In this document: positions 1-64,000 of the stretch, one piece after another
Position numbering within the stretch: position 1 is the stretch's first letter
How the letters are laid out: each line of letters opens with the position of its first letter
Assembly: GCF_900625025.1 (NCBI RefSeq)
Contig: NZ_LR130574.1
Location: 1 to 64,000 of the forward strand
DNA length: 64,000 nucleotides
Direction: 5' to 3'
Origin: Lachnoclostridium sp. Marseille-P6806
Lineage (GTDB): Bacteria > Bacillota > Clostridia > Lachnospirales > Lachnospiraceae
The notes under the pieces: model-generated
What the model was told of the DNA's origin: nothing
The model's input: the letters and a program-made list of their open reading frames with translations, nothing else
Database searches by the model: none
Made by a program: the position numbers and the translations under genes

Positions 1-96
1 ATGGCAGGGGGCTTTCACCCCTGATTTGAGATTCAAGTTCTCTGTGAACTTTTCTTATTACTAAGTGCATTCACATGGTGCTGTTCGCTATCGCTG

Positions 97-1176
97 TCAA
101 CGATAACTTATGCACAACGTTTCGCACAGCTCTTGAATCTGTGCGTTTCTCTCATCCTCTCTTTGACGTGCCATCTTCTGAGACATCTCGTACCATTCCT
201 CTGTGTGCATATCGTGATGGACAAGCTGTGTGAAGTAATTATCCATCGTTGTAGGCGCATTAAAGAGTGATGCAATCATATACTTTCGCATATTGTGTAT
301 CTTACCGAGGTTCTCGGCTATCATCCCCATAACATACTCAACATGGCTTGCTGTCAGTGATAAGATTCTTTTGCGAACAAGCCATTGGGGATACTCTGTC
401 CCTCCGATATTCAGCGATTCCCTTTTCCCGGCTACAAGATCAACCATAACCTCAAACAATTCGTCAAATCGGCTGTTATATTCTGCTCTGTATCTTGCAG
501 ACATCTCGTCGTAATAAATATTTGCTTTGATTTGCTCTATGTCTTCATGTATCACATCCTCATCCCATCCTGAGTTATCCACAGGCGAAGCCGCTTCTGT
601 AGTATTACCAGTAACCTGGATAAGATTATGATTAGGCTCAATAATATTTTTTAAATAATTATTAGGATCTATTGGTGCGGAATTTCCCACTTCAAGAACA
701 AGGAAATCCCCATCTCTAGAGATTGGTTTTTCATCATTCAAGACTTCGGTTTTTCCTGTTTCAGAAAAAAGTTTTCCACAATCATCCGTTTCTTCAGAGT
801 ACGATTTTTCCGACTTCTTGCTGACAAAATTCTTCACATAAATGATATCCGGTTTGCCCTGCCCTCTGCGTTTTTTCTCGATAAGTCCAAATTCTATGAG
901 ATTTTTCAGAGTTGACCTTGCTTTATCAGCACTGCAATCATGAAGCAGTTTCTGTATGGATTCCAGTGATCTTATGACATAGGTTTTTCCTGCCTCATCA
1001 ACCCATCCGTTCTGCTTTGAAAATGCAACCTGCTCATGTAGAAAACCATACAGGATGCATTCTGCTAGACCTAAATCCAAGTAATCAGGATCCTCGAAAA
1101 ACACTTTCGGTATCTTCAAGAATCGGAATTGTTCACTTTCTGCACCAGAATAGTAATCGTAATCGAACTTTGGCAT
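97..1176 (-). CDS. RepA_N-type replication initiator
   Basis: Predicted plasmid or conjugative-element replication initiator of 359 residues. Residues about 8-110 (from PKFDYDYYSG through FGLIEKKRRGQGKPDIIYV) match the RepA_N winged-helix domain of Firmicutes plasmids and integrative elements; the C-terminal half is variable, as usual in the family. I chose the ATG at 1176 because GGAGGTGTG lies just upstream, rather than the ATG 36 bases further out. It follows parB by one base, so repA, parB and parA form one minus-strand operon transcribed parA to repA. The set indicates an element that replicates or is partitioned autonomously. Family assignment is by recognition; the element continues left of the window. 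Confidence 0.8.
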   Translation of the reverse strand: MPKFDYDYYSGAESEQFRFLKIPKVFFEDPDYLDLGLAECILYGFLHEQVAFSKQNGWVDEAGKTYVIRSLESIQKLLHDCSADKARSTLKNLIEFGLIEKKRRGQGKPDIIYVKNFVSKKSEKSYSEETDDCGKLFSETGKTEVLNDEKPISRDGDFLVLEVGNSAPIDPNNYLKNIIEPNHNLIQVTGNTTEAASPVDNSGWDEDVIHEDIEQIKANIYYDEMSARYRAEYNSRFDELFEVMVDLVAGKRESLNIGGTEYPQWLVRKRILSLTASHVEYVMGMIAENLGKIHNMRKYMIASLFNAPTTMDNYFTQLVHHDMHTEEWYEMSQKMARQREDERNAQIQELCETLCISYR

Positions 1177-1177
1177 T

Positions 1178-2092
1178 TTACACACCTCCATGCGTCTTAC
1201 GGTAATCTGCAAGGAGTCTTACGATCAGACTCTCAATTTCTGCATCGCTTGCCTCTGCGGGGAAATACTGCATAATCACTTCATGCTTAATGACAACATT
1301 TCTTTCCTTAATACTGGCTACCGCCAACAGAGCGTGGAGTGCTTCTTTTGTGCAGCGTTTTTCCTGTGAGAGCTTTTTTATCTGCTGCGCCTGAGAAAGA
1401 GAAGGAACAACATCATCCTCTTTCATCACTTCCAATAGAAGAAACTGCTCATTTGGAGTGATATAGGATAACTCGACTGCTGGGTTAAATTTTATCTTTT
1501 TGCTGTCTACCAGCTCCAACAAATCAGGGAGCAATTCTGTCAGGCGAATGTACCTCTGAATTGTCCTTGCACTGTCATTGGAGTTTTCTGCCGCTAAATC
1601 ATACGACCGATAATTTTCGCCAACTTGGCGCAAATTTTCTTTAGATGGTCTTCCTGCTTTATGTTTTAAGGCATCAAGCTTCATCTTGTAAGCAAACGCC
1701 TTCTCACTCGGCAGAATCTCTTCCCTCTGGATATTAGCGTCCACCATCGCAATCACAGCTTCATCATCTGTCAGATCCCTTATGATAACAGGAACCGTCT
1801 CCAGTCCGACTATCTCAGCCGCATGTTTACGCCTGTGACCGGATATCACTTCATAGCCGCCTTCAGGTCTGTTACGAACCATGATCGGTACGAGGATACC
1901 GTTCTCACGGACGCTTTCAACTGTCTGAGCCATCTTTTCATCATCCAAGACCTTAAACGGATGATTCTGAAATGGGAAAAGCTCTCTGATCGGAACATCA
2001 AGCACCTGTCCGGTCTGCTCCTGATCAATACCAAAAAGAGAATCCAGTCCTTTTAGCTGTACCCTGTCCGGAAGTGGTTTCTTAGCAGCCAT
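1178..2092 (-). CDS. parB: ParB/Spo0J-family partition protein
   Basis: 304 residues. The N-terminal half is a ParB/Srx CTPase-type domain: DVPIRELFPFQNHPFKV, then YEVISGHRRKHAA, which carries the GHRR nucleotide-binding motif. A helix-turn-helix follows (about residues 130-200, LAAENSNDSARTIQRYIRL). Such proteins bind centromere-like sites and load as clamps to segregate DNA together with ParA. Its start overlaps the end of parA by 11 bases and its stop is one base from the repA start, so translation is probably coupled. It belongs to the element rather than the host chromosome, since it sits with a RepA_N gene and not with a chromosomal origin. Confidence 0.9.
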   Translation of the reverse strand: MAAKKPLPDRVQLKGLDSLFGIDQEQTGQVLDVPIRELFPFQNHPFKVLDDEKMAQTVESVRENGILVPIMVRNRPEGGYEVISGHRRKHAAEIVGLETVPVIIRDLTDDEAVIAMVDANIQREEILPSEKAFAYKMKLDALKHKAGRPSKENLRQVGENYRSYDLAAENSNDSARTIQRYIRLTELLPDLLELVDSKKIKFNPAVELSYITPNEQFLLLEVMKEDDVVPSLSQAQQIKKLSQEKRCTKEALHALLAVASIKERNVVIKHEVIMQYFPAEASDAEIESLIVRLLADYRKTHGGV

Positions 2093-2867
2093 ACGCCAGC
2101 ACCTCCTTTGTCAGTTCTTCAAACGCCCTTGCGACCTTGCACTTAGGATCATGCTTATATATGCTGTGTCCGTATGCAGTACATTCCTTTGCCCTTACAG
2201 ACTCCGGTATCATCACATCAAATACCTTTATCTGGCTGCCATAGGCTTCACGGAGCTTTTCTATTATATCTTTCTCATGGTTGGTACGGGTATTTACCTT
2301 ATTGATAACGATGCCCTCAACCTCCAACTTACGATTGAGTTTTCTCTTAGTAGAGCCTATCGACGCAAGCAGCTGTTGAAGACCTGCCATTGAGAGATAC
2401 GATGCCTCCACCGGAATGATCACAGAATCCGCTGTTGTCAGCACATTGATTGTCACAAGATTAAGGCTGGGAGAACAGTCGATTAGGATATAATCGTATT
2501 CGTCCCTGACGCTTGATACAAAAGCATCCAGCAGATGCTCTCTGCTGAGAGCGTTCATTATCATATAGTCCATACCGGCAAGCTTTATATTGCAGGGCAT
2601 GAGATCCACGCCTTCATCGTTATGGAGAATATACTCCGCAGGATCTATCGGATCCTCATTTATCTCACGCTCTATGAAAGAAGCAAGAGTGTTCTCCAGT
2701 TCATCCGCATTATCTATACCGAGACTGGATGTTAAATTTCCCTGGGGATCAGCATCAATGACCAGTACCTTTTTGTCATTCATGGCAAGACCAACGCTCA
2801 AATTGCTTGCCAACGCTGTCTTCCCGACTCCCCCTTTTTGATTAGCTACTGCGATTACTTTAGCCAT
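2082..2867 (-). CDS. parA: ParA/Soj-family partition ATPase
   Basis: 261 residues, full length for the family. The deviant Walker A motif is at the N-terminus (NQKGGVGKTALASNLS, about residues 9-24), followed by VLVIDADPQGNLTSSLG and DYILIDCSPSLNLVT (Walker B). ParA binds DNA nonspecifically with ATP and moves ParB-bound cargo, here presumably the element itself. The start is supported by GGAGGAACGG just before ATG. It is the second or third cistron of the element's operon, 21 bases after a 65-residue protein. Confidence 0.92.
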   Translation of the reverse strand: MAKVIAVANQKGGVGKTALASNLSVGLAMNDKKVLVIDADPQGNLTSSLGIDNADELENTLASFIEREINEDPIDPAEYILHNDEGVDLMPCNIKLAGMDYMIMNALSREHLLDAFVSSVRDEYDYILIDCSPSLNLVTINVLTTADSVIIPVEASYLSMAGLQQLLASIGSTKRKLNRKLEVEGIVINKVNTRTNHEKDIIEKLREAYGSQIKVFDVMIPESVRAKECTAYGHSIYKHDPKCKVARAFEELTKEVLAYGC

Positions 2868-2888
2868 AACCGTTCCTCCTGTTCCGTA

Positions 2889-3086
2889 TTATCTGTTGCC
2901 CTGCCTTTTGCGGGCTTCTATTTTTGTTCTTTTGTCCACATCCGAGAATACTCGGAAGATCTTGTTGGTACCCTTATTCTTTAAGGGCTTGGATTGGCTT
3001 GTGATCTGGTACACCTTGTCTTTTTCCATGTGTTCCAGATAATCTTTCAGCTCGTAGGTCGGTCCCGAAACTCTTACTTTTAACAT
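2889..3086 (-). CDS. Small conserved element protein
   Basis: 65 residues, basic C-terminus (KRTKIEARKRQGNR). The start MLKVRVSGPTYELKDYLEHM resembles small Firmicutes proteins with a ferredoxin-like fold of the DUF3970 type, but I recognise it only weakly. GGAGG stands 11 bases before the ATG. It precedes parA by 21 bases, so it is part of the partition operon. A role in element maintenance is inferred from context only. Confidence 0.55.
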   Translation of the reverse strand: MLKVRVSGPTYELKDYLEHMEKDKVYQITSQSKPLKNKGTNKIFRVFSDVDKRTKIEARKRQGNR

Positions 3087-3189
3087 ACTCGTTCATTCCT
3101 CCTCTGATTGGGTATAATCTCTGTCTCATTTCGGGAACGGTTATTCTCATAATCGCTCTGCCTGCACCTATCGCTGTACTTGTTTTCAT
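2974..3189 (-). CDS. Possible small leader ORF overlapping the 65-aa gene
   Basis: A 71-residue frame begins with MKTSTAIGAGRAIM at 3189 behind a near-perfect ribosome site (AAGGAGGAGATGCC then ATG). Its first 34 codons lie before the 65-residue gene and the rest overlap it in another frame. The ribosome site suggests the start is used, possibly as a leader peptide coupling translation into the operon. The overlapped part is probably not selected as protein. No family recognised. Confidence 0.35.
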   Translation of the reverse strand: MKTSTAIGAGRAIMRITVPEMRQRLYPIRGGMNEYVKSKSFGTDLRAERLSGTHGKRQGVPDHKPIQALKE

Positions 3190-3224
3190 GGCATCTCCTC
3201 CTTGTAAATGTATTTTTGACCATA

Positions 3225-3270
3225 ACAAAAAGGACACTCTCAAAAGATTTCTCTTTTAGAAAGTGTCCTT
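3225..3270 (-). terminator. Hairpin terminator between lysS and the rep/par element
   Basis: Reading the minus strand, AAGGACACT pairs with AGTGTCCTT, extended inward by CTAAAAG/CTTTTGAG, and is followed directly by TTTTTG. It is well placed to stop lysS transcription before the element's operon. Confidence 0.6.
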
Positions 3271-3349
3271 AATTTTGCAAAATATTTGATTGACTACCCA
3301 AGGAGTAAATGCATTATCATGTACTGTTCTGCATCTACCATTGGAACTA

Positions 3350-3412
3350 TTGTGGCACTTTTGTGGTACCTAAGTTCCTTTTACCACTTGAAACCCTTGA
3401 TTTTACTGGGGT
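3350..3412. other. Element/lysS junction (putative attachment region)
   Basis: The lysS stop codon lies at 3413-3415, and the DNA immediately after it changes to AT-rich sequence unlike the gene. It holds two direct copies of a TGTGG(C/T)AC motif spaced by three bases (3350-3358 and 3362-3370). A replication/partition module starts within 170 bases. I infer that an element integrated at the 3' end of lysS. No integrase gene or second att copy is inside the window. Confidence 0.4.
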
Positions 3413-4978
3413 TTACTTGCTTGTTGACTTCAAGGTCGGGAACAGAATCACGTCCCGGATCGCCATGCTGTTCGTCAGCAGCATCGCCAGTCTGTCGATC
3501 CCGTACCCGATGCCGCCGGTCGGAGGCATGCCGATCTCCATCGCATGAAGAAAGTCCTCATCGGTATGGTTCGCCTCGGCGTCCCCGGCATCCGCCAGCG
3601 CGTCCTGCGCAGCGAAGCGCTCCCGCTGGTCAATCGGATCGTTCAGCTCGGAGTAGGCATTGCACATCTCCCAGCCATTGATATAGAGCTCGAAGCGCTC
3701 GACCTTCGCCGCATCGTCCGGCTTCTTTTTCGTGAGCGGAGATATCTCAATCGGATGATCCATGATGAACGTCGGCTGAATCATCTTATCCTCGCAGAAC
3801 TCGTCGAAAAACAGATTGACGATATCGCCTTTCTTATGCCGTTCCTCAAACTCGATTCCACGGTCTCTCGCGAGCACTTTTGCCTCTTCATCCGTCAGAA
3901 CCGCATCGAAATCAATCCCGGTCTGCTCCCTGATGGCCTCAACCATTGTCAGGCGCCGGAACGGCCTGCCAAGATTAATTTCCTGTCCTGTTCCCGCTTC
4001 TCTGTCTCCGTAATAGATCGTCGTGGTACCGCAGACCTTCTCCGCAAGATACCGGAACATGCTCTCGGTCAGTTCCATCATCCCGTTGTAATCCGTATAC
4101 GCCTGATACAGCTCCATCAGCGTAAATTCGGGGTTATGGCGGGTATCCACTCCCTCGTTCCGGAAAACGCGTCCGATCTCGAACACTCTCTCAAAGCCGC
4201 CGATGATAAGGCGCTTCAGATAGAGCTCCAGCGAAATGCGGAGCTTCACATCCTCATTCAGCGCATTGTAATGCGTCTCAAACGGACGCGCCGCCGCCCC
4301 GCCGGCGTTGGGGACCAGCATGGGCGTTTCGACCTCCATAAAATCTCTTGCCGCAAGGAAATTCCGGATCTCCCTGAGAATCTGCGAGCGCTTGCGGAAC
4401 GTCTCTGCGCTCTCGCGGTTCATAATGAGATCAAGATACCGCTGGCGATAGCGGGTATCCGTATCCTGAAGACCGTGGAATTTCTCCGGAAGCGGGTACA
4501 GAGACTTGGCCAGAAGCGTCAGCTCCCCGGCATGTACGCTGATTTCTCCGGTTTTTGTCGTAAACGCATAGCCTTTCACACCGACGATATCGCCGATGTC
4601 CATGCGCTTGAATTCCTTATAGCTTTCCTCACCAATGGCATCGCGGGCCACATAGACCTGAATGCTGCCATCCCGGTCCTGCACATTGCAGAAAGATGCC
4701 TTGCCCATAATGCGCTTGAACATCAGACGTCCGGCAATGGAAAGCACCGCCGGCTTCTCGGTCACATTGCCCTCGCCATCCGTCTTTCCGGCGAGTTCTT
4801 CGTAATGTGCTTTGATCTCTGCGCTGTGATGGGTCTGGTCATAGCGGACGATCTGAAACGGATCCTTGCCCGCCTCCCTGAGTTCCCTCAGCTTATCATA
4901 GCGCACGGCCAGAAGCTGATTCATATCGACCGGCACCGCACTCTGATTTCCGTTCTGCGCGTTGTTCTGCTCTGCCAC
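3413..4978 (-). CDS. lysS: Lysyl-tRNA synthetase, class II
   Basis: 521 residues, a cytosolic class II aminoacyl-tRNA synthetase charging tRNA-Lys. An N-terminal OB-fold anticodon domain (about residues 70-180, SIAGRLMFKRIMGKASFCNV) precedes the catalytic domain with motif 2 (VFRNEGVDTRHNPEFTLMELYQAY) and motif 3 (GGIGYGIDRLAMLL). A 20-residue Asn/Gln-rich N-terminal leader is extra. The protein ends FPTLKSTSK, slightly different from the usual ending after FPTMKP, which may reflect the neighbouring integration junction. It follows greA and probably shares its promoter, as in many clostridia. Confidence 0.97.
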   Translation of the reverse strand: MAEQNNAQNGNQSAVPVDMNQLLAVRYDKLRELREAGKDPFQIVRYDQTHHSAEIKAHYEELAGKTDGEGNVTEKPAVLSIAGRLMFKRIMGKASFCNVQDRDGSIQVYVARDAIGEESYKEFKRMDIGDIVGVKGYAFTTKTGEISVHAGELTLLAKSLYPLPEKFHGLQDTDTRYRQRYLDLIMNRESAETFRKRSQILREIRNFLAARDFMEVETPMLVPNAGGAAARPFETHYNALNEDVKLRISLELYLKRLIIGGFERVFEIGRVFRNEGVDTRHNPEFTLMELYQAYTDYNGMMELTESMFRYLAEKVCGTTTIYYGDREAGTGQEINLGRPFRRLTMVEAIREQTGIDFDAVLTDEEAKVLARDRGIEFEERHKKGDIVNLFFDEFCEDKMIQPTFIMDHPIEISPLTKKKPDDAAKVERFELYINGWEMCNAYSELNDPIDQRERFAAQDALADAGDAEANHTDEDFLHAMEIGMPPTGGIGYGIDRLAMLLTNSMAIRDVILFPTLKSTSK

Positions 4979-5112
4979 GTCTTATCCTCTTTTATATATC
5001 TTCTTTAATTAATACACTTAAATATTTGCCTGCTTTATATCTGTCCGCTCTGTATCTGTCTGTTTTATATTCGCTTGTCTTGGAACAGATTCGCTTCAGA
5101 ACCGCTTCTGTA

Positions 5113-5607
5113 TCAGTTGCCGCTTCTGTCGATTCCGAGAACCTTGTACTGGAAGCTCCCCGCTGGGCTGCTGACCGTCACGGTCTGTCCGACCTTTGCC
5201 CCCAGAAGAGCGCGGCCGACCGGAGATTCATTGGAAATTTTGCCGCGAATGCTGTCCGCCTCGGTAGAACCGACAATTTTATACTCGATCTCTTCTTTTT
5301 CTTCCATATCAAGCAGGCGGACCTTGCAGCCGACACCGATCTTATCGACCTCAACCTCGTCCTCGACGACAACCTCGACGTTCTTAAGGAGCTTTTCGAG
5401 CTCCTCGATGCGGGACTCAATGTCTCTCTGCTCGTCCTTGGCCGCGTCGTACTCGCCGTTCTCGGAAAGGTCGCCCTGTGCGCGCGCCTCTTTCAGCTTC
5501 TGTGCGACCTCCTGCCGCCGGTTGACCTTGAGGTTATGAAGCTCATCCTCATATTTCCGCAGGCCCTCATAGGTCAGAACTGTTTTCTTTTCTATCATTT
5601 CATCCAT
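5113..5607 (-). CDS. greA: Transcription elongation factor GreA
   Basis: 164 residues. The N-terminal coiled coil (about residues 10-80, including ARAQGDLSENGEYDAAKDEQ) inserts into the RNA polymerase secondary channel; the Asp and Glu of DLSENGEYD are the tip acidic residues used in transcript cleavage. The C-terminal FKBP-like domain contains SPVGRALLGAKVGQTVTV. GreA rescues backtracked polymerase. It is first in the greA-lysS operon, about 130 bases downstream of a consensus promoter. MIEKK at residue 4 is an alternative start. Confidence 0.96.
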   Translation of the reverse strand: MDEMIEKKTVLTYEGLRKYEDELHNLKVNRRQEVAQKLKEARAQGDLSENGEYDAAKDEQRDIESRIEELEKLLKNVEVVVEDEVEVDKIGVGCKVRLLDMEEKEEIEYKIVGSTEADSIRGKISNESPVGRALLGAKVGQTVTVSSPAGSFQYKVLGIDRSGN

Positions 5608-5744
5608 GATTTGTATACACTCCCATACTCACCCGAATCCGCACACATGACATCGCCATATCCGCAGAAGCCGTTTATACAAAGCGCCGCTTTCATGCGC
5701 TTTTCCCACATTTCCAGCTCGGCTCTCCGCACAGATTGCACAGT

Positions 5745-5773
5745 ATTATACAAATTCCGGAGTGGAGTGTCAA
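5745..5773 (-). promoter_or_regulatory. Consensus sigma-A promoter for greA-lysS
   Basis: On the minus strand TTGACA (5773-5768) and TATAAT (5750-5745) are both perfect and separated by exactly 17 bases. Transcription would start near 5738, giving a leader of about 130 bases before greA. Confidence 0.85.
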
Positions 5774-5841
5774 CGTTCCTCCGCAGGGTTTTGACCTCTG
5801 CTATTGACATTTAACTTACCCATTTTTCAGAAAGGAGTTTT

Positions 5842-7129
5842 ATGTCAATGAACAAAGTGGCCCACCTCTCCGAGGATGACCGCATCCGCATCGAAGCCCT
5901 CCTGCAGGAGGGCTTCTTCTTTCGCTATATCGCAGACCGGCTCGGCAAGGCCCCCTCCACGATTTCTCGGGAGCTAAAAAAATATACGGTCATTCTTTCC
6001 TCGCGACATTGTGACTGTCTCCATTCCGGCACCTGTACGATGCATCACGTCTGCGGAGCCGGGGGCTGCAGGAAAAAGTACAAGACCTGTCCCAAAGCGA
6101 AAGCGTACTTGTCCGGACTATGAAAAGGCCCTCTGTGACCCCCTCTTAAACCGGTCAACGCCTCTCTGCAACGCCTGTCCCCAAAAAGGACTTTGTCACT
6201 ATCAGCGGCACCTCTATGACGCCGGGAAAGCACACGCACAATACCGGGACTCTCTCACAAACTCCTGAAACGACTTTGACCTTACCGCCGGGCAGTTCCG
6301 CCAGATCGACCAGCTTGTCAGCCCGCTTGTGAAAAAAGGACAGTCCATTTGCCACATTGTGCAAAACAACAGGGATATCCTCCCCATCAGCGAGTCCACC
6401 CTCCGGCGTCTCATCGGCCGCGGGGAACTCGGGGTACGCAGCATCGACCTGCCCGAGGCCGTTAAGCGCAGCCCCCGCAGGAAACCAATACCACACCCTC
6501 TGCCTCCTTTATCCAAGGCCGGTCACCTGTACTCTGACTGCCTTGCCTGCATACAGAAGCATGATACTCCTGTTATCCAGATAAACTGCGTAGAGGAACG
6601 GCAGACGGACAAAGCCGCTATCCTTACTCTGCATTTCGTATCGTTCCATATGCAGCTCACTTTCATCCTTGAAAAGCATACCGCCGCCGATGTTGTGAAC
6701 ACACCGGACAAGATCGAAGCCTCTCTGGGAAAGAATCTCTTCTCCGCCTGCTTCCCGATGATCCTTGCGGACAACGGGCACGAGTTTACGGACATAAGCG
6801 GCATGGAACGCTCCCTCTTTGGAGGGCAGCGCACAAACGTATTTTTCTGCGAGCCCAATCGTTCCGACGAGAAAGGCGAATGCGAGAACAATCATAAGCT
6901 GCTTCGCAGCGTGATCCCGAAAGTCTCTTCTCTTGCGTGTGTCGCACAGTCCGACATGACACGGCTGACCAATCACGTGAACAGCTACGCAAGAAAGTCC
7001 CTCTTTGGAAAGTGCCCTTATGAGCTTGCGATGACGGTTCTGCCGGAAGATTTCTTCCTCCTGCTCGGACTAAAACGCATCGCTGGAAACGAGGTCATGC
7101 TGACACCGGAGCTGGTGAAACACCGCTGA
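5842..7129 (+). pseudogene. IS30-family transposase, frameshifted
   Basis: Three consecutive frames together encode an IS30-like transposase. The first (5842-6123) has the N-terminal helix-turn-helix (LSEDDRIRIEALL, then APSTISRELKKY). The second (about 6090-6268) carries a Cys-rich part (NACPQKGLCHYQRHLY). The third (about 6270-7129) has the DDE core: MILADNGHEFTD with the second Asp, and DEKGECENNHKLLRSVIPK with the catalytic Glu. At least one frameshift near 6090-6120 and a stop near 6268 break it, so it is not expected to be active. The start follows GAAAGGAG. I could not identify terminal inverted repeats, so the element ends are unresolved. Confidence 0.85.
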
Positions 7130-7169
7130 CCTGTCAGAGTTACCGCAACACCGCCATATGTTGCATTTA

Positions 7170-7198
7170 ACCTGAAACATCCCGTTTCAGGTCTTTTT
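7170..7198 (+). terminator. Rho-independent terminator after the transposase
   Basis: ACCTGAAAC (7170-7178) pairs with GTTTCAGGT (7184-7192) over a five-base loop and is followed by CTTTTTAG. It lies 41 bases after the transposase stop. The following bases to 7408 hold no gene I can support. Confidence 0.75.
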
Positions 7199-7408
7199 AG
7201 CATACGCATTTTTCGATAAAAACAACGAAAATGAGGTATTTTGGTATGAAAGAAGCCGCGATGCGCGTCCTCAAGACTGGGCTTCGTCTTGGGATACCTG
7301 TCAAGCCCCAATACTTTCCGGCGCTGCTGCTCGGCTCTGAGATCGGTGCCGTTTTCATAACCGGTGCTGCCTCTCATCAGATCCGGCAAAGAATCCATCA
7401 GAAGCTGT

Positions 7409-9454
7409 TCAGCGGACTTCCACACACACGCGTTTCAGATTCCTACACTGGGTGAAAATATCCGAAATATCGCCCTTGCGGTTGCTCTGCACCTTAAGGC
7501 AGGGATAATACAGACCCGGCTCGGAGAATATGTGACTCGTCTCCACGATCACCCGATCCGCTGTTCCCTCGTTCGCGGGTATCCTGTGCAGTTCCTCCGA
7601 GTGTGACCAATCGTTCGTGCACTCGTAATCCCAAGCCGCCTTTGTCACCCGGCCCGCGTTGGCAGGCACCTCGATCACGGCCTCAAAGCGCACGATCTCT
7701 CCAACGGCAGCAATCACCTTTTCCCCGGCAGGCTGATCCGCGGTGCTGACCAGTGCGTCCGCGACCGGCTGCATTCCACCGCGCTCAGAAGCTGTCGCCG
7801 GTACGCTCACTTGGCCGTCCTTCACGGTATAGTTCACCGTCGGCAGCGGTTCAATCCCTTTTTCCACCCATGCCGCCACGTCCAGCAGCGCCTGATGCAA
7901 TGTTCCGAGGTAATCGACCTGGTGCTGCGGATCATCCAGATAACCCGCGCGGTCGTCGTGAATACTGTTATCATGGTAATACAGACGAAAGCTCTCGGAC
8001 TTTCCATGGCGTGCGACTGCTTTGCGGTACCAGTCGCCATGCCAGGGATAAGCGCTTTCGTCCAGCAGCGAGCACAGGCCGATGACCTTGCCGTGGATAT
8101 CGCCGTCAATCAGCAGCCCGGCGCCGCTCGTCGCGATGGACTTGGCGATCAGCATGGGAAGCTGCGCGGGGATAGGCCTGCCCTCTTCGTCCCGGAACTG
8201 GTCGTAAACCTCATAGCTTTTATCCGGGATCTGGTGACGATGAAAGAACTGCATCGCAATCGCGTCGGAGTTGTCGACCATGATCTCGTCACCAATGGCA
8301 AGCCCCCTAAAGGGATTGACGTTCCACGCGCCGTTGTTTTCGGGATGGAGCGTGATGAGATCGCCGTTGATCTCGGCAATGTTAATTTCGGCCCCCTTAC
8401 AGGCTCCGGAAAGAACACGCAGACGACAGTGGTACTGATACGATCCCTCTGGAGGGAGATCATTCATGCGTATTTGGGGGAGAGGTTCTCCTCCGAGAAG
8501 GGTATTAAACCAGCTGTTGTCTACGCTGGTGAATTCCTCTTCCTTTTGAACCCTTTCCTCCTCGTAGATCACTTCTTTAACAGTCGTGACATGCTGCATC
8601 CGGTCGCGCATAGCGTCGCTCACGGGATCCGCGCCTTCATAACCTTCTTTCTCCCAGAAGTCCTGAAAATATGCCGGGAACAGCCGGTAGACCGAAGGAA
8701 CCAGCACCATCAGTGCGCCATCTCCCATGAAGGGGTGGCAAAACCATGCCCTTTCCGGAAAACCCATCGCGGTCGCTTCGCGAAGTGCGGCCCTCTGGAG
8801 CTCATCGAGCCCTTCGTAGATGTCGCCGGAGCCGCCGGGCTCCATCGCGGCCATGACCTTCTGCAGCCCTTTCTCACCCAACACGCGGGCGGCCCGCTGA
8901 CGCGAGGCAAAGACGTTCGGCGCGGCCACGGGATTAGCCATGACATAAGGCACCGCGCCGTCCCAGATCCCTTCGGTTGCTTCCATCGCACCCATGGTCT
9001 TGAACGAGCCGCCGCTGCCGCCGAAGATGTAGCCGAAAGGCCGCTCGTCCGTCTGATACAGACGCTTGGCGACCTCACGGCTGAACTCGGCGGAAGCGGA
9101 GCTGGATTTGTACAGGCGGGACGGATCGTGACCGACCACGAAGCCTCCCTGATTGGAGACAACATAGTAGGCGCCGTGGGTCAGGCAGAAAGAGATTTTG
9201 TCGTCCTCGCCGCATAAACGCTCAGATTCATGCTCGTCCTCCGGCGCGGGAGAAACGTACTGGAAGAAGCGGTCCTCATAGGCTTCCTTATCGGGAAAGT
9301 AGAAACAGAAACGTACCTCATTCGTACCGTCGAGCTCGGTCCCCCGGAAACCGCCGTGCACATAGATGTGGGGGACCGGCGACAGGCGCTCTTCCTCCAC
9401 ATCAATATAGGGTTCGCTGAAATAGGGATCGTTTGCGGGATGATACAGTGCCAT
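7409..9454 (-). CDS. Tannase/feruloyl-esterase-like alpha/beta hydrolase
   Basis: 681 residues, no signal peptide. FGYIFGGSGGSFKTMGAMEATEG (about residues 140-160) has a GxSGG nucleophile elbow with Ser, preceded by a YVVSNQGGF strand as in tannase-type esterases. The region DIHGKVIGLCSLLDESAYPWHGDWY and RLYYHDNSIHDD could supply the acid and His. The last 100 residues (EIVRFEAVIEVPANAGRVTKAAWDYECTN) look like a PKD/Ig-like beta domain. The ATG at 9454 follows AAAGGAGA; the longer frame to 9478 lacks a site. It follows a truncated GPH sugar transporter by 20 bases, suggesting a lost uptake-plus-hydrolysis operon for a plant phenolic ester or glycoside. Substrate unknown. Confidence 0.6.
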   Translation of the reverse strand: MALYHPANDPYFSEPYIDVEEERLSPVPHIYVHGGFRGTELDGTNEVRFCFYFPDKEAYEDRFFQYVSPAPEDEHESERLCGEDDKISFCLTHGAYYVVSNQGGFVVGHDPSRLYKSSSASAEFSREVAKRLYQTDERPFGYIFGGSGGSFKTMGAMEATEGIWDGAVPYVMANPVAAPNVFASRQRAARVLGEKGLQKVMAAMEPGGSGDIYEGLDELQRAALREATAMGFPERAWFCHPFMGDGALMVLVPSVYRLFPAYFQDFWEKEGYEGADPVSDAMRDRMQHVTTVKEVIYEEERVQKEEEFTSVDNSWFNTLLGGEPLPQIRMNDLPPEGSYQYHCRLRVLSGACKGAEINIAEINGDLITLHPENNGAWNVNPFRGLAIGDEIMVDNSDAIAMQFFHRHQIPDKSYEVYDQFRDEEGRPIPAQLPMLIAKSIATSGAGLLIDGDIHGKVIGLCSLLDESAYPWHGDWYRKAVARHGKSESFRLYYHDNSIHDDRAGYLDDPQHQVDYLGTLHQALLDVAAWVEKGIEPLPTVNYTVKDGQVSVPATASERGGMQPVADALVSTADQPAGEKVIAAVGEIVRFEAVIEVPANAGRVTKAAWDYECTNDWSHSEELHRIPANEGTADRVIVETSHIFSEPGLYYPCLKVQSNRKGDISDIFTQCRNLKRVCVEVR

Positions 9455-9474
9455 CTGTTTTCTCCTTTCTGAAC

Positions 9475-9960
9475 TCAAGAATTGGCTGAAGTTCGCGCGG
9501 TCGCAAGTTCTTTCGCCGCGTGCCTGGCAGCAAGGTCTTCTGAAATCTGGTTCTTTTTTATATCAAGCTTGTAAAAACTCAGCGTAAAGAGAATGAACAA
9601 ATAAAAGACGGTGATTGCAGGCCCATACAGAAATCGGATCATACGGAGGGCCGAACTGATCTGCACGGTAGCCATTCCGTCAAAGTGTGCGGCATTGAGC
9701 ATGATGCCGAGAATAAAGGTTCCGAATGCACTGCCGATCTTGCCGGCCAGACTGGTAACACTGCTGACCGTGTCTTCCATGCGCGGTCGATTTTGCCATT
9801 CATTATAATCGGCACATTCAATGATGAACAGGCCGAGCAGATAGCTGATGGGCAGATACCTCATGCCGGTGATAACGGCACCTGCCGCCAGCAGTATAAG
9901 ATTGTCTTTGGCGATCCAATTGAGCAGGCCTCCGACCGCCGCAAGTGTGCAGCCGATCAT
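9475..9960 (-). pseudogene. GPH-family sugar transporter, C-terminal remnant
   Basis: 161 residues equal to the last four or five membrane segments of a glycoside-pentoside-hexuronide:cation symporter (MFS_2). IIECADYNEWQNRPRMEDTVSSVTSLAGKIGSAFG matches the characteristic family sequence with its Glu-Asp-Thr stretch. A normal member has about 450 residues. Upstream sequence to about 10078 is out of frame and shows only traces, so the N-terminal two thirds is gone. Residual translation is possible but transport is not expected. It is adjacent to the esterase gene in the same direction. Confidence 0.7.
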
Positions 9961-10078
9961 GACCAGTATTGGAAAGAATCAGCATAATGGCCAAGCAGAA
10001 TTGCAAAGAAAAGCACCAAGCGGCTCCACCCGGAGAGAGAAGAAATAATAGGCGCTTCCAGCAATCTGTCTCGGCCAT

Positions 10079-10407
10079 TTTGTATCCCGTTTGTATGTCC
10101 TGGCACCTCCCGCACAGGCTTGAGCTCTGTCAGGGTTTAATTATACGGGGAACAGTCCGGTGGATCAGGATTCTATTTGGCTTTGAGGAGCAATTTTTAG
10201 CTTTCTTTTACAGCAACCGTTGTTTTACAGTAACCTATAACCTATGTTTGAAATAAACCATACCCTCTTGTAAGGAAAGAAACTGAACACAGTATGGTAT
10301 TGGCACTTCCATTTCGTGTGTGATAAACTTTTACTGTCCATTTGGACCGCCTCCTATTTCTTTGAGTTAGGCTCGCAACACCCAGCTCATCGTATCATAG
10401 GAGGCTT
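10079..10407. other. Intergenic stretch without a supported gene
   Basis: About 330 AT-richer bases between the broken transporter and the kinase remnant. There is a short direct repeat ACCTATAACCTAT near 10230 and an AGGAGG site at 10399-10404 serving the next ORF. I see no gene or convincing promoter. Confidence 0.4.
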
Positions 10408-11062
10408 TTGTATCATATCCTCTACGCTTCCGCACAGGCCTTTGCGTTCGCCGAATTTATGGCTTCCGTCTCATGGTTTCTGAACGTGTTCTGGCTCTGC
10501 CCCGAAGCGCCGCGTTCTCTTCCTGCGGCGATCTGCGCGGCGGTCTGCTACGCAGCCATCCTCCTTGCGTTCTTCCTCGTCTCCGGGAGCGGATCCTTAA
10601 ACGGAGACTACGGCAAAATTCCTGCTCCGAGCCTCATCGCCGCAGCCGCCATCGTCTTCTCCAGCTACGTGGCAAGCGGGCTCGGCATCACCTCCGGTCA
10701 GAATATGGCCAGACCTGTCGCGGAAGCCATGTTCGGAATACGTGCGCTGACCGATTTTGCCGGCGTCTGTATGCTGTATGCTGTACGCCCACAGCCTCCA
10801 GCTGTACAACGCTAAAATTTCGAAAGACAATAGCGTTCTCCGCTTGGTGTTCGAGAACTACTACGAGGGCTCTGCCCTCCCGGAGGAGAGCCTCCCGAAG
10901 ACCTCCAAGAAGGACACCGCGCTCCACGGCTACGGGCTCAGGAGCATACAGCACGTGATCCAAAGCTACGACGGCCAGCTGCAGCTCCTGCCGTCCGGCG
11001 GCTGGTTCAAGCTCCGTATCCTGATCCCCATATCGCAGAAAGCGACGGAGCAGACCGGGTGA
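10408..11062 (+). pseudogene. GHKL sensor histidine kinase with the middle deleted
   Basis: The first part (TTG start at 10408 behind AGGAGG) encodes four hydrophobic segments typical of the sensor half of AgrC-type kinases (WFLNVFWLCPEAPRS, AAVCYAAILLAFFLV). Near 10790 the frame is lost. The frame that follows (about 10770-11062) encodes only the end of a HATPase_c_5 domain, VLRLVFENYYEG then HGYGLRSIQHVIQSYDGQL with the G2 box. The His-phosphotransfer helix and N box are missing, roughly 150 residues by comparison with the family. Both native ends are kept, so an internal deletion plus frameshift is likely. No partner response regulator is nearby. Confidence 0.75.
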
Positions 11063-11104
11063 AATATCGCCCGCGAAAGGGCAAAACGGCAGCCCCGCCC
11101 TTCG

Positions 11105-13600
11105 TCATATAAACAGATTCATATTGGAGTGGTCGTTATCATTCAGCATGGACGCGACCCCGCCGATTTCCACGCCCTCAATCAGCTCCTCCCGGGTGAT
11201 GCCCATCACATCCATCGACATCTGACAGGCGGTCAGCTTCACCCCTGCATCCCGCGCCTCCGCGATCAGCTCCTCCAGCGATGCGATGCCTTTCTTTTTC
11301 ATCACCGCGCGCATCATCCCGGAGCCCAGACCCGCAAAGTTCATTTTGGAAAGCGCGAGTTTCCCGGAGCCTCTCGGCATCATCATGCCGAAGAGCTTTC
11401 CGACAAGATCCTTCTGCACCGCTGTCTTTTCCGGTCTTCTCAGGATATTCAGTCCCCAGAACGTAAAGAACATGTTGACCTTATTGCCCATGGCGGCGCT
11501 TCCTGTCGCGATGATAAAGGCCGCGATGGCCTTGTCAAGATCTCCGTCAAAGACAATCATGGTCTTTTCTTTGCGCGTGTCCATCCCGGCTTCCCCGGCG
11601 CAAACCGCAGCTCCGCAGCCTTTTCGTATTTTGGCGGTAAATTTTCCCTTGTCCTCCTGCGTATCCAGAAGCGTATTTCCGGTATTGTCGCACCAGCTTT
11701 CGATATCCCTGACAAACCCGGGGTCCGTCGCTTCGACGCTCAGAATTTCTCCCTCCTGCATCGCAGCGACTCTTTTGGACACCCTCACAATCGGTCCCGG
11801 GCAGCTCAGTCCGCAGGCATCCAGATGAAAGGATTGCTGCTCTCCGCTCTTCAGCTTATCCTGATCTGTGGAAGCCGGGCGCCGTGCGTCTGCGCTCCCT
11901 CTTCCTAATCCGCCCGTTCCTCCGGCGTTTTTTCCATCTCCTGCTTTGTCGCTTCTTGTTCTGTCGCCAAAGGTCCGATATCCTCCCTGAAGATTTCTCA
12001 CGGTAAATCCGGCCTGCTTTAAGATTCTCTCGGTCAGATACCCCCGCAGACCGACCGCGCAGTATACGACATAGCTTGTCGATGTATCCAGCTCGCCAAG
12101 TCTGCTGCGCAGCGAGGTCAGGGGCATCCGCAGTGCGCCCTCTATGGTTCCCATGGCAAACTCCGCTTCTTCCCGCACATCGATCAGCGTAAAGGAATCC
12201 TTTCCGGCCTCATATTCTTCCCATGTGATCGGTTCCGTCAATCCCTCCAGTATATTCGACGCGACATATCCCGCCATATTCACCGGATCCTTGGCAGAGG
12301 AATACGGCGGCGCATACGCAAGCTCCAGCTTGGTCAGATCATACACCGTTCCCCGATAATGAATGCTGGAGGCGATGGTGTCGATCCTCTTGTCCACACC
12401 GTCATAGCCCGCGATCTGCGCGCCCAGAATCCTCCCGTCTGCCATATCAAAGAGCAGCTTTAAGGTCATGGGCGCCGCGCCCGGATAGTATCCGGCATGA
12501 GACATCGGATGAATGAGTGCGATTCCGTAATCGTTCCAAAGAACTTTCCCCGCCGCTTTCAGCGCTTTCTCATTGAGGCCGACCGAGGCCGCCGTCATGT
12601 CAAAGACCTTGGCCACGCTGGTTCCAAGCGTCCCGTCGTAGGTCTCGGCTTTCATTCCCAGAATATTCGCTGCCACAGCCCGGCCCTGCTTATTGGCAGG
12701 CCCCGCCAGAGGAACCATTCCCTTGCCGCCGGTGAGCGGGTTCACGATCTCAATCATATCCCCGATCGCGTAAATCGAGGGGTCGCTGGTCTTCATTCTC
12801 TCATCGACAATCACGCCGCCCCGCTGTCCGACGGCGAGGCCCGCTTCTTTCGCGAGCGCAGAATTCGGCCGCACGCCGACTGAGAGCAGAATCATATCGG
12901 TCTCCACCCTGCTGCCGTCGCTCATGACGGCGGTTTTTCCGCTTCCCTCCACGGCGGACAGCCCGGTATTCAGCAGAAGACGGATTCCCTTTGCTCTCAT
13001 ATGGTCTTCCAGCAGCTTTGCCATGTCCGGATCAAACGGCGGCATCACCTGCCCGGCGAACTCCGCCAGCGTCACCTCCATCCCTCTGTCATGCAGGTTC
13101 TCCGCCATTTCGATTCCAATAAAGCCTCCGCCGGTGACCAGCGCTTTCCCCGGCCGCTTCTCCTCTATAAAGCGATAGATCCTGTCCGTGTCCGGAATAT
13201 TCCAGAGCGTAAACACATTTTCCGCCTCTTTGCCCGGAATTTCCGGCACAAAAGGAGTCGAGCCGGTAGAAAGCAACAGCACATCATACGGCTCCGTGTA
13301 CTCTCTGCCGTTCTTTCTGTCCGCGATCTCGATGGTCTTTTCCTCCGGCCGAATCTTCGTCACCTCCGAGAAGTTTCTGATCTCAATGCCGTATTTGCCG
13401 GTGATCGACGGAATATCGGATACAAAAAGAGCATCCCTTGATTTGATCGTTCCTCCCAAATAATACGGAAGACCGCAGTTCGCAAAGGAAACAAATTCCC
13501 CTCTTTCCAGCAGGAGGATCTCCGCCGTTTCATCCAGCCGCCGGAGTCTGGCCGCCGCCGTGGCGCCTCCCGCAACACCGCCTACAATAATGATCTTCAT
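11105..13600 (-). CDS. CoA-disulfide-reductase-like flavoenzyme fused to rhodanese, TusA and DsrE domains
   Basis: 831 residues, four domains. Residues 1-450 are a pyridine nucleotide-disulfide oxidoreductase: FAD motif VGGVAGGATAAARLRRL, redox Cys42 in FANCGLPYYLGG, second dinucleotide motif VTGGGFIGIEMAENL, FAD motif YAIGDM. Residues 455-545 are a rhodanese with active Cys514 (VVYCAVGLRGY). Residues 590-660 are TusA/SirA-like with CGLSCPGP (Cys596, Cys600). Residues 678-831 are DsrE-like, with Cys792. Single-turnover sulfane sulfur handling is expected: persulfide or CoA-persulfide reduction with sulfur relay to the TusA Cys. A Gly/Ser/Lys-rich linker (545-590) separates the relay parts. 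It overlaps the upstream arsR by four bases (ATGA). Confidence 0.88.
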   Translation of the reverse strand: MKIIIVGGVAGGATAAARLRRLDETAEILLLERGEFVSFANCGLPYYLGGTIKSRDALFVSDIPSITGKYGIEIRNFSEVTKIRPEEKTIEIADRKNGREYTEPYDVLLLSTGSTPFVPEIPGKEAENVFTLWNIPDTDRIYRFIEEKRPGKALVTGGGFIGIEMAENLHDRGMEVTLAEFAGQVMPPFDPDMAKLLEDHMRAKGIRLLLNTGLSAVEGSGKTAVMSDGSRVETDMILLSVGVRPNSALAKEAGLAVGQRGGVIVDERMKTSDPSIYAIGDMIEIVNPLTGGKGMVPLAGPANKQGRAVAANILGMKAETYDGTLGTSVAKVFDMTAASVGLNEKALKAAGKVLWNDYGIALIHPMSHAGYYPGAAPMTLKLLFDMADGRILGAQIAGYDGVDKRIDTIASSIHYRGTVYDLTKLELAYAPPYSSAKDPVNMAGYVASNILEGLTEPITWEEYEAGKDSFTLIDVREEAEFAMGTIEGALRMPLTSLRSRLGELDTSTSYVVYCAVGLRGYLTERILKQAGFTVRNLQGGYRTFGDRTRSDKAGDGKNAGGTGGLGRGSADARRPASTDQDKLKSGEQQSFHLDACGLSCPGPIVRVSKRVAAMQEGEILSVEATDPGFVRDIESWCDNTGNTLLDTQEDKGKFTAKIRKGCGAAVCAGEAGMDTRKEKTMIVFDGDLDKAIAAFIIATGSAAMGNKVNMFFTFWGLNILRRPEKTAVQKDLVGKLFGMMMPRGSGKLALSKMNFAGLGSGMMRAVMKKKGIASLEELIAEARDAGVKLTACQMSMDVMGITREELIEGVEIGGVASMLNDNDHSNMNLFI

Positions 13601-13902
13601 CTTTCCTCTCCCTCCTCATCAAACATAACCGACAGAATTCTCTTTATCTGTTCATTTTTAATAAAGTAATAAACGTTCTGGCCCTCTTTCTCACAATCCA
13701 GAACGCCCAGACTGCGCATTTTTGCCAGATGCTGACTGATATTCGACTGGCTCGTGTCCATGCAGTCCATAAAATACGTCACATTGCATCTGCCGTGCTC
13801 ATACAGCTTTCGGACAAGGCACAGGCGAACCGGGTGCGCGATAGCCCGCAGCAGCTCTGCTTTCTGCTTTATTTCCTCACGGTATGTCCGACTCATCTCC
13901 AT
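13597..13902 (-). CDS. ArsR-family repressor of the sulfur oxidoreductase operon
   Basis: 101 residues with a winged helix-turn-helix of ArsR type (about 17-85: RAIAHPVRLCLVRKLYEHGRCNVTYFM, then TSQSNISQHLAKMRSLGVL as the recognition region). The Asp/His metal motif of classical ArsR is not evident. There are four cysteines (in RLCLV, GRCNV, DCMD and LDCEKEG), which fits a thiol or persulfide sensor such as the BigR/SqrR group, though that is inference. It overlaps the flavoenzyme start by four bases, so both are one operon. A promoter and an 18-bp palindrome lie directly upstream, implying autorepression. Confidence 0.85.
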   Translation of the reverse strand: MEMSRTYREEIKQKAELLRAIAHPVRLCLVRKLYEHGRCNVTYFMDCMDTSQSNISQHLAKMRSLGVLDCEKEGQNVYYFIKNEQIKRILSVMFDEEGEER

Positions 13903-13916
13903 TTTCTTCTCCTTTT

Positions 13917-13970
13917 TATTATTATATAATAATATGCTAATATAATAAACGCATCCATCCGATTTGTCCA
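13917..13970 (-). promoter_or_regulatory. Promoter and ArsR operator palindrome
   Basis: On the minus strand TGGACA (13970-13965) and TATTAT (13947-13942) are spaced 17 bases apart. Just downstream, over the expected start of transcription, TATTATTAT is followed by its perfect reverse complement ATAATAATA (13917-13934). An 18-bp palindrome at +1 is a typical ArsR operator position. Confidence 0.7.
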
Positions 13971-14042
13971 GCAGAATTTCCCGACGCCTCCTGCTGTGTT
14001 TGTGTTAACCCATACCGGCTGTTATCCCGCTTATTTCACACT

Positions 14043-14200
14043 CTACAAAACCGGCAGCTCCACGCAGAACGTATTCTTTCCCTCCTTGCATTCGACAGAT
14101 ACCTTTCCTCTGTGCTGCCGAATGATCGCATCCAAAAGCGCCAGTCCGAGGCCATAGCTCCCGTTGCTCGAATGCGCGGTATCCCGGCGGTAGAATCTTG
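14043..14200 (-). pseudogene. Sensor histidine kinase, C-terminal scrap
   Basis: A frame of about 52 codons reads RFYRRDTAHSSNGSYGLGLA then LLDAIIRQHRGKVSVECKEG and ends at a TAG. This is the F and G2 box end of a HATPase_c domain of a two-component kinase (a normal protein has over 350 residues). It is joined upstream, out of frame, to an ABC permease start. Confidence 0.75.
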
Positions 14201-14298
14201 ACAATTCCAAGCATGGTCAGGAACGAACGCATCTTATTGCTTTTGATATTAGAGAGCACCATCTCTATGCTCTGCTTAACAATGGACAGGCTACGCAT
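14200..14298 (-). pseudogene. MacB/FtsX-type ABC permease, N-terminal scrap
   Basis: Starting at 14298 the frame encodes SIVKQSIEMVLSNIKSNKMR then SFLTMLGIV, the conserved N-terminus of MacB-type permeases just before the first membrane helix. The reading then runs into the kinase remnant. Its ATG overlaps the stop of the upstream ATPase fragment (ATGCGTAG), the usual coupling in these operons. Confidence 0.7.
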
Positions 14299-14470
14299 CG
14301 GCAAGTTCTCCTTCGCTGATTACGCCGTCTAAGATCTTGACCATGCGCCCGGCATGTGCCGCGATCTTGGTCTCATGCGTAATCATAATGATTCTGCTCA
14401 GCTCGTTGAACAGATTCATAACTTGGGCGCCGGTCTTCTGATCCAGCGAACCGGTGGGCTCGTTCTTCAG
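14291..14470 (-). pseudogene. MacB-type ABC ATPase, C-terminal scrap
   Basis: About 60 codons: EPTGSLDQKTGAQVMNLFNE, then IIMITHETKIAAHAGRMVKI and a short tail. This holds the region after Walker B, the D-loop and the switch His. Walker A and the signature motif are missing. A possible native start (ATGGCTGAAGAA at 14474) is out of frame with it, so most of the gene was deleted. Confidence 0.75.
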
Positions 14471-14482
14471 CCATAGCCTGCC

Positions 14483-14705
14483 TCACTGGAGACCTCCGCC
14501 TGAGGGCGCGCCGCCCTGCATACCGCCGCCGAACATGCCGCCCATACCGGATGCCGGATTGGAAGCCAAGACTTCCGTTGCAATGGTATAATAAATGATA
14601 TCTCTGTCCATTGGATGAAAGATCGAGCATTACGTCTTCCCCGTCTCCCTCTCCGGAGCTTTCCGCAAGGTTATCCATATCCAGAAACATCATATTGTCA
14701 GCCAT
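14483..14705 (-). pseudogene. MacA/HlyD-type efflux adaptor, C-terminal remnant
   Basis: The frame ending at 14483 closes with a Gly/Met-rich tail (SGMGGMFGGGMQGGAPSGGG) typical of the C-terminus of Firmicutes MacA-like adaptors. Upstream, another frame (MADNMMFLDMDNLAESSGEG) may be a further piece of the same gene. The order adaptor, ATPase, permease, kinase is that of a MacAB-type peptide-efflux operon reduced to scraps. Confidence 0.5.
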
Positions 14706-15142
14706 GTTAATCTCCCACGCCGAAGCGTCTTTTTGCGATTGCGATGGGGGCTATTTGAGCTTCGGCACAAATAGCGTGTGCAACATCCCTGCGCTGGCGC
14801 GCAGGGATGTGAGCCGCTTCGCGTCTCATGCCGTCCCACTACGTAACAGCACCTTTCGTTCACAGAGCAAATCAGCGCATCAGCGTGATTTTTCACACTG
14901 TACCTCTCCATCTGCAAACTTTAGTGTGTAATATAGCAGGCCAAACTGAAATGATGCTGAAATCCGGAACTGATCGATGCAGATTTATGAGTGCCGCAGT
15001 CGTATGGCGCAGAAAATCAGAAAAAGCAGGGTTCCTGCCGAACACACAGTTCCGCAAGCCCCTGCTCTTTTCACATTTCATTCATATCATCCGCTGTGCA
15101 ATGACAATCGCCCTCGTGATCCCTCCTATGGGTTTTATTTTA
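14706..15142. other. Noncoding stretch with a strong hairpin
   Basis: No supported gene. ACATCCCTGCG (14783-14793) pairs perfectly with CGCAGGGATGT (14800-14810), without a following T-run, so it is not a classical terminator. One copy of the dispersed 25-bp palindrome lies at 14869-14893. Short ORFs here show no recognisable protein. Confidence 0.45.
14869..14893 (-). repeat. Dispersed 25-bp palindromic repeat, copy 1
   Basis: AAATCAGCGCATC then AGCGTGATTTTT on the plus strand. It is an imperfect palindrome with arms (A)AAATCA/TGATTTT and GCG/CGC around GATG. Copies 2 and 3 are at 34193 and 48147. Confidence 0.6.
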
Positions 15143-15442
15143 CTATTGATACAACACCATGACATAATTCAAGAGCTCAATCCCCACAGTCAGGCCGTCC
15201 ACAATATTAAGATTGCCGTCAGAATATAAATATACATATTTGATCTCACCCGGCTGCAGTTCAAATGGCTCTGTCACTGCCTGCTCCCCTGACACGGAAT
15301 CGGATATCACCTTTCCATCCAGCATTGCCTTTATTCTCTTCGGTTCAACCGCAAATGTTCCGAAGCTTAATGATAAATTCTGCGCCGTATCCGAATAATT
15401 GGTGACAGCAATTACAGAATTTTTCTCACATGTCCTCCGCAA
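15143..15442 (-). pseudogene. C-terminal fragment of an unidentified beta-rich protein
   Basis: 99 residues without a ribosome site at the first ATG. SVIAVTNYSDTAQNLSLSFG, then a beta-strand-rich stretch ending EPFELQPGEIKYVYLYSD, looks like the all-beta C-terminal domain found at the end of some glycoside hydrolases. I cannot name the family. It is probably the tail of a larger gene whose 5' part is missing, in keeping with the scraps on both sides. Confidence 0.35.
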
Positions 15443-15621
15443 TTCCTTATTTTACAGGTTTTCTCAGAGTGTCTCCATTGTTCAAATTCGACTGCTTGTT
15501 TTCTACAAACCGTTCTTTCCTGCTACATTTCAGGATTTCAAAACATATTATTTGATACATTTTCCATGTATATTTACACCATTATGCTGGCGGCCCAAAT
15601 TGTTGCCATCCCGCACTTATC

Positions 15622-15942
15622 CTATTTATCAGTTCCGAGGTGAAGATATCTCATGTAGTCGCTTGCTGCAAACAACACTCTATCAACAAGCATCTTATCC
15701 CCATCCATTCGGTAAAAGGCCAGATACGCCTTAAATACAACAAAGTAGTAACCAGTAAATAGATCCTGATAGTACAGAGGAGCTCCGGACTTCGGATGAT
15801 CTGCTTTCGCTTCAACCTTATCCATTAAGTCATCCAGATACTTCTGCGTTATTTCATAATCCTTGGACGCTTCAAATACTTCGTTCCAGACTCGATCAAG
15901 ATCTCGGATTGCCACCTGAGAATATTCTACATGATACTTCAT
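15622..15942 (-). CDS. ParE/RelE-family toxin
   Basis: 106 residues. MKYHVEYSQVAIRDLDRVWN is the N-terminal strand and helix of the ParE/RelE fold; PLYYQDLFTGYYFVVFKAYLAFYR and VDRVLFAASDYMRYL are the central and C-terminal strands with the usual pattern. Members either poison gyrase (ParE) or cleave ribosome-bound mRNA (RelE); the sequence does not decide which. It overlaps the antitoxin gene by four bases and is translated after it. Confidence 0.85.
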   Translation of the reverse strand: MKYHVEYSQVAIRDLDRVWNEVFEASKDYEITQKYLDDLMDKVEAKADHPKSGAPLYYQDLFTGYYFVVFKAYLAFYRMDGDKMLVDRVLFAASDYMRYLHLGTDK

Positions 15943-16202
15943 CTGCGCTTACCATGAAAATGTGCTCTAACATCCTCAACAGACACATATTCCTCTTCTT
16001 CTCCGGAACGTCTTCCCTCGTTCAATTCACACATAAGGCGAAGCATAGCTTTCGTCTTTTCGAATTCATCATCTTCTGCAATATCTCGGATTGTATATTT
16101 GCCTCTGCCATTGACTGTAAGATAAACAGGAGAGCCAATGGATACGTTTTCTAAAACAGAATTATAATTTCTGAGATCGGAAACAGGATTTATAACTGCC
16201 AT
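15939..16202 (-). CDS. Phd/YefM-family antitoxin
   Basis: 87 residues. Residues 1-50 (VINPVSDLRNYNSVLENVSI, then GSPVYLTVNGRGKYTI) are the Phd/YefM DNA-binding domain. The C-terminal half is acidic and likely unfolded until it binds the toxin. AAAGGATG precedes the ATG. A promoter with TTGAGC and TAATAT is directly upstream. Such antitoxins repress their own promoter together with the toxin. The pair appears intact amid decaying genes, consistent with selection for maintenance. Confidence 0.88.
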   Translation of the reverse strand: MAVINPVSDLRNYNSVLENVSIGSPVYLTVNGRGKYTIRDIAEDDEFEKTKAMLRLMCELNEGRRSGEEEEYVSVEDVRAHFHGKRR

Positions 16203-16238
16203 AGAATCACATCCTTTCTTTGCTTCATCTTTACAGAC

Positions 16239-16267
16239 ATATTAGCATGCATAAATCAGCTGCTCAA
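16239..16267 (-). promoter_or_regulatory. Promoter of the toxin-antitoxin operon
   Basis: Minus strand TTGAGC (16267-16262) and TAATAT (16244-16239) with a 17-base spacer, about 35 bases before the antitoxin start. Confidence 0.65.
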
Positions 16268-16380
16268 GATATTTCGATGAATTTTACGAAGAATTCGTCG
16301 CACTAAATTTTCACAGTCTGATATGGTTATTTCCAGCTTCAACCTGTACTTCCTAATTTTTTCTCACTCAAACTGATTTC

Positions 16381-16743
16381 TTAGAGCGACTGGTGAATCC
16401 GGCCGCTCTTTTTTGCAGTCATATATACGTCCTTAAACATTCGTTTCATGCCGCCCCCAACAAGGATGTTGTAAGGCATCACCAGGCCATCTGATATGAT
16501 AACATCCCGGAATGGCATAAAAGTCGCTTCCAGCAATAGCGGCATGGGAGCTCCGTAAAACCTTTCCTTCAGATAGGCATCTATTATTGTGACATCAGAC
16601 CACAGCTTGTTCGCCACCTCTTTCACTTCTGCCGGATCCGGTTCTTTTGCTGTTGCAATGCTCTTCCGTTTACGATTAATACGATACTTCCTGTTCACAA
16701 AGTCGAGCAGCGGCAGCCATAGTCTTATAATACAGTTCTCCAT
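16381..16743 (-). CDS. Conserved hypothetical protein, probably internally shortened
   Basis: 120 residues. The N-terminal part (LWLPLLDFVNRKYRINRKRK, then DPAEVKEVANKLWSDVTIIDAYL) and the C-terminal part (PFRDVIISDGLVMPYNILVGGG, then MFKDVYMTAKKSGRIH) both look like pieces of a longer conserved Lachnospiraceae protein I know only as hypothetical. The join at DAYLKERFYGAP seems abrupt, so I infer an in-frame internal deletion. No catalytic motif is evident. It follows a small coiled-coil gene by 22 bases. Confidence 0.5.
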   Translation of the reverse strand: MENCIIRLWLPLLDFVNRKYRINRKRKSIATAKEPDPAEVKEVANKLWSDVTIIDAYLKERFYGAPMPLLLEATFMPFRDVIISDGLVMPYNILVGGGMKRMFKDVYMTAKKSGRIHQSL

Positions 16744-16765
16744 CTTCCCGTGATAAAGTCATCGA

Positions 16766-16984
16766 TTACTCCTCCGCTTTCAAAAATGCCATGATCTCAT
16801 CGAATGACCCTGGACTGTTATCCACCGCTTTCACCAGTTCCTGCTTCCTCTGGGCATCTTTCTTATCAAGAAAAGCCCTCAGTTCTTGGACCGCCGCGTC
16901 ATATCCGGCCTTCGTTCTCTCGACATCTGCCTGTGCCTTTTCTATCTTTTCATCCAGCGTAATGGTTTTTCTTGTTCTTGCCAT
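16766..16984 (-). CDS. Small coiled-coil protein
   Basis: 72 residues, mostly one predicted helix with heptad-like spacing (LDEKIEKAQADVERTKAGYD and onward to the Lys-rich KKDAQRKQELVKAV). Similar small proteins are common on clostridial mobile elements, sometimes named ErpK; function is unknown. It starts with ATG at 16984 behind GGAAAGACGC and lies just upstream of the shortened hypothetical protein. Confidence 0.55.
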   Translation of the reverse strand: MARTRKTITLDEKIEKAQADVERTKAGYDAAVQELRAFLDKKDAQRKQELVKAVDNSPGSFDEIMAFLKAEE

Positions 16985-17068
16985 GCGTCTTTCCTCCGTT
17001 ATTTTCCGATACCGGCCAGCAGTTCACTGAGTTCATTAGCCCTGTTCTTCACAGATCTCGCGTCCATC

Positions 17069-18808
17069 TTAAACAGACTGAACCAGCTTCGGAATATCCC
17101 CCGGCAAATGGATGACCTCCGCCATAAAATATTGTGCTCTGGTCAGTAAATACCCTCCGTAAATAGCCTGAGAGCCCTCATCAAACATGAGAGAGCTGCT
17201 TGTTCCCAGCAAATATAAGACGGGATTTTCATATCCTTTCGGTCTTAACTGTTCATGGCGGTGCAGGCGCCCTATTCTCTGAAGCAGCAGGTCAATCGGC
17301 GCCAGTTCACTGACCATAACATCGAAATCGATATCCAGCGACTGCTCAATCACTTGCGTCCCGATAACGATATATCCTCTGGGACGCTGGTCTGTCATGA
17401 GCCCGGCTTCATCCGTCTTCTGTTTTCCCAGTAGTTTCCGTAATCTTTCCTCTTTCTTTACTCGTTCTGCTGCCAAAAAAGAGGAATGAAAAACCTCAAT
17501 CTTATCTTCGCCTGATAAAGCTGTCAGCTTTCTGCCGAGTTCCTGCGCTTTTTTTACGGTATTGACAACAATTCCGAGATTCGCCCCGTCTCCAAGCACT
17601 TTCTCCGCAAGCAGAAGCAATTCTTCATCCGTCAATTTCTCGATCCGAACTGTCTTCTCCGGTTTTTTTGCAAATCCCCTCTCCTGAGAAACGCTCGATC
17701 CATCCGTATATGTGATCAACGGATAGGCCTCTGAGATAACTTTTCGTCAGCTCCAGTCTCGAGGATTCAGACAACGTGGCGGATAAAAGGAGCACCGGCA
17801 CCCCATAGGCGGCCATCCACTGAATGGCCATCTGCAAATATTGGCTCATATAAGCATCGTATGCGTGTACCTCGTCAATAATGACCACCTTTTTGGCAAA
17901 GGCAAGATGGCGCAGTGCCAGATGTTTTTGTTTCAAGGCCGTCAATAAAAACTGATCGACGGTTCCTACAACGAAGTCGTCCATAATCGCCGTCTTTTTA
18001 CCCGAGAACCACTCGTTGACAGCAAAGGCGGAATCCTCACCGCTTTCATCCGCATCGCTTCTTTTCACCCTCGTCAGATTCACATACTCTTCATTCAGGT
18101 AAGCCTTTCCATGTAGCAGCCGAAGCTCCATTTTCTCATGGGTTTCCTCATGTACCCTTTGCAGCCAGTCTTTAATTCTCGGAAAAATTCCGTTGGACGT
18201 CGCCTGCGTGGGAAGACCCAAAAACACCCCGCTTCTTTTTGTCTGATACGCGAGTTGTTCCGCCGCCAGCAAAGCCGCCTCCGTTTTCCCGCAGCCCATC
18301 GGCGCCTCCAAAATAATGAGCCCCGGCTCTTTGCAGGAGGATATCGCCTCTATCAGCTTTCTCTGCACTTCCTTCGGCACAAAGGGCAGAAAACGGTCTT
18401 TGAATTTTTCCGTGATGTTTCCGATCGGACTCGCATTCCAGACTCCAGTCAGCCATTGTCAGCAGTCCGAAAAGCTGTACCTGTGCAGCCTGTGACCGTA
18501 CAGGAATCTCCGCCGGGTCTTCAAAACCGCACACCTCAAGAGCCCAGTCAACGATGGCATTCTGCGCTGACAGCCACTTCAATGCGATCGGCGACTCCGG
18601 ATCCTGTGATTGAAATAAATTGATCGCGTAAGAACCCAGCTGTGTCTCGCAGTTATTTTCATCCGCCGGTCTGCCATGATGTCCCCCGATAATGGAGGCA
18701 ATATCATCACTGTGATTCCCCTCATCCATACTCCTTAAAAAACGATCCGAATATCTGGCCATCTTTTTCTTCTTTCTTTGCCCAAAATGCCGGATGAACT
18801 CTTCCCAT
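17069..18808 (-). pseudogene. cas3: CRISPR-associated helicase-nuclease Cas3, degraded
   Basis: Pieces of a type I Cas3 in order. The true start is at 18808 (MGRVHPAFWAKKEEKDGQ behind GGGAGGAGG). The next stretch, in another frame, has the late HD-domain motif IIGGHHGRP, so the early HD residues are deleted. After a shift near 18420 comes the helicase: Walker A APMGCGKTEAAL, DEVH in VVIIDEVHAYDAYM, and LLSATL. After another shift near 17690 come motifs V-VI (GTQVIEQSLDIDFD, QRIGRLHRH). The C-terminal domain is missing. Wild-type Cas3 is about 800-900 residues. Subtype is uncertain, perhaps I-E. No cascade genes or repeats are nearby. Confidence 0.85.
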
Positions 18809-18915
18809 CAAATACCTCCTCCCTTGTCAAGTCTGACTGCGCTCTATATGTTTCCTGCGTTTTTATGACTGAATATTATCGCTGGCGCTCATTGTCATCG
18901 GTGCTTTACGATTGC

Positions 18916-18944
18916 ATATTATCAGTAGATTTTTGTCTTGTCAA
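18916..18944 (-). promoter_or_regulatory. Promoter upstream of the broken cas3
   Basis: Minus strand TTGACA (18944-18939) and TAATAT (18921-18916), spacer 17. The promoter is better preserved than the gene it drives. Confidence 0.65.
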
Positions 18945-19013
18945 TTCATTTTTTAAATAGATAAGTTATATTGCAAAGTTTCAAATTCCGCACATCACAA
19001 ACGATAATGAAAG

Positions 19014-19039
19014 CAATAAAAAACCCCGCCGATGCGGGG
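19014..19039 (-). terminator. Rho-independent terminator
   Basis: On the minus strand CCCCGC, loop ATCG, GCGGGG, then TTTTTTATT. It follows the adenylyltransferase remnant; the stretch 19040-19174 holds nothing else I can recognise. Confidence 0.8.
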
Positions 19040-19174
19040 AAATACATGTTTCTGATCCTATATCTAACTGATCTAAGGATCACCCTCGCCAGCGCAAGGA
19101 AATATATCTATGTCGGTACTTCAGCTGCCCATAGCACATGGACTACATCAGCTAATGTTATCACGGTAGTGTTA

Positions 19175-19396
19175 TCAAGTTGATATTTTCTTTTCCTTTA
19201 TATTTGCAATCTGTCCCACCATATATCCGGCATAATCTTTCGTAAGATTCGTATCATACGATATATCTGCACCCTCAGCATATTCACTCAAAGCAGCCTT
19301 TATCAGGCTATGATACATTTCAGGAGGGTTGTTAAGTGCCCATTTGCCACCCTCTTTTTTGGAAAGAACAAGGCCGTCTTTCATATATGCAAGCAC
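19175..19396 (-). pseudogene. Aminoglycoside adenylyltransferase, C-terminal fragment
   Basis: 73 residues resembling the end of AadA/ANT(9)-type nucleotidyltransferases (DUF4111 domain): LAYMKDGLVLSKKEGGKWAL then YHSLIKAALSEYAEG. In the family this is the helical domain that helps hold the aminoglycoside. The N-terminal nucleotidyltransferase domain with its Asp pair is absent, and upstream sequence shows no trace, so resistance is not expected. A terminator follows it. Confidence 0.65.
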
Positions 19397-19523
19397 TTAG
19401 AGTCTATATATGGTGGTGGATTCCGCTCATTCTACGTAACTTATTATTAAAGTTTTAAAGTTTTTGCAGCCAAAATCTTATTACGACATTCATTGTGTTA
19501 TTTATTACGACATTCATCAAGTA

Positions 19524-20489
19524 TTATTTTATGACATAATGACCAAATCGGTTAGACCCAACATGTTCAATCTTACCGTCATCCATAAGGCGCTTCAATG
19601 CTCTTTGTACTGTTCTCTGAGATGTTCCTACCATTTCAGCAAGTCCTGCTGCTGATTGATTACCATCTTCTTTCAGTAAATCAAGCAATTTCTCATCCAA
19701 TTTCTTTTCCTTGTTCATTGTGCCATTATAAGAAAGTTCCTTTAAAAGTTCCCTTATTAGTTCCAACATAAACTGAACAAATATCGTAGATTCACCCTCC
19801 GCATTTGAGGCATTCAGGGCCTTATAATAGTCCTCCTGCCTCTCATGAATTATTGTTTCAATCGGAATCCATAAAAAGAACTCCTGCCACTTAGCCAAAA
19901 TCAAAGTATGCCATAACCTACCGGTTCGTCCATTCCCATCCGCAAATGGATGTATGAATTCAAATTCATAATGAAATATACACCCCTTAACAAGTGGATG
20001 TAATTTTGATTTTTTAAGCCAATCGAATAACTGACCAACTAAATCAGGAACATAGTTTGCCGGAGTCCCTGCATGAATGAGTTGATTGCCGGCATATACG
20101 CCTACACCTTTACTTCTAAATATACCGGCTTCTTTCACAAGTCCTTCCATCATAATCTTATGCGCCTTCAGTAAATCCTTTACTGAATAAGGATTTAATC
20201 TGGTCATGGCTTCATAGGCTTCATAGGCATTCTTAGCTTCTCTGATATCCTGGGGCGATCCCAGAACACGCTTGCCATCAATTACGTCACTTACCTGCTC
20301 AACAGTCAACCTATTCTGCTCAATAGCCAAAGAAGAGTGAATAGACTTAATACGGTTGCCGCGCTTTAGCTTAGGGTTTTTAGACAACTGTTCCGATACT
20401 GTCATTGCACCGGTAAGCTCTGCTATTTCTATTACAAGATTCGTAATCTCGTCTGTCATTGTAAATGGCGGGATATATGTATCAGGCAC
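19524..20489 (-). CDS. Fic-domain AMP-transferase-like protein
   Basis: 321 residues. The Fic core has an intact catalytic motif HPFADGNGRTGRLW (residues 180-193), giving the His base and the phosphate-binding Gly/Arg. An N-terminal helix carries SSLAIEQN (52-59), at the place of the autoinhibitory [S/T]xxxE[G/N] motif, with Gln where Gly or Asn is usual. The C-terminus (about 255-321) is a winged helix (SAAGLAEMVGTSQRTVQRAL) typical of the long Fic family that may bind DNA. Such proteins AMPylate target proteins; the target is unknown. Upstream GGAGGTAAACC is the ribosome site. It appears intact. Confidence 0.88.
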   Translation of the reverse strand: MPDTYIPPFTMTDEITNLVIEIAELTGAMTVSEQLSKNPKLKRGNRIKSIHSSLAIEQNRLTVEQVSDVIDGKRVLGSPQDIREAKNAYEAYEAMTRLNPYSVKDLLKAHKIMMEGLVKEAGIFRSKGVGVYAGNQLIHAGTPANYVPDLVGQLFDWLKKSKLHPLVKGCIFHYEFEFIHPFADGNGRTGRLWHTLILAKWQEFFLWIPIETIIHERQEDYYKALNASNAEGESTIFVQFMLELIRELLKELSYNGTMNKEKKLDEKLLDLLKEDGNQSAAGLAEMVGTSQRTVQRALKRLMDDGKIEHVGSNRFGHYVIK

Positions 20490-21216
20490 TGGTTTACCTC
20501 CTTTATCTTATATTCACTTATGGTTGCTTCTTCCCACAAGTACTCGTTCTAAAAAGCATTTAATTGTTAAACTATATTATCAAATCCGGATGCAAATTTT
20601 TTACATAGAAGTATTCCCTAACCACATAGAAAGAAAATTCTTCTCACGCATATACCACATTTTTCCGCTGTCTGAGTTATCGATAAAAAGCCCATATTTA
20701 CTACCTCTCGTGTTTACACGATACACATTCTAATATAGCAAATTATATGCCAAGCCTTGAACAGTATCCATGGTTTTGACGTAAATAATGACGTAGATAT
20801 TTGATTTACAAATCTGTATTTTCAATTGCATCTTTTTCTCTCCAATTGTAATTGATAAAAATGATTCAAAAAATGTTCCCAACGTGATATCGGAAGACTG
20901 ATAACTGATATGTAATGACCTTTGTCAAGAGATAAAGACATATAACGGGAGCGCCGCACGCCCCCCTTACTGTCAATCAAGGAAATGGTTATTCGAATTC
21001 GATCCTTGCAGGCTTATTCTTAGCCTGTCAGGTCTAAGTCCATGTGCTGTGGTCTACAGAGTCTCTGAATTAGCCTTCAAACATGGGCTATCTGATTTTC
21101 TGTTGCCAAAACGTTGCCACGCTTTTCGTATAGTATGGATCGCATATGGTATCCTGTCAATTTATTTCAACCATTTCCCTAATAGGTAATACAAATACCT
21201 TGTACCTCATAACGCT
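20490..21216. other. AT-rich intergenic region, possible element boundary
   Basis: About 730 bases without a supported gene. All frames carry frequent stops. At 21101-21121 there is a paired GTTGCCA motif nearly identical to one at 30626-30646 beside guaA. A minus-strand TTGACA near 20930 has no good -10. The region separates the Fic gene from the sirtuin block and may hold an element end. Confidence 0.45.
21101..21121. repeat. Paired GTTGCCA repeat, left copy
   Basis: TGTTGCCAA, three variable bases, GTTGCCACG. It matches the copy at 30626-30646 in 18 of 21 positions; only the central triplet differs (AAC here, TCT there). This layout fits recombinase arm sites, but that is inference. Confidence 0.55.
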
Positions 21217-22212
21217 CTATGCTTTCAATGCGTCAAGCACCTCACCAATATCACCATTTATGCAGATACTCCTGTCCTCGATCTCTCCTGGACAGTAAGC
21301 CTCGCCGTAATTGATGCAGCCATAGACAGCCTGCTTGTTTGCCAGGGTCATCTCCCAGAACGGATACTTTATGATGACAGGCGTGTTCGATCCCACACCC
21401 AGCTCCAGATAAAGCACATGAAGGTTTTCGTGCCTGCGAATGAAGTCGGAATACGCTGCCGAAGCTCTGTGCCAGCCCTCATCCTCCACGAAGGTGTCGT
21501 CTGCTCTCAGGTTCATCGTCACATCCGAACCGTCATCCGGGCATTTCGGAATCAGGTCTGTCGGGATCTCCATTAGGAGCTTTCCGTCCTCTGGAACTTG
21601 AAACATATCATTCTCGTCCTTTACAAACCCCTGTGCTTCCATTGCCTTCATTACCCACTCTTCATTATCGTAGGTTTTTCCATTTCTGCCGTCCACGGTC
21701 TGAAACAGGCCATAGTCCCCCTGCGTATAAAAAAACCTCTTCTTATCAAAACCAACCTTCTGCGGAACATGGTCAACGTCAGTACTAATCAGGAAATAAT
21801 CTTTGTCCTTGACAAGCTGAAGCAATTTATCATAAACACGCTTCGGCGGATTCATATACCGATTGATATAAATGTACCTCGCCCAATATGCCCAGCTGAT
21901 TTCCGGTGCAAGCTGCATCACCATGAATCCGCCGGAGTACATATCGGGGATGTGGTATTTTTCTACGAAGTCTCCAAACCACTTCTGCAGCCGTTCTCCT
22001 GTGTATACGAATCCCGCTGAAGTTGATAATCCAGCTCCCGCACCAAGCACGATGGCATCGGCCGTCCGGATTTCTTCCTTAAGCCTGGCAATCTGTTCTT
22101 CCCTTGTCCCTTTTCCGTAGGACATATGTCTGCTGAAGGTTCTCACTGCGCTCATCCCCTTTTGTATGGTTTCCAAATATCCATTTGGCATCTCTTTATA
22201 CAAGTCTTTCAT
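21217..22212 (-). CDS. Class M sirtuin (SirTM)-like protein
   Basis: 331 residues. NAD-binding Rossmann motif GAGAGLSTSAG (57-67); the characteristic SirTM C-terminal part LRADDTFVEDEGW and LELGVGSNTPVIIKYPFW. SirTM enzymes ADP-ribosylate lipoylated carrier proteins in an oxidative-stress module with a macrodomain. The sequence at the catalytic Asn position reads STDVDH (143-148), where sirtuins usually have TQN(I/V)D, and the zinc-ribbon region shows only one Cys (C224; TVDGRNG and PDDGSD elsewhere). Activity is therefore uncertain. I prefer the ATG at 22212 over 22242; either way it overlaps or nearly abuts the macrodomain gene, so they are coupled. Confidence 0.8.
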   Translation of the reverse strand: MKDLYKEMPNGYLETIQKGMSAVRTFSRHMSYGKGTREEQIARLKEEIRTADAIVLGAGAGLSTSAGFVYTGERLQKWFGDFVEKYHIPDMYSGGFMVMQLAPEISWAYWARYIYINRYMNPPKRVYDKLLQLVKDKDYFLISTDVDHVPQKVGFDKKRFFYTQGDYGLFQTVDGRNGKTYDNEEWVMKAMEAQGFVKDENDMFQVPEDGKLLMEIPTDLIPKCPDDGSDVTMNLRADDTFVEDEGWHRASAAYSDFIRRHENLHVLYLELGVGSNTPVIIKYPFWEMTLANKQAVYGCINYGEAYCPGEIEDRSICINGDIGEVLDALKA

Positions 22213-23005
22213 AGTGTTCTTTATCCTCATTTTTAAAAACATTGAAGATTACCCTTTCCATAGATGTGGGATGTTCCGTCAGCCATTTCTGCACGGTACT
22301 GACCGCAATCTCAGCAGCCCGCCTGTTCGGGAAACGAAATACACCCGTAGATATGCAGCAGAACGCCACGCTTTTCAGATCATTTTCCAGACACATATCC
22401 AGCGTGTTCCGATAGCAATCGGCAAGGTCTTTTTCCAATGCGGGGGTCAGTCTGTCATAAACAATCGGTCCCACGATGTGAATGACCTTCTTTGCCGGAA
22501 GATTGTAGGCATCCGTCAGCATCGGAACCGCTGTCGGCTGCTCATAGTCCCTGCCATACTTGATACGCAGCTGATTCATCTGCCGATTGCATTCCTGTCT
22601 TAACTGGACTCCGGCAAATGTATGAATGCAGTTATCGATGCATGTATGCATCGGCACGAAACAGCCGAGCATCTGCGAATTGGCGGCATTTACGATGGCA
22701 TCCACAGCAAGCCTTGTGATGTCACCCTGCCAGATGGACATTCCGTCACGGATCACAGGAATATCAGGAAGCTCCACGATACCGTTATTTTCAATACGCT
22801 CTTTCAGATACTCGTCCTGAACTTCCAATACATCCTCCGACATGGCTTTTGGCATACGGATATTCATCAGCGAACGAAGAATACGCCTTTTTCCGTCTGT
22901 GTCGTCCGGTGTCTGCAAGTCTTTATATTCATCGTAATCGGCTTTGAATTCTTCCACCAGATAATCAAGCCGCTGTTCCTGTGTCATATTGTTTGCAATG
23001 CTCAT
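22196..23005 (-). CDS. Zinc-type macrodomain (ADP-ribosyl hydrolase)
   Basis: 269 residues. A helical N-terminal extension (1-90) precedes a macrodomain: GDITRLAVDAIVNAANSQML with the ribose-binding Asp and Asn, then GCFVPMHTCIDNCIHTFAG with the Cys/His pattern of zinc-dependent macrodomains that occur with SirTM, then IHIVGPIVYDR and FCCISTGVFRFPNRRAA. Members remove ADP-ribose from lipoylated carrier proteins modified by SirTM. It starts five bases after the DUF1848 stop and overlaps the sirtuin. All key macrodomain motifs look intact, unlike those of the sirtuin. No lipoate ligase or GcvH-L gene is in the window. Confidence 0.9.
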   Translation of the reverse strand: MSIANNMTQEQRLDYLVEEFKADYDEYKDLQTPDDTDGKRRILRSLMNIRMPKAMSEDVLEVQDEYLKERIENNGIVELPDIPVIRDGMSIWQGDITRLAVDAIVNAANSQMLGCFVPMHTCIDNCIHTFAGVQLRQECNRQMNQLRIKYGRDYEQPTAVPMLTDAYNLPAKKVIHIVGPIVYDRLTPALEKDLADCYRNTLDMCLENDLKSVAFCCISTGVFRFPNRRAAEIAVSTVQKWLTEHPTSMERVIFNVFKNEDKEHYERLV

Positions 23006-23009
23006 AAGA

Positions 23010-23951
23010 TCACACGATCCCTTCCAGTGAAAGTTGTACCTGTTCTTCTATCCACGATTTCTGCGGCACATCATGTACTTTGTCGTTCTCCCTGTAGTTT
23101 CCGATAAGAAAAGGCGACTTGGGATTGTGTCGGTTGCTCTGCGCCATGACGATTTCCGGCTCAGCGTTCGCATAGCAATATCGGCACAAGTGCCTGCAGG
23201 TATTGTATGCCCCAATGTCGCAGACAAGATAACAGGCGCATTCCGCCCTCACGCCTTTTCTTTTTGGCGCGGTGAGCCTCTTTCCGATTGCCTTTTCATA
23301 ATCGCTTAAAAGCATACAGCCGCCGCATTCCGCTCCGTATGCCGCGAGCTCATCACCCTCCGCGCATGGTTTCAAAGTCATTCCATGTGAAAATGCGATT
23401 CGTATCATTTCCTTTCCCAGCCTCAGCCGCTGTTCCCTTGTAATTTCTCTTGCCTCCGGGAAGTTGTGTCTGACCTTCGGATACAGATCCAGAAAGCTTA
23501 TCACAGCGGTTTTCGTGCAGCCATCAAGTGCGGAGGCGATCTGTTCAAAGGCGTGAAGATGATATTCTTCCGTATATCTTTTTGAGATAAAGATCGGATC
23601 GTAACGCCAGCCGATGGAGTTTATGCCAACTATACCGGACAGACGTTTAAAATCCTTTATCAGCTGGTGCTTATCCGGCACGTTCGGTTCAATATCCCGC
23701 CCGTAAGGTGTGATGGTGACGAACCAGTATTGTCCGTAATCCACCAGAAGATCCATATACGAGAACATCGGAGCAGGGCTTTTCGTGCAGAATCCGATGC
23801 CGTCAACAACAGAAGGATCAAGGCGGTAACGGCTGACCTGATTCGGATTATAGGGATTGCGAACGCAGACAAATCCTTCCTTCAGCCTGTTTGCGAACCA
23901 TTCGGCGTAGAAGGCGGGGATGTCGGTTCTTTGCCCCGTATTGATGATCAT
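23010..23951 (-). CDS. DUF1848 iron-sulfur protein
   Basis: 313 residues matching the DUF1848 family, which I recognise from SRRTDIPAF-like N-termini (here GQRTDIPAFYAEWFANRL) and the C-terminal Cys cluster CACYLVCDIGAYNTCRHLCR then YCYANA. Earlier cysteines lie in ECGGCML. The C-terminal CxxxCxxC-like spacing has led to suggestions of a radical-SAM-like enzyme, but function is unknown. AGGAGG sits nine bases before the ATG at 23951. It is five bases upstream of the macrodomain gene, so it belongs to the sirtuin-macrodomain operon, a context seen in other Firmicutes. Confidence 0.85.
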   Translation of the reverse strand: MIINTGQRTDIPAFYAEWFANRLKEGFVCVRNPYNPNQVSRYRLDPSVVDGIGFCTKSPAPMFSYMDLLVDYGQYWFVTITPYGRDIEPNVPDKHQLIKDFKRLSGIVGINSIGWRYDPIFISKRYTEEYHLHAFEQIASALDGCTKTAVISFLDLYPKVRHNFPEAREITREQRLRLGKEMIRIAFSHGMTLKPCAEGDELAAYGAECGGCMLLSDYEKAIGKRLTAPKRKGVRAECACYLVCDIGAYNTCRHLCRYCYANAEPEIVMAQSNRHNPKSPFLIGNYRENDKVHDVPQKSWIEEQVQLSLEGIV

Positions 23952-23983
23952 ATCGCACCGCCTCCTTTCCTATAGGTCATGTT

Positions 23984-24283
23984 TTATTCTTTCGGTATCT
24001 CATTCCAAAAGCAGGTCTCTTCCAGAGGTTTTCTCTTCGTGGACAGATTCTCATTTGGTTTATAATCATCAGCTGGATACCCTATGTAAAGCATACAGAC
24101 CGGCTGCCAGTTCTCAGGAATCTTCAGAAGTTCCCTTGCCTTGTCTTCATCAAAATAGCTGATCCATGCTGTTCCAAGCCCCAGACTTGTCGCTTCCATC
24201 ATCATATGACCACCGATGGATCTTCTTCCTGCGGTCTTTCTGAACGCCTCTGGCATATTCGATCTCAGGATAGCCAAAACCAA
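23984..24283 (-). pseudogene. Nitroreductase, C-terminal fragment
   Basis: About 85 meaningful residues: SIGGHMMMEATSLGLGTAWI, then LKIPENWQPVCMLYIGYPAD, the FMN-binding end of a nitroreductase. The N-terminal half is missing. Its 5' side is fused, in a different frame, to the tail of the ferredoxin-nitroreductase upstream, as if two paralogous genes recombined. DUF1848 starts 33 bases after its stop. Confidence 0.7.
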
Positions 24284-24876
24284 CGATCAATCCTGTGTAA
24301 TGGTCTTTTGGAATATTCAATATCGCCCTTGCTTCCGGTGCAAGTTCATTCAGTACCTCCGAAGGATAACTCATGATCGTCGTGCCAAGTCCGTAAGCGT
24401 TGCACAAAAGTTCAAAATATGCCGTAGCGACAATACAGTTCGCCTTGGAGTCCTCCGCCCATTTGCCGACACACTTCTCATGTGCGATAAACAGGTGCGG
24501 TGCCGAGCAGAACAGTAGGTCTCCCTTACGCACAGTTTTTTCTGACTGCTTCATCTTGGAATAGAAGAAATCACTGAAGCTGTGGGTATAGATATGCTTT
24601 TTCGCATCCGCATCCATCACGGGATAGGCCTCATTCGAGATTTCCCGGACTCTCGACTTATCATCAATCACAGTGTATTCATACTGCGATGCAGCGGTCG
24701 CATCTCCAGCAGCCGCGCCAGCCGAACCGTTCAAACGGCTTCATCTCCGGATGTCCGTCCCGCATGGAAAGAACCATCCCTGTACAGACATTGACACAGT
24801 TTCCGCAGCCGATGCGTTTATTCTGATCAACCCTGAAATGGGTTCTTTCTTCCATGCCCATAGTTTTACGCCTCAC
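24150..24876 (-). pseudogene. Ferredoxin-nitroreductase, frameshifted
   Basis: The first frame (24876 to about 24690) encodes an N-terminal 2[4Fe-4S]-like part: RIGCGNCVNVC then RGCWRCDRCIAV. It stops where the second cluster should close. The second frame (to about 24195) encodes the nitroreductase body from YEYTVIDDKSRVREISNEAY through LNIPKDHYTGLIVGFGYPEI, but the FMN-binding N-terminus is missing, so there is both a frameshift and a deletion. Its start overlaps the dehydrogenase stop by four bases. A complete protein would use ferredoxin-type electrons for flavin reductions in the ACGX operon. It is probably inactive. Confidence 0.75.
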
Positions 24877-25832
24877 ATCTTCACAACGATTTTTCCGTTC
24901 ACTTTGCCGGTGCCCTGCGCTATTACCGCATCCTTGATATGATCAAAGTCGAATATTTCTCCGTATACCGGCACCAGCTTCTTCTCGTTAAAGAATCGGA
25001 ACATATCGTCCACCACCTGTCCTGACGGGTAATTGGAGAAGAATCCAGTCAGATACACACCGTTCGGGATATCCTTGATGGGATCGAATCCATTTAAAAC
25101 ATAAACGCCTCCGAGAATACCCGTATTGCAGACAAGCGCACCCTTTTCGACCGCCGTCATAGTATCTTTCAGGTTGCGAGGGCCAACCAGGTCAAGCGCC
25201 TTCGTCACACCCTTTACTTTCCCTGTGAGCTTTCCATCATCGAAAACCTGTTCATCCGCATCCGCTATCAAACTGAACTTGTTTTCTTTGTGCGTTGTGG
25301 CGATCGCATGACAACCGAGAGCCTTTGCGATCTGAATTGCGGCATATCCAAGCGCACAGGTCGCTCCTCTTATGAGCAGCGTGTCATCCGGCTTTAGTTG
25401 CAAGCATTCAAACAGGGAGCCCCATGCTGTAAAATAAGTTTCCGGCACTGCTCCGAGTGCTTCCCACGGCAGGTCGCTTTCGATAGCAAAAACATGGTGC
25501 AGTGGCAGCATCGCATACTCCGCATAACTTCCGTTAAAGGAACGTCCCATACCGCCCATCATAGCGATGACCTTCTGACCGATTGTAAGACCGCCGTCGG
25601 AGGCATCTGCAATCTCACCGACACATTCAATCCCCGGAATGACCGGTTTCTGAATGTAATCCGCATTGATCTCGTTCAGCCTTAGAATCTGCTCGGAATG
25701 GTTCATCCCGAATGCCCTGACCTTTACCAGCACCCACCCCGGCTTTACCTGGGGAACGGGGAATTTCGTCAATGTAACTTCTTCTGCATTTGTAACGCCG
25801 TTCAGAACGACAGCCTTCATTGTCTTTTCCAT
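24873..25832 (-). CDS. MDR-family zinc-independent dehydrogenase/quinone-oxidoreductase
   Basis: 319 residues. GroES-like N-terminal domain (about 1-125, FGMNHSEQILRLNEI and PVIPGIECVGEI) and NAD(P)-binding Rossmann domain (LLIRGATCALGYAAIQIAKA). The zinc ligands of alcohol dehydrogenases are absent, so a quinone-oxidoreductase or enoyl-reductase-like reaction is likely. The ATG at 25832 follows GGAGG by nine bases; the longer frame lacks one. It lies 17 bases after the PNPOx-ferredoxin gene and overlaps the ferredoxin-nitroreductase start, making it a member of the ACGX operon. A role in the peptide's redox chemistry is inference. Confidence 0.82.
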   Translation of the reverse strand: MEKTMKAVVLNGVTNAEEVTLTKFPVPQVKPGWVLVKVRAFGMNHSEQILRLNEINADYIQKPVIPGIECVGEIADASDGGLTIGQKVIAMMGGMGRSFNGSYAEYAMLPLHHVFAIESDLPWEALGAVPETYFTAWGSLFECLQLKPDDTLLIRGATCALGYAAIQIAKALGCHAIATTHKENKFSLIADADEQVFDDGKLTGKVKGVTKALDLVGPRNLKDTMTAVEKGALVCNTGILGGVYVLNGFDPIKDIPNGVYLTGFFSNYPSGQVVDDMFRFFNEKKLVPVYGEIFDFDHIKDAVIAQGTGKVNGKIVVKM

Positions 25833-25849
25833 GTCATTTATCCTCCGCT

Positions 25850-26464
25850 TTAGAGTCTTTGTAGCGCCTGCACCGGGCATCTCTCAAAACAATTTCCGCA
25901 TTGTAGACAGTGATTCTGGTCAATTACGAACGGGCTTCCCTCTGTTATCACGGATTGAGGACAGACCGTCTGGCATGTTCCGCAGCCGATACAATCTTCA
26001 GATATCACATAGCCCTTCGGCTTCAACACTGCGTTCCCAACTGTGAAATACTCCCGCGTGATAGGTCTGGTGGAAAGACAGAAATACTCCATCGTGTAAT
26101 CCTTGATCACGAACATCGTATCGATATTCTTGCTTTCACCCGGATAAACATTCTCAAGGTAGGGCTGTTCCTGATACAGAATATCCCGCCACTTGATTTG
26201 TTCATCCTTCGGCACTTCCACCGCTTTTCCTGATACACGGATTGTTTCCTTGTATCTCGTATAACCCGAAATCTGCACCCTGCCGTCAGCATAAAGCTGT
26301 CTGGCAAAGGATTTACCTCTTGCCGTCAGAAAATAAATATCTGTTCCTTCGTAGTGAATGGCACTGATATTCCTGACCTGTGGTGCGCCGTCTTCATCAA
26401 CTGTAGCAAAGTTCAAAACTCCTACATATCCCAATTTCTGAATGCAGGTTAAAGCATCCATCAC
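25850..26464 (-). CDS. PNPOx-like flavin protein fused to a 2[4Fe-4S] ferredoxin
   Basis: 204 residues. Residues 1-140 form a split beta-barrel of the pyridoxamine-phosphate-oxidase type (YVGVLNFATVDEDGAPQVRN; FLTARGKSFARQL). The C-terminus holds two clusters, CIGCGTCQTVCP and CLQCGNCFERCP. The fusion is suited to electron transfer between flavin and iron-sulfur partners. It overlaps the radical SAM gene by four bases and precedes the dehydrogenase, so it may reduce the maturase or use its product. Such a role is inferred from position only. Confidence 0.85.
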   Translation of the reverse strand: MMDALTCIQKLGYVGVLNFATVDEDGAPQVRNISAIHYEGTDIYFLTARGKSFARQLYADGRVQISGYTRYKETIRVSGKAVEVPKDEQIKWRDILYQEQPYLENVYPGESKNIDTMFVIKDYTMEYFCLSTRPITREYFTVGNAVLKPKGYVISEDCIGCGTCQTVCPQSVITEGSPFVIDQNHCLQCGNCFERCPVQALQRL

Positions 26465-27522
26465 TCGCCCTCCTTTGCAAACAGTTCCCCATTCTCATCC
26501 GCCCAACACTGCGGATCATTCGCATAGAAATCACCATAAGTTCCTCTTGATACCGCAGGACACCCCCGACACCATGCAAGCAGCTTACATCTGGAACACT
26601 TGCTGAACTTTTCGTAATCCCGATAACTCTCCATGCCAGTCACCCAGACATCCGCAAGTCTGTCTTCAAATATATTGCCGATCTTGCTCTCCGCCACCCT
26701 GCGGCAGGCAAAAATATCTCCTGTAGGAAGAATCGTGATATGGCAATTACCGCAGTTGCAGCCGCCGTATATCATACCTTTTTCCGCATGATCGGGAATC
26801 TTAAATTCTCCGGCCTCATACTCATACAGTGTCCAGAGATGGTCTTTTTTATTGAAATAGGTTTCGCAGCCTTCCTTTACGTATTCCTTAAACTTCTTAT
26901 CACAGATAGCGAGAAGTTCCCTATATTCCTGCGCCGTCATGGACGCATCCAGATCACCGCCGCTCGGTACATACCTTGAAAATGCGAATACATTTGCCCC
27001 TGCTCCCACTACCGCATCTATGATCCCCGGAACCTCCATTCGATTCGTCTTGGATACCGTGGTCATAATGACGCTCCGTATACCGGCTTTATTGATGCAG
27101 GCAATCTTCTCCAATGTGCAATCGAATGATCCGGGCTTCCTGAACCAGTCATGGGTTTCACGGAGCCCGTCAATGGAAAGCTGGTATTTTTCACAGCCGA
27201 ACCATTTAAGCTCCCGGCAGACCTGATCATTCAGATGGAATGGATTTCCCAGGATCGTAAACTTTATGTCATGCTCGTGCATCCGTTCCAGCAGTCTCCA
27301 GAAATCCGGATGAAGGATCGGATCGCCTCCAGTGATATAAAAATACGGAGTGCGGCCATACATTTCACAGAAATCAAGGCAATTATAGAATGTAGACTCC
27401 ATCTGCTCCCATGTCATGGACTTAAGGCAGGTATGGTCTCCGGCAGAGAAGATGTAGCAATGCTTACACCTCTGATCACACTCATCCGTTATATGCCATT
27501 GAAATGAAAAATATGGTTTCAT
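26461..27522 (-). CDS. Radical SAM/SPASM maturase, ACGX system
   Basis: 353 residues. The radical SAM cluster motif CDQRCKHCY is at residues 15-23; YFYITGGDPILHPDF carries the GGDP SAM-binding turn. The C-terminus is a SPASM domain with auxiliary cluster cysteines (CNCGNCHITILPTGDIFAC, then CSRCKLLAWCRGCP). Together with the adjacent ACGX-repeat precursor this matches the radical SAM/SPASM protein of the ACGX peptide system described in TIGRFAM-type classifications. It presumably crosslinks or otherwise modifies Cys or neighbouring residues of the repeats; the product has not been defined to my knowledge. Ribosome site AGGAGTGACGGATC before ATG. Confidence 0.88.
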   Translation of the reverse strand: MKPYFSFQWHITDECDQRCKHCYIFSAGDHTCLKSMTWEQMESTFYNCLDFCEMYGRTPYFYITGGDPILHPDFWRLLERMHEHDIKFTILGNPFHLNDQVCRELKWFGCEKYQLSIDGLRETHDWFRKPGSFDCTLEKIACINKAGIRSVIMTTVSKTNRMEVPGIIDAVVGAGANVFAFSRYVPSGGDLDASMTAQEYRELLAICDKKFKEYVKEGCETYFNKKDHLWTLYEYEAGEFKIPDHAEKGMIYGGCNCGNCHITILPTGDIFACRRVAESKIGNIFEDRLADVWVTGMESYRDYEKFSKCSRCKLLAWCRGCPAVSRGTYGDFYANDPQCWADENGELFAKEGE

Positions 27523-27654
27523 GATCCGTCACTCCTATACTTCTTATATTGAACAGCTTTTAGCTGATAATCTTCAAAAACAATCCCCCGGCCATTGATG
27601 ACCGGAGAATCATTGTTTGGCCAAACAAGATAAAGCGAATAACCGCCTTTGTTC

Positions 27655-27894
27655 TTATTTGTCACCTGCTCCGCATGCACTTCCGCAAGCTGCCGGTTTT
27701 TCTTCCGGCTTGTCACCGGCACCACAGGCAGAGCCGCAGGCTGCGGGCTTCTCTTCCGGCTTGTCACCAGCACCACATGCCGAGCCACAAGCTGCAGGCT
27801 TCTCGGAAGCCCCGCAAGCAGCCGGCTTGTCAGATGCACCACAAGCACTTCCTGCTGTGTTCTCGTTCCATCCGGCGATATTTGATAATGCCAT
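27655..27894 (-). CDS. ACGX-repeat RiPP precursor peptide
   Basis: 79 residues: a short leader MALSNIAGWNENTAGS followed by eight ACGA/ACGS units. The last three pairs form a near-perfect 17-residue repeat (AACGSACGAGDKPEEKP). Eight cysteines, no aromatic residues after the leader. A perfect AAGGAGGT ribosome site precedes ATG. It lies 132 bases upstream of the radical SAM/SPASM gene and is first in the operon. This is the substrate type of the ACGX system. The repeats are also nearly identical at DNA level, so copy number may vary between strains. Confidence 0.88.
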   Translation of the reverse strand: MALSNIAGWNENTAGSACGASDKPAACGASEKPAACGSACGAGDKPEEKPAACGSACGAGDKPEEKPAACGSACGAGDK

Positions 27895-27955
27895 TTCCTT
27901 GTACCTCCTTCATGAGAATCGTTTCAGTCGGCACTACTGCCGCCCTGTGATTATC

Positions 27956-27983
27956 ATTATATTTACCCATGAAAGCCCCGCAA
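27956..27983 (-). promoter_or_regulatory. Likely promoter of the ACGX operon
   Basis: Minus strand TATAAT (27961-27956) with TTGCGG (27983-27978) 16 bases upstream, about 60 bases before the precursor. Further upstream GTTATAAAAA occurs twice in tandem (about 27995-28025), possibly a regulator site. Confidence 0.5.
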
Positions 27984-28092
27984 GTACGCACTTTTTTATA
28001 ACCCAAGTTACCTTTTTATAACTATTGGATGGATACGGGGATACCGCACAATCGGTGAAATGTAAATTTTTTTTCGAACAGTTCTGTCTCTA

Positions 28093-28121
28093 TTGACAAA
28101 AGGCGCTTGCAACGCTATAAT
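28093..28121 (+). promoter_or_regulatory. Consensus promoter of the HxlR regulator gene
   Basis: TTGACA (28093-28098) and TATAAT (28116-28121), both perfect, spacer 17. Confidence 0.85.
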
Positions 28122-28126
28122 ATGAA

Positions 28127-28152
28127 TGCAACATTCAAATTTGAATGTTGCA
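28127..28152. promoter_or_regulatory. HxlR operator: 26-bp perfect palindrome
   Basis: TGCAACATTCAAA is followed immediately by its exact reverse complement. It overlaps the expected transcription start of the regulator gene and lies 27 bases before its start codon, so autorepression by the HxlR protein is the simplest reading. Confidence 0.75.
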
Positions 28153-28179
28153 CTCTATTTCCAACGGGAGGTGAATGAA

Positions 28180-28512
28180 ATGAAGAAAAAAGAAGATCTT
28201 CCCGATTGTCCTGTCGCGACAACGGTCAGTTTAATCGGGAGTAAGTGGAAGCTGCTGATACTTCGTAATCTGCTGGCCCGCCCCTGGAGGTTCAATGAAC
28301 TTCAAAAAGACCTCGAAGGCATCAGCCAGAAAGTGCTGACGGATAGTCTGCGTTCACTGGAAGCAGATGGAATCATCACAAGAACGGTCTTTCCGGAAGT
28401 CCCGCCTCGTGTCGAGTATGCGCTCTCTGACCTCGGCGAACAGATGCGGCCGATACTAACGGCGATGGAAAACTTCGGAAATGATTATAAAACACTTGCA
28501 GAACAACAATAA
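28180..28512 (+). CDS. HxlR-family winged-helix regulator
   Basis: 110 residues. CPVATTVSLIGSKWKLLILR is the HxlR signature with its N-terminal Cys (Cys10), which in relatives such as YodB or HypR senses quinones, aldehydes or disulfide stress. The recognition helix lies in GISQKVLTDSLRSLEADGII. GGGAGGTGAATGAA precedes ATG. It is divergent from the ACGX operon, 285 bases between starts, with its own consensus promoter and a palindrome. I infer it controls itself and possibly the ACGX operon in response to electrophile or redox stress. Confidence 0.88.
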   Translation: MKKKEDLPDCPVATTVSLIGSKWKLLILRNLLARPWRFNELQKDLEGISQKVLTDSLRSLEADGIITRTVFPEVPPRVEYALSDLGEQMRPILTAMENFGNDYKTLAEQQ

Positions 28513-28527
28513 TTTCTAAAAACATTT

Positions 28528-28560
28528 GAGGATCGAGTATCAAACCCGATCCTCATTTTT
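28528..28560 (+). terminator. Terminator of the HxlR gene
   Basis: GAGGATCG (28528-28535) pairs with CGATCCTC (28547-28554), followed by ATTTTT. Confidence 0.85.
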
Positions 28561-28569
28561 ATGATGGGA

Positions 28570-30309
28570 TCAGATAGATAATTCTGACCTGTGAACCGGC
28601 CTTCTTCCTGCATTGATCTGATCTGCTTCGGCCTGTTTCTGTTTGAGACGACCAAGCACAGACTCCCGTGTTTCTGTCCGGATCTCTTTCAGATTCTGTT
28701 CCCGCTTTATCGGATCATGAAGAGCCGAGATCACTTTCTTTGTGACAAGACCTACAGCATTTCTTATACGACGGATAGAAGCATCCAGTGCCTGCAGCAC
28801 AATACTCCGATGTTTTTCCTGCCCCTTGCTTTGCGGAGAGGTAACCCATTCTTTCAGAAATTCGATTTCTGCGATATTCGCTTCTGTCGTTTCTTCTCTG
28901 ACCGTCCTTGTCACCTGACTGACAGCTTTATCATAAGCGACTTCGGACACATCGGCGATCAGGTCTTCCAGATCATCCACCTTCATTGTCAGTTCTTCCA
29001 GCTGCTGGCTTTTCTGTTTGAGCGCAGAATTCGCACTTGCGATTTCGACCGTCTTATTCCTCAGTTCGATATTGGCAGTGAAAACATCATAGGCCTTTTG
29101 ATTAAACTCTTTTTTGACCTCTGAGAGCTTTTGTTCCTGTTCAGCCAGCCTCTCTTTCTGCCGCATCAGGATATAATCCTGTTTTTCCAGATACTCCCGT
29201 CCGCCGTACTGCGGTTCCTCCTGCATCTCCAATCCGTGTGATTTTGCGATTTCGATCAGCATCGTCCTGCAGATGGAATCAAACATCACCTTGCGGTTGT
29301 TGGTCTTGCTGTTTTCCTGATCCGGATGCGGCAGTGGAATGCCGAGTGCCTCCAGCGTCTTTTCCTGCTGCGGGGCAATTTCGCCATATTCATTCTCACA
29401 ATCGAAGACATGGCGCTCATGGATGTGCGGCGTAAGATCCAGTCCAAGCGCCTCCACTAACTCTGTTGCTGTGCCGCACCAGCAAGGATGATCTTTTTTG
29501 ATCATCCCTGCAACTGCTTCTATCACCGGATCGGGCTTCGGCTTGAATGTCTCCATCTCTGCCTTGTCCAGATCCCAGATGAGCGTCTCTTCATTTCGGT
29601 TCAGGTACAGCGTCTGATCCGCTTGATCCCTTCCGGAAATATTCAGGATCGCCGCGCTGCTGACACGCTTCTCCTTGTGGAGAAGGAACGCCCCGTCCGC
29701 AGCTCCCATCAGGCCGTTCGTTCCGGAAATCATTTCAAACTTATCATCCGCCTGCTGCTTCCGTGTGTGATGCACCAGGAGCAGGCAGACGCCAGTCACG
29801 TCGGTAAACTGTTTCAGCGTTGTGATCACCTCATAGTCATTCGCATAGCTGCATTTTTCGTCGCCAAGCTCGCATATCTTCTGAAGCGTATCGATGATGA
29901 TCAGCGCGGTGTCCGGGTGCGCTTTATAGAAGTTTTTGAGTTGATCCATCAGGTTCCCTTTCAGGGATTCTGCCTTTGTGGCAAGGTGAAGATTCTCCGT
30001 GCAGTCTGTCCCGAACATCCGGTACAAGCATTCCTATAGCCTTCGCTGATCATCCTCCAGTGCAAGGTAAAGAACCGTCCCTTTCCTCACCGGGAATCCC
30101 CATAAGGTGTTGCCCGTTGCGACATGGTAGGCAAGCTCCATCATCAGGAAACTCTTGCCCAGCTTTGGAGCACCGACGAACAGGTAAGTACCGGGATAGA
30201 GCAGGCCCTCAATCACCGGCGGTCTGTTCTGAAATACCCGGTCATACAGTTCGCTCATGGTCACCGTATTCAGGTGCTTTGACTGCGCATAGATGTGCAG
30301 CTGCTCCAA
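28570..30309 (-). pseudogene. RepA-like ATPase fused to a MobV-type relaxase tail, with amber stop
   Basis: One frame interrupted by a single TAG at 30036-30034. Before it: LLYPGTYLFVGAPKLGKSFL, the Walker A of a RecA/DnaB-like plasmid RepA ATPase. After it: ALIIIDTLQKICELGDEKCS (Walker B), LLLVHHTRKQ, ISGTNGLMGAADGAFLL, to ATELVEALGLDL. At about residue 290 the sequence switches to HIHERHVFDCENEYGE and EYGGREYLEKQDYILMRQKE, followed by a long coiled coil, which is the middle and C-terminus of MobV/Pre mobilization proteins. The catalytic His motifs of MobV are absent. A deletion joined the two genes in frame; the amber codon replaces what is probably a Gln. Not expected to be functional. Confidence 0.75.
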
Positions 30310-30385
30310 AATAGTAAGCGGCCTTCCGATCTCATCGACTCTGCGATCATAAATCGATCAGATCGATGGAGAGCTGGTTCTTCGC

Positions 30386-30535
30386 ATGGATAAGCATCAT
30401 CCCAGTTACCTCAACCTTTTTGACATGTTCCTCGAATGGTACGATGTCTGGAAGCGTGATCAGACGGACGATGATCCGGTGGCGTATACCGAGTGGAAGC
30501 TCAACTATCCGCCAAAGACAAACAGAAAGAAATGA
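30386..30535 (+). pseudogene. C-terminal remnant of an element-borne hypothetical protein
   Basis: A 49-codon frame (HHPSYLNLFDMFLEWYDVWK, then DDDPVAYTEWKLNYPPK) with protein-like composition. It starts without a good ribosome site and is preceded by an in-frame stop at 30350-30352, so it is probably the tail of a longer gene cut off by recombination at the RepA-like remnant. No family recognised. Confidence 0.4.
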
Positions 30536-30545
30536 ATATAAAGAA

Positions 30546-30594
30546 AACAGAGCTACCTGCATTCATCTCGAATCAGATAGCTCTGTTATTTTTA
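30546..30594. terminator. Bidirectional terminator at the guaA side of the accessory block
   Basis: AACAGAGCTA (30546-30555) and TAGCTCTGTT (30578-30587) form a perfect 10-bp stem. The plus side is followed by ATTTTTAG and the minus side by TTCTTTAT, so it may serve both the remnant on the plus strand and guaA. Confidence 0.7.
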
Positions 30595-30625
30595 GAGTAA
30601 TTCAGTTTGTAGACTTCTGGCCTTT

Positions 30626-30646
30626 TGTTGCCAATCTGTTGCCACG
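30626..30646. repeat. Paired GTTGCCA repeat, right copy
   Basis: TGTTGCCAA, TCT, GTTGCCACG, 58 bases from the guaA stop. Same layout as the copy at 21101-21121. Confidence 0.55.
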
Positions 30647-30703
30647 AATTAGGTTTTTTCACCTAACTCCCGCATGAAATAAGGCTTCCCGAAGGGTCGG
30701 CTA

Positions 30704-32251
30704 TTATTCCAGCTCAATCGTCCCCGGGGGCTTGCTCGTAAGGTCATACAGCACCCGGTTCACGCCCCGGACCTCGTTGATGATCCGGTTCATACAGGTC
30801 TGCAACACGCTCCACGGGACATCCGCCGCCTCCGCGGTCATGAAATCCGAGGTCAGCACTCCGCGGAGCGCTACGGCATAATCATACGTTCTTCCATCCC
30901 CCATCACGCCGACGGAGCGCATGTTGGTCAACGCCGCGAAAAACTGACCCTTGCCCGTGTCAATGCCGCCCCGCTCCAGCTCCTCCCGGAAGATCGCGTC
31001 CGCATCCTGCACGATGCGCACCTTTTCCGGCGTGACCTCGCCGACAATCCGCACTCCCAGCCCCGGACCGGGGAACGGCTGGCGGAACACAAGCGGTCCG
31101 GGAAGCCCCAGCCCCAGTCCGGCCTCCCTCACCTCGTCCTTAAAGAGCTCGCGAAGCGGCTCCACAATTCCTTTGAAGTCCACCGTCTCCGGCAGTCCCC
31201 CGACATTATGGTGCGACTTGATCACCGCGCCACCGCTTCCGGTTCCGCTCTCCACGACATCCGGATAAATCGTTCCCTGCGCGAGGAAGTCCACCGCGCC
31301 GATCTTTCTGGCCTCCTCCTCAAACACAGCGATGAACTCCGCGCCGATAATTTTTCGCTTCTGCTCCGGATCCGTGACGCCGGCCAGCTTTTCATAAAAA
31401 CGCTGCTGCGCGTTGACGCGGATAAAGTTCAGTTCAAAGTTCCCGCCGGATCCGAATACCGCTTCTACCTCGTCGCCCTCATTTTTCCGAAGCAGGCCGT
31501 GATCCACAAAGACGCAGGTCAGCTGCCGGCCGACCGCCTTGGCAAGGAGCGCTGCGGCGACCGAGGAATCCACGCCGCCGGAAAGGCCCAGCAGCACCTT
31601 TCCGCCGCCGATCTGCGCCCGGAGCTTCCGCACCGTTTCCCCGATAAAGGAGGACATCTTCCAGTCGCCGGAGCAGCCGCAGACCTCCCGTACAAAGCTG
31701 CGGAGCATCTTTGTGCCCTCAGCGGTGTGCAGAACCTCCGGATGAAACTGCACCGCATACAGGCCGCGCGCCGCGTTCTCCATGGCAGCCACCGGGCAGT
31801 GACGCGTGTGCGCCGTGACGGCAAAACCGGCAGGCGGCTCCGCAATATAATCCGTATGGCTCATCCAGCAGGTCGTTCTCCTTCTGACCTCTGAAAAGAT
31901 TGCGGAATCCGGAGCATCAATGCACAGCTCCGTGCGCCCGTACTCGCTGACCGGAGCGGTTCTGACCGCGCCGCCGAGCAGATGCGCCATCAGCTGCGAG
32001 CCGTAGCAGATGCCGAGGACAGGAATGTCCAGCTCAAATAGCGCCCGCTCGCAGAGCGGTGCGTTCTCCTCATATACGCTCCCCGGTCCGCCGGTCAGAA
32101 TGATGCCGCGGGGCGACATACTCCTCAGCTTCTCCGGAGAAATCGTATACGGATGAATCTCGCAGTAGACATTACATTCCCGGACGCGGCGCGCAATCAG
32201 CTGCTTATACTGCCCGCCGAAATCAAGTACAACAACCAGTTCTCTCTCCAT
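30704..32251 (-). CDS. guaA: GMP synthase (glutamine-hydrolysing)
   Basis: 515 residues. It converts XMP to GMP using ATP and glutamine. N-terminal class I amidotransferase: [10 protein letters not shown], catalytic Cys82 in [16 protein letters not shown], and His/Glu in [12 protein letters not shown]-pyrophosphatase domain: P-loop [16 protein letters not shown]-terminal dimerization domain ends GTIELE, as in most bacterial GuaA. The gene's 3' end is a known integration hotspot for genomic islands, and here the accessory block stops just beyond it. A 280-base leader precedes the start; I see no purine-riboswitch core in it. Confidence 0.97.
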
Positions 32252-32532
32252 CGCTTTCCTCTTACTGCAAACAGGCAGCCCGTCGCTGCGCCGATGTGGT
32301 TCAGACTGACATCGGATAAAACCGTGACGGTTTATTTTAATGGATTTACCGCCATCTGTGAATCCCCTGTCCTGCTTCCAATCTTATTCGGTGCTATATA
32401 TCTCTATGTACGGCGGCCGGCCGCTGTGCTGGCCCGCAGCTCCTGCCCGTCCGTCGCTCTGATATCAAAATCCTGCCAACACAGTCTGCAAATCCCGTCG
32501 GCGCGGTTTGCGGCTCCCATGCTCCCGCCGCC

Positions 32533-34122
32533 TCATATCCTGCCGTTCAGCTTCCAGTAGAGATCCTGCGCGAAGCTGTCCGTCATGCCGCAGACAAAAT
32601 CCGTGACCAGAAGAAGCCGGAGGTAGAGCTTTTCATCCTCACTCCGCCCCTCGGAATACTTGTGGTAGATCGTCTTGTAGTTTCCCGAGATGAGGCTCAC
32701 CAGCCGCTCGTCGATCGGCGTAAGCCTGCGGTCCGTATCGTAGTACAGCACCGCGCGGACAAAATGATCGAGCAAAAAGGAGAGTATTCTCGCCGCCGAG
32801 ATTTCGATGGTCACGATCGGACGGCTCCGGAAAACGAACTCGGTCGCAATACTGCGCAGCGCGTCTGCGATATGCTCTCCTCCCGTACCCCCGATGAGCT
32901 CGCGGTCAAAATTTCCCCGCATGATCGCGTCATAATGCTCCATAAAGCTGCCGCCCGCCTCCTGCAGCAGCTTTCCCTGCACCGAGACAATCCAGTTCTG
33001 CACCGCGTAATCTTCCGGCGCATCCATCTGCCGCTGCATAGCCTGACAATACTTGTCCTTAAGCCTGCCGATCAGCTGACGGTAAACCGACTGTCTGTCC
33101 GGCGGCAGATCTTCCGCATCCTCCGCGCCGGCATAGCGCTCCAGCTCCATGACAAGACGCTCATAGGAAATGATTCCTTTTTTGAATGCGTCCTCTATGT
33201 CCGCCGTCAGATAAGCGATATCATCCCCCGCCTCCAGAAGATAGCAGAGCGGGTGCCGCGCGCCGCCGAGTCCGCAGGACGCCTCGATTTCATCAAACAC
33301 CTTGCGGTCCGCATAGTAGTACCCCATTTTATGCGCGCAGATCGGCCCGTTCCGGTCAATCTCCACGGAGCTCACCGGATATTTGATGATCGTAGCGAGA
33401 AGCGCCTTGGTGAGGTTCATCCCATGCTCATCCACAAGATAATGGAGCTTTGTGACGACGCGAAGAGCCTGCGTGTTGCCCTCGAAATTCGTGAAATCTC
33501 CCTGCATCTGCGGCGTCAGAATCTCAGACAGCGGCGTGCCGATCTCTCCCACCGCACCGCCGTCGTCGGCGTTTCCTCCGCAGCACGGCAGCATCCGTCC
33601 TCCCGCCTCGTACTCCACCCCGCTCCGGCGATAGTGGATCACCGGCAGGTGATCGCGGAACCAGCTCCGGATGCTCGTCTCACCGAAGTGTCCGAACGGA
33701 GGATTCCCGATATCGTGCAGGAGCCCTGCACACTGGAGGATGTCACAGATATCCATCTGGTTTTCCGGTGTGAACGACGCGTCCCGCCCCTCTCTCACAA
33801 TACTCCGCCCGACGCTCTGTCCGAGGGAGCGCGCAAACGAGGACACCTCCAGAGAATGAGTGAGGCGCGTCCGGATGAAATCACTCTGATCGAGCGGAAA
33901 CACCTGCGTCTTGTCCTGCAAGCGCCGGAAAGACGCGCTGCCGATGATGCGATGGTAATCCTTTTCATATTCCGAGCGCAGATCGCCGCCTCCTCGCTTC
34001 TGATAGGAACGGATCCGCTCCGGGCACAGCAGCTCCTGCCAGCTCATGCTCCTTACTTCCGCCTCGCCCGCTTTCGTCTTGCTTACTTCCGTCCTGCTCA
34101 CTTCCGCTTTGCTTGCTTCCAC
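32533..34122 (-). CDS. dgt: dGTP triphosphohydrolase, HD superfamily
   Basis: 529 residues. It hydrolyses dGTP to deoxyguanosine and triphosphate and so limits the dNTP pool. The HD motifs are RLTHSLEVSSFARSLG (His), CAGLLHDIGNPPFGHFGE (His-Asp) and, later, GDDIAYLTADIEDAF (Asp). SASFRRLQDKTQVFP is the conserved N-terminal motif. The GTG at 34122 follows AAAGGAGCAGG and gives a 25-residue leader of five-residue repeats (EASKA, EVSRT, EVSKT, KAGEA); the alternative ATG at 34047 has a site too close. Leader repeats come from a 15-base tandem repeat. Confidence 0.92.
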   Translation of the reverse strand: MEASKAEVSRTEVSKTKAGEAEVRSMSWQELLCPERIRSYQKRGGGDLRSEYEKDYHRIIGSASFRRLQDKTQVFPLDQSDFIRTRLTHSLEVSSFARSLGQSVGRSIVREGRDASFTPENQMDICDILQCAGLLHDIGNPPFGHFGETSIRSWFRDHLPVIHYRRSGVEYEAGGRMLPCCGGNADDGGAVGEIGTPLSEILTPQMQGDFTNFEGNTQALRVVTKLHYLVDEHGMNLTKALLATIIKYPVSSVEIDRNGPICAHKMGYYYADRKVFDEIEASCGLGGARHPLCYLLEAGDDIAYLTADIEDAFKKGIISYERLVMELERYAGAEDAEDLPPDRQSVYRQLIGRLKDKYCQAMQRQMDAPEDYAVQNWIVSVQGKLLQEAGGSFMEHYDAIMRGNFDRELIGGTGGEHIADALRSIATEFVFRSRPIVTIEISAARILSFLLDHFVRAVLYYDTDRRLTPIDERLVSLISGNYKTIYHKYSEGRSEDEKLYLRLLLVTDFVCGMTDSFAQDLYWKLNGRI

Positions 34123-34137
34123 CCTGCTCCTTTCCGT
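34051..34137. repeat. Degenerate 15-bp tandem repeat at the dgt 5' end
   Basis: About six units close to GCTTACTTCCGTCCT, head to tail, spanning the dgt ribosome site, start codon and first 24 codons. The unit length preserves frame. Confidence 0.65.
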
Positions 34138-34192
34138 AACTGCACCTCACACGAATCATCATGCCAAAGCGCCCCGGCGAGACACGCGCCGC

Positions 34193-34217
34193 AAAATCCG
34201 TGCATCCGCGTGATTTT
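34193..34217 (-). repeat. Dispersed 25-bp palindromic repeat, copy 2
   Basis: AAAATCCGTGCATC then CGCGTGATTTT, 71 bases upstream of the dgt start. Same orientation relative to the minus-strand genes as copies 1 and 3. Confidence 0.6.
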
Positions 34218-34314
34218 TTACACCCGTTTCTTATCACGCACAAAAATTTGTCTCAATGCAAACGGGGAGCCCGCGCATGCCGGCGCGGCTCCCCGGATTT
34301 TCTGTCTCTGAAAT

Positions 34315-35583
34315 TCAGTTGAGGATCCGGCGGATCCCCAGAATGGAACGGTAAGTCGCCGCGCTGTACTTGATTCCCGTCGCTCTCGTGCTCGCGTGGA
34401 CGATCGTCCCGTTTCCGATGTACAGCCCCACATGCCCGGGATAACAGATCAGGTCGCCCGGCTGCGCCTCCTCGAGCGACGCCACTTCGACGCCCGCATT
34501 GCGCTGCGATTCCGCCGTTCTGGGAATGCTGATCCCAAAAGCGGAATACACGCTCTGCGTAAAGCCCGAGCAATCCGTTCCGTTCGTCAAACTGGTGCCG
34601 CCGTACACATAAGGATTTCCGACAAACTGGCAGGCAAAATTCACAACATTCTGTCCCGTCGCCGAGCCTGCCGCCTGATAGGTCTTCTTTACGGGCGCCG
34701 TGCTCTCCGAGGTTCCTGACGTCTGTGAGGAAGAATCCCCGGAGGCCGCGTTTTCCGTGCCGGCGTTTCCTGCCGCAGCCGCTTTGGCCGCTGCCTCTTC
34801 TTCCGCTTTTCTGCGGGCCTCCTCGGCGGCTCTCGCCTCCGCCTCAACCTGCGCCGACAGCTGCCGCGTCTGCTCCTCATACTGCCGGCGGAGAGAGCTG
34901 GCCTCCGCCTGCGCCGCACTGATCAGCGCCTCATAATTGTTGTACTTCGATTGCAGATCGCTCACGCGGGACTCGAGCGCCGCTTTTTCCTCCTGCAGGC
35001 CGGATTCCGCCTCCTCAAGCTCTGCTTTCGTCTCCTCCAGCGCGCGCTTGTCATCCGCCACCTCTTTCCGCGTCTCCTGATACTGCACAAGGAGCCTGCG
35101 GTCATATTCATAGAGCTGGTTGACGTACTCTGTCTTGTTCAGCATATCGCTGAAAGAGCTCGCTTTCATGAGCAGCGCCACGTAGCTGGCGTTCCCTCTC
35201 TCGTACATGAACTGTATGCGCTTTTTCATCATCGCATACTGTTCCTCCTCGCGCGCCTTGGCCTCGTCATACTCCTGCTGCTTGATCTCGATCTGCCCCT
35301 CTGTATCGGCAATCTGATCCTGAAGCATCTGAATGCTCGCCATATTCTGCGCGATTTCGGACTGCGCAGTCTCCATCTCATCCGAGATTTCTTCCTGCTT
35401 CCCCTCCAGAGAGGACAGCGCACTGTTGGCCGAGTTCAGCTTGCTTTTCGTCGCATTCTGCTGCTGCCGGATCTCCGACGATGTCACCGCTCTCACCGGA
35501 ACAGCCGGGAAAACCGCACACATCACTGTCAACAGCAAAGCAAGCAGCCGCCGATTCAGTTTTTTCCCAAAAAGTCTCTCCAT
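34315..35583 (-). CDS. Secreted NlpC/P60 peptidoglycan endopeptidase with coiled coil
   Basis: 422 residues. Signal peptide (KKLNRRLLALLLTVMCAVFP to about VRA). Residues 35-250 are a long coiled coil of the PcsB/CwlO N-terminal type (SKLNSANSALSSLEGKQEEI and onward), followed by an Ala/Glu-rich then Ser/Thr-rich linker. The C-terminal 115 residues are NlpC/P60: catalytic Cys in GTDCSGFTQSVYSAFG, His in GHVGLYIGNGTIVHAS. Such hydrolases cut stem peptides at the septum or along the side wall and are often controlled by FtsEX through the coiled coil. The ATG at 35583 follows GGGGAAAG. It follows asnS by 64 bases. Confidence 0.92.
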   Translation of the reverse strand: MERLFGKKLNRRLLALLLTVMCAVFPAVPVRAVTSSEIRQQQNATKSKLNSANSALSSLEGKQEEISDEMETAQSEIAQNMASIQMLQDQIADTEGQIEIKQQEYDEAKAREEEQYAMMKKRIQFMYERGNASYVALLMKASSFSDMLNKTEYVNQLYEYDRRLLVQYQETRKEVADDKRALEETKAELEEAESGLQEEKAALESRVSDLQSKYNNYEALISAAQAEASSLRRQYEEQTRQLSAQVEAEARAAEEARRKAEEEAAAKAAAAGNAGTENAASGDSSSQTSGTSESTAPVKKTYQAAGSATGQNVVNFACQFVGNPYVYGGTSLTNGTDCSGFTQSVYSAFGISIPRTAESQRNAGVEVASLEEAQPGDLICYPGHVGLYIGNGTIVHASTRATGIKYSAATYRSILGIRRILN

Positions 35584-35647
35584 GCTTTCCCCGTCTGCCC
35601 CGCTGTGCTTTTCCCTGCTGGCCGGTCCGGAGCAGGGCTCGTACATA

Positions 35648-37090
35648 TCACAGCTCGCAGTTTCCGAACGTTCTCGGGAACAGCGCAACGTCGCGAATAT
35701 TTCCCATTCCGGTCAGATACATCACCGCCCGCTCAAAGCCGAGGCCAAAGCCAGAGTGACGCACCGACCCGAAGCGCCGGAGATCAAGATAGAACTGATA
35801 ATCGCTCTTCTCCATTCCCAACTCGTCCATGCGGGCCGTCAGCCGTTCCAGATCGTCCTCTCTCTGGCTTCCGCCGATGATCTCACCGATTCCCGGGACC
35901 AGACAATCCGCCGCCGCGACCGTTCTGCCGTCCGGATTCTGCTTCATATAAAACGCCTTGATTTCTTTCGGATAGTCCGTGACAAAAACCGGCTTCCGGA
36001 ATACCTGCTCCGTGAGATAGCGCTCATGCTCCGTCTGCAGGTCGCAGCCCCAGTAGACCTTGAAGTCGAACTCGTCGTTATGCTTCTCCAGCAGGGCCAC
36101 CGCGTCCGTATAGCTGATCCGCCCGAAATCGGACTCCACTACATTGGTGAGGCGCTCGATCAGCCCCCTGTCCACAAAGCTGTTGAAAAACTGCATCTCC
36201 TGCGGGCACTGCTCCATGGTGCTGCGGATCATGTATTTCAGCATGGCCTCCGCGCAGTCCATATAATCCCCGAGATCCGCGAAGCACATCTCCGGCTCGA
36301 TCATCCAGAACTCCGCCGCATGGCGCGTGGTATTGGACTGCTCGGCACGGAACGTCGGCCCGAACGTATAGATATTGCGGAATGCCGTTGCAAAGGCCTC
36401 GCCGTTTAACTGTCCGCTGACCGTAAGGCTGGTCTTTTTCCCGAAAAAGTCCTGCGAATAATCAACCGCCCCGTCCTCTCTCCGCGGCACAGACTCAAGC
36501 GGAAGCGTCGTGACCTGAAACATCTCTCCGGCCCCCTCGGCGTCGCTCGCCGTAATCAGAGGCGTATGAACATAGACGAAGTCCTGCTGCTGGAAAAACT
36601 GATGAATGGCAAAGGCCGCCACCGAGCGGACGCGGAACACCGCCTGAAAGGTATTCGTCCGGGGGCGCAGATGCGGCATCGTGCGGAGGTATTCCAGCGT
36701 ATGCCGCTTCTTCTGAAGCGGGTACTCCGGTGCGGAGGCTCCCTCCAGAAAAACCTCCTCCGCCTGCATTTCAAAAGGCTGCTTTGCTTCCGGCGTCTCC
36801 ACAATGACACCCGTCACAATAACCGCTGCCCCGACATTCAGCTTTGCCGTCCCTGCAAAATCGAGCCGGCGAGCCGGCGTTTCCCTTTCCGCGCCGTCCG
36901 CCGTGCCATCCAGTGCATCACTGTACACAATCTGAAGCTGCGCAAAGCAGGAGCCGTCCGCGATCACCAGAAAGCCAATGCTTCTGGAATCGCGGTTGCT
37001 GCGCACCCAGCCGCCGACCGACACTCTCTGTCCCGCATATTTCCCGGGCTCCTGACTGATTTCCCGTACTTCCGTTAGTCTGATATCCAT
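35648..37090 (-). CDS. asnS: Asparaginyl-tRNA synthetase
   Basis: 480 residues. N-terminal OB-fold ([20 protein letters not shown]), then class II core: motif 2 region [20 protein letters not shown], and motif 3 [16 protein letters not shown]. The AsnRS-type sequence [15 protein letters not shown], with Lys rather than the AspRS residues, favours asparagine. The ATG at 37090 gives [10 protein letters not shown], preferable to a start 36 bases upstream that runs into the next gene. It lies downstream of the trigger-factor-like lipoprotein gene. Confidence 0.95.
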
Positions 37091-37122
37091 AACCCGCTTC
37101 CTATCCGCTGCTCTGTGTGCGC

Positions 37123-38517
37123 TCAATAGCCCATCTGCGCCGCGCCCTCGGTCTCCTCAACGCCAAGGCCGTCCGCATCCGCGTCAGAGGCGCCCGCATC
37201 TGCCGCTCCGGCTTCCGCATTGTTTTCCTCCGCATTGCCGGCATCCGAAGCCGATGCAGCCGCATCGCCGGTTCCGGCATCTTCTGCTGAGGCGTCCTCC
37301 GTGCTGTCCGCGCTGCTCTCCTCTATGCCGCTGTCTGAGGCGGGCTCGGTGATCACCGCATGGCTCACAAGAAACTCCATGACCTTGTCGGTGAGCAGGG
37401 ATTCATAGAGAGCATAGGCGTCCTCATTCTTTTTATATTCAGAGACGCTGGCGTATCCTCCCTTTGCCGCCGCGCTGTCGAGCGCCGCGTTGTACTCCCG
37501 CTTGCCGATCGTAATGTTTTCTTTCTCCGCAATGGCGCCCAGAATAATATACTGCTTCGCCGTGCGGGCCGCCTGCTCGCGGAGCGTTGCCTCATAGGCA
37601 GGCGTCTCCTCTTCCTCAGCTTCGGAAGAAGCGCCGTCGCCGGACGCCGCGCTCTCCTCTGTGTCTGCTGCAGACGCAGCCTCCGCCGTGCCGTCCGTCT
37701 CCTCTTCCGATGCCGTGGGGCTGACATACTGCATAAAGGTGGCAAGATCCATGCCGTACTGCGCGGCATACTGCGTATAATATTCGGTAAGAGACGCATA
37801 ATAGCGGTCCACCATAGCCGCCGGCGGCTCCTGAACAAAATTGCTGTTCTCCTCGAGATAGTCCGCAATTTTATTCCTGACGTCCGTATCATAGGTCGAC
37901 TGCGCCTGCGCAAGCAGCTCTTTCCTCACATAGCTCCGGTAGTCTTCCGCCGTGGAGACGCCCGCAATATTCTGCTTCGCCGCCCACTCGTCCGTCAGCT
38001 CCGGCGTGACCAGCGTCTCAATGGAATTGATCGTAACCTCAAAATCCACATCCTTGCCGGCGACCTCCGCATTGCTGTATTCGTCCGGGAACTTCAGATG
38101 AAGCACCGGCTTTGACCCGGTTTTCTCCCCAATCAGGCCGTCCTCGAAGCCGTCGATGAAGCTCCCGGAGCCGATCTGAAGATTGTAGCCCTGCGCAGAA
38201 CCCCCGCTGAACTCCTCGCCGTCGATTTTCCCGACATAATCGATATTGACCGTATCGCCGTCCGCAACCACATCGCGGTCCGTGACATCCTCGTACGAAG
38301 CGTCTCCGCTCAGCGTATAATTGATATACATCTCCACGTAGGAGTCGCTGACCGAGGGGGCCGCCTCCTCCACCGGAATGGAGGCGTAGTCGGCGACCTC
38401 CACATAATCCGACGCAGTGATTCCCGTAATATAAGCGCTCTTATCCGTGCTGCCGCAGCCTGCCATGGACAGAGCCGTGACCGCCGCCAGTGCGGACGTC
38501 AGTATTCTCTTCTTCAT
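37123..38517 (-). CDS. Trigger-factor-like peptidyl-prolyl isomerase lipoprotein
   Basis: 464 residues. A lipoprotein signal ([20 protein letters not shown], Cys21 in AGCGS) places it on the outer face of the membrane. Residues about 75-165 are an FKBP-type domain as in trigger factor ([36 protein letters not shown]), and the following helical part resembles the trigger factor C-terminal domain ([20 protein letters not shown]). Two acidic, Ala/Ser-rich low-complexity stretches interrupt and end it (about 255-300 and 400-455). It lacks the ribosome-binding N-terminal domain. Role: probable folding of exported proteins. AAAGGAAAGCAG precedes ATG. Confidence 0.85.
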
Positions 38518-38775
38518 CTGCTTTCCTTTCTCACAAAAAAATACAGGGATCGCGGCAGCCGGACGCTCCGCGATACAGAACAAAGTTTAGCACAAGCCCA
38601 CCCCAGTGGAAAGCCTTTCGCCGGCAAAGTATGAAAAAACACTCCCTGCGGCCGGCTTTCATGATATACTGAGCCGAACAGCGGTCGGAAGCTCCCGTTT
38701 CCCGCCGCCCGGACACGACTGTCCCGTTTCCGGAACACACGATTCTGAACAGGGCAGGAGCCGAAAGAACCGACT

Positions 38776-39714
38776 ATGATCTATGACAGCTGTTTCCGCA
38801 GTTTAATCGAAAACTTCCCGATGGGCATCTACATCGTAAAGCCGGATCGGACCATCGTATTCTGGAACCGGGCCGCAGAGCAGATCACCGGCTACTCCGC
38901 CGAATGGATATGCGGAAGAAAGTGCCCCGACAGCGGGCTCCGGCATCTCGATGACACGGCCTGCCCCCTCTGTGAGACATACTGCCCCTTTATGACGGTT
39001 CTCAAAGAGGGCAAAGAGCTCCGCAAACAGGTTTTTGCCCACCATCGCGAGGGGTATCACATTCTGGTGGAAACCATCTTCGTTCCGATCCGGGATGAAA
39101 ACGGCAGCATCACCGAGGTGGCCGAGGTCTTTTATCCCGCCGATCAGCGTGTGCACAGCGAGAGCGCCATCGAACATCTCTACAATGCCGCCTCCTACGA
39201 CCGCCTGACCGGGCTCCCCGGACGCGCCTATACCGAGGCCTTTCTGCGGCGGCGCATGAGCGAATATCATCTGTCCGGAGAGCGCTTCGCCGTGCTGTTC
39301 TGCGATATCAACGATTTCCGCGATTTCAATAACCAGTACGGACATGAGGCCGGCGATACCGTGCTCCGCTCTTTCGGCACCGCCATGTCCCGCGTTTGCC
39401 GCAGCACCGATGTGTTCGGCCGCTGGGGAGGAGACGAGTTTCTTGGCATCTACGTCATTCATAATGAAAACGACACCGCAAGAATCGCCGGAAGAATGCA
39501 GGACACCGCTGATGCTCTGCGGATCAGGCATCAGGAGCTCACGCTGACCATCGGTCTTTCCATCGGCATCACCGCCGCCCGGCCGGAGGACGACGAGGCA
39601 TCGATCGTCGCACGCGCCGACCGGTATATGTATCTTGCGAAGCGCTCCGACTCGCAGCGCACCGTGACCGACCGGGAGGCCGGAGAAGCATCCGGTGGAA
39701 GCCATGACGGCTGA
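38776..39714 (+). CDS. PAS-GGDEF diguanylate cyclase
   Basis: 312 residues, cytoplasmic. Residues 5-120 form a PAS domain (FPMGIYIVKPDRTIVFWNRA AEQITGYS region) with a Cys-containing insert CPDSG...CPLCETYCPF that may hold a redox or metal site. Residues 135-300 are GGDEF with intact active site GRWGGDEFLG and an I-site RxxD (RSTD) five residues before it, so it should make c-di-GMP and be feedback-inhibited. It is divergent from the lipoprotein gene, and followed by a small membrane protein gene. Confidence 0.92.
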   Translation: MIYDSCFRSLIENFPMGIYIVKPDRTIVFWNRAAEQITGYSAEWICGRKCPDSGLRHLDDTACPLCETYCPFMTVLKEGKELRKQVFAHHREGYHILVETIFVPIRDENGSITEVAEVFYPADQRVHSESAIEHLYNAASYDRLTGLPGRAYTEAFLRRRMSEYHLSGERFAVLFCDINDFRDFNNQYGHEAGDTVLRSFGTAMSRVCRSTDVFGRWGGDEFLGIYVIHNENDTARIAGRMQDTADALRIRHQELTLTIGLSIGITAARPEDDEASIVARADRYMYLAKRSDSQRTVTDREAGEASGGSHDG

Positions 39715-39748
39715 TTATGCAGGCGCAGGCCATGAGGGCTGATACCGA

Positions 39749-39777
39749 TTGCTCGCGTTTCTAAAGGATGTTACAAT
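39749..39777 (+). promoter_or_regulatory. Promoter of the small membrane protein gene
   Basis: TTGCTC (39749-39754) and TACAAT (39772-39777) with spacer 17, 30 bases before the start codon. Confidence 0.6.
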
Positions 39778-39807
39778 GATTTACATGCTAACTTTGGAGG
39801 TATCGCC

Positions 39808-40287
39808 ATGCACACCGGACTCATCGTTCTGATCGTTCTCCTCATCGTTCTTGCCGCCGCGGTCGCCGTTCTCTACTTTCTCGGCCGCAGAGCGCAGAAG
39901 AAGCAGGAGGAGCAGCAGGCGCAGATCGAGGCCAACAAGCAGACCGTCACCATGCTGGTCATCGACAAGAAAAAGCTCCGTCTCAAGGATTCGGGACTGC
40001 CGCAGGCCGTCATGGATCAGACCCCGAAGCTGCTCCGGCGCTCGAAGCTCCCGATCGTCAAAGCCAAGGTCGGTCCGCAGATCCTGTCTCTGGTGGCGGA
40101 TGAAAAGATTTTTGATTCGATTCCCGTCCGAAAAGAAATCAAGGCGCAGGTCAGCGGCATCTACATTGTGAGCTTTAAGGGGGCGCGCGGCAGTATCAGG
40201 CCTCAGACGAATGCAAAGCCGAAAAGCCGGTTCCGCAGATGGCTGGACGATCTGCAGACAAAGGCCGGCGCAAAGCCAATCAAATAA
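39808..40287 (+). CDS. Membrane-anchored hypothetical protein
   Basis: 159 residues. One N-terminal membrane helix (LIVLIVLLIVLAAAVAVLYF) and then a basic cytoplasmic domain beginning with a short coiled coil (RRAQKKQEEQQAQIEANKQT). The middle (MLVIDKKKLRLKDSGLPQAV) recalls conserved Lachnospiraceae proteins of unknown function. GGAGGTATCGCC precedes ATG. It has its own promoter and a strong terminator, so it is monocistronic. Confidence 0.7.
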   Translation: MHTGLIVLIVLLIVLAAAVAVLYFLGRRAQKKQEEQQAQIEANKQTVTMLVIDKKKLRLKDSGLPQAVMDQTPKLLRRSKLPIVKAKVGPQILSLVADEKIFDSIPVRKEIKAQVSGIYIVSFKGARGSIRPQTNAKPKSRFRRWLDDLQTKAGAKPIK

Positions 40288-40380
40288 CAAAATAATAGAA
40301 GAGAGCCGGGCCGTCTCATGCCCGGACAATAAAAGCAGAGCAAGGCCGGGCCGCAGGACGGCTCGGACGCACTATAACAG

Positions 40381-40417
40381 AGCAGAGCCGGTCACGGAAT
40401 GACCGGCTCTGCTTTTA
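40381..40417. terminator. Strong terminator between convergent genes
   Basis: AGCAGAGCCGGTCA (40381-40394) pairs with TGACCGGCTCTGCT (40400-40413), followed by TTTA. It also overlaps the last codons of the convergent DUF1934 gene. Confidence 0.85.
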
Positions 40418-40817
40418 TCGTTACCCTGCATTCAATGACATAATCCGGGTCCGGCATGAGCCGATACACTGCCTGCGCGTGGAGCTTCTCCCCCAGCGCA
40501 AGGCAGACCAGCTGCGAGGTTTCGGTCTCCATCCTGAGCTCTCCGCAGGCTGTGCCATAGCGGCAGACGCAGCGCATCCCTCTCTCCAGCACCAGTTCCG
40601 TCCCACCGTCTCGCTCCACTGTGATGCGATGCGAAGCAATCCCGATCTGGCTTGCCCGGGATTTTTCTCCCTTTTCTTCATCCTCTTCATAGCGGAACTC
40701 GTGCGTTCCGTTCTCGCCCCGGCGGTATTCCGCCCTGTGCCTGCTCCGGTTTGTCTCCTCGCTGCCGTCCGGATATCTCTGCGTCCCGGTGATGGTCAGC
40801 CAGACCTGCCCCGTCAT
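40392..40817 (-). CDS. DUF1934 (YwiB-like) small beta-barrel protein
   Basis: 141 residues. It matches the DUF1934 pattern: WLTITGTQRYPDGSEE, then EFRYEEDEEKGE, RITVERDGGTELVLERGMRC and GTACGELRMETETSQLVCLA. The family has a lipocalin-like fold and unknown ligand. Start ATG at 40817 overlaps the GntR stop by four bases (ATGA), so it is the last cistron of the operon plsC-pyrK-pyrD-ispE-gntR. An in-frame extension upstream is only shadow. Confidence 0.8.
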   Translation of the reverse strand: MTGQVWLTITGTQRYPDGSEETNRSRHRAEYRRGENGTHEFRYEEDEEKGEKSRASQIGIASHRITVERDGGTELVLERGMRCVCRYGTACGELRMETETSQLVCLALGEKLHAQAVYRLMPDPDYVIECRVTIKAEPVIP

Positions 40818-41494
40818 GACTGGCCGTCCCGGCGGAGCTGCGCGATGATTGCCATCTCCTGACGGTCGATATGCTCCCTCGCCGCTTTGGCCGCCGAGAT
40901 CCTGTCGCCGCGGATGATCGCATCCGTCAGGCACTTGTGCTCCGCCACAAGCTGGCCGTAATTCCGATCATCCTTGATAAATTCATAGCGATACCGGTAG
41001 AGCTGATCCGCCAGCCGCCCGCTCACCTCCAGCAGGCATTCGTTGTTCGCTGCATTCTTGATGACATCGTGAAAGGCGACGTCCGCCTCTGCAATCTCCG
41101 CGGCATCGCCCTTTTTCACCGCCGCTTCAAAATTTTCGCAGGCCTTTCTGAGCTTTCCCTTATCCTGCGCCGTAATCCGCTCGCAGGCAAGCTCCGAGCT
41201 CAGAACGTCGAGCGCCCGCCGCACCTCGAGAACATCCTTCAGCCCTTTTTCCGAAATCTGCGCGACCTGCGCGCCGCTTCTCGGGATGATGCGCACCAGC
41301 CCCTCCAGCTCCAGCTTGCGGATCGCCTCGCGGATGGGCGTGCGGCTGACATCAAGCTGATTGGCCAGATGAATCTCCATCAGACGCTCACCCGGCTTCA
41401 GCACTCCGGTGAGAATCTGCCTGCGCAGCTTCTTGTACACCGTTTCCCGCAGGGGAAGATACTGATCCTCGTCCTGCATTCTGTAATCTGCCAA
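40814..41494 (-). CDS. GntR-family regulator with FCD domain
   Basis: 226 residues. Residues 10-75 are a GntR winged helix (LKPGERLMEIHLANQLDVSR, then TPIREAIRKLELEGLV). Residues 85-210 are the all-helical FCD ligand domain (DVLEVRRALDVLSSELACER; VAFHDVIKNAANNECLLEV) with the Asp and His residues that commonly bind a metal. FCD regulators sense small acids such as sugar acids or lactate. It is encoded inside an operon that has a TTGTATACAA palindrome at its head, which is the usual operator type for this family; I infer autoregulation. Confidence 0.9.
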   Translation of the reverse strand: MADYRMQDEDQYLPLRETVYKKLRRQILTGVLKPGERLMEIHLANQLDVSRTPIREAIRKLELEGLVRIIPRSGAQVAQISEKGLKDVLEVRRALDVLSSELACERITAQDKGKLRKACENFEAAVKKGDAAEIAEADVAFHDVIKNAANNECLLEVSGRLADQLYRYRYEFIKDDRNYGQLVAEHKCLTDAIIRGDRISAAKAAREHIDRQEMAIIAQLRRDGQS

Positions 41495-41514
41495 TGTTCT
41501 TCCCTCCCGTCGAC

Positions 41515-42441
41515 TCAGAGGGCTCTGCTCCGGCTCCCGTCCGCAGACGCTTCGCCGTCCCGGTCTCTCACAAAGCCCGTAAGAAAACGTTCAAAGCCGC
41601 CAAACTCCGGATGTGCGCAGAGCGCTCCGAACGCGGCCTCTGCCGCCCCCTCCTCCGTAAAGACGGCAAACACGGCAGGGCCGCTTCCGGTCATGACCGC
41701 CCGGACAGCTCCCCTCTCCTCCAAAAATCGCTCCAGCCGCCCGATCACGTCAAAACGCGCTGCCGTAACCGTTTCCAGCACATTGCCGGACAGCTCTATC
41801 ATCTGTTTCACATCGCCGGCCTCAATGGCCTTTATCTGCGCTGGAATATCCGGATGAGAAAAGTCAGCCAGCTCATCCAGCGTCCGATACACCCATGCGG
41901 TCGGAACATCGATGTCCGGCTTTACGATAATAAGGCGGCAGTCCGGAGCCGGGCACAGACAGGTAAGGCGCTCACCGATTCCCTCCGCCCTCCGGGTTCC
42001 GCCCACAATGCAGTACGGAATATCCGCGCCGAGCGGCAGGGCCGCCTCCTGCAGCTCCTCCTCCGTCACATCCGGGGCGAACATATCGCGGAGCGCGAGA
42101 AAGGCCGCCGCCGCGTCCGTGCTTCCCCCCGCCATGCCCGCAGCGACGGGAATGCGCTTCGTCAGTTCAATATCAATGCCCTCGCGGATATCGTATCTCG
42201 CCTGCATGATGCGCACGGCGCGGACGATCAGATTGTCCTCTCCGGAGGGCAGCGAACTGCCGGAAATCGAGAGCTTTACCTTTGCATCAAGGGCCCGCCC
42301 GGTGCTGCGGAAAACCAGCGTGTCATAAATCCCGACCGTCTGCATGATCATATCGACCAGATGATAGCCGTCCTCCCGGCGGCCGACGACGTCGAGCCCC
42401 AGATTGATCTTGGCATAGGCCTTTCTTACTGTGGTAAGCAT
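41515..42441 (-). CDS. ispE: 4-diphosphocytidyl-2-C-methyl-D-erythritol kinase
   Basis: 308 residues, GHMP kinase of the MEP isoprenoid pathway phosphorylating CDP-methylerythritol. N-terminal AYAKINLGLDVVGRREDGYH with catalytic Lys; ATP loop PVAAGMAGGSTDAAAAFLAL; third motif VMTGSGPAVFAVF. It lies 34 bases after pyrD and 20 bases before the GntR gene. Co-location with purR-like or GntR regulators downstream of ispE is common in Firmicutes. The C-terminal extension of about 15 residues is unremarkable. Confidence 0.95.
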   Translation of the reverse strand: MLTTVRKAYAKINLGLDVVGRREDGYHLVDMIMQTVGIYDTLVFRSTGRALDAKVKLSISGSSLPSGEDNLIVRAVRIMQARYDIREGIDIELTKRIPVAAGMAGGSTDAAAAFLALRDMFAPDVTEEELQEAALPLGADIPYCIVGGTRRAEGIGERLTCLCPAPDCRLIIVKPDIDVPTAWVYRTLDELADFSHPDIPAQIKAIEAGDVKQMIELSGNVLETVTAARFDVIGRLERFLEERGAVRAVMTGSGPAVFAVFTEEGAAEAAFGALCAHPEFGGFERFLTGFVRDRDGEASADGSRSRAL

Positions 42442-42475
42442 TTTCCTTTCCTCTCCCCGGTCCGCACCGCGGCCT

Positions 42476-43387
42476 CTATTCGTGCACCGCCCCGATGATA
42501 TCCTGCACCGCGCGGATATGATGCCGCTCCAGATACGCCTCGATCCCGTCGATCACGCGCCCCGCCGTCCCGGGATCATGAAAGTTCATCATACCGACCG
42601 CGACGCCGGTCGCGCCCGCCAGCAGAAATTCTATGGCATCCTCCGCGCTGCCGATCCCCCCCATGCCGATGATCGGGATACGGACGGCCTGCGCGCACTG
42701 GTACACCATGCGGACCGCCACCGGGCGGATCGCCGGTCCCGAGAGCCCGCCGGTCTTATTGGCAAGCGCAAAGGTCTGCCGCTCGATGTCGATCTTCATC
42801 CCGGTGATCGTATTGATGAGCGAGACGGCATCCGCTCCGCCGGCCTCGGCCGCCCTCGCCATCTCGGCAATGTCCGACACATTCGGCGTCAGCTTCATGA
42901 TCACCGGCTGCGCCGCTTTTTTCTTTATTGCAGAAGTAATCTCATACAGACAGCGGGGATCCTGTCCGAACTGGATCGCGCCCCGCGCGACATTCGGGCA
43001 GGAGACATTGATTTCCAGCATGGAGACGGTCTTCTCCTGCGCGAGGCGCTCGACCACCGCAAGATACTCCTTCTGCGTGTGTCCGCAGACATTCACGATC
43101 ACTTTCGTATCAAAGCCGGACAGAAAGGGAAGATCCCGTCTGCAGAACTGCTCCACCCCCGGATTCTGCAGCCCAATGGCATTCAGCATTCCGCCGTACA
43201 CCTCCGCGACCCGCGGCGTCGGGTTGCCCGGCCACGGAACATCCGCCACTCCTTTCGTGACGACCGCCCCCAGACGGTTCAGATCCGTAAATTCGGCATA
43301 TTCCATTCCCGACCCGAATGTCCCGGAGGCCGTCATGACCGGATTCCGAAACACCAGTCCGGCGATTTTCACCTGCATGTCCACCAT
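42476..43387 (-). CDS. pyrD: Dihydroorotate dehydrogenase B, catalytic subunit
   Basis: 303 residues. FMN enzyme of pyrimidine synthesis working with PyrK and NAD. PVMTASGTFGSGMEYAEF and the ISVSCPN-like EINVSCPNVARGAIQFGQDP (with the catalytic Cys of class 1B) are present, then VIMKLTPNVSDIAEMARAAE and GMGGIGSAEDAIEFLLAGAT. Its ATG overlaps the pyrK stop by one base (TGATG), so translation is coupled. An ATG nine bases later is an alternative start. Confidence 0.95.
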   Translation of the reverse strand: MVDMQVKIAGLVFRNPVMTASGTFGSGMEYAEFTDLNRLGAVVTKGVADVPWPGNPTPRVAEVYGGMLNAIGLQNPGVEQFCRRDLPFLSGFDTKVIVNVCGHTQKEYLAVVERLAQEKTVSMLEINVSCPNVARGAIQFGQDPRCLYEITSAIKKKAAQPVIMKLTPNVSDIAEMARAAEAGGADAVSLINTITGMKIDIERQTFALANKTGGLSGPAIRPVAVRMVYQCAQAVRIPIIGMGGIGSAEDAIEFLLAGATGVAVGMMNFHDPGTAGRVIDGIEAYLERHHIRAVQDIIGAVHE

Positions 43388-44181
43388 CAGATTTCGACCT
43401 CCGAGGCCTCGAACACCGGCCCCTCCGTGCATATCCGCGCGTTGTTCACCTGTGAGTGCTCATCTTTGTGCGTTGTTTTCGCGACACATCCCAGACAGAC
43501 GCCCACACCGCAGGCCATGCGCTCCTCCAGCGACAGATAGCAGGGAGCTCCCGCTTCCTGTGCAAAGCGCTTGACACCCCGGAGCATGGGGAGAGGGCCG
43601 CAGGCACAGACCGCGTCAAAGACCGGCGCCGCCGCGCGCACCGCATCGAGGACGTTGCCGCGCTCCCCCGCGCTCCCGTCCTCCGTCGCGATCAGCACCG
43701 CATCCGCGGTCTTCTCAAACTCCTCCGCCAGAAACAGCCGCGCTGTCCGGTAGCCCAGCGCCGCCGTAACCCTGCGCTCCGGCTCCCGTGCTTTCAGCGC
43801 CGCCGCAAGCTCCAGCAGCGGCGGAATCCCGATTCCTCCCCCGAGAAGAAGTACGTTTTTTCCCCGGAGCGCGTTCAGATCATAGCCGTTGCCCAGTATG
43901 CCGAGCACCGAAAAGCTCTCGCCCGGCTGCGCCGCCGCAAGCTCCCCCGTTCCTTTCCCGACAGCGCGGTAGACGAGGCGGAGCGTACACTCCCCGGGAT
44001 CCGCGCGGCAGATGCTGATCGGCCGCGGGAGGAGCGCCGACCGGTCATGCGGATATACCCCGACAAACTGCCCCGGAATCACCGCGGGGAAATCCCCCTC
44101 CGGCAGCCGGAAAACCGTGGAATACACATCGTCCGCAAGCCTTGCCGCTGCGGCGACGGTCATGTTCATTCTTGCTTTCAT
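43387..44181 (-). CDS. pyrK: Dihydroorotate dehydrogenase B, electron-transfer subunit
   Basis: 264 residues. FAD domain (PGQFVGVYPHDRSALLPRPI with the RPxS-like FAD motif), NAD domain (VLLLGGGIGIPPLLELA), and a C-terminal [2Fe-2S] site (ERMACGVGVCLGC, then ARIC). It passes electrons from PyrD's FMN to NAD. The ATG at 44181 follows GGAGGCATT. It lies 35 bases after plsC and is coupled to pyrD. Confidence 0.95.
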   Translation of the reverse strand: MKARMNMTVAAAARLADDVYSTVFRLPEGDFPAVIPGQFVGVYPHDRSALLPRPISICRADPGECTLRLVYRAVGKGTGELAAAQPGESFSVLGILGNGYDLNALRGKNVLLLGGGIGIPPLLELAAALKAREPERRVTAALGYRTARLFLAEEFEKTADAVLIATEDGSAGERGNVLDAVRAAAPVFDAVCACGPLPMLRGVKRFAQEAGAPCYLSLEERMACGVGVCLGCVAKTTHKDEHSQVNNARICTEGPVFEASEVEI

Positions 44182-44216
44182 AATGCCTCCGAAGCTCCCG
44201 GCGGTGTGCCGGAAGC

Positions 44217-44951
44217 TCAAAGCTGCTTCACTTCCTCGCGGTAACGCGCCATGATTCGCTCCCGCACCTGCTCCGGCAGCTTCCCACGCTCCGCGGGCTT
44301 CATCCCGGCCGTCTCGATGGGCTCGCCGAAATCAATGATGATATGCCCGGGCCGGATCTTCGGCATGTGATCGTCCAGAATCGCTCCCGCTCCGACGATC
44401 GTGACCGGGATTACCGGCGCTCCCGCACGGATTGCGATCTTGAAGCTCCCGCTGTGAAACGGCAGAAATTCTCCCTCCGTCCTGCTCCGCGTCCCCTCGG
44501 GAAACAGAAAGACCGATCGGCCGCTTTTTACTTTTTCAATCGCCGCCAGTATCGTCTCAAGCCCCTGCTTCGTGTCCTTTCTGTCGAGAAAGAGACAATG
44601 GATATTCTTCATCCAAAAGCGCAGCAGCGGTATCCGGGCAAACTCAATCTTTGCAAGGAAGCCGGTCGGACGCAGCATGAGCGGATAGCTCGCGATCACA
44701 TCAAAAAAGCCCCGGTGATTTGCCGCGAACACAACGGCGCGGTCGGTCGGGATGTTCTCCCGCCCCTTTGCCGTGACGCGGATGCCGGAAATCGCTCCGA
44801 TGCAGCGGAAGCCGTGCTTCACCCAGTTCATGATGAAGTAATCCCTCTTCTCCGGGCTGCGCCGTCCGATCAGCCATATCACAGGCTCCAGCAGCATGCT
44901 GAACAAAAGATAAACAGTGACATACAGAACCGCCAGAATGGTACGCAGCAT
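44217..44951 (-). CDS. plsC: 1-acyl-glycerol-3-phosphate acyltransferase
   Basis: 244 residues. Two N-terminal membrane stretches (LRTILAVLYVTVYLLFSMLL). Catalytic NHRGFFD (HX4D), FLDRKDTKQG, and FPEGTRSRTEGEFLPFHSGS, then the PVIPVTIVG strand. It makes phosphatidic acid at the inner membrane face. First gene of an operon that continues with pyrK-pyrD-ispE-gntR-DUF1934; GAGGGAG lies before the ATG. The mix of membrane-lipid, pyrimidine and isoprenoid genes is growth-related housekeeping. Confidence 0.93.
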   Translation of the reverse strand: MLRTILAVLYVTVYLLFSMLLEPVIWLIGRRSPEKRDYFIMNWVKHGFRCIGAISGIRVTAKGRENIPTDRAVVFAANHRGFFDVIASYPLMLRPTGFLAKIEFARIPLLRFWMKNIHCLFLDRKDTKQGLETILAAIEKVKSGRSVFLFPEGTRSRTEGEFLPFHSGSFKIAIRAGAPVIPVTIVGAGAILDDHMPKIRPGHIIIDFGEPIETAGMKPAERGKLPEQVRERIMARYREEVKQL

Positions 44952-44973
44952 AAACCGTTCTCCCTCGTGTACT

Positions 44974-44989
44974 AAATTGTATACAATTT
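44974..44989. promoter_or_regulatory. GntR/FCD-type operator upstream of plsC
   Basis: AAATTGTATACAATTT is a perfect 16-bp palindrome with the TTGTATACAA core typical of FCD-GntR regulators, 23 bases before the plsC start. The operon encodes such a regulator. I infer this is its autoregulatory site. Confidence 0.6.
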
Positions 44990-45277
44990 TAGCATAGATG
45001 CCGGGAAATGAAAACCGCCGCTCCCGCTGCTCCGTTCAGACCGCTCAGAGGCGCGGCATCCCGGCGCGCAGCCCGGCGCAAAGCGAGCCGCACCCCTGCG
45101 CGGAGCAGGTCATATCCCGGCCAAAGCGGACGCGGCTCCGTGCAAAGCAGACCGTATTCCTGTACAAAGCGGAGACTTTTTCCTGTGCGAAGCGGTTCGG
45201 ATAAAGTACAATGAGTGCAATGAAATAAGATAGCAACGAGATAAGATAACCGTGAGATCAAAGAAAGGAGCTATTGC
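44990..45277. other. pyrC leader region
   Basis: Between the palindrome and pyrC there are about 290 bases. The first half is GC-rich with several loose repeats of CAAAGCGGA type (45077-45205). A TACAAT at about 45205 could be a -10 for pyrC but has no good -35. AAAGGAGC precedes the pyrC start. I see no PyrR attenuator hairpin with certainty. Confidence 0.4.
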
Positions 45278-46552
45278 ATGCTGATACGCAGTGCCAGAGT
45301 CTGTGACCCCGCAGGAGGTATCGACAGCGTCATGGATATTCTGATCCGGGACGGCCGCATCGCCGCCATGGGACCGGCTCTCCCCTGTCCCCCCGGAGAG
45401 GAAATCATCGAGGCCGCGGGGCTCCTCGCGGCGCCCGGACTGATCGACACGCATTCCCACTTCCGCGACCCCGGCTTTCCTCTCAAGGAGGATATTTTCT
45501 CCGGTGCCGCCGCGGCGGCGCGGGGCGGCTATACCTCAGTTATTATGATGGCCAACACGAAGCCGCCGATCGACAATCCCGGGACGCTTCGCTCTGTCCT
45601 GAAAAAAGGCGCGGAAACCCCCGTTCATATTTACAGCTGCGCCAATGTAACAAAGGGAATGAGCGGGGAGGATCTGACGGATTTCAGGGCGCTTTCCGGG
45701 GCAGGTGCCGTCGGCTTTACGGACGACGGCAGGCCGATCACGGATGCCGCGCTTTTAAGAGAGGCCTTGGAAGAGGCCGCGGCGCTCGATCTCCCCGTCT
45801 CTCTTCATGAGGAGGATCCCGCCCATGTCCGCCACGCCGGAGTCAATGCCGGAGGCGCCGCCGCCGCGGCGCTCGGCCTCATCGGCGCAGACCGGGAGGC
45901 GGAGCGCGTCATGGTGGAACGGGACATCCGTCTCGCGCTGGAGACCGGGGCCGACGTCGTCATTCAGCATATCAGCGCAAAGGAGTCCGTCGAGCTGGTT
46001 CGCCGCGGTAGAGCCCTGTCCCCGCGCATTCATGCCGAAGCCACGCCGCATCACTTCTCCCTCACGGAGGATGCCGTTATAAAAAAAGGGACCGCCGCCA
46101 AATGCAATCCCCCGATTCGGACGGAGGAGGACCGGCTTGCCATCATCGAGGGCCTGCGTGACGGCACCATTGACATGATCGCGACGGATCATGCCCCGCA
46201 CACGGCGGGAGAAAAGGCCATGCCCTTTCCCGAGGCTCCCAGCGGCATGATCGGCCTCGAAACCGCCTTTTCCCTCGGCCTCCGGGAGCTCGTGAACAAG
46301 GGATATCTCTCCCTTATGGATCTGCTCCGCCTCATGACCGTAAATCCCGCGGAATTGTATCATCTGCCGGCGGGACGCCTTGCGGTCGAAGCGGCGGCCG
46401 ATCTGATGCTCTGCGATCTTCATGCGAGCTGGGTCGTCTCGGAGCCGTTCGCCTCCCGCGCCTCCAATTCGCCTTTCCTCGGGGAGACGCTCCCGGGCGT
46501 CATCCGCTGCACCATCGCCGGCGGGCGTATCGCGTTCCGGCGCGATGGCTGA
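45278..46552 (+). CDS. pyrC: Dihydroorotase
   Basis: 424 residues, the class I (multifunctional-type) dihydroorotase of pyrimidine synthesis. DTHSHFRDPGF has the metal His pair; MANTKPPIDN is the substrate loop; DHAPHTAGEK holds the catalytic Asp. HEEDPAHVRH and IQHISAKESVELV give further metal ligands. It is divergent from the pyrKD operon. A strong hairpin follows the stop. Spacing of GGAGC to ATG is ten bases. Confidence 0.95.
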   Translation: MLIRSARVCDPAGGIDSVMDILIRDGRIAAMGPALPCPPGEEIIEAAGLLAAPGLIDTHSHFRDPGFPLKEDIFSGAAAAARGGYTSVIMMANTKPPIDNPGTLRSVLKKGAETPVHIYSCANVTKGMSGEDLTDFRALSGAGAVGFTDDGRPITDAALLREALEEAAALDLPVSLHEEDPAHVRHAGVNAGGAAAAALGLIGADREAERVMVERDIRLALETGADVVIQHISAKESVELVRRGRALSPRIHAEATPHHFSLTEDAVIKKGTAAKCNPPIRTEEDRLAIIEGLRDGTIDMIATDHAPHTAGEKAMPFPEAPSGMIGLETAFSLGLRELVNKGYLSLMDLLRLMTVNPAELYHLPAGRLAVEAAADLMLCDLHASWVVSEPFASRASNSPFLGETLPGVIRCTIAGGRIAFRRDG

Positions 46553-46557
46553 AAATC

Positions 46558-46588
46558 AAATGCCCCGCAGTAAAACTGCGGGGCATTT
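46558..46588. terminator. Terminator between pyrC and murF
   Basis: AAATGCCCCGCAGT (46558-46571) pairs perfectly with ACTGCGGGGCATTT (46575-46588). The minus side continues GATTTTC, so it may act on both convergent genes. Confidence 0.75.
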
Positions 46589-46659
46589 GGCCTGAGGTGA
46601 TCGTCAAGGTTCTGCACACATGATCCCGGCCTGCCGTTTTCAAGTGAAAACCGCTTTGC

Positions 46660-48135
46660 TCAGCTCTCTTCCTGCTGCGCGGCGCGCGCCTCCTCCGCGA
46701 GAAGCGCAGCGAGCTCCTCGAGCCGCATCCCCCGCGAGGCCTTGACAAGAAACGCTGTGTCCGGCTCCACGAGCTTTCGCAGAACGCCCTTTGCCTCCTC
46801 CTTGTCCGCGCAGGCAAAAACCTGCAGCCGCCTCCCGGAGCTGCCCGCAGCTGCGGGCACCGTGTCTCCGGCAGCGGAGACCGCAGCCGCCGCCTCCGCG
46901 AGCGCCGCCGAGGCGTACCCCACAGCGACAAGCACGTCGATCGCCAGCGTTCCCGCCTCGGCCCCCACCTCGCGGTGAAGCCTCTCTTCTTCCTCTCCCA
47001 GCTCAAACATATCACCAAGCACGGCCACGCGCCGCGCCGCGCCGGAGGCGGCAAGGATCCGGAGTCCTGCCTTCATCGACTGCGGGTTGGCGTTATAGGC
47101 GTCGTTGTAAACCGTAATATTCCCCGCGCAGTGCAGCACCTCCATGCGCATGGACGTCGGTGCATAGTCCGCGATCCCCCGCGCGATTTCCTCTGTGCTG
47201 AGACCGAAATGCAGGCCGATCGCCGCCGCGGTCAGCGCCGGGTAGATCATATGACGCCCGGGCGAGGGCACGGTAAGGGCAATTCGCCCCGCCGGCGTAT
47301 CCGCGTCAAAATGCACGCTCTCTCCGCCCTGCTCCCGGATATTCTCCGCCCGGAAATCGCAGCTCTTGCTTTCTCCGACCCATGCGAAGCAGAAGCGCCG
47401 CTGCATTCCGGCATCCTCCCGGAGGCGGCGGAGATATTCGTCGTCTCCGTTTAATACCGCGAAGCCGCCCTCCTCCAGCCCGTGAAAGATTTCCGTCTTC
47501 GCCCGGAAAATATTTTCCCTGCTCCCGAGTATTCCGATGTGCGCCTCGCCGATGTTCGTGATCACCGCCGCCTGCGGCTTGGCGCAGCGCACCAGACGGT
47601 CGATCTCGCCCGGATGATTCATCCCCATTTCCACAACGGCGATCTCTGTCGTCCGATCCATGCCAAACAGCGTCTTCGGCACACCGATCTCATTATTGAA
47701 GTTGCCCTGCGTTTTCAGCACTCGGCAGTGAACGGCAAGAACCGAGGCGATCATGTCCTTGGTCGTCGTCTTTCCGACGCTCCCGGTCACCGCCACCGTC
47801 GGAACGGCAAAGCGGCTGCGATGCCATGCGGCGAGAGTCCCCCATGCCCGCACCGTGTCCGGTACCTGCACATAAAATTTCCCGGGGACATAGGCTCCGG
47901 GATCCTCTGAAATCACGCAGCCGGCAGCTCCCGCCGCCAGCGCGCCTCCCACAAAGCGATGCGCGTTGTTTTTTTTACCTACAAAGGCAAAGAACACCTC
48001 GCCTCCCGTCACCTCGCGGTGATCCGAGAGAACGCCGGTGATCTTTCTGCCGCGGTCCCGGTATTCGCCGAGCAGCGTCCCGCCGACGGCCTGAACCAGT
48101 TCTTCCAGTGTAAAAGCTTCCAAATGCCGCTCCAT
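46660..48135 (-). CDS. murF: UDP-MurNAc-tripeptide:D-Ala-D-Ala ligase
   Basis: 491 residues. Cytosolic Mur ligase adding D-Ala-D-Ala. N-terminal UDP-binding domain (SDHREVTGGEVFFAFVGKKN), ATP loop VTGSVGKTTTKDMIASVL, central EMGMNHPGEIDRL and TNIGEAHIGILGSRENI, and C-terminal domain YNDAYNANPQSMKAGL with VLGDMFELGEEEE. It follows ddl, the enzyme making its substrate, by 44 bases. An extra Ala-rich insert (about 425-440) is present. The repeat copy 3 lies between the two genes. Confidence 0.95.
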   Translation of the reverse strand: MERHLEAFTLEELVQAVGGTLLGEYRDRGRKITGVLSDHREVTGGEVFFAFVGKKNNAHRFVGGALAAGAAGCVISEDPGAYVPGKFYVQVPDTVRAWGTLAAWHRSRFAVPTVAVTGSVGKTTTKDMIASVLAVHCRVLKTQGNFNNEIGVPKTLFGMDRTTEIAVVEMGMNHPGEIDRLVRCAKPQAAVITNIGEAHIGILGSRENIFRAKTEIFHGLEEGGFAVLNGDDEYLRRLREDAGMQRRFCFAWVGESKSCDFRAENIREQGGESVHFDADTPAGRIALTVPSPGRHMIYPALTAAAIGLHFGLSTEEIARGIADYAPTSMRMEVLHCAGNITVYNDAYNANPQSMKAGLRILAASGAARRVAVLGDMFELGEEEERLHREVGAEAGTLAIDVLVAVGYASAALAEAAAAVSAAGDTVPAAAGSSGRRLQVFACADKEEAKGVLRKLVEPDTAFLVKASRGMRLEELAALLAEEARAAQQEES

Positions 48136-48146
48136 TCTTTCTTTGG

Positions 48147-48171
48147 AAAATCAGCGCATCCGCATGATTTT
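48147..48171 (-). repeat. Dispersed 25-bp palindromic repeat, copy 3
   Basis: AAAATCAGCGCATC then CGCATGATTTT, between ddl and murF, 12 bases before the murF start. An RNA hairpin here could hide or expose the murF ribosome site. Confidence 0.6.
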
Positions 48172-48179
48172 CACGCGAA

Positions 48180-49259
48180 TCAGCCCCTCTTTGCCAGAGC
48201 GTCGCGCAGGATGCGCTCGCACAGCTCCCCGTAGGAGATTCCCACGGCCGCCGCCTCCTGCGGGACAAGACTCGTCGGCGTCATCCCGGGGAGCGTATTA
48301 ACTTCAAGGAAGCAGACCCGATTGTCCTCCGTCACGATAAAGTCGCTCCGGGAATAGGTCATCAGTCCCAGCGCATCATGCACCGCGAGGGCGATCTCGC
48401 CCATGCGCCGCTCCACCTCGGGTGTACAGCGCCCCGGGCAGATTTCCTCCGACGCGCCCGGCTGATATTTGTTGGTATAATCATAAAAACGGGTCTTCGG
48501 GGCAATCTCCGCCGAGGGGAGAGCACGGCCCTCCAGCACGGCGCAGGTAAACTCCCGGCCCTCGATGTACTGCTCCGCGAGAAGATCGCTCCCGTAGGAC
48601 AGACACTCCCGGATCGCCGGGACAAGCTCTTCCCGCCGCTTTATGATGAAAACGCCTACCGAAGAACCGCCTGTCGGCGTTTTGACGACGCAGGGCACGG
48701 AGAGCTTCTCCACAATGGCCTCCGCGATATCCTCCGCATTCTCCGCACACTGCCCGCGGAAATACTGCCAGTCCGGCGTGGGCACGCCCAGCGGGCGCAC
48801 CATCCGCTTGGTGATCATCTTGTCCATCGCCATCGCCGCGCCAAGATAGCCCGAGCCGGTATAGGGAATCCCCATCATGTCGAAGACCGCCTGCACCCGG
48901 CCGTCCTCTCCGTTCATCCCGTGGAGTGCGATGAATACGATGTCCGCGCTGCGGCATATTTCGAGCACGCCGAGGCCGAACAGGGACGGGCTCTGCCATC
49001 TGCGAGAGCGCCGCACGGCGTCCAGATCCGGGGCCACGCCGTCGAACACCACCGGCAGGAGCTCCGGCAGCTCGTCAAACAGCGTCTCCGGATTCTCCTG
49101 TATCGACTCATCCATATTTTCCAGACCGAGAAACAGATCCACCAGCACCGCGCGGTGCCCGTTCTCCCGCAACGCGCCGCAGACCTTTGTCCCGGAGGAA
49201 AACGATATTTTACGCTCTGTGCTGAGTCCGCCTGCCAGAACGACAACTTTCAGTCCCAT
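48180..49259 (-). CDS. ddl: D-alanine--D-alanine ligase
   Basis: 359 residues, ATP-grasp enzyme. VVVLAGGLSTERKISFSSGT is the N-terminal motif; HGMNGEDGRVQAVFDMMGIP YTGSG region gives the substrate loop; VKTPTGGSSVGVFIIK holds the ATP Lys and Ser; FLEVNTLPGMTPTSLVPQEA gives Mg ligands. The d-Ala/d-Lac specificity residue region reads KYQPGASEE, so the Tyr of Ddl is consistent with D-Ala-D-Ala. ATG at 49259 follows GGAGGAAGCA. Upstream of murF in one operon. MTPTSLVPQ is typical for Lachnospiraceae. Confidence 0.94.
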   Translation of the reverse strand: MGLKVVVLAGGLSTERKISFSSGTKVCGALRENGHRAVLVDLFLGLENMDESIQENPETLFDELPELLPVVFDGVAPDLDAVRRSRRWQSPSLFGLGVLEICRSADIVFIALHGMNGEDGRVQAVFDMMGIPYTGSGYLGAAMAMDKMITKRMVRPLGVPTPDWQYFRGQCAENAEDIAEAIVEKLSVPCVVKTPTGGSSVGVFIIKRREELVPAIRECLSYGSDLLAEQYIEGREFTCAVLEGRALPSAEIAPKTRFYDYTNKYQPGASEEICPGRCTPEVERRMGEIALAVHDALGLMTYSRSDFIVTEDNRVCFLEVNTLPGMTPTSLVPQEAAAVGISYGELCERILRDALAKRG

Positions 49260-49299
49260 TGCTTCCTCCGCTCCGGAGCCCCCGCTCCGGCACAATTCA

Positions 49300-51606
49300 T
49301 CATGCTTTCCGACGGTTATAATTGATCAGGCAGCCGCTCAGAATAATCCCGCGTTCCTCATCCGTCAATTCGCCCAGCATCACCGTAAACGGACGCAGTT
49401 CCCCGTCCTTCACCGCATAGCCCGTGATCTCCGCCGCCCGGCTCTCCACCGCCGTGCGGATCCCCGGGAAAAACAGGAAATCCTGATTCGCAAACGGCAG
49501 CGCACCCGCGGGAATCACAAACGGAAGCATGCCCCAGTTTATCAGATTGCTCCGGTAGCGCTTCGTCGCATATTCATTGGCGATATTGGCCCAGCCGCCC
49601 AGAACTTTCTGACAGGAGGCCGCCTGCTCCCGCGCGGAGCCGTCACCCGGCTTCACGGCGAAGATCACCGAGCCGAAGCCGATATTTTCATGTCCGACCT
49701 CCGGGAAAGCTGCCTTGACCGTCCGGATCACCGGGCGCAGCGCCGGCACCGCATCCGCCGCACAGCTCCCGGAGACGAGCGCATCCTGCGCCGCGCGGAT
49801 CATCTTGGCCCGGCCCACATACTCCGGGTCTTTCCGCGAGAGCGTAAACTCTGCAAGTCCCAGCGGATTCGAGCGGTAGGACGAGGTCTCTCCCGAGGGA
49901 ATCAGTTCATCGGTCGTGGTGACCGGATCGTGGATCTCCGCCGCGACCTGCAGCACCAGATTCTCAGGAAGCGGCTGCATCTCCGGCCAGTCCTTGATGT
50001 TCGGTCCGAGCTGCACCTCCACCGAGAGGTCCGGCACACCGTGTGAGTCAAAGACACGATTTGCGTAGATCGTCCGGTCGAAGCGATACGCATAGGTCGG
50101 AATATCCCGGTCAAGCTCGGTCGCCGGCGTGAGGAAGCCCTGATTCGCCGCCGTCGCCGCGATTGAGCGGGCATCCATCAGCGCCACGGAGGATACCTGC
50201 CCGTTCTGCGGCTTCGAGCCCTCCCGGTTCGGGAAATTCCGCGTCGAGTGCCGGATGGAGAACGCATTGTTCGCCGGCGTATCTCCCGCGCCGAAGCATG
50301 GGCCGCAGAAGCAGGTCTTCATGACCGCGCCGGCCTCGATCAGCTTTGCCGCGCAGCCGTTTTTCAGCAGCTCCATGTAGATCGGCATGGAAGCCGGATA
50401 AAAGCTCAGGGTAAACGCGCCGTTTCCGATGTTCCCGCCGGAAAGAATCTCCGCCGCCGCGCACAGATTCTCAAAGCCGCCGCCGGCACAGCCCGCAATG
50501 ATTCCCTGCTCCACGAGGAGCTTTCCGTTCACGGCCTTGTCCTGCAACGAATAGGAGACCTCGTCTCCGAACGCGACCCTTGCCCTCTGCTCCGTCTCAT
50601 GCAGGATATCCGTGAGGTTCGCGTTGACCTCCTCAATCGGATAGGCCATGCTCGGGTGGAACGGCATCGCGATCATCGGGCGGACCGCTGCGAGATCGAC
50701 CTCCACCACGCTGTCATAATACGCCGCGTCGCCGGGGCGGAGCTCACGGTAGCACTCGCTTCTGCCGTGCAGTGCGTACCAGTCCTTTGTCCTCTCATCC
50801 GTCTGCCAGATCGAGGAGAGACAGGTCGTCTCGGTCGTCATGACGTCGATGCCGATGCGGAAATCCGTTGAAAGGGCGGTCACACCGTCTCCGACAAACT
50901 CCATGACCTTGTTCTTCACAAAGCCGTTCTTAAAGACTGCCCCGATGATCGCCAGCGCCACGTCCTGCGGCCCGACGCCGCGCGCCGGCTCGCCGGTGAG
51001 ATGAACCGCGACCACCTGCGGACGGCGGATGTCATAGGTCTGCCCGAGAAGCTGCTTGACCAGCTCCGGGCCGCCCTCTCCCATCGCCATGGTGCCGAGC
51101 GCGCCGTAGCGCGTGTGGGAATCCGAGCCGAGAATCATCGCGCCGCACTCGGCGAGCATCTCGCGGGCATATTGGTGGATAACCGCCTGATGCGGGGGAA
51201 CATAGGCCCCGCCGTAGCGCTTCGCGGCCGTAAGGCCGAACATGTGATCGTCCTCGTTGATAGTCCCTCCGACGGCGCAGAGCGAATTGTGGCAGTTCGT
51301 GAGCACATAGGGCAGGGGAAAACGCTCCAGCCCCGAGGCCCGCGCCGTCTGTATGATCCCGACATAGGTGATGTCATGGGAGGTCAGCTTGTCAAAGCGG
51401 ATCCGGAGCGCCTCCATATCCTCCGCTCTGTTGTGTCCGGAGAGAATGCCGTAGGCGATCGTCCCTTTCCGCGCCTCCTCCGGGCAGGCCAGACCGGCCG
51501 GAACGCCGGCTGCCGCCAGCGCTGCCGGGGTCTCCTCGTCGTCCGGGATCCACGTCTTTCCGCCGATAAGATAGTATCCGTTCTCTTTCAGAGTCACCGC
51601 TGCCAT
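49300..51606 (-). CDS. Aconitase-family hydratase (YbhJ-like)
   Basis: 768 residues. Iron-sulfur motifs: [35 protein letters not shown] (two cluster Cys) and [18 protein letters not shown]-terminal swivel domain includes [20 protein letters not shown] and [20 protein letters not shown]. It resembles the YbhJ group of putative hydratases rather than AcnA or AcnB, so citrate as substrate is uncertain. It may act on another tricarboxylic or dicarboxylic acid. It starts 36 bases after glgP; in clostridia the neighbourhood varies. Ribosome site AAAGGAGGACACAG before ATG. Confidence 0.85.
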
Positions 51607-51642
51607 CTGTGTCCTCCTTTATTTATCTGCCGCCCGGCCGTC

Positions 51643-54126
51643 TCATTTCTTCCCAGCTGCCGCTCCTTTTCCCGCTGCGCTCCTGTCCGTCTTATCCGTC
51701 TTCGCGCCGGACGTCCGGGCAGAACCTCCCGCCGCGCCGCTCCTGTCCGCAAAAACCTTTTTCAGATGCCAGATGTCCCGTACATACTCCTCAATGGTTC
51801 GGTCGGAGGAGAATTTGCCGGCCGCCGCTGTATTGAGCAACGCCATCCTCGCCCAGCTTCTGGTGTCGCTGTACGCCGCATCGATCCGGCGCTGCGCCTC
51901 CGCATAGGCCTCAAAATCTTTCAGAATGAAGTAACGGTCCGCCCGCTCGACACCCGCGCCGCCGAGCAGGGAATTGTACAGAGGGCGAAAGCGCTCCGGG
52001 TCGTCCGGAGAATAGCTTCCGTTCACCAGCTGCATCAGAACCTGACGGACGTTCTGGTCGCTGTTGAAGATCTCATACGGCTGATAGCCGCCGTTCGTCT
52101 CGTAGCCGATTACCTCCTCAGAGGTGAGGCCGAAGATGAACATATTCTCTTTTCCGACCTCCTCGAGCATCTCAACATTGGCGCCGTCCAGCGTGCCGAC
52201 AGTCAGCGCTCCGTTCAGCATCAGCTTCATGTTGCCGGTGCCGGAGGCCTCCTTTGACGCCGTGGAGATCTGCTCGGAGACGTCCGCCACCGCATTGATG
52301 AGTTTGATCGTGAGCTTCGCGTTGCGGTATCCCGCCGCGGCTTTCGCGCCGAAGATAAACGTGCGCCGGTTCATGCGCAGCCCCGGGTTCGCCTTGATCT
52401 GATTATACAGATACATGACGTGCAGAATGTTGAGGAGCTGACGCTTGTATTCATGCAGACGCTTGACCTGAACATCGTAGATGGAATGCGGGTCGACCGT
52501 GATGCCGTTGTGCTCGAGAATATACTTCGCGAGGCGCTGCTTGTTCTTATATTTGATCTGCATGAACTCGCGCTGCGCTCTGGCGTCGTCCGCATAGAGA
52601 CGCAGATCGGCAATCCGTGACAGATCGGTGATCCACTCCTCGCCCACATGCTCCGTGACCCAGTCCGCAAGCAGGGGATTCCCGTGCAGAAGAAAGCGTC
52701 TCTGCGTGATGCCGTTGGTTTTGTTGCTGAATTTCTGTGGGAAGAGCTCGTAGAAATCCCGGAGCTCCTGCTGCTCGAGAATCTGCGTGTGAAGCCGCGC
52801 GACGCCGTTGACCGAGAAGCCCGCGACAATGGCAAGGTTCGCCATGCGGACCTGCCCGTCGTAGATCACCGCCATCTTCCGGATTTTCGCGTTCACATCC
52901 GCGTCGGTATTGTCGTAGCGCTCATGAAGCATGATCAGGAAGCGCCGGTTGATCTCCTCCACAATCTGATAAATGCGGGGCAGGAGCTTGCTGAACAGCT
53001 CAATCGGCCACTTCTCGAGCGCTTCCGCCATAATGGTATGGTTCGTGTAGGCGCAGCTTCTCGTCACAACGCCCCATGCATCGTCCCATGACAGCCCGCA
53101 GTCGTCCATGAGTATGCGCATCAGCTCCGGCACCGTCAGCGTGGGGTGCGTGTCGTTGAGCTGGAAGACATATTTTTCATCGAGCTTCGTCAGATCCCTG
53201 TGGCGTGTAAGGTACTTCTTCACCGCCTGCTGTATCGATGCCGACACGAAGAAATACTGCTGCTTGAGGCGCAGCTCCTTGCCCTGATAATGGTCATCAC
53301 AGGGGTAAAGCACCTCCGTGATGAGCTTTGCCAGATTTTCCTCCTCCACGGCTTTGTTGTAATCGCCCTTGTCAAAGGAATCCAGATGAAACTCCACGAT
53401 CGGCTCCGCATCCCAGATGCGCAGCGTATCGACAAAGCCGTTGCCGTAGCCGATCACCGGAAGATCGTAGGGGACCGCGCGGACGCGCTGATAGCCCTCC
53501 TGCCGGTACATCAGCCGCCCGTCCGCGGTCGTATAGGTGGAGACATAGCCGCCGAAGCGCACCTCCTGCGTGTATTCCGGACGCTTGATCTCAAGCGGGT
53601 TGCCGTTCCGGAGCCAGTTGTCCGGCACCTCGACCTGATATCCGTCGACGATCTTCTGCCGGAACATACCGTAATGATAGCGGATGCCGCAGCCGTAGGC
53701 CGGGTAATTCAGCGTCGCCAGCGAATCGAGGAAGCAGGCGGCAAGCCTCCCCAGACCGCCGTTGCCGAGGGCCGCATCCGGCTCCTCGTCCTCAATGGCG
53801 TTGATATCAAAGCCCAGCTCCTTAAGAGCCTCGCCGACCGCCCGGTACGCGCCCAGATTGATGGCGTCGTTCCCGAACGCGCGGCCCATCAGAAACTCCA
53901 TCGACAGGTAGACCACCTGCTTGGGATCCTGCTCCTCAAAGGCTTTCTGCGTCTTCATCCAGCAGTCGATGATCTGATCACGGAGAGCCTGCGCCGCCGC
54001 CTGAAAGACCTCCTGCTTCGAGGCTTCTTTCCGTTCCCTGCGGTACATGGTCCGGATATTGTATTCCACGCTGCGCTTGAACAGTTCCTTGTCAAATGTA
54101 AAGGGTGCTTTTTTTGCTGCCGCCAT
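51643..54126 (-). CDS. glgP: Glycogen/maltodextrin phosphorylase
   Basis: 827 residues, PLP enzyme releasing glucose-1-phosphate from alpha-glucans. N-terminal NIRTMYRRERKEASKQEVFQ, then VYLSMEFLMGRAFGNDAINL and ALGNGGLGRLAACFLDSLAT. The PLP Lys is in KEASGTGNMKLMLNGALTVG. The C-terminus is extended by a low-complexity tail (SGAKTDKTDRSAAGKGAAAG), probably disordered. ATG at 54126 follows GGAGCACA. It is read in the same direction as ileS, with stop-start spacing of 35 bases. Confidence 0.96.
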   Translation of the reverse strand: MAAAKKAPFTFDKELFKRSVEYNIRTMYRRERKEASKQEVFQAAAQALRDQIIDCWMKTQKAFEEQDPKQVVYLSMEFLMGRAFGNDAINLGAYRAVGEALKELGFDINAIEDEEPDAALGNGGLGRLAACFLDSLATLNYPAYGCGIRYHYGMFRQKIVDGYQVEVPDNWLRNGNPLEIKRPEYTQEVRFGGYVSTYTTADGRLMYRQEGYQRVRAVPYDLPVIGYGNGFVDTLRIWDAEPIVEFHLDSFDKGDYNKAVEEENLAKLITEVLYPCDDHYQGKELRLKQQYFFVSASIQQAVKKYLTRHRDLTKLDEKYVFQLNDTHPTLTVPELMRILMDDCGLSWDDAWGVVTRSCAYTNHTIMAEALEKWPIELFSKLLPRIYQIVEEINRRFLIMLHERYDNTDADVNAKIRKMAVIYDGQVRMANLAIVAGFSVNGVARLHTQILEQQELRDFYELFPQKFSNKTNGITQRRFLLHGNPLLADWVTEHVGEEWITDLSRIADLRLYADDARAQREFMQIKYKNKQRLAKYILEHNGITVDPHSIYDVQVKRLHEYKRQLLNILHVMYLYNQIKANPGLRMNRRTFIFGAKAAAGYRNAKLTIKLINAVADVSEQISTASKEASGTGNMKLMLNGALTVGTLDGANVEMLEEVGKENMFIFGLTSEEVIGYETNGGYQPYEIFNSDQNVRQVLMQLVNGSYSPDDPERFRPLYNSLLGGAGVERADRYFILKDFEAYAEAQRRIDAAYSDTRSWARMALLNTAAAGKFSSDRTIEEYVRDIWHLKKVFADRSGAAGGSARTSGAKTDKTDRSAAGKGAAAGKK

Positions 54127-54161
54127 TGTGCTCCTGTCTCCCTGTCCTCTGCTGTTCTCCA

Positions 54162-57100
54162 TCATTCCGCGAGCTTTTCCACGCCGATGGTTACCGTCTC
54201 ACCGTTGATGTCCCATTCCTTTTCGTTCGCCAGCGTCTCTCCGTTTCCGACCGCGTCCGCCAGCACCTTGCCCGTAATCAGCTTCTCATGCCGCGCCGCG
54301 ATCTCCGAGAGCTTCGCATTTCCGTTCAGCGTGACATGGATATGGTCCATCACCTCGAAGCCGGAATTTTTGCGCATCGTCTGGATTTTGCTGATGAGCT
54401 CAAGGACATAGCCCTCTTCCAGCAGATCCTCCGTCAGATTCGTATCAAGAACAACCGTCACGCCGCCGTCCTCCTGCGTGACATAGCCCTCCTGCTGCAT
54501 CATGTCGATCAGCAGATCCTCCCCCGCAAGCTCGATGGTTTCGCCCTGATCCTCAAAGCGCAGCACGCCGCCCGCGTTCAGCTCATCCATGGCCGCATTG
54601 CCGTCGAGCGCGGACAGATACCGGCGGATCCCGCCGAGGTGCTTCCCGTACTTCGGCCCCACGGTCTTAAGCTGCGGCTTGAACGTGTAGGTCGTATAGC
54701 TCCGGACGTCCTCGGTAAAATACACGTTCTTCACGTTCAGCTCATCCTCGATGATCTCGCGGTACAGCCCCCCCAGCGCCTCCGGCGCCTTGACGTACAT
54801 GGCGCGGATCGGCTGCCGGTTCTTGATCGCGGAGAGATTGCGGCAGGCTCTTCCGAGCACAACAATCCGGAGAACCTCCTTCATGGAACGCTCAAGCTCC
54901 CCGTCGATCCGGCTTTCGTCCGTTTCCGGCCATGCGCACAGATGAATGCTCTCCGGCGCGGAGGCGTCCACGCTCCGGACAATGTTCTGATAGATTTCCT
55001 CCGTCATGAACGGAATCATCGGAGCCGCGCAGAGACAAACGTTCTTCAGCGCCTCATGCAGCGTCAGGTAGGCGTTTATCTTGTCCTGCTCCATGCCCTT
55101 CGCCCAGAAGCGCTCTCTGCCCCGGCGGACATACCAGTTGGACATGTCGTCCACGAAGTCCTCCAGCACCGCCGCCGCCTCGGGAAGACGATAGGCCGCA
55201 AGATTGGCGTCGGTCTCCCGGATCATCGTGTTCATCTTCGAGAGAAGCCACCGGTCCATCACCGGGAGACGGTCATAGTCCAGCGTATACTTTGTCGGGT
55301 CGAACCGGTCGATTTCCGCATACAACGTATAGAACGCATAGCTGTTCCACAGAGTCCCGAGAAATTTGCTCTGCCCCTCCTTGACGGCCTTGCCGGAGAA
55401 GCGCTTGGGCAGCCACGGGGCGCTCGCCGTGTAGAAATACCAGCGGACGGCATCTGCGCCATACTCGTTCAGGGCGTCCATCGGATCAACCGCATTGCCC
55501 TTGGATTTTGACATCTTGTTGCCGTTCTCATCGAGGACAAGCCCCATGACGACGACGTTTTTGAACGCCGGGCGGTTGAAGAGGAGCGTCGCCTCCGCGT
55601 GCAAGGAATAGAACCAGCCTCTCGTCTGATCCACCGCCTCGGAGATGAAAGAGGCCGGGAACTGCTTCTCGAAGAGCTCCTTGTTTTCAAAGGGATAGTG
55701 GAGCTCGGCATACGGGCAGGCTCCGGAATCAAACCAGCAGTCGATCACCTCCGGCACGCGCGCCATGCTGCCTCCGCAGTCCGGACAGGGAATGTGAAAT
55801 TCGTCGACAAAGGGCCGGTGCAGCTCGGTCGTCTCTGCTTTCGGATCGCCGGAGAGCTCCGCCAGCTCCTTTTTTGAGCCCACGCAGATCCGTTTTCCGC
55901 AGTCGGGGCACTCCCAGATCGGAAGCGGCGTCCCCCAGTAGCGGTCCCTCGACAGCGCCCAGTCCTGAATGTTCTCAAGCCAGTTGCCGAAGCGCCCCTC
56001 GCCCATGGTGGCGGGAACCCAGTTGATCTCCTTATTGTTGCGGACAAGGTCGTCGCGCACCGCCGTCATCCGGATAAACCACGATTCACGGGCATAGTAG
56101 ATGAGCGGCGTGTCGCAGCGCCAGCAGTGCGGGTAGTCGTGCTCCACTTTCGGCGCGGAGAAAAGGATCCCCCTCTCCTCCAGATCCTCAAGCACCGCCG
56201 GATCACAGCTGACCGCGCCCTCGTCCAGCTCATGCTGCGTGGGCTTGCAGCGCATCCCGGCAAACTTTCCCGCCTCCGGCTTCATGCGCCCGTGATCATC
56301 CACCATCTGCACGAACGGCGCGTCGTACTTTCTCCCCACGCGGGCGTCGTCCTCACCGAACGCCGGCGCGATGTGAACGATGCCAGTGCCGTCGGTCATG
56401 GTGACATAGTCGTCGCAGTAGACGAAAAACGCCTTTTTGTGCTGTCTGTCGGCCGCGTCCTTCGCGCACTGGTACAGCGGCTCGTACTCCCTGTATTCGA
56501 GCTCCGCGCCTTTCATGCGGGCAAGAACCTCATAGGCGGACTCCCCATCCTCCGCCAGCGGCCCGAGAACCTTATCCAGAAGCGCCGAGGCCATATAGTA
56601 GGTATATCCGTCGACGCAGCGAACCTTTGCGTACTCCTCCTCCGGGTTCACGCAGAGCGCGATGTTCGAGGGCAGTGTCCACGGCGTCGTCGTCCACGCG
56701 AGGAAATACGCGTTCTCTCCGGACACCTTGAAGCGCACGACGGCCGTGCGGTCTTTCAGCGTCTTATAGCCCTGCGCGACCTCGTGAGAGGACAGGGGCG
56801 TTCCGCAGCTCGGGCAGTAGGGCACCACCTTGAAGCCCTTGTACAGCAGGCCCTTGTTCCAGATCTGCTGCAGCGCCCACCACTCGGACTCGATATAATC
56901 GTCGTAATAGGTGACATAGGGGTTCTTCATATCGGCCCAGAAGCCGACCTTTTCGGAAAACTTCTCCCACATCCCCTTGTAGGTCCAGACGGATTCCTTG
57001 CACTTCTCGATAAAGGGCTCCAGACCGTAGGCCTCGATCTGATCCTTTCCCTCGATGCCGATCTCTTTCTCGACCTCGAGCTCCACCGGGAGCCCGTGGG

Positions 57101-57359
57101 TATCCCAGCCCGCCTTGCGCGGGACCTGCTCCCCTTTCATGGTCCGGTAGCGGGGAATCATATCCTTGATGACGCGGGTTTCCACATGGCCGATATGGGG
57201 CCTGCCATTTGCCGTCGGAGGGCCGTCGTAGAACATATAGATCGGATGTCCCTCATTCTGCTCCACGCTCTTTTCAAAAATTCTGTTTTCGGCCCAGAAC
57301 CTCGCCGTGTTCTCTTCTCTCTCGACAAAATTCAGATCCGGACTTACTTTCTTATACAT
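54162..57359 (-). CDS. ileS: Isoleucyl-tRNA synthetase
   Basis: 1065 residues. Class I: HIGH-type GRPHIGHVETRVIKD and KMSKS in ENGNKMSKSKGNAVDPMDAL. The editing domain (AWTTTPWTLPSNIALCVNPE) and C-terminal anticodon domain (SNWYVRRGRERFWAKGM) are present. WDTHGLPVELEVEKEIGIEG is the IleRS type 2 form (eukaryote-like), found in many clostridia and linked with mupirocin tolerance. I prefer the ATG at 57359 (MYKKVSPDLNF); a longer frame to 57386 lacks a ribosome site. Upstream there is a consensus promoter and no T-box. Confidence 0.96.
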   Translation of the reverse strand: MYKKVSPDLNFVEREENTARFWAENRIFEKSVEQNEGHPIYMFYDGPPTANGRPHIGHVETRVIKDMIPRYRTMKGEQVPRKAGWDTHGLPVELEVEKEIGIEGKDQIEAYGLEPFIEKCKESVWTYKGMWEKFSEKVGFWADMKNPYVTYYDDYIESEWWALQQIWNKGLLYKGFKVVPYCPSCGTPLSSHEVAQGYKTLKDRTAVVRFKVSGENAYFLAWTTTPWTLPSNIALCVNPEEEYAKVRCVDGYTYYMASALLDKVLGPLAEDGESAYEVLARMKGAELEYREYEPLYQCAKDAADRQHKKAFFVYCDDYVTMTDGTGIVHIAPAFGEDDARVGRKYDAPFVQMVDDHGRMKPEAGKFAGMRCKPTQHELDEGAVSCDPAVLEDLEERGILFSAPKVEHDYPHCWRCDTPLIYYARESWFIRMTAVRDDLVRNNKEINWVPATMGEGRFGNWLENIQDWALSRDRYWGTPLPIWECPDCGKRICVGSKKELAELSGDPKAETTELHRPFVDEFHIPCPDCGGSMARVPEVIDCWFDSGACPYAELHYPFENKELFEKQFPASFISEAVDQTRGWFYSLHAEATLLFNRPAFKNVVVMGLVLDENGNKMSKSKGNAVDPMDALNEYGADAVRWYFYTASAPWLPKRFSGKAVKEGQSKFLGTLWNSYAFYTLYAEIDRFDPTKYTLDYDRLPVMDRWLLSKMNTMIRETDANLAAYRLPEAAAVLEDFVDDMSNWYVRRGRERFWAKGMEQDKINAYLTLHEALKNVCLCAAPMIPFMTEEIYQNIVRSVDASAPESIHLCAWPETDESRIDGELERSMKEVLRIVVLGRACRNLSAIKNRQPIRAMYVKAPEALGGLYREIIEDELNVKNVYFTEDVRSYTTYTFKPQLKTVGPKYGKHLGGIRRYLSALDGNAAMDELNAGGVLRFEDQGETIELAGEDLLIDMMQQEGYVTQEDGGVTVVLDTNLTEDLLEEGYVLELISKIQTMRKNSGFEVMDHIHVTLNGNAKLSEIAARHEKLITGKVLADAVGNGETLANEKEWDINGETVTIGVEKLAE

Positions 57360-57445
57360 ATGCCTGTCATCCTCTTCTTCCGTCATTTTTCATGGAACCC
57401 GTAAATATCCGACACGTCTCTCCGCCGGGCGGCACTTTGCGCCAA

Positions 57446-57474
57446 AGTATAAAACCGGGCCCGCGGCCTGTCAA
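57446..57474 (-). promoter_or_regulatory. Promoter of ileS
   Basis: Minus strand TTGACA (57474-57469) and TATACT (57451-57446), spacer 17. Transcription starts about 80 bases before ileS, too short a leader for a T-box riboswitch. Confidence 0.8.
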
Positions 57475-57558
57475 GAAACACGCCGCTCTCTGCCGCGCAG
57501 ACAGCGACCCCGGAGCCCGTCCCCGCAAAGGCTCTGCCGTCGGACTTCTGCTTCTCCC

Positions 57559-59646
57559 TCAGTTCGCGCCGAGCCACCGGCTCTGATAACTCTCGCAGAG
57601 CTCTTCGACCCATTCGCGCCGCGCGAGCGCTGCTCTCTCTTCCTCCGGCACGGCCGCCGCGCCGTAGAAGATCCCGGCAAGAGCCCCTGCCGCGGCCGCG
57701 GCCCGGCCGGCTGCCGCCGCGCCGCGCCCCAAGGCCGCCGCTTTCCCGATGCACTCGCGGAAAGAAGAACTGTTCAGCAGGCACCAGACCGCCGTCTCCA
57801 GCGTATCGACGGCGCGGCCGTCCCCCGAAAGGGCCGACTCCGGAAGCGCGCGGAAGCGGCTGATGGCATGGAGCCGCGTGAGATCCGCCAGCGCCGAACG
57901 GACCGCATCGTAATCCTTGACCGCTTCGCGGTGCTCCTCCAGCGCTTTCCGCTCCTCTTCATCTGCCGCCTCCTCGCCGACGCGATAGAACAGGAGCATT
58001 TCGTTTACCGCATCCTGCACATGCTTCTCCGCATTCTCTTTCGGAAGATGCGTCACCAGATTCCGCACAATCAGGGAATAGAGCTCGCAGACCGCCTTGC
58101 TGCGCGGATGAGCGTGTGTGAGCGCCGAGGCCTGATGAAGCAGGGCGCGGTCGGCGTCCGTACAGAAAGGCTGTCCCTGCCGGCACAGCAGAAGCGAAAA
58201 CGGCAGAATCCGGACAAGAGCCCCGCTCCCGTCCGCGCTCTCATCCCCGATTCCGCAGGAGAGCGGCGTCATTCCCCGCGCGTAGTTCATGATCGCCGCA
58301 TCGGTCGTCTCCCCGATGCCGGACGCGCTGCCGGACGCCGTATACTCTCCATACATCCGCCAGCGGAAGAGCTTTTCCATCACGTCGCCGAAGTCCGGCG
58401 CTTTCTTCGCGGACAGGCTGTCCAGCGCGGCGAGCGTCATGCTGCCGGCCGCCGACCAGAGCGTCTCCGCACCCGCGCTGTCCGGCGTGCTCTCCGCCGT
58501 GCCGTCCCCGCAGCGGAGCGGCGGGGACGCCATGCCGAATGCCTCGCCGACGAGAAGTCCCGTCACCGCCGCAGCCGTAAGGCCGCTCTCCGGCCGGCGG
58601 AGCGTGATCTGCAGCTGAGGCCCCGGGCCCGCGGCGGCTCCGGCAGATCCCCCCTGCGCGGCGAGCGTCTCTTTCCGGCGCTTTTCCGCCTCCTCACGCA
58701 ATTTGCGGATATTCTCCATGAATGCCTGATACCGGCGATAGGTCTCCTCGTCCGGCGCGCACATGACGACCTGCATCACATAGTCCTGATGCGCCGCGAG
58801 CCACCCGGTCGCCGCGGAAATCACGGCCGGAATCTGCTCCTCCAGCGGGAAGCCTCCCTGCGAGGCTCCCGGAAAGGCGATGCTGTGCAGCTCTCCGCCG
58901 CGGGACAGCTCGAGCGCCGCCGCGCAGCCCCTCATAAGAAGCGCCCCGGCCTCTCTCTTCTCCTGCGCCGTGCCCCCCGCAGGATAGGACGGCACAAAAA
59001 TACGGATCCGGCGCGGCTTCTCTTCTGTCTCATCCGCAAAGACCGCCGTCCCGGCCTCCCTGTTCTCTTTCCCCGCGTCCTCCATACTGACGGCGCCCTG
59101 CGCGCCGGCTGAGGCCGCGTCCGCTTTCTGAATGAATACGTGGCTCCGCTTCGCCGTCTCCGCCGTTGTCCGGCGCGCATCCTCCGTCTTCAATATCGCC
59201 GCGATCGTCGTCCGCGGCAGAAGGAAGCGCTTTCCCCACGGGTTAATAAGGACCCCCTGCAGCGCTTCCGTCCGCCCGATCATTTCCAGCGCCTCCCGCA
59301 GAGGTATGGCGAGCACCGGCGTCTGTGCGCCTTTCTTCTGCTCCGCCTCGCTGGTAAAGAGAACGGCCGCCTCTTTCCCGTCCGGCGATTTCAATCTGTT
59401 CAGGACAAAGCGCCTCTGCTTCTGCTTCGGATTGCGGAAATCCACGGTCTCCGCCGCCGGAGCCGCCGCGAGCAGCACCCGCGTCCCCGGAGCGAGCTGA
59501 CGCCGCACGGCCTCCATCACCGCCATCACGTTCTGATTGGTTCTGTTTTCATGATAGGCAAGAATCGCCGCCTCAATCTCCCCGTTGCCTTTCAGCATGT
59601 CCGCGATCGTAATCCTTGCTCTGGTTATCCGTTTTGAATCGTTCAT
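57559..59646 (-). CDS. SseB/half-macrodomain/ADP-ribosylglycohydrolase-like fusion
   Basis: 695 residues, three regions. About 30-155 is SseB-like (VLNRLKSPDGKEAAVLFTSE; NPWGKRFLLPRTTIAAIL). About 212-315 equals the C-terminal half of a macrodomain (LHSIAFPGASQGGFPLEEQI; VVMCAPDEETYRRY) with no GDIT/NAAN half before it, only a linker. About 354-690 is ADP-ribosylglycohydrolase-like (TAAAVTGLLVGEAFGMA; DGSGALVRILPFSLLL; LTHAHPRSKAVCELYSLIV; AGALAGIFYGAAAVPEEERA). The family's metal ligands seem gone: WSAAGSMT (397-404) stands where WTDDTxMT is expected, and GRGAAAAGRAAAAAG (640-654) where the DxD is. Probably a binding or pseudo-enzyme. ATG at 59646 follows AAAGGGG. Confidence 0.7.
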   Translation of the reverse strand: MNDSKRITRARITIADMLKGNGEIEAAILAYHENRTNQNVMAVMEAVRRQLAPGTRVLLAAAPAAETVDFRNPKQKQRRFVLNRLKSPDGKEAAVLFTSEAEQKKGAQTPVLAIPLREALEMIGRTEALQGVLINPWGKRFLLPRTTIAAILKTEDARRTTAETAKRSHVFIQKADAASAGAQGAVSMEDAGKENREAGTAVFADETEEKPRRIRIFVPSYPAGGTAQEKREAGALLMRGCAAALELSRGGELHSIAFPGASQGGFPLEEQIPAVISAATGWLAAHQDYVMQVVMCAPDEETYRRYQAFMENIRKLREEAEKRRKETLAAQGGSAGAAAGPGPQLQITLRRPESGLTAAAVTGLLVGEAFGMASPPLRCGDGTAESTPDSAGAETLWSAAGSMTLAALDSLSAKKAPDFGDVMEKLFRWRMYGEYTASGSASGIGETTDAAIMNYARGMTPLSCGIGDESADGSGALVRILPFSLLLCRQGQPFCTDADRALLHQASALTHAHPRSKAVCELYSLIVRNLVTHLPKENAEKHVQDAVNEMLLFYRVGEEAADEEERKALEEHREAVKDYDAVRSALADLTRLHAISRFRALPESALSGDGRAVDTLETAVWCLLNSSSFRECIGKAAALGRGAAAAGRAAAAAGALAGIFYGAAAVPEEERAALARREWVEELCESYQSRWLGAN

Positions 59647-59822
59647 CTCTGACCCCTTTGAAAGCTGTAACTCCAAGCATTAAGAATACTACACAAGCGC
59701 CTGTTCTGCCTACTTATTTATATAATCCTCCCATTTTCTTCCAATCTGGAGTATAATCAACTAACCACATGATTACGTGCGGCGCAGGCTGTTTGCCCGC
59801 GTTTTCCCAGAAAGGAACCCCC

Positions 59823-61562
59823 ATGCGGCCCCCGCATTTCCCGGAAGCTCTGAAAAAGAAAGAACCCGCCGAGCTCGTCGCCTATGCCGTTCTCATCGCC
59901 GGCATGATCTTTGTGCTGATGCAGCTCCTGACCACCTACACCGGTTACAGCTTCTATGAATACCGACGGATCGAGAACGGAATTTCGGGCGAGCTTGTCC
60001 GCACGGACGGCAGGACGCTCCGCTTCAGGGGCAACAGCTTCCCGGTTCCCCGGTCCGGCGATACGCTGATCGTGCGTGTCCCTCTCTCCCGGGAGAATCA
60101 TCTTCTGAATTCCGCTCTCAGCTTCTGCTGGACCGGCGCCGTCGTGACCGCTTCGGATCCGGAGGGAAATCTTCTTTTTTCCTACGGTGAGAACATGGAG
60201 GCCGAGGGACATCAGATCGGCGACGTTCTCTGCATTATTCCTCTCCCTGAGAGCGCATGGGAGCACTTCGTCACCCTCACGCTCCGGCAGGCGCAGGGGC
60301 GCGGGGCAGGTCACTTTCATTCCCTGCGCATCACAAGGACCGCCAATGCCATTCATTATGCCCTTGTCCGCTATCTGGTTGAATTCGTCCTGTTTATAAC
60401 CTGCTTCTGGACCGCGCTGGTCTGCACCGTCTTGTTCGGCATTGCCGCCGTGCGCAGACCCGGTCTGCGTCAGTGGTTCTGGTTTTCCGCTTTCTGCGCC
60501 GCCTCCTCGGGCTGGGTTATCGGCTATCTGCATTTCATCAATGCCATTTCCCGCTGGAGCTACCTTGCGGCAAATTCCGCATACATCTCAGTCTGCATCA
60601 TGCCCGCCGCCGTCTCGATGTTCCTCAGCCGCTGGCCTTTTCCGCCGAAAATATGCCGTTTCTACCGCCGGAGCGCGCTGCTTTTCACCGCTTTTTTTGC
60701 CGCCGCCGTTCTTTTCGAGCTCTTCACGCCGCTCCACTACTACCATTTTATGGGGCCGCTCTGCACACTGGTTTTCATTCATATTCTCCTTACGGCCTAT
60801 GTTCTTCTCCGCGTTTCCCCCGCACAGAGCAACGAGCGGCCGACCATGGTGCTCAAATGGGGACTGCTCGCATCCTGCCTGTTTCTCCTCTTAGAGCTTA
60901 TCCGCTTCTCGGCAGACCGGCTCGTCGACCGTCCGGGTCCGGCCATGCGGCTTTTCCTTTCCATCAATATGGCCCCTGCCTTTGTGTTCCTGACCATTCT
61001 CTCTTTTCTTCTGAACAGCATTCTCATGCTCTTTCACCAGATCATGGAGAGCCGCGAAAAGGAAAATCTGAAAAAGATCGCGTGGATCGACCCTCTTTCC
61101 GCCATCCCGAACCGGCAGGCCTGCGTCCGCCGACTGGAGGAGCTGGAGCAAAAAGAGATCCGGAATTATACGCTGTATTTTTTTGATGCCGACAATCTGA
61201 AAAAAGCGAATGATACCTACGGACACGATATGGGAGACGAGCTGATTATCTTTGTCGCCCACAGCGTCCGGAATACCTTTGAGGACTATCCCGGCTTCTT
61301 CGGGCGCTGGGGCGGCGACGAATTCATTGCCTGCGTCATCGGCAGCATTCCCCCCGAGGATCCCATCGCCACGTTCCGCAGAAATATCGAGGAGGGGAAT
61401 CAATACCATTTCTTCCCCTTTCACGCCTCCGTCTCGCAGGGCTGGGCCGTGAGCACCGCCGAAGCGCCTCTCACGCCGAAAGAGGCCTTAGAGGAGGCCG
61501 ACCGGCGCATGTACGAACACAAGCGACAAGCCAAGGCCTCCCGCCGCAGCTTTCCGAACTGA
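59823..61562 (+). CDS. Membrane GGDEF protein with 7TMR-DISM-like sensor, copy 1
   Basis: 579 residues. An N-terminal membrane helix (AYAVLIAGMIFVLMQLL), an extracellular beta domain (about 45-180: ALSFCWTGAVVTASDPEGNL, then GDVLCIIPLPESAW), seven membrane helices (about 185-410, e.g. VEFVLFITCFWTALVCTVLF), and a cytosolic GGDEF domain. Active site GRWGGDEFIACV is intact, so c-di-GMP synthesis is likely. No RxxD I-site stands before it (FEDYPGFFGRW), so little product inhibition. The layout resembles 7TMR-DISM receptors, which bind extracellular carbohydrates or similar. AAAGGAA precedes ATG. The next gene is a paralogue. Confidence 0.88.
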   Translation: MRPPHFPEALKKKEPAELVAYAVLIAGMIFVLMQLLTTYTGYSFYEYRRIENGISGELVRTDGRTLRFRGNSFPVPRSGDTLIVRVPLSRENHLLNSALSFCWTGAVVTASDPEGNLLFSYGENMEAEGHQIGDVLCIIPLPESAWEHFVTLTLRQAQGRGAGHFHSLRITRTANAIHYALVRYLVEFVLFITCFWTALVCTVLFGIAAVRRPGLRQWFWFSAFCAASSGWVIGYLHFINAISRWSYLAANSAYISVCIMPAAVSMFLSRWPFPPKICRFYRRSALLFTAFFAAAVLFELFTPLHYYHFMGPLCTLVFIHILLTAYVLLRVSPAQSNERPTMVLKWGLLASCLFLLLELIRFSADRLVDRPGPAMRLFLSINMAPAFVFLTILSFLLNSILMLFHQIMESREKENLKKIAWIDPLSAIPNRQACVRRLEELEQKEIRNYTLYFFDADNLKKANDTYGHDMGDELIIFVAHSVRNTFEDYPGFFGRWGGDEFIACVIGSIPPEDPIATFRRNIEEGNQYHFFPFHASVSQGWAVSTAEAPLTPKEALEEADRRMYEHKRQAKASRRSFPN

Positions 61563-61580
61563 GAAAGGGCTCCCCGCCGC

Positions 61581-63368
61581 ATGAAACACGATACCCCCGC
61601 AATACCAAAACCGCATCGCAGCAGCATGCTGCTTATCCTGTGCTCCGCCCTCGCCATGCTCTTTCTTCTTCAGTGCATACAGACGCTCCCCGACGTAAGC
61701 CGCCCGGACTATCAGTCCGTGGATAATGTGATCACGGTCGACGTTCTGCGCCGGGGCGGCGTGACCGAGCACTATGACGGCGCCGATTTTGCGCCGGCCG
61801 GGAAAGAGGAGACGGTCGTCGTCAATCTCTCCCTCCCCGAGGAACGCCGCATCGCGGACGCCTCTCTCTGCTTTTACTGGTACAACGCGACCTGCACCGT
61901 TTCCCATGATAAAAAGATCATCTATTCCTACGGCAACAAGCGCTACGAGCGGCAGATTCCGCTGGGGAATCTCCTGTTCACCGTACCGATCCCGGAGAAT
62001 GCGTGGGGCGATACGCTGCAGATCACGCTCGCGCAGCGGGAGGGAAGCAGCCTCTCCAATGTTCATTCCATGCGCATCATGCCGACCGTCGGCGTCCGGC
62101 GCTATCCTCTGATCCGGCACGGCCTCGAGTTCTTCTCTTTTCTCACGCTCGGCGTCAACGCGGCGTTTCTCTTGCTTATTCTCCTGTTGCTCCGCAGACA
62201 TCTGCGCGTCATGCCGCTGTTTTGCCTCTGCCTGTATACGATTGCCTCTTCCGTCTGGATGTTCGGGTACCTCCGCCTCTTTTATGTCTTCACCAGCAAC
62301 ACGGCGTTTGCGGCCAATATCGAATACATCACCATTTTTCTGGTTCCCATCTCTCTTTCCATGCTGATCAAGGAGCAGAGCGTCGGAAGCCGCGTACAGG
62401 CCGCCTCCTCGATTTTCGGCGGAGGCTTTATCGTTCTGTTTATTTTCGCAGTGTTGAACCGCGCCGCGACGGGGATGCACCTGCTGGTGTTCTCCCCGCT
62501 CATCGGTCTGTTCATGGCCCTCTATCTGATTGTCTGCGCCGTGCTTCTCCACCTGCTTCCCAAGGCGGAGCGCAACGAAGAAAATTCTCTGCTTCGTTCT
62601 GCGCTGACGATCGCTTCTGTCCTGTCCGTGCTTGAGCTTGCGCGGAATGCGCTGAGCCAGTACGCTCTTCTGCCGCCGTTCCTCAGCAGTCTTCTCTCCC
62701 GCAGCACCTTTCTCCCTGTCGCGGTACTGTCGCTCCTTTACTCATTCGGCCTGATTGAATTCATGCGCCAGCGCCGGGAGCAGCAGTCGGTCAGAAACCG
62801 CAAGCGACTCGATCTCGTCGCCTATCATGACGCTCTTACCTGCATTCCGAACCGCCAGTTCGCTCTGAAAGAATTTCATCTTCTGGAAAAATCCCGCATC
62901 CCGGAATTCTGCGTCTTTTTTTTCGACGCGGACGGCCTGAAACGGGCCAATGATCTCTACGGGCACGAGGCCGGAGACATTCTTCTTAGGGAAACCGCAT
63001 CCTGCATAAAGTCTGCCTTTGAACGCCCGGACAGCTTCTATGCCCGCTGGGGCGGCGACGAATTCATCGCCTGCATCCGTGGCGACGCGGAGCCGGACGC
63101 CGTCATGCACAGCTTTTACACGGCTATCGAGAAGACGAACGCCAAAAACCTGTTGCCTTTTCCGATCTCCGTCTCCTGCGGCTTCTGTCAGAGCACCCTG
63201 TCGGCGCCTTTCCGCCCGACCGAAGCCATCGAAGAGGCCGACCGGAGAATGTATGCCAGCAAGCAGCAGCGCAAGGCGGCCGCACGCGAACGCGCACTCA
63301 CGCAAGAAGCTCCGCAAGCTCAAGAATCAGGCGCTTGCTCTTCTTCCAGCCAAGACAAGGATCCGTAA
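61581..63368 (+). CDS. Membrane GGDEF protein with 7TMR-DISM-like sensor, copy 2
   Basis: 595 residues, same architecture as the preceding gene: helix (LLILCSALAMLFLLQCIQTL), outside beta domain (SLCFYWYNATCTVSHDKKII; LLFTVPIPENAWGDTL), seven membrane helices, GGDEF with YARWGGDEFIACI. I-site also absent (ERPDSFYARW). The two share about the same motifs (FFDADxLKxANDxYGH, EEADRRMY) and lie 18 bases apart, so they arose by tandem duplication and are co-transcribed. The extracellular domains differ more than the GGDEF parts, suggesting different ligands. Its 3' end overlaps the convergent aroF-like gene by 71 bases. Confidence 0.88.
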   Translation: MKHDTPAIPKPHRSSMLLILCSALAMLFLLQCIQTLPDVSRPDYQSVDNVITVDVLRRGGVTEHYDGADFAPAGKEETVVVNLSLPEERRIADASLCFYWYNATCTVSHDKKIIYSYGNKRYERQIPLGNLLFTVPIPENAWGDTLQITLAQREGSSLSNVHSMRIMPTVGVRRYPLIRHGLEFFSFLTLGVNAAFLLLILLLLRRHLRVMPLFCLCLYTIASSVWMFGYLRLFYVFTSNTAFAANIEYITIFLVPISLSMLIKEQSVGSRVQAASSIFGGGFIVLFIFAVLNRAATGMHLLVFSPLIGLFMALYLIVCAVLLHLLPKAERNEENSLLRSALTIASVLSVLELARNALSQYALLPPFLSSLLSRSTFLPVAVLSLLYSFGLIEFMRQRREQQSVRNRKRLDLVAYHDALTCIPNRQFALKEFHLLEKSRIPEFCVFFFDADGLKRANDLYGHEAGDILLRETASCIKSAFERPDSFYARWGGDEFIACIRGDAEPDAVMHSFYTAIEKTNAKNLLPFPISVSCGFCQSTLSAPFRPTEAIEEADRRMYASKQQRKAAARERALTQEAPQAQESGACSSSSQDKDP

Positions 63369-64000
63369 TGGACCTGCCGTAGACACCCTCTCCGATTTTC
63401 TGCGCCCCGTCCTCGAGATAGCTCTCGATCATAAGGCCTTTCACAAGGTGCCGGATATCCTCCGACACCCGCATGCTGTGGAGGACATCCTTGGCGATGC
63501 GGATCTGCTCCATGTACTGCTTGCCGGAGTTGGAATGATTCGTGTCGACGATAACCGCCGGATTGACCAGCCTCAGCTTCGCGTATTCTTTTTGAAGCCC
63601 CCGCAGGTCCTCGTAATGATAATTGGAGATGCTGTTGCCGAACCGGTCCGAATGCCCGCGCAGAATGGCATGCGCGAGAGGGTTGCCCTCCGTCTGTACC
63701 TCCCAGCCGCGATACAGAAACTTCTGGGGGCTCTGCGCCGCGGTCACGGCGTTCATCATAACCGAAATGTCGCCGCTCGTCGGATTTTTCATCCCTGCGG
63801 GAATCCCGATTCCGCTGGCTACAATCCGGTGCTGCTGATCCTCGACCGAGCGCGCACCGACCGCCACATAGCTCAGAAGGTCCGAAAGATAGCGGTGATT
63901 TTCCGGATAGAGCATCTCCTCCGCCGTGGAAAATCCGGTCTCCCGGAGCACGCGGGTATGCAGCTCACGGATTGCTATGATCCCGGCGAGCATGTCCTCC
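63298..64000 (-). CDS. 3-deoxy-7-phosphoheptulonate synthase (class I), partial
   Basis: The C-terminal 233 or so codons; the frame is open to the window edge. AVGARSVEDQQHRIVASGIG and PAGMKNPTSGDISVMMNAVT are the AroF/G/H substrate-binding parts; VDTNHSNSGKQYMEQ and IESYLEDGAQKIGEG give metal ligands (His, Glu); SITDPCLGWKKSKRLI holds the Asp ligand. The enzyme starts the shikimate pathway from PEP and erythrose 4-phosphate. The regulatory type (Phe, Tyr or Trp sensitive) cannot be told without the N-terminus. Tail-to-tail overlap of 71 bases with the GGDEF gene. Confidence 0.93.
   Translation of the reverse strand, partial: EDMLAGIIAIRELHTRVLRETGFSTAEEMLYPENHRYLSDLLSYVAVGARSVEDQQHRIVASGIGIPAGMKNPTSGDISVMMNAVTAAQSPQKFLYRGWEVQTEGNPLAHAILRGHSDRFGNSISNYHYEDLRGLQKEYAKLRLVNPAVIVDTNHSNSGKQYMEQIRIAKDVLHSMRVSEDIRHLVKGLMIESYLEDGAQKIGEGVYGRSITDPCLGWKKSKRLILELAELLA

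Follow-up and report, generated by a model that had tools for sequence, protein, structure and literature searches.

An ACGX-repeat peptide cassette with a divergent HxlR gene, redox enzymes and a frequent SirTM/Zn-Macro pair in gut bacteria

Class-M sirtuins (SirTM) have been reported to modify a lipoyl-bearing carrier and to be encoded next to flavin oxidoreductases. Members of their extended operon are SirTM, Zn-Macro, GcvH-L, LplA2, OYE and LLM, the operon has been linked to oxidative stress, and the available parts of these papers name no SirTM target beyond the lipoyl carrier (PMC4518038, PMC11490716). The radical SAM enzyme SbtM, from a thio(seleno)oxazole RiPP system, is described as taking off four hydrogens to form a thiooxazole from cysteine (PMC11002830), and the thiooxazole peptides made by MNIO enzymes, as well as the bufferins, are described as copper binders. 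YodB/HxlR (DUF24) regulators of Bacillus are winged-helix proteins with an N-terminal reactive cysteine (PMC8063818, PMC7835342). The families TIGR04341 and TIGR04340 name an ACGX-repeat peptide and its enzyme; these names cover the pair only, and no paper naming them was found in the literature searched.

The window analyzed here, the first 64,000 nucleotides of contig NZ_LR130574.1 of Lachnoclostridium sp. Marseille-P6806, contains an adjacent peptide and maturase, both above the curated NCBIfam cut-offs and hence members of the ACGX system. Those family names do not extend to the HxlR gene, to the promoter element described below or to the redox and SirTM/Zn-Macro genes. The features are the following:

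21217..22242, minus strand: SirTM, class-M sirtuin, ADP-ribosyltransferase (best PDB match 5a3a, E 5.9e-44)
22196..23005, minus strand: Zn-Macro, zinc-dependent macrodomain, protein-ADP-ribose hydrolase (NF003163, 308.8 bits, cut-off 272; best PDB match 8rsi, E 4.3e-69)
23010..23951, minus strand: DUF1848 protein (PF08902, 323.2 bits)
23984..24876, minus strand: nitroreductase pseudogene, three ORFs in different frames with PF00881 pieces
24873..25880, minus strand: MDR-type oxidoreductase, quinone oxidoreductase-like (Pfam ADH_N/ADH_zinc_N)
25850..26464, minus strand: fusion of a PNPOx-like domain and a 2x[4Fe-4S] ferredoxin, PNPOx-Fd (PF01243, Fer4)
26461..27522, minus strand: radical SAM/SPASM maturase (TIGR04340, 580.8 bits, cut-off 400; Pfam Radical_SAM, SPASM)
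27632..27649, minus strand: terminator-like hairpin in the peptide/maturase gap, a possible attenuator
27655..27894, minus strand: ACGX-repeat precursor peptide, 79 aa (TIGR04341, 92.1 bits, cut-off 28)
27956..27983, minus strand: peptide promoter TTGCGG-16-TATAAT, read from the sequence
27981..28022, minus strand: tandem element of the peptide promoter, putative operator (GTTATAAAAAGGTAAC at 28007-28022, GTTATAAAAAAGTGCGTACTTG at 27981-28002)
28093..28121, plus strand: HxlR promoter TTGACA-17-TATAAT, from a promoter scan
28124..28155, no strand assigned: two GAATG-N3-CATTC copies around a 26-bp palindrome, close to the +1 position of HxlR
28180..28512, plus strand: HxlR regulator, 110 aa (PF01638, 104 bits)

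An earlier note on this DNA had described a 79-residue peptide with eight ACGA/ACGS units, here recognized as a TIGR04341 member, followed by the radical SAM/SPASM, PNPOx-ferredoxin and MDR genes and nitroreductase remnants, with HxlR on the opposite strand; all were found where it had placed them. Its operon held for these genes and ended too early: three more genes on this strand, DUF1848, Zn-Macro and SirTM, extend it as far as 21217, with gaps of 32 and 4 nt and then a 47-nt overlap between Zn-Macro and SirTM. As far as the available parts of the GcvH-L papers describe that operon, the two have in common a SirTM/Zn-Macro pair side by side, neighboring oxidoreductases of the flavin type and a small protein that bears sulfur, whereas the present locus has an ACGX peptide and a radical SAM enzyme in the carrier's place, a divergent HxlR and no GcvH-L noted.

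From gene content, conservation, co-occurrence, conserved DNA elements and catalytic motifs, we tentatively favor, at somewhat less than an even chance, an HxlR-switched intracellular sulfur/redox peptide, acting under redox or electrophile stress, that is serviced by flavin/NAD(P)H enzymes and often gated by ADP-ribosylation. HxlR would repress its own gene and govern the peptide operon through the tandem element, and thiol stress would lead to expression of that operon. The radical SAM/SPASM enzyme would then oxidatively modify the cysteines of the ACGX repeats, the modified peptide would remain cytosolic and serve there as a sulfur-based redox carrier with several cysteines, and the nitroreductase, PNPOx-Fd and MDR enzymes (flavin/ferredoxin/NAD(P)H) would trade electrons with it. 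Where the pair is present, which is the case at over half of the loci, SirTM would ADP-ribosylate some target of this pathway and Zn-Macro would reverse the modification.

The comparison loci were the best 80 of 566 confirmed loci and are hence biased toward the window sequence; many are rabbit-gut MAGs and so not independent. In this set plus the window, an ORF rule found the peptide in 76 of 81 loci. It consists of a leader (MALSN...W) and ACGX units within Pro/Lys/Glu-rich linkers; each peptide has 3-13 cysteines, mostly at spacings of 4, 13 or 9, and 472 of 480 cysteines sit in [AST]CG. Hydrophobic residues are scarce past residue 15. The ACG count is above chance, since, when the window peptide was shuffled 20,000 times with its composition kept, just 4 shuffles reached even four ACG. 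The maturase, separated from the peptide by 132 nt, keeps the CxxxCxxC motif and the SPASM cysteines (Pfam domains, alignment).

The start of the HxlR gene is very probably at 28180, because GGGAGG precedes it and the ATG listed for the gene (28126) falls on or ahead of the predicted start of transcription; the protein therefore has 110 residues, with a single cysteine, Cys10, within DLPDCPVATT. With this protein as query, an N-terminal Cys-[Pro/Ala]-Val was found kept in 72 of 72 HxlR proteins, window included, and, among the 68 loci whose upstream sequence reaches 1.3 kb or more, 66 have the gene in divergent orientation (both from the best 80 of 566). The HxlR domain and the conserved N-terminal cysteine place the regulator among HxlR/DUF24 redox regulators. 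It differs from YodB, for which two cysteines are described, and from the HxlR formaldehyde sensor, whose Cys11/Lys13 pair forms a Cys-Lys bridge (PMC7835342), the window protein having Cys-Pro-Val and thus Val, not Lys, two residues past the cysteine. The DNA element is also unlike the TACT-N7-AGTA described for YodB/HxlR regulators.

The "perfect promoter" claimed for HxlR exists, as does the 26-bp palindrome, which is perfect and spans 28127-28152. It is overlapped by the GAATG-N3-CATTC copies at 28124-28136 and 28143-28155 (one mismatch). The palindrome was not supported as the main operator: with at most one mismatch, GAATG-N3-CATTC occurred in 26 of 67 intergenic regions, against 62 of 67 for the tandem element at the peptide promoter (best 80 of 566 loci; 4 of 71 regions, each longer than 520 bp, are left out of these counts). 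The tandem element gave zero background matches and a single match in the whole 3.1-Mb genome, could be aligned in 65 regions, and lies upstream of the peptide-promoter -35, touching it. Columns resembling a -10 are visible in the alignment of intergenic regions, and the window promoter itself was not picked up by the consensus promoter scan. Judged by this conservation, the tandem repeat is the most conserved regulatory element and a putative operator.

Among the 51 loci with 5 kb or more of downstream sequence (best 80 of 566), 50 had at least one nitroreductase, PNPOx-Fd or MDR gene, and the exception carries such genes beside HxlR instead. The neighbors named by the earlier note, divergent HxlR included, thus recur at other ACGX loci. 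Its proposal of a redox- or electrophile-responsive cassette is supported, at the level of conservation, by the kept cysteine motif and these redox neighbors; the ADP-ribosylation pair had escaped it. No single redox enzyme is obligatory, since nitroreductase occurs in 31, PNPOx-Fd in 33 and MDR in 18 of the 51 loci. All eight ferredoxin cysteines of PNPOx-Fd are invariant in 19 aligned sequences, and the window MDR scored 132.8 bits against TIGR02824, below the cut-off of that model. DUF1848 is an occasional member (4 of 51 loci). The nitroreductase pieces of the window (24679-24876, 24150-24734 and 23984-24283) comprise ferredoxin-nitroreductase fragments and a second nitroreductase fragment at the 3' end, and their counterparts in L067 and L072 are two separate genes.

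The cassette is patchily distributed among various gut bacteria. The maturase was found in 5 of 61 genomes of the genus (its own included), 7 of 99 relatives, 37 of 299 family genomes (36 over the cut-off) and 9 of 398 genomes of a phylum sample. Named isolates with the cassette are Butyrivibrio sp. INlla14, Butyrivibrio sp. XPD2002 and Ruminococcus bromii YE282, and some cassette MAGs are titled as other phyla. This patchiness suggests transfer, although short contigs in MAGs may have been binned wrongly and the tree does not prove it. A genomic island at guaA was also considered; the guaA 3' end occurs just once in the window, and no attachment site is claimed.

SirTM was present in 32 of 37 family carriers of the maturase versus 144 of all 299 genomes (Fisher 3e-7, kinship ignored), and in 7 of 9 phylum-sample carriers versus 19 of 398 genomes (Fisher 6e-9, kinship ignored). 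Both Zn-Macro and SirTM adjoin the cassette in 30 of the 51 loci; in 19 neither is adjacent, in 2 more SirTM stands alone, and 5 of the 37 family carriers have no SirTM, so ADP-ribosylation is not obligatory for the ACGX cassette. The window Zn-Macro belongs to the zinc-dependent macrodomains by its family score and by its loop GCFVPMHTC, which aligns with 8rsi and whose Cys-His-Cys residues are presumably the zinc ligands. Its SirTM belongs to class M by Gln137, by GVGSNTP (GVGx[NT]TP) and by the overlapping Zn-Macro gene. Gln replaces the catalytic His in 111 of 112 aligned SirTM rows, the remaining one, L277, reading X. Asn118, mutation of which is reported to cause a strong loss of activity (PMC4518038), is conserved in 110 of 112 rows and is Asp in the window, where zinc cysteines are also partly missing. 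The second exception, L273, has a very long branch and an altered Arg192, and is probably a misread sequence. With Asp at this position and a broken nitroreductase, the window copy is partly decayed and may therefore be partly inactive.

A possible account, if on the improbable side, is that the peptide/maturase and SirTM/Zn-Macro are separate outputs of one HxlR thiol-stress switch, with SirTM acting on some other protein. It is favored by SirTM/Zn-Macro loci free of ACGX, which also adjoin HxlR (11/55), PNPOx-Fd (9/55) and Rrf2 regulators (9/55), by the lack of an ACGX maturase in 112 of 144 SirTM family genomes, and by the 19 cassettes without either pair gene. Against it, the physical link is repeated: the SirTM tree (FastTree, local supports only, after removal of rows shorter than 200 aa or containing two or more internal stops) requires at least seven label changes. 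The ACGX-SirTM link was thus gained or lost repeatedly, and a single origin is not supported. The window's own linkage looks secondary, because 18 of the 27 rows of the set in which its SirTM groups are without ACGX. The gene order is also tight, overlaps are frequent, and SirTM lies right downstream of the maturase in 20 of the 37 family carriers, against roughly 0.2 expected by chance, a rough estimate that takes 12 kb out of a 3-Mb genome. A set of 20 regions was chosen for a nearby SirTM (19 downstream, one divergent) and hence is no independent test of linkage.

Radical SAM enzymes require an electron donor. The redox genes might thus supply electrons to the Fe-S clusters of the maturase rather than act on the peptide, as the two [4Fe-4S] motifs of PNPOx-Fd and its place downstream of the maturase would allow. 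We consider this improbable, since MDR, which has no Fe-S domain in Pfam, is yet the sole partner of this type in L047, L049, L059, L082 and L107, and PNPOx-Fd adjoins SirTM without a maturase in 9 of 55 loci.

A slimmer chance still is given to a metal-binding product, in which the maturase would make thiooxazole-like ligands from cysteines and the peptide would chelate metal as the copper-binding MNIO products and bufferins are described to do. Outside TIGR04340, the maturase scores highest in NCBIfam against SbtM, the nearest other radical SAM/SPASM family and one with a cysteine substrate; however, its 160.7 bits are far under the SbtM cut-off of 350, so the enzyme is no SbtM equivalog, and the neighbors differ. 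The regulator is an HxlR and the partners are redox enzymes. The 23 neighbor clusters found in at least four loci comprise eight cassette genes, ten clusters searched in Pfam (response regulator, histidine kinase, ABC, MATE, LysR and five without a match) and five outside the search; among these ten of fifteen non-cassette clusters no metal sensor or transporter was recognized, which does not bear out the "metal-active" peptide of the earlier note. Sactipeptide and ranthipeptide clusters usually pair a precursor with a radical SAM/SPASM enzyme, as here, but a secreted antimicrobial or signaling RiPP is very improbable, given that no exporter or peptidase recurs at a constant position (in the best 80 of 566, ABC ATPase genes at 7 loci and MATE genes at 6 are spread over either flank) and that leader and repeats are alike across 76 peptides, with no obvious cleavage boundary.

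Within the favored reading of an intracellular sulfur/redox peptide, the most plausible target of ADP-ribosylation would be the carrier peptide, by analogy with lipoyl-GcvH-L elsewhere. That the matured ACGX peptide is a new sulfur carrier and SirTM/Zn-Macro substrate, a RiPP switched by reversible ADP-ribosylation and the counterpart of GcvH-L in gut anaerobes, is a bolder and rather unlikely proposal. If it holds, candidate acceptor sites would be the Asp/Glu-Lys linkers found behind roughly half of all CG units. Peptides with and without SirTM showed no clear difference in composition (D per Cys, p=0.013, one of seven tests). Full-length GcvH (135 bits) was found in one of 25 carriers searched, on another contig, and 13 further carriers had nothing beyond short matches (20-25 bits), which reached or passed the cut-off of 22.2 in six. 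The full-length protein was likewise missing from 16 of 20 searched SirTM genomes without ACGX; since ACGX is itself missing from most SirTM genomes of the family, other SirTM targets must exist.

The cassette is a candidate answer to the question of which substrate SirTM/Zn-Macro acts on, placing a small sulfur-rich candidate target in the same operon, in carriers of which 24 of the 25 searched have no full-length GcvH. The ACGX family gains a concrete setting: redox partners, a defined element at the peptide promoter and an HxlR gene in divergent orientation. Both the target of SirTM and the role of ACGX peptides become testable with purified proteins and with the isolates INlla14, XPD2002 and YE282.

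A recurrent gene cassette with a divergent HxlR regulator surrounds the ACGX-repeat peptide and its radical SAM/SPASM maturase, and it is often joined by a reversible ADP-ribosylation pair. The earlier note had described in the window this peptide and maturase, PNPOx-ferredoxin (PNPOx-Fd), MDR and nitroreductase pieces downstream of them, and an HxlR gene on the opposite strand with a perfect promoter and a 26-bp palindrome. All of these were found again and the cluster is real: peptide and maturase both exceed their family cut-offs, the HxlR promoter is of consensus type, and the palindrome is perfect. The same-strand run extends past that cluster to a DUF1848 protein, a zinc macrodomain (Zn-Macro) and a class-M sirtuin (SirTM):

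27655-27894, (-) strand, ACGX-repeat peptide, 79 residues with eight ACGA/ACGS units (TIGR04341, 92.1 bits, cut-off 28)
26461-27522, (-) strand, radical SAM/SPASM maturase (TIGR04340, 580.8 bits, cut-off 400)
23010-23951, (-) strand, DUF1848 protein (profile match)
22196-23005, (-) strand, Zn-Macro (NF003163, 308.8 vs. 272; best PDB match 8rsi)
21217-22242, (-) strand, SirTM (best PDB match 5a3a)

The widest gap between the peptide and sirtuin genes is 132 nt. Spacers of 32 nt and 4 nt precede the DUF1848 and Zn-Macro genes, and the SirTM gene overlaps that of Zn-Macro by 47 nt. A terminator-like hairpin at 27632-27649, between the peptide and maturase genes, is a possible partial terminator. 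The HxlR start is probably 28180, preceded by GGGAGG, rather than 28126, because transcription is expected to begin no earlier than the latter position.

Recurrence was assessed in a one-genome-per-species scan, using the best 80 of 566 confirmed loci. The redox genes and HxlR claimed for the window also accompany other ACGX pairs in this set: a divergent HxlR lies within 3.5 kb in 66 of the 68 loci whose upstream sequence reaches 1.3 kb or more (the exceptions being L069 and L100), and of the 51 loci that extend 5 kb or more downstream, 50 carry a nitroreductase (31), PNPOx-Fd (33) or MDR (18) gene on the same strand within 5 kb. At the lone exception, L095, PNPOx-Fd and MDR sit on the HxlR side. 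By the same count Zn-Macro occurs in 30 of 51, SirTM in 32, both in 30, neither in 19, and DUF1848 in 4. Carriers in this set that are not MAGs by record title are Butyrivibrio sp. INlla14, Butyrivibrio sp. XPD2002 and R. bromii YE282. The anatomy of the cassette is observed directly, and we infer its chemistry, its sensing and its ADP-ribosylation target.

Among the best 80 of 566 plus the window, an ORF rule recovered the precursor at 76 of 81 loci. Of the five loci without it, four offer less than 320 bp of upstream sequence; at the other, L088, tblastn gives a hit. The 76 peptides begin with MAL in 74 cases, contain 3 to 13 cysteines at dominant spacings of 4, 13 and 9 residues, hold 472 of 480 cysteines within [AST]CG and have few hydrophobic residues past residue 15. 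No exporter or peptidase at a fixed place was found among the recurrent neighbour clusters searched (best 80 of 566), where an ABC ATPase recurs in 7 loci and a MATE protein in 6, scattered on either side. Within that scope, these observations argue for an intracellular repeat protein and not a secreted product.

An N-terminal Cys-[Pro/Ala]-Val is kept in 72 of 72 HxlR proteins, window included, and a tandem element at the peptide promoter, GTTAYAAAAAGGT... then GTTAYAAAAAAGTGCGTACTTG, recurs across loci (both from the best 80 of 566 plus the window). In that set, when as many as two mismatches are allowed, the element's 16-base core occurs in 62 of 67 intergenic regions, with no match in flanking control sequence, and 65 regions could be aligned at the element, with a TATAAT-like stretch behind it. 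The full 22-base pattern, at up to three mismatches, has a single match in the 3.1-Mb genome, at 27981-28002. The 26-bp palindrome is enclosed by two GAATG-N3-CATTC sites 19 bp apart, a motif found in 26 of the 67 regions vs. 0.008 expected per region. Both elements are putative operators, either of which HxlR may bind.

SirTM and the maturase also tend to occur in the same genomes. A 398-genome phylum sample contained the maturase over cut-off in 9, SirTM in 19 (E no higher than 1e-25, with some partial matches) and both in 7, and a 299-genome family sample contained them in 37 (36 over cut-off), 144 and 32, respectively (Fisher p = 6e-9 and 3e-7, kinship ignored). SirTM lies directly downstream on the same strand in 20 of the 37 maturase genomes of the family sample, and is near but divergent in two more (G520 and G531). 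A SirTM tree of 112 rows, 60 beside ACGX and 52 not, needed 18 label changes vs. 37.3 when shuffled; at least seven are forced by well-supported branches, so the link was gained or lost several times. Loci L110, L121, L271, L277 and L279 form one starred clade on a divergent SirTM branch, also within ACGX cassettes.

Of 55 loci with SirTM and without ACGX, 43 have Zn-Macro beside it, 11 have HxlR, 9 PNPOx-Fd, 9 Rrf2 and 7 an NAD(P)H-binding protein; the last three kinds were checked by Pfam on one example each. PNPOx-Fd (about 40-47% identical) adjoins SirTM/Zn-Macro with no ACGX pair at L220-L224, L156, L160 and L150, possibly a second SirTM operon type.

The window copy is a useful pointer to the system and a poor choice for enzymology. 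Its sirtuin has Asp at the catalytic Asn position, which is Asn in 110 of 112 aligned rows (L273, the sole other exception, is probably misread), and its nitroreductase stretch is in three pieces in different frames. Pieces 1 and 2 correspond to a single ferredoxin-nitroreductase gene and the last to a second nitroreductase gene, separate in loci L067 and L072, an arrangement consistent with a deletion between neighbouring genes.

Other genes of the window were also noted. The DUF1848 protein also fits PADLOC RTasDUF1848 (113 bits), a model of DRT defence systems, and a Fic-family protein (19524-20489; best PADLOC match SoFic, 150.8 bits) lies 727 nt past SirTM. Overlapping ORFs in different frames at 17069-18762 match Cas3_HD, DEAD and Cas3-like_C_2 and represent a broken or misread Cas3. 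An AAA_25-type ATPase (28570-30309) lies between HxlR and guaA, the next ORF may be another part of it, and the region is perhaps a mobile-element remnant. An 831-aa fusion at 11105-13600, with pyridine nucleotide-disulphide oxidoreductase, rhodanese, TusA and DsrE-like domains, is by its domains a predicted further sulfur-redox gene.

In the open-licence papers searched, no mention was found of ACGX-repeat, TIGR04340 or TIGR04341, of SirTM together with radical SAM, or of HxlR with radical SAM and a precursor peptide; the pair is already named as families, with no description found there. Sources for comparison were excerpts on SbtM (PMC11002830) and on HxlR and YodB (PMC7835342, PMC8063818). 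The known extended SirTM operon, in the excerpted accounts (PMC4518038, PMC11490716), comprises lipoylated GcvH-L, its ligase, SirTM, Zn-Macro, OYE and LLM and is linked to oxidative stress; these excerpts state the targets of other SirTM/Zn-Macro systems to be unknown and do not mention radical SAM, nitroreductase or HxlR. Full-length GcvH (over 100 bits) was found in 1 of 25 ACGX carriers and in 4 of 20 SirTM genomes without ACGX, and since the latter also mostly lack it, its scarcity is general there and not special to ACGX carriers. In the cassette a Cys-repeat peptide replaces the lipoyl carrier, a radical SAM enzyme stands where the lipoate ligase does, and nitroreductase, PNPOx-Fd and MDR take the place of OYE and LLM. 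By this analogy, the cassette and the GcvH-L operon would share a common logic built from other parts.
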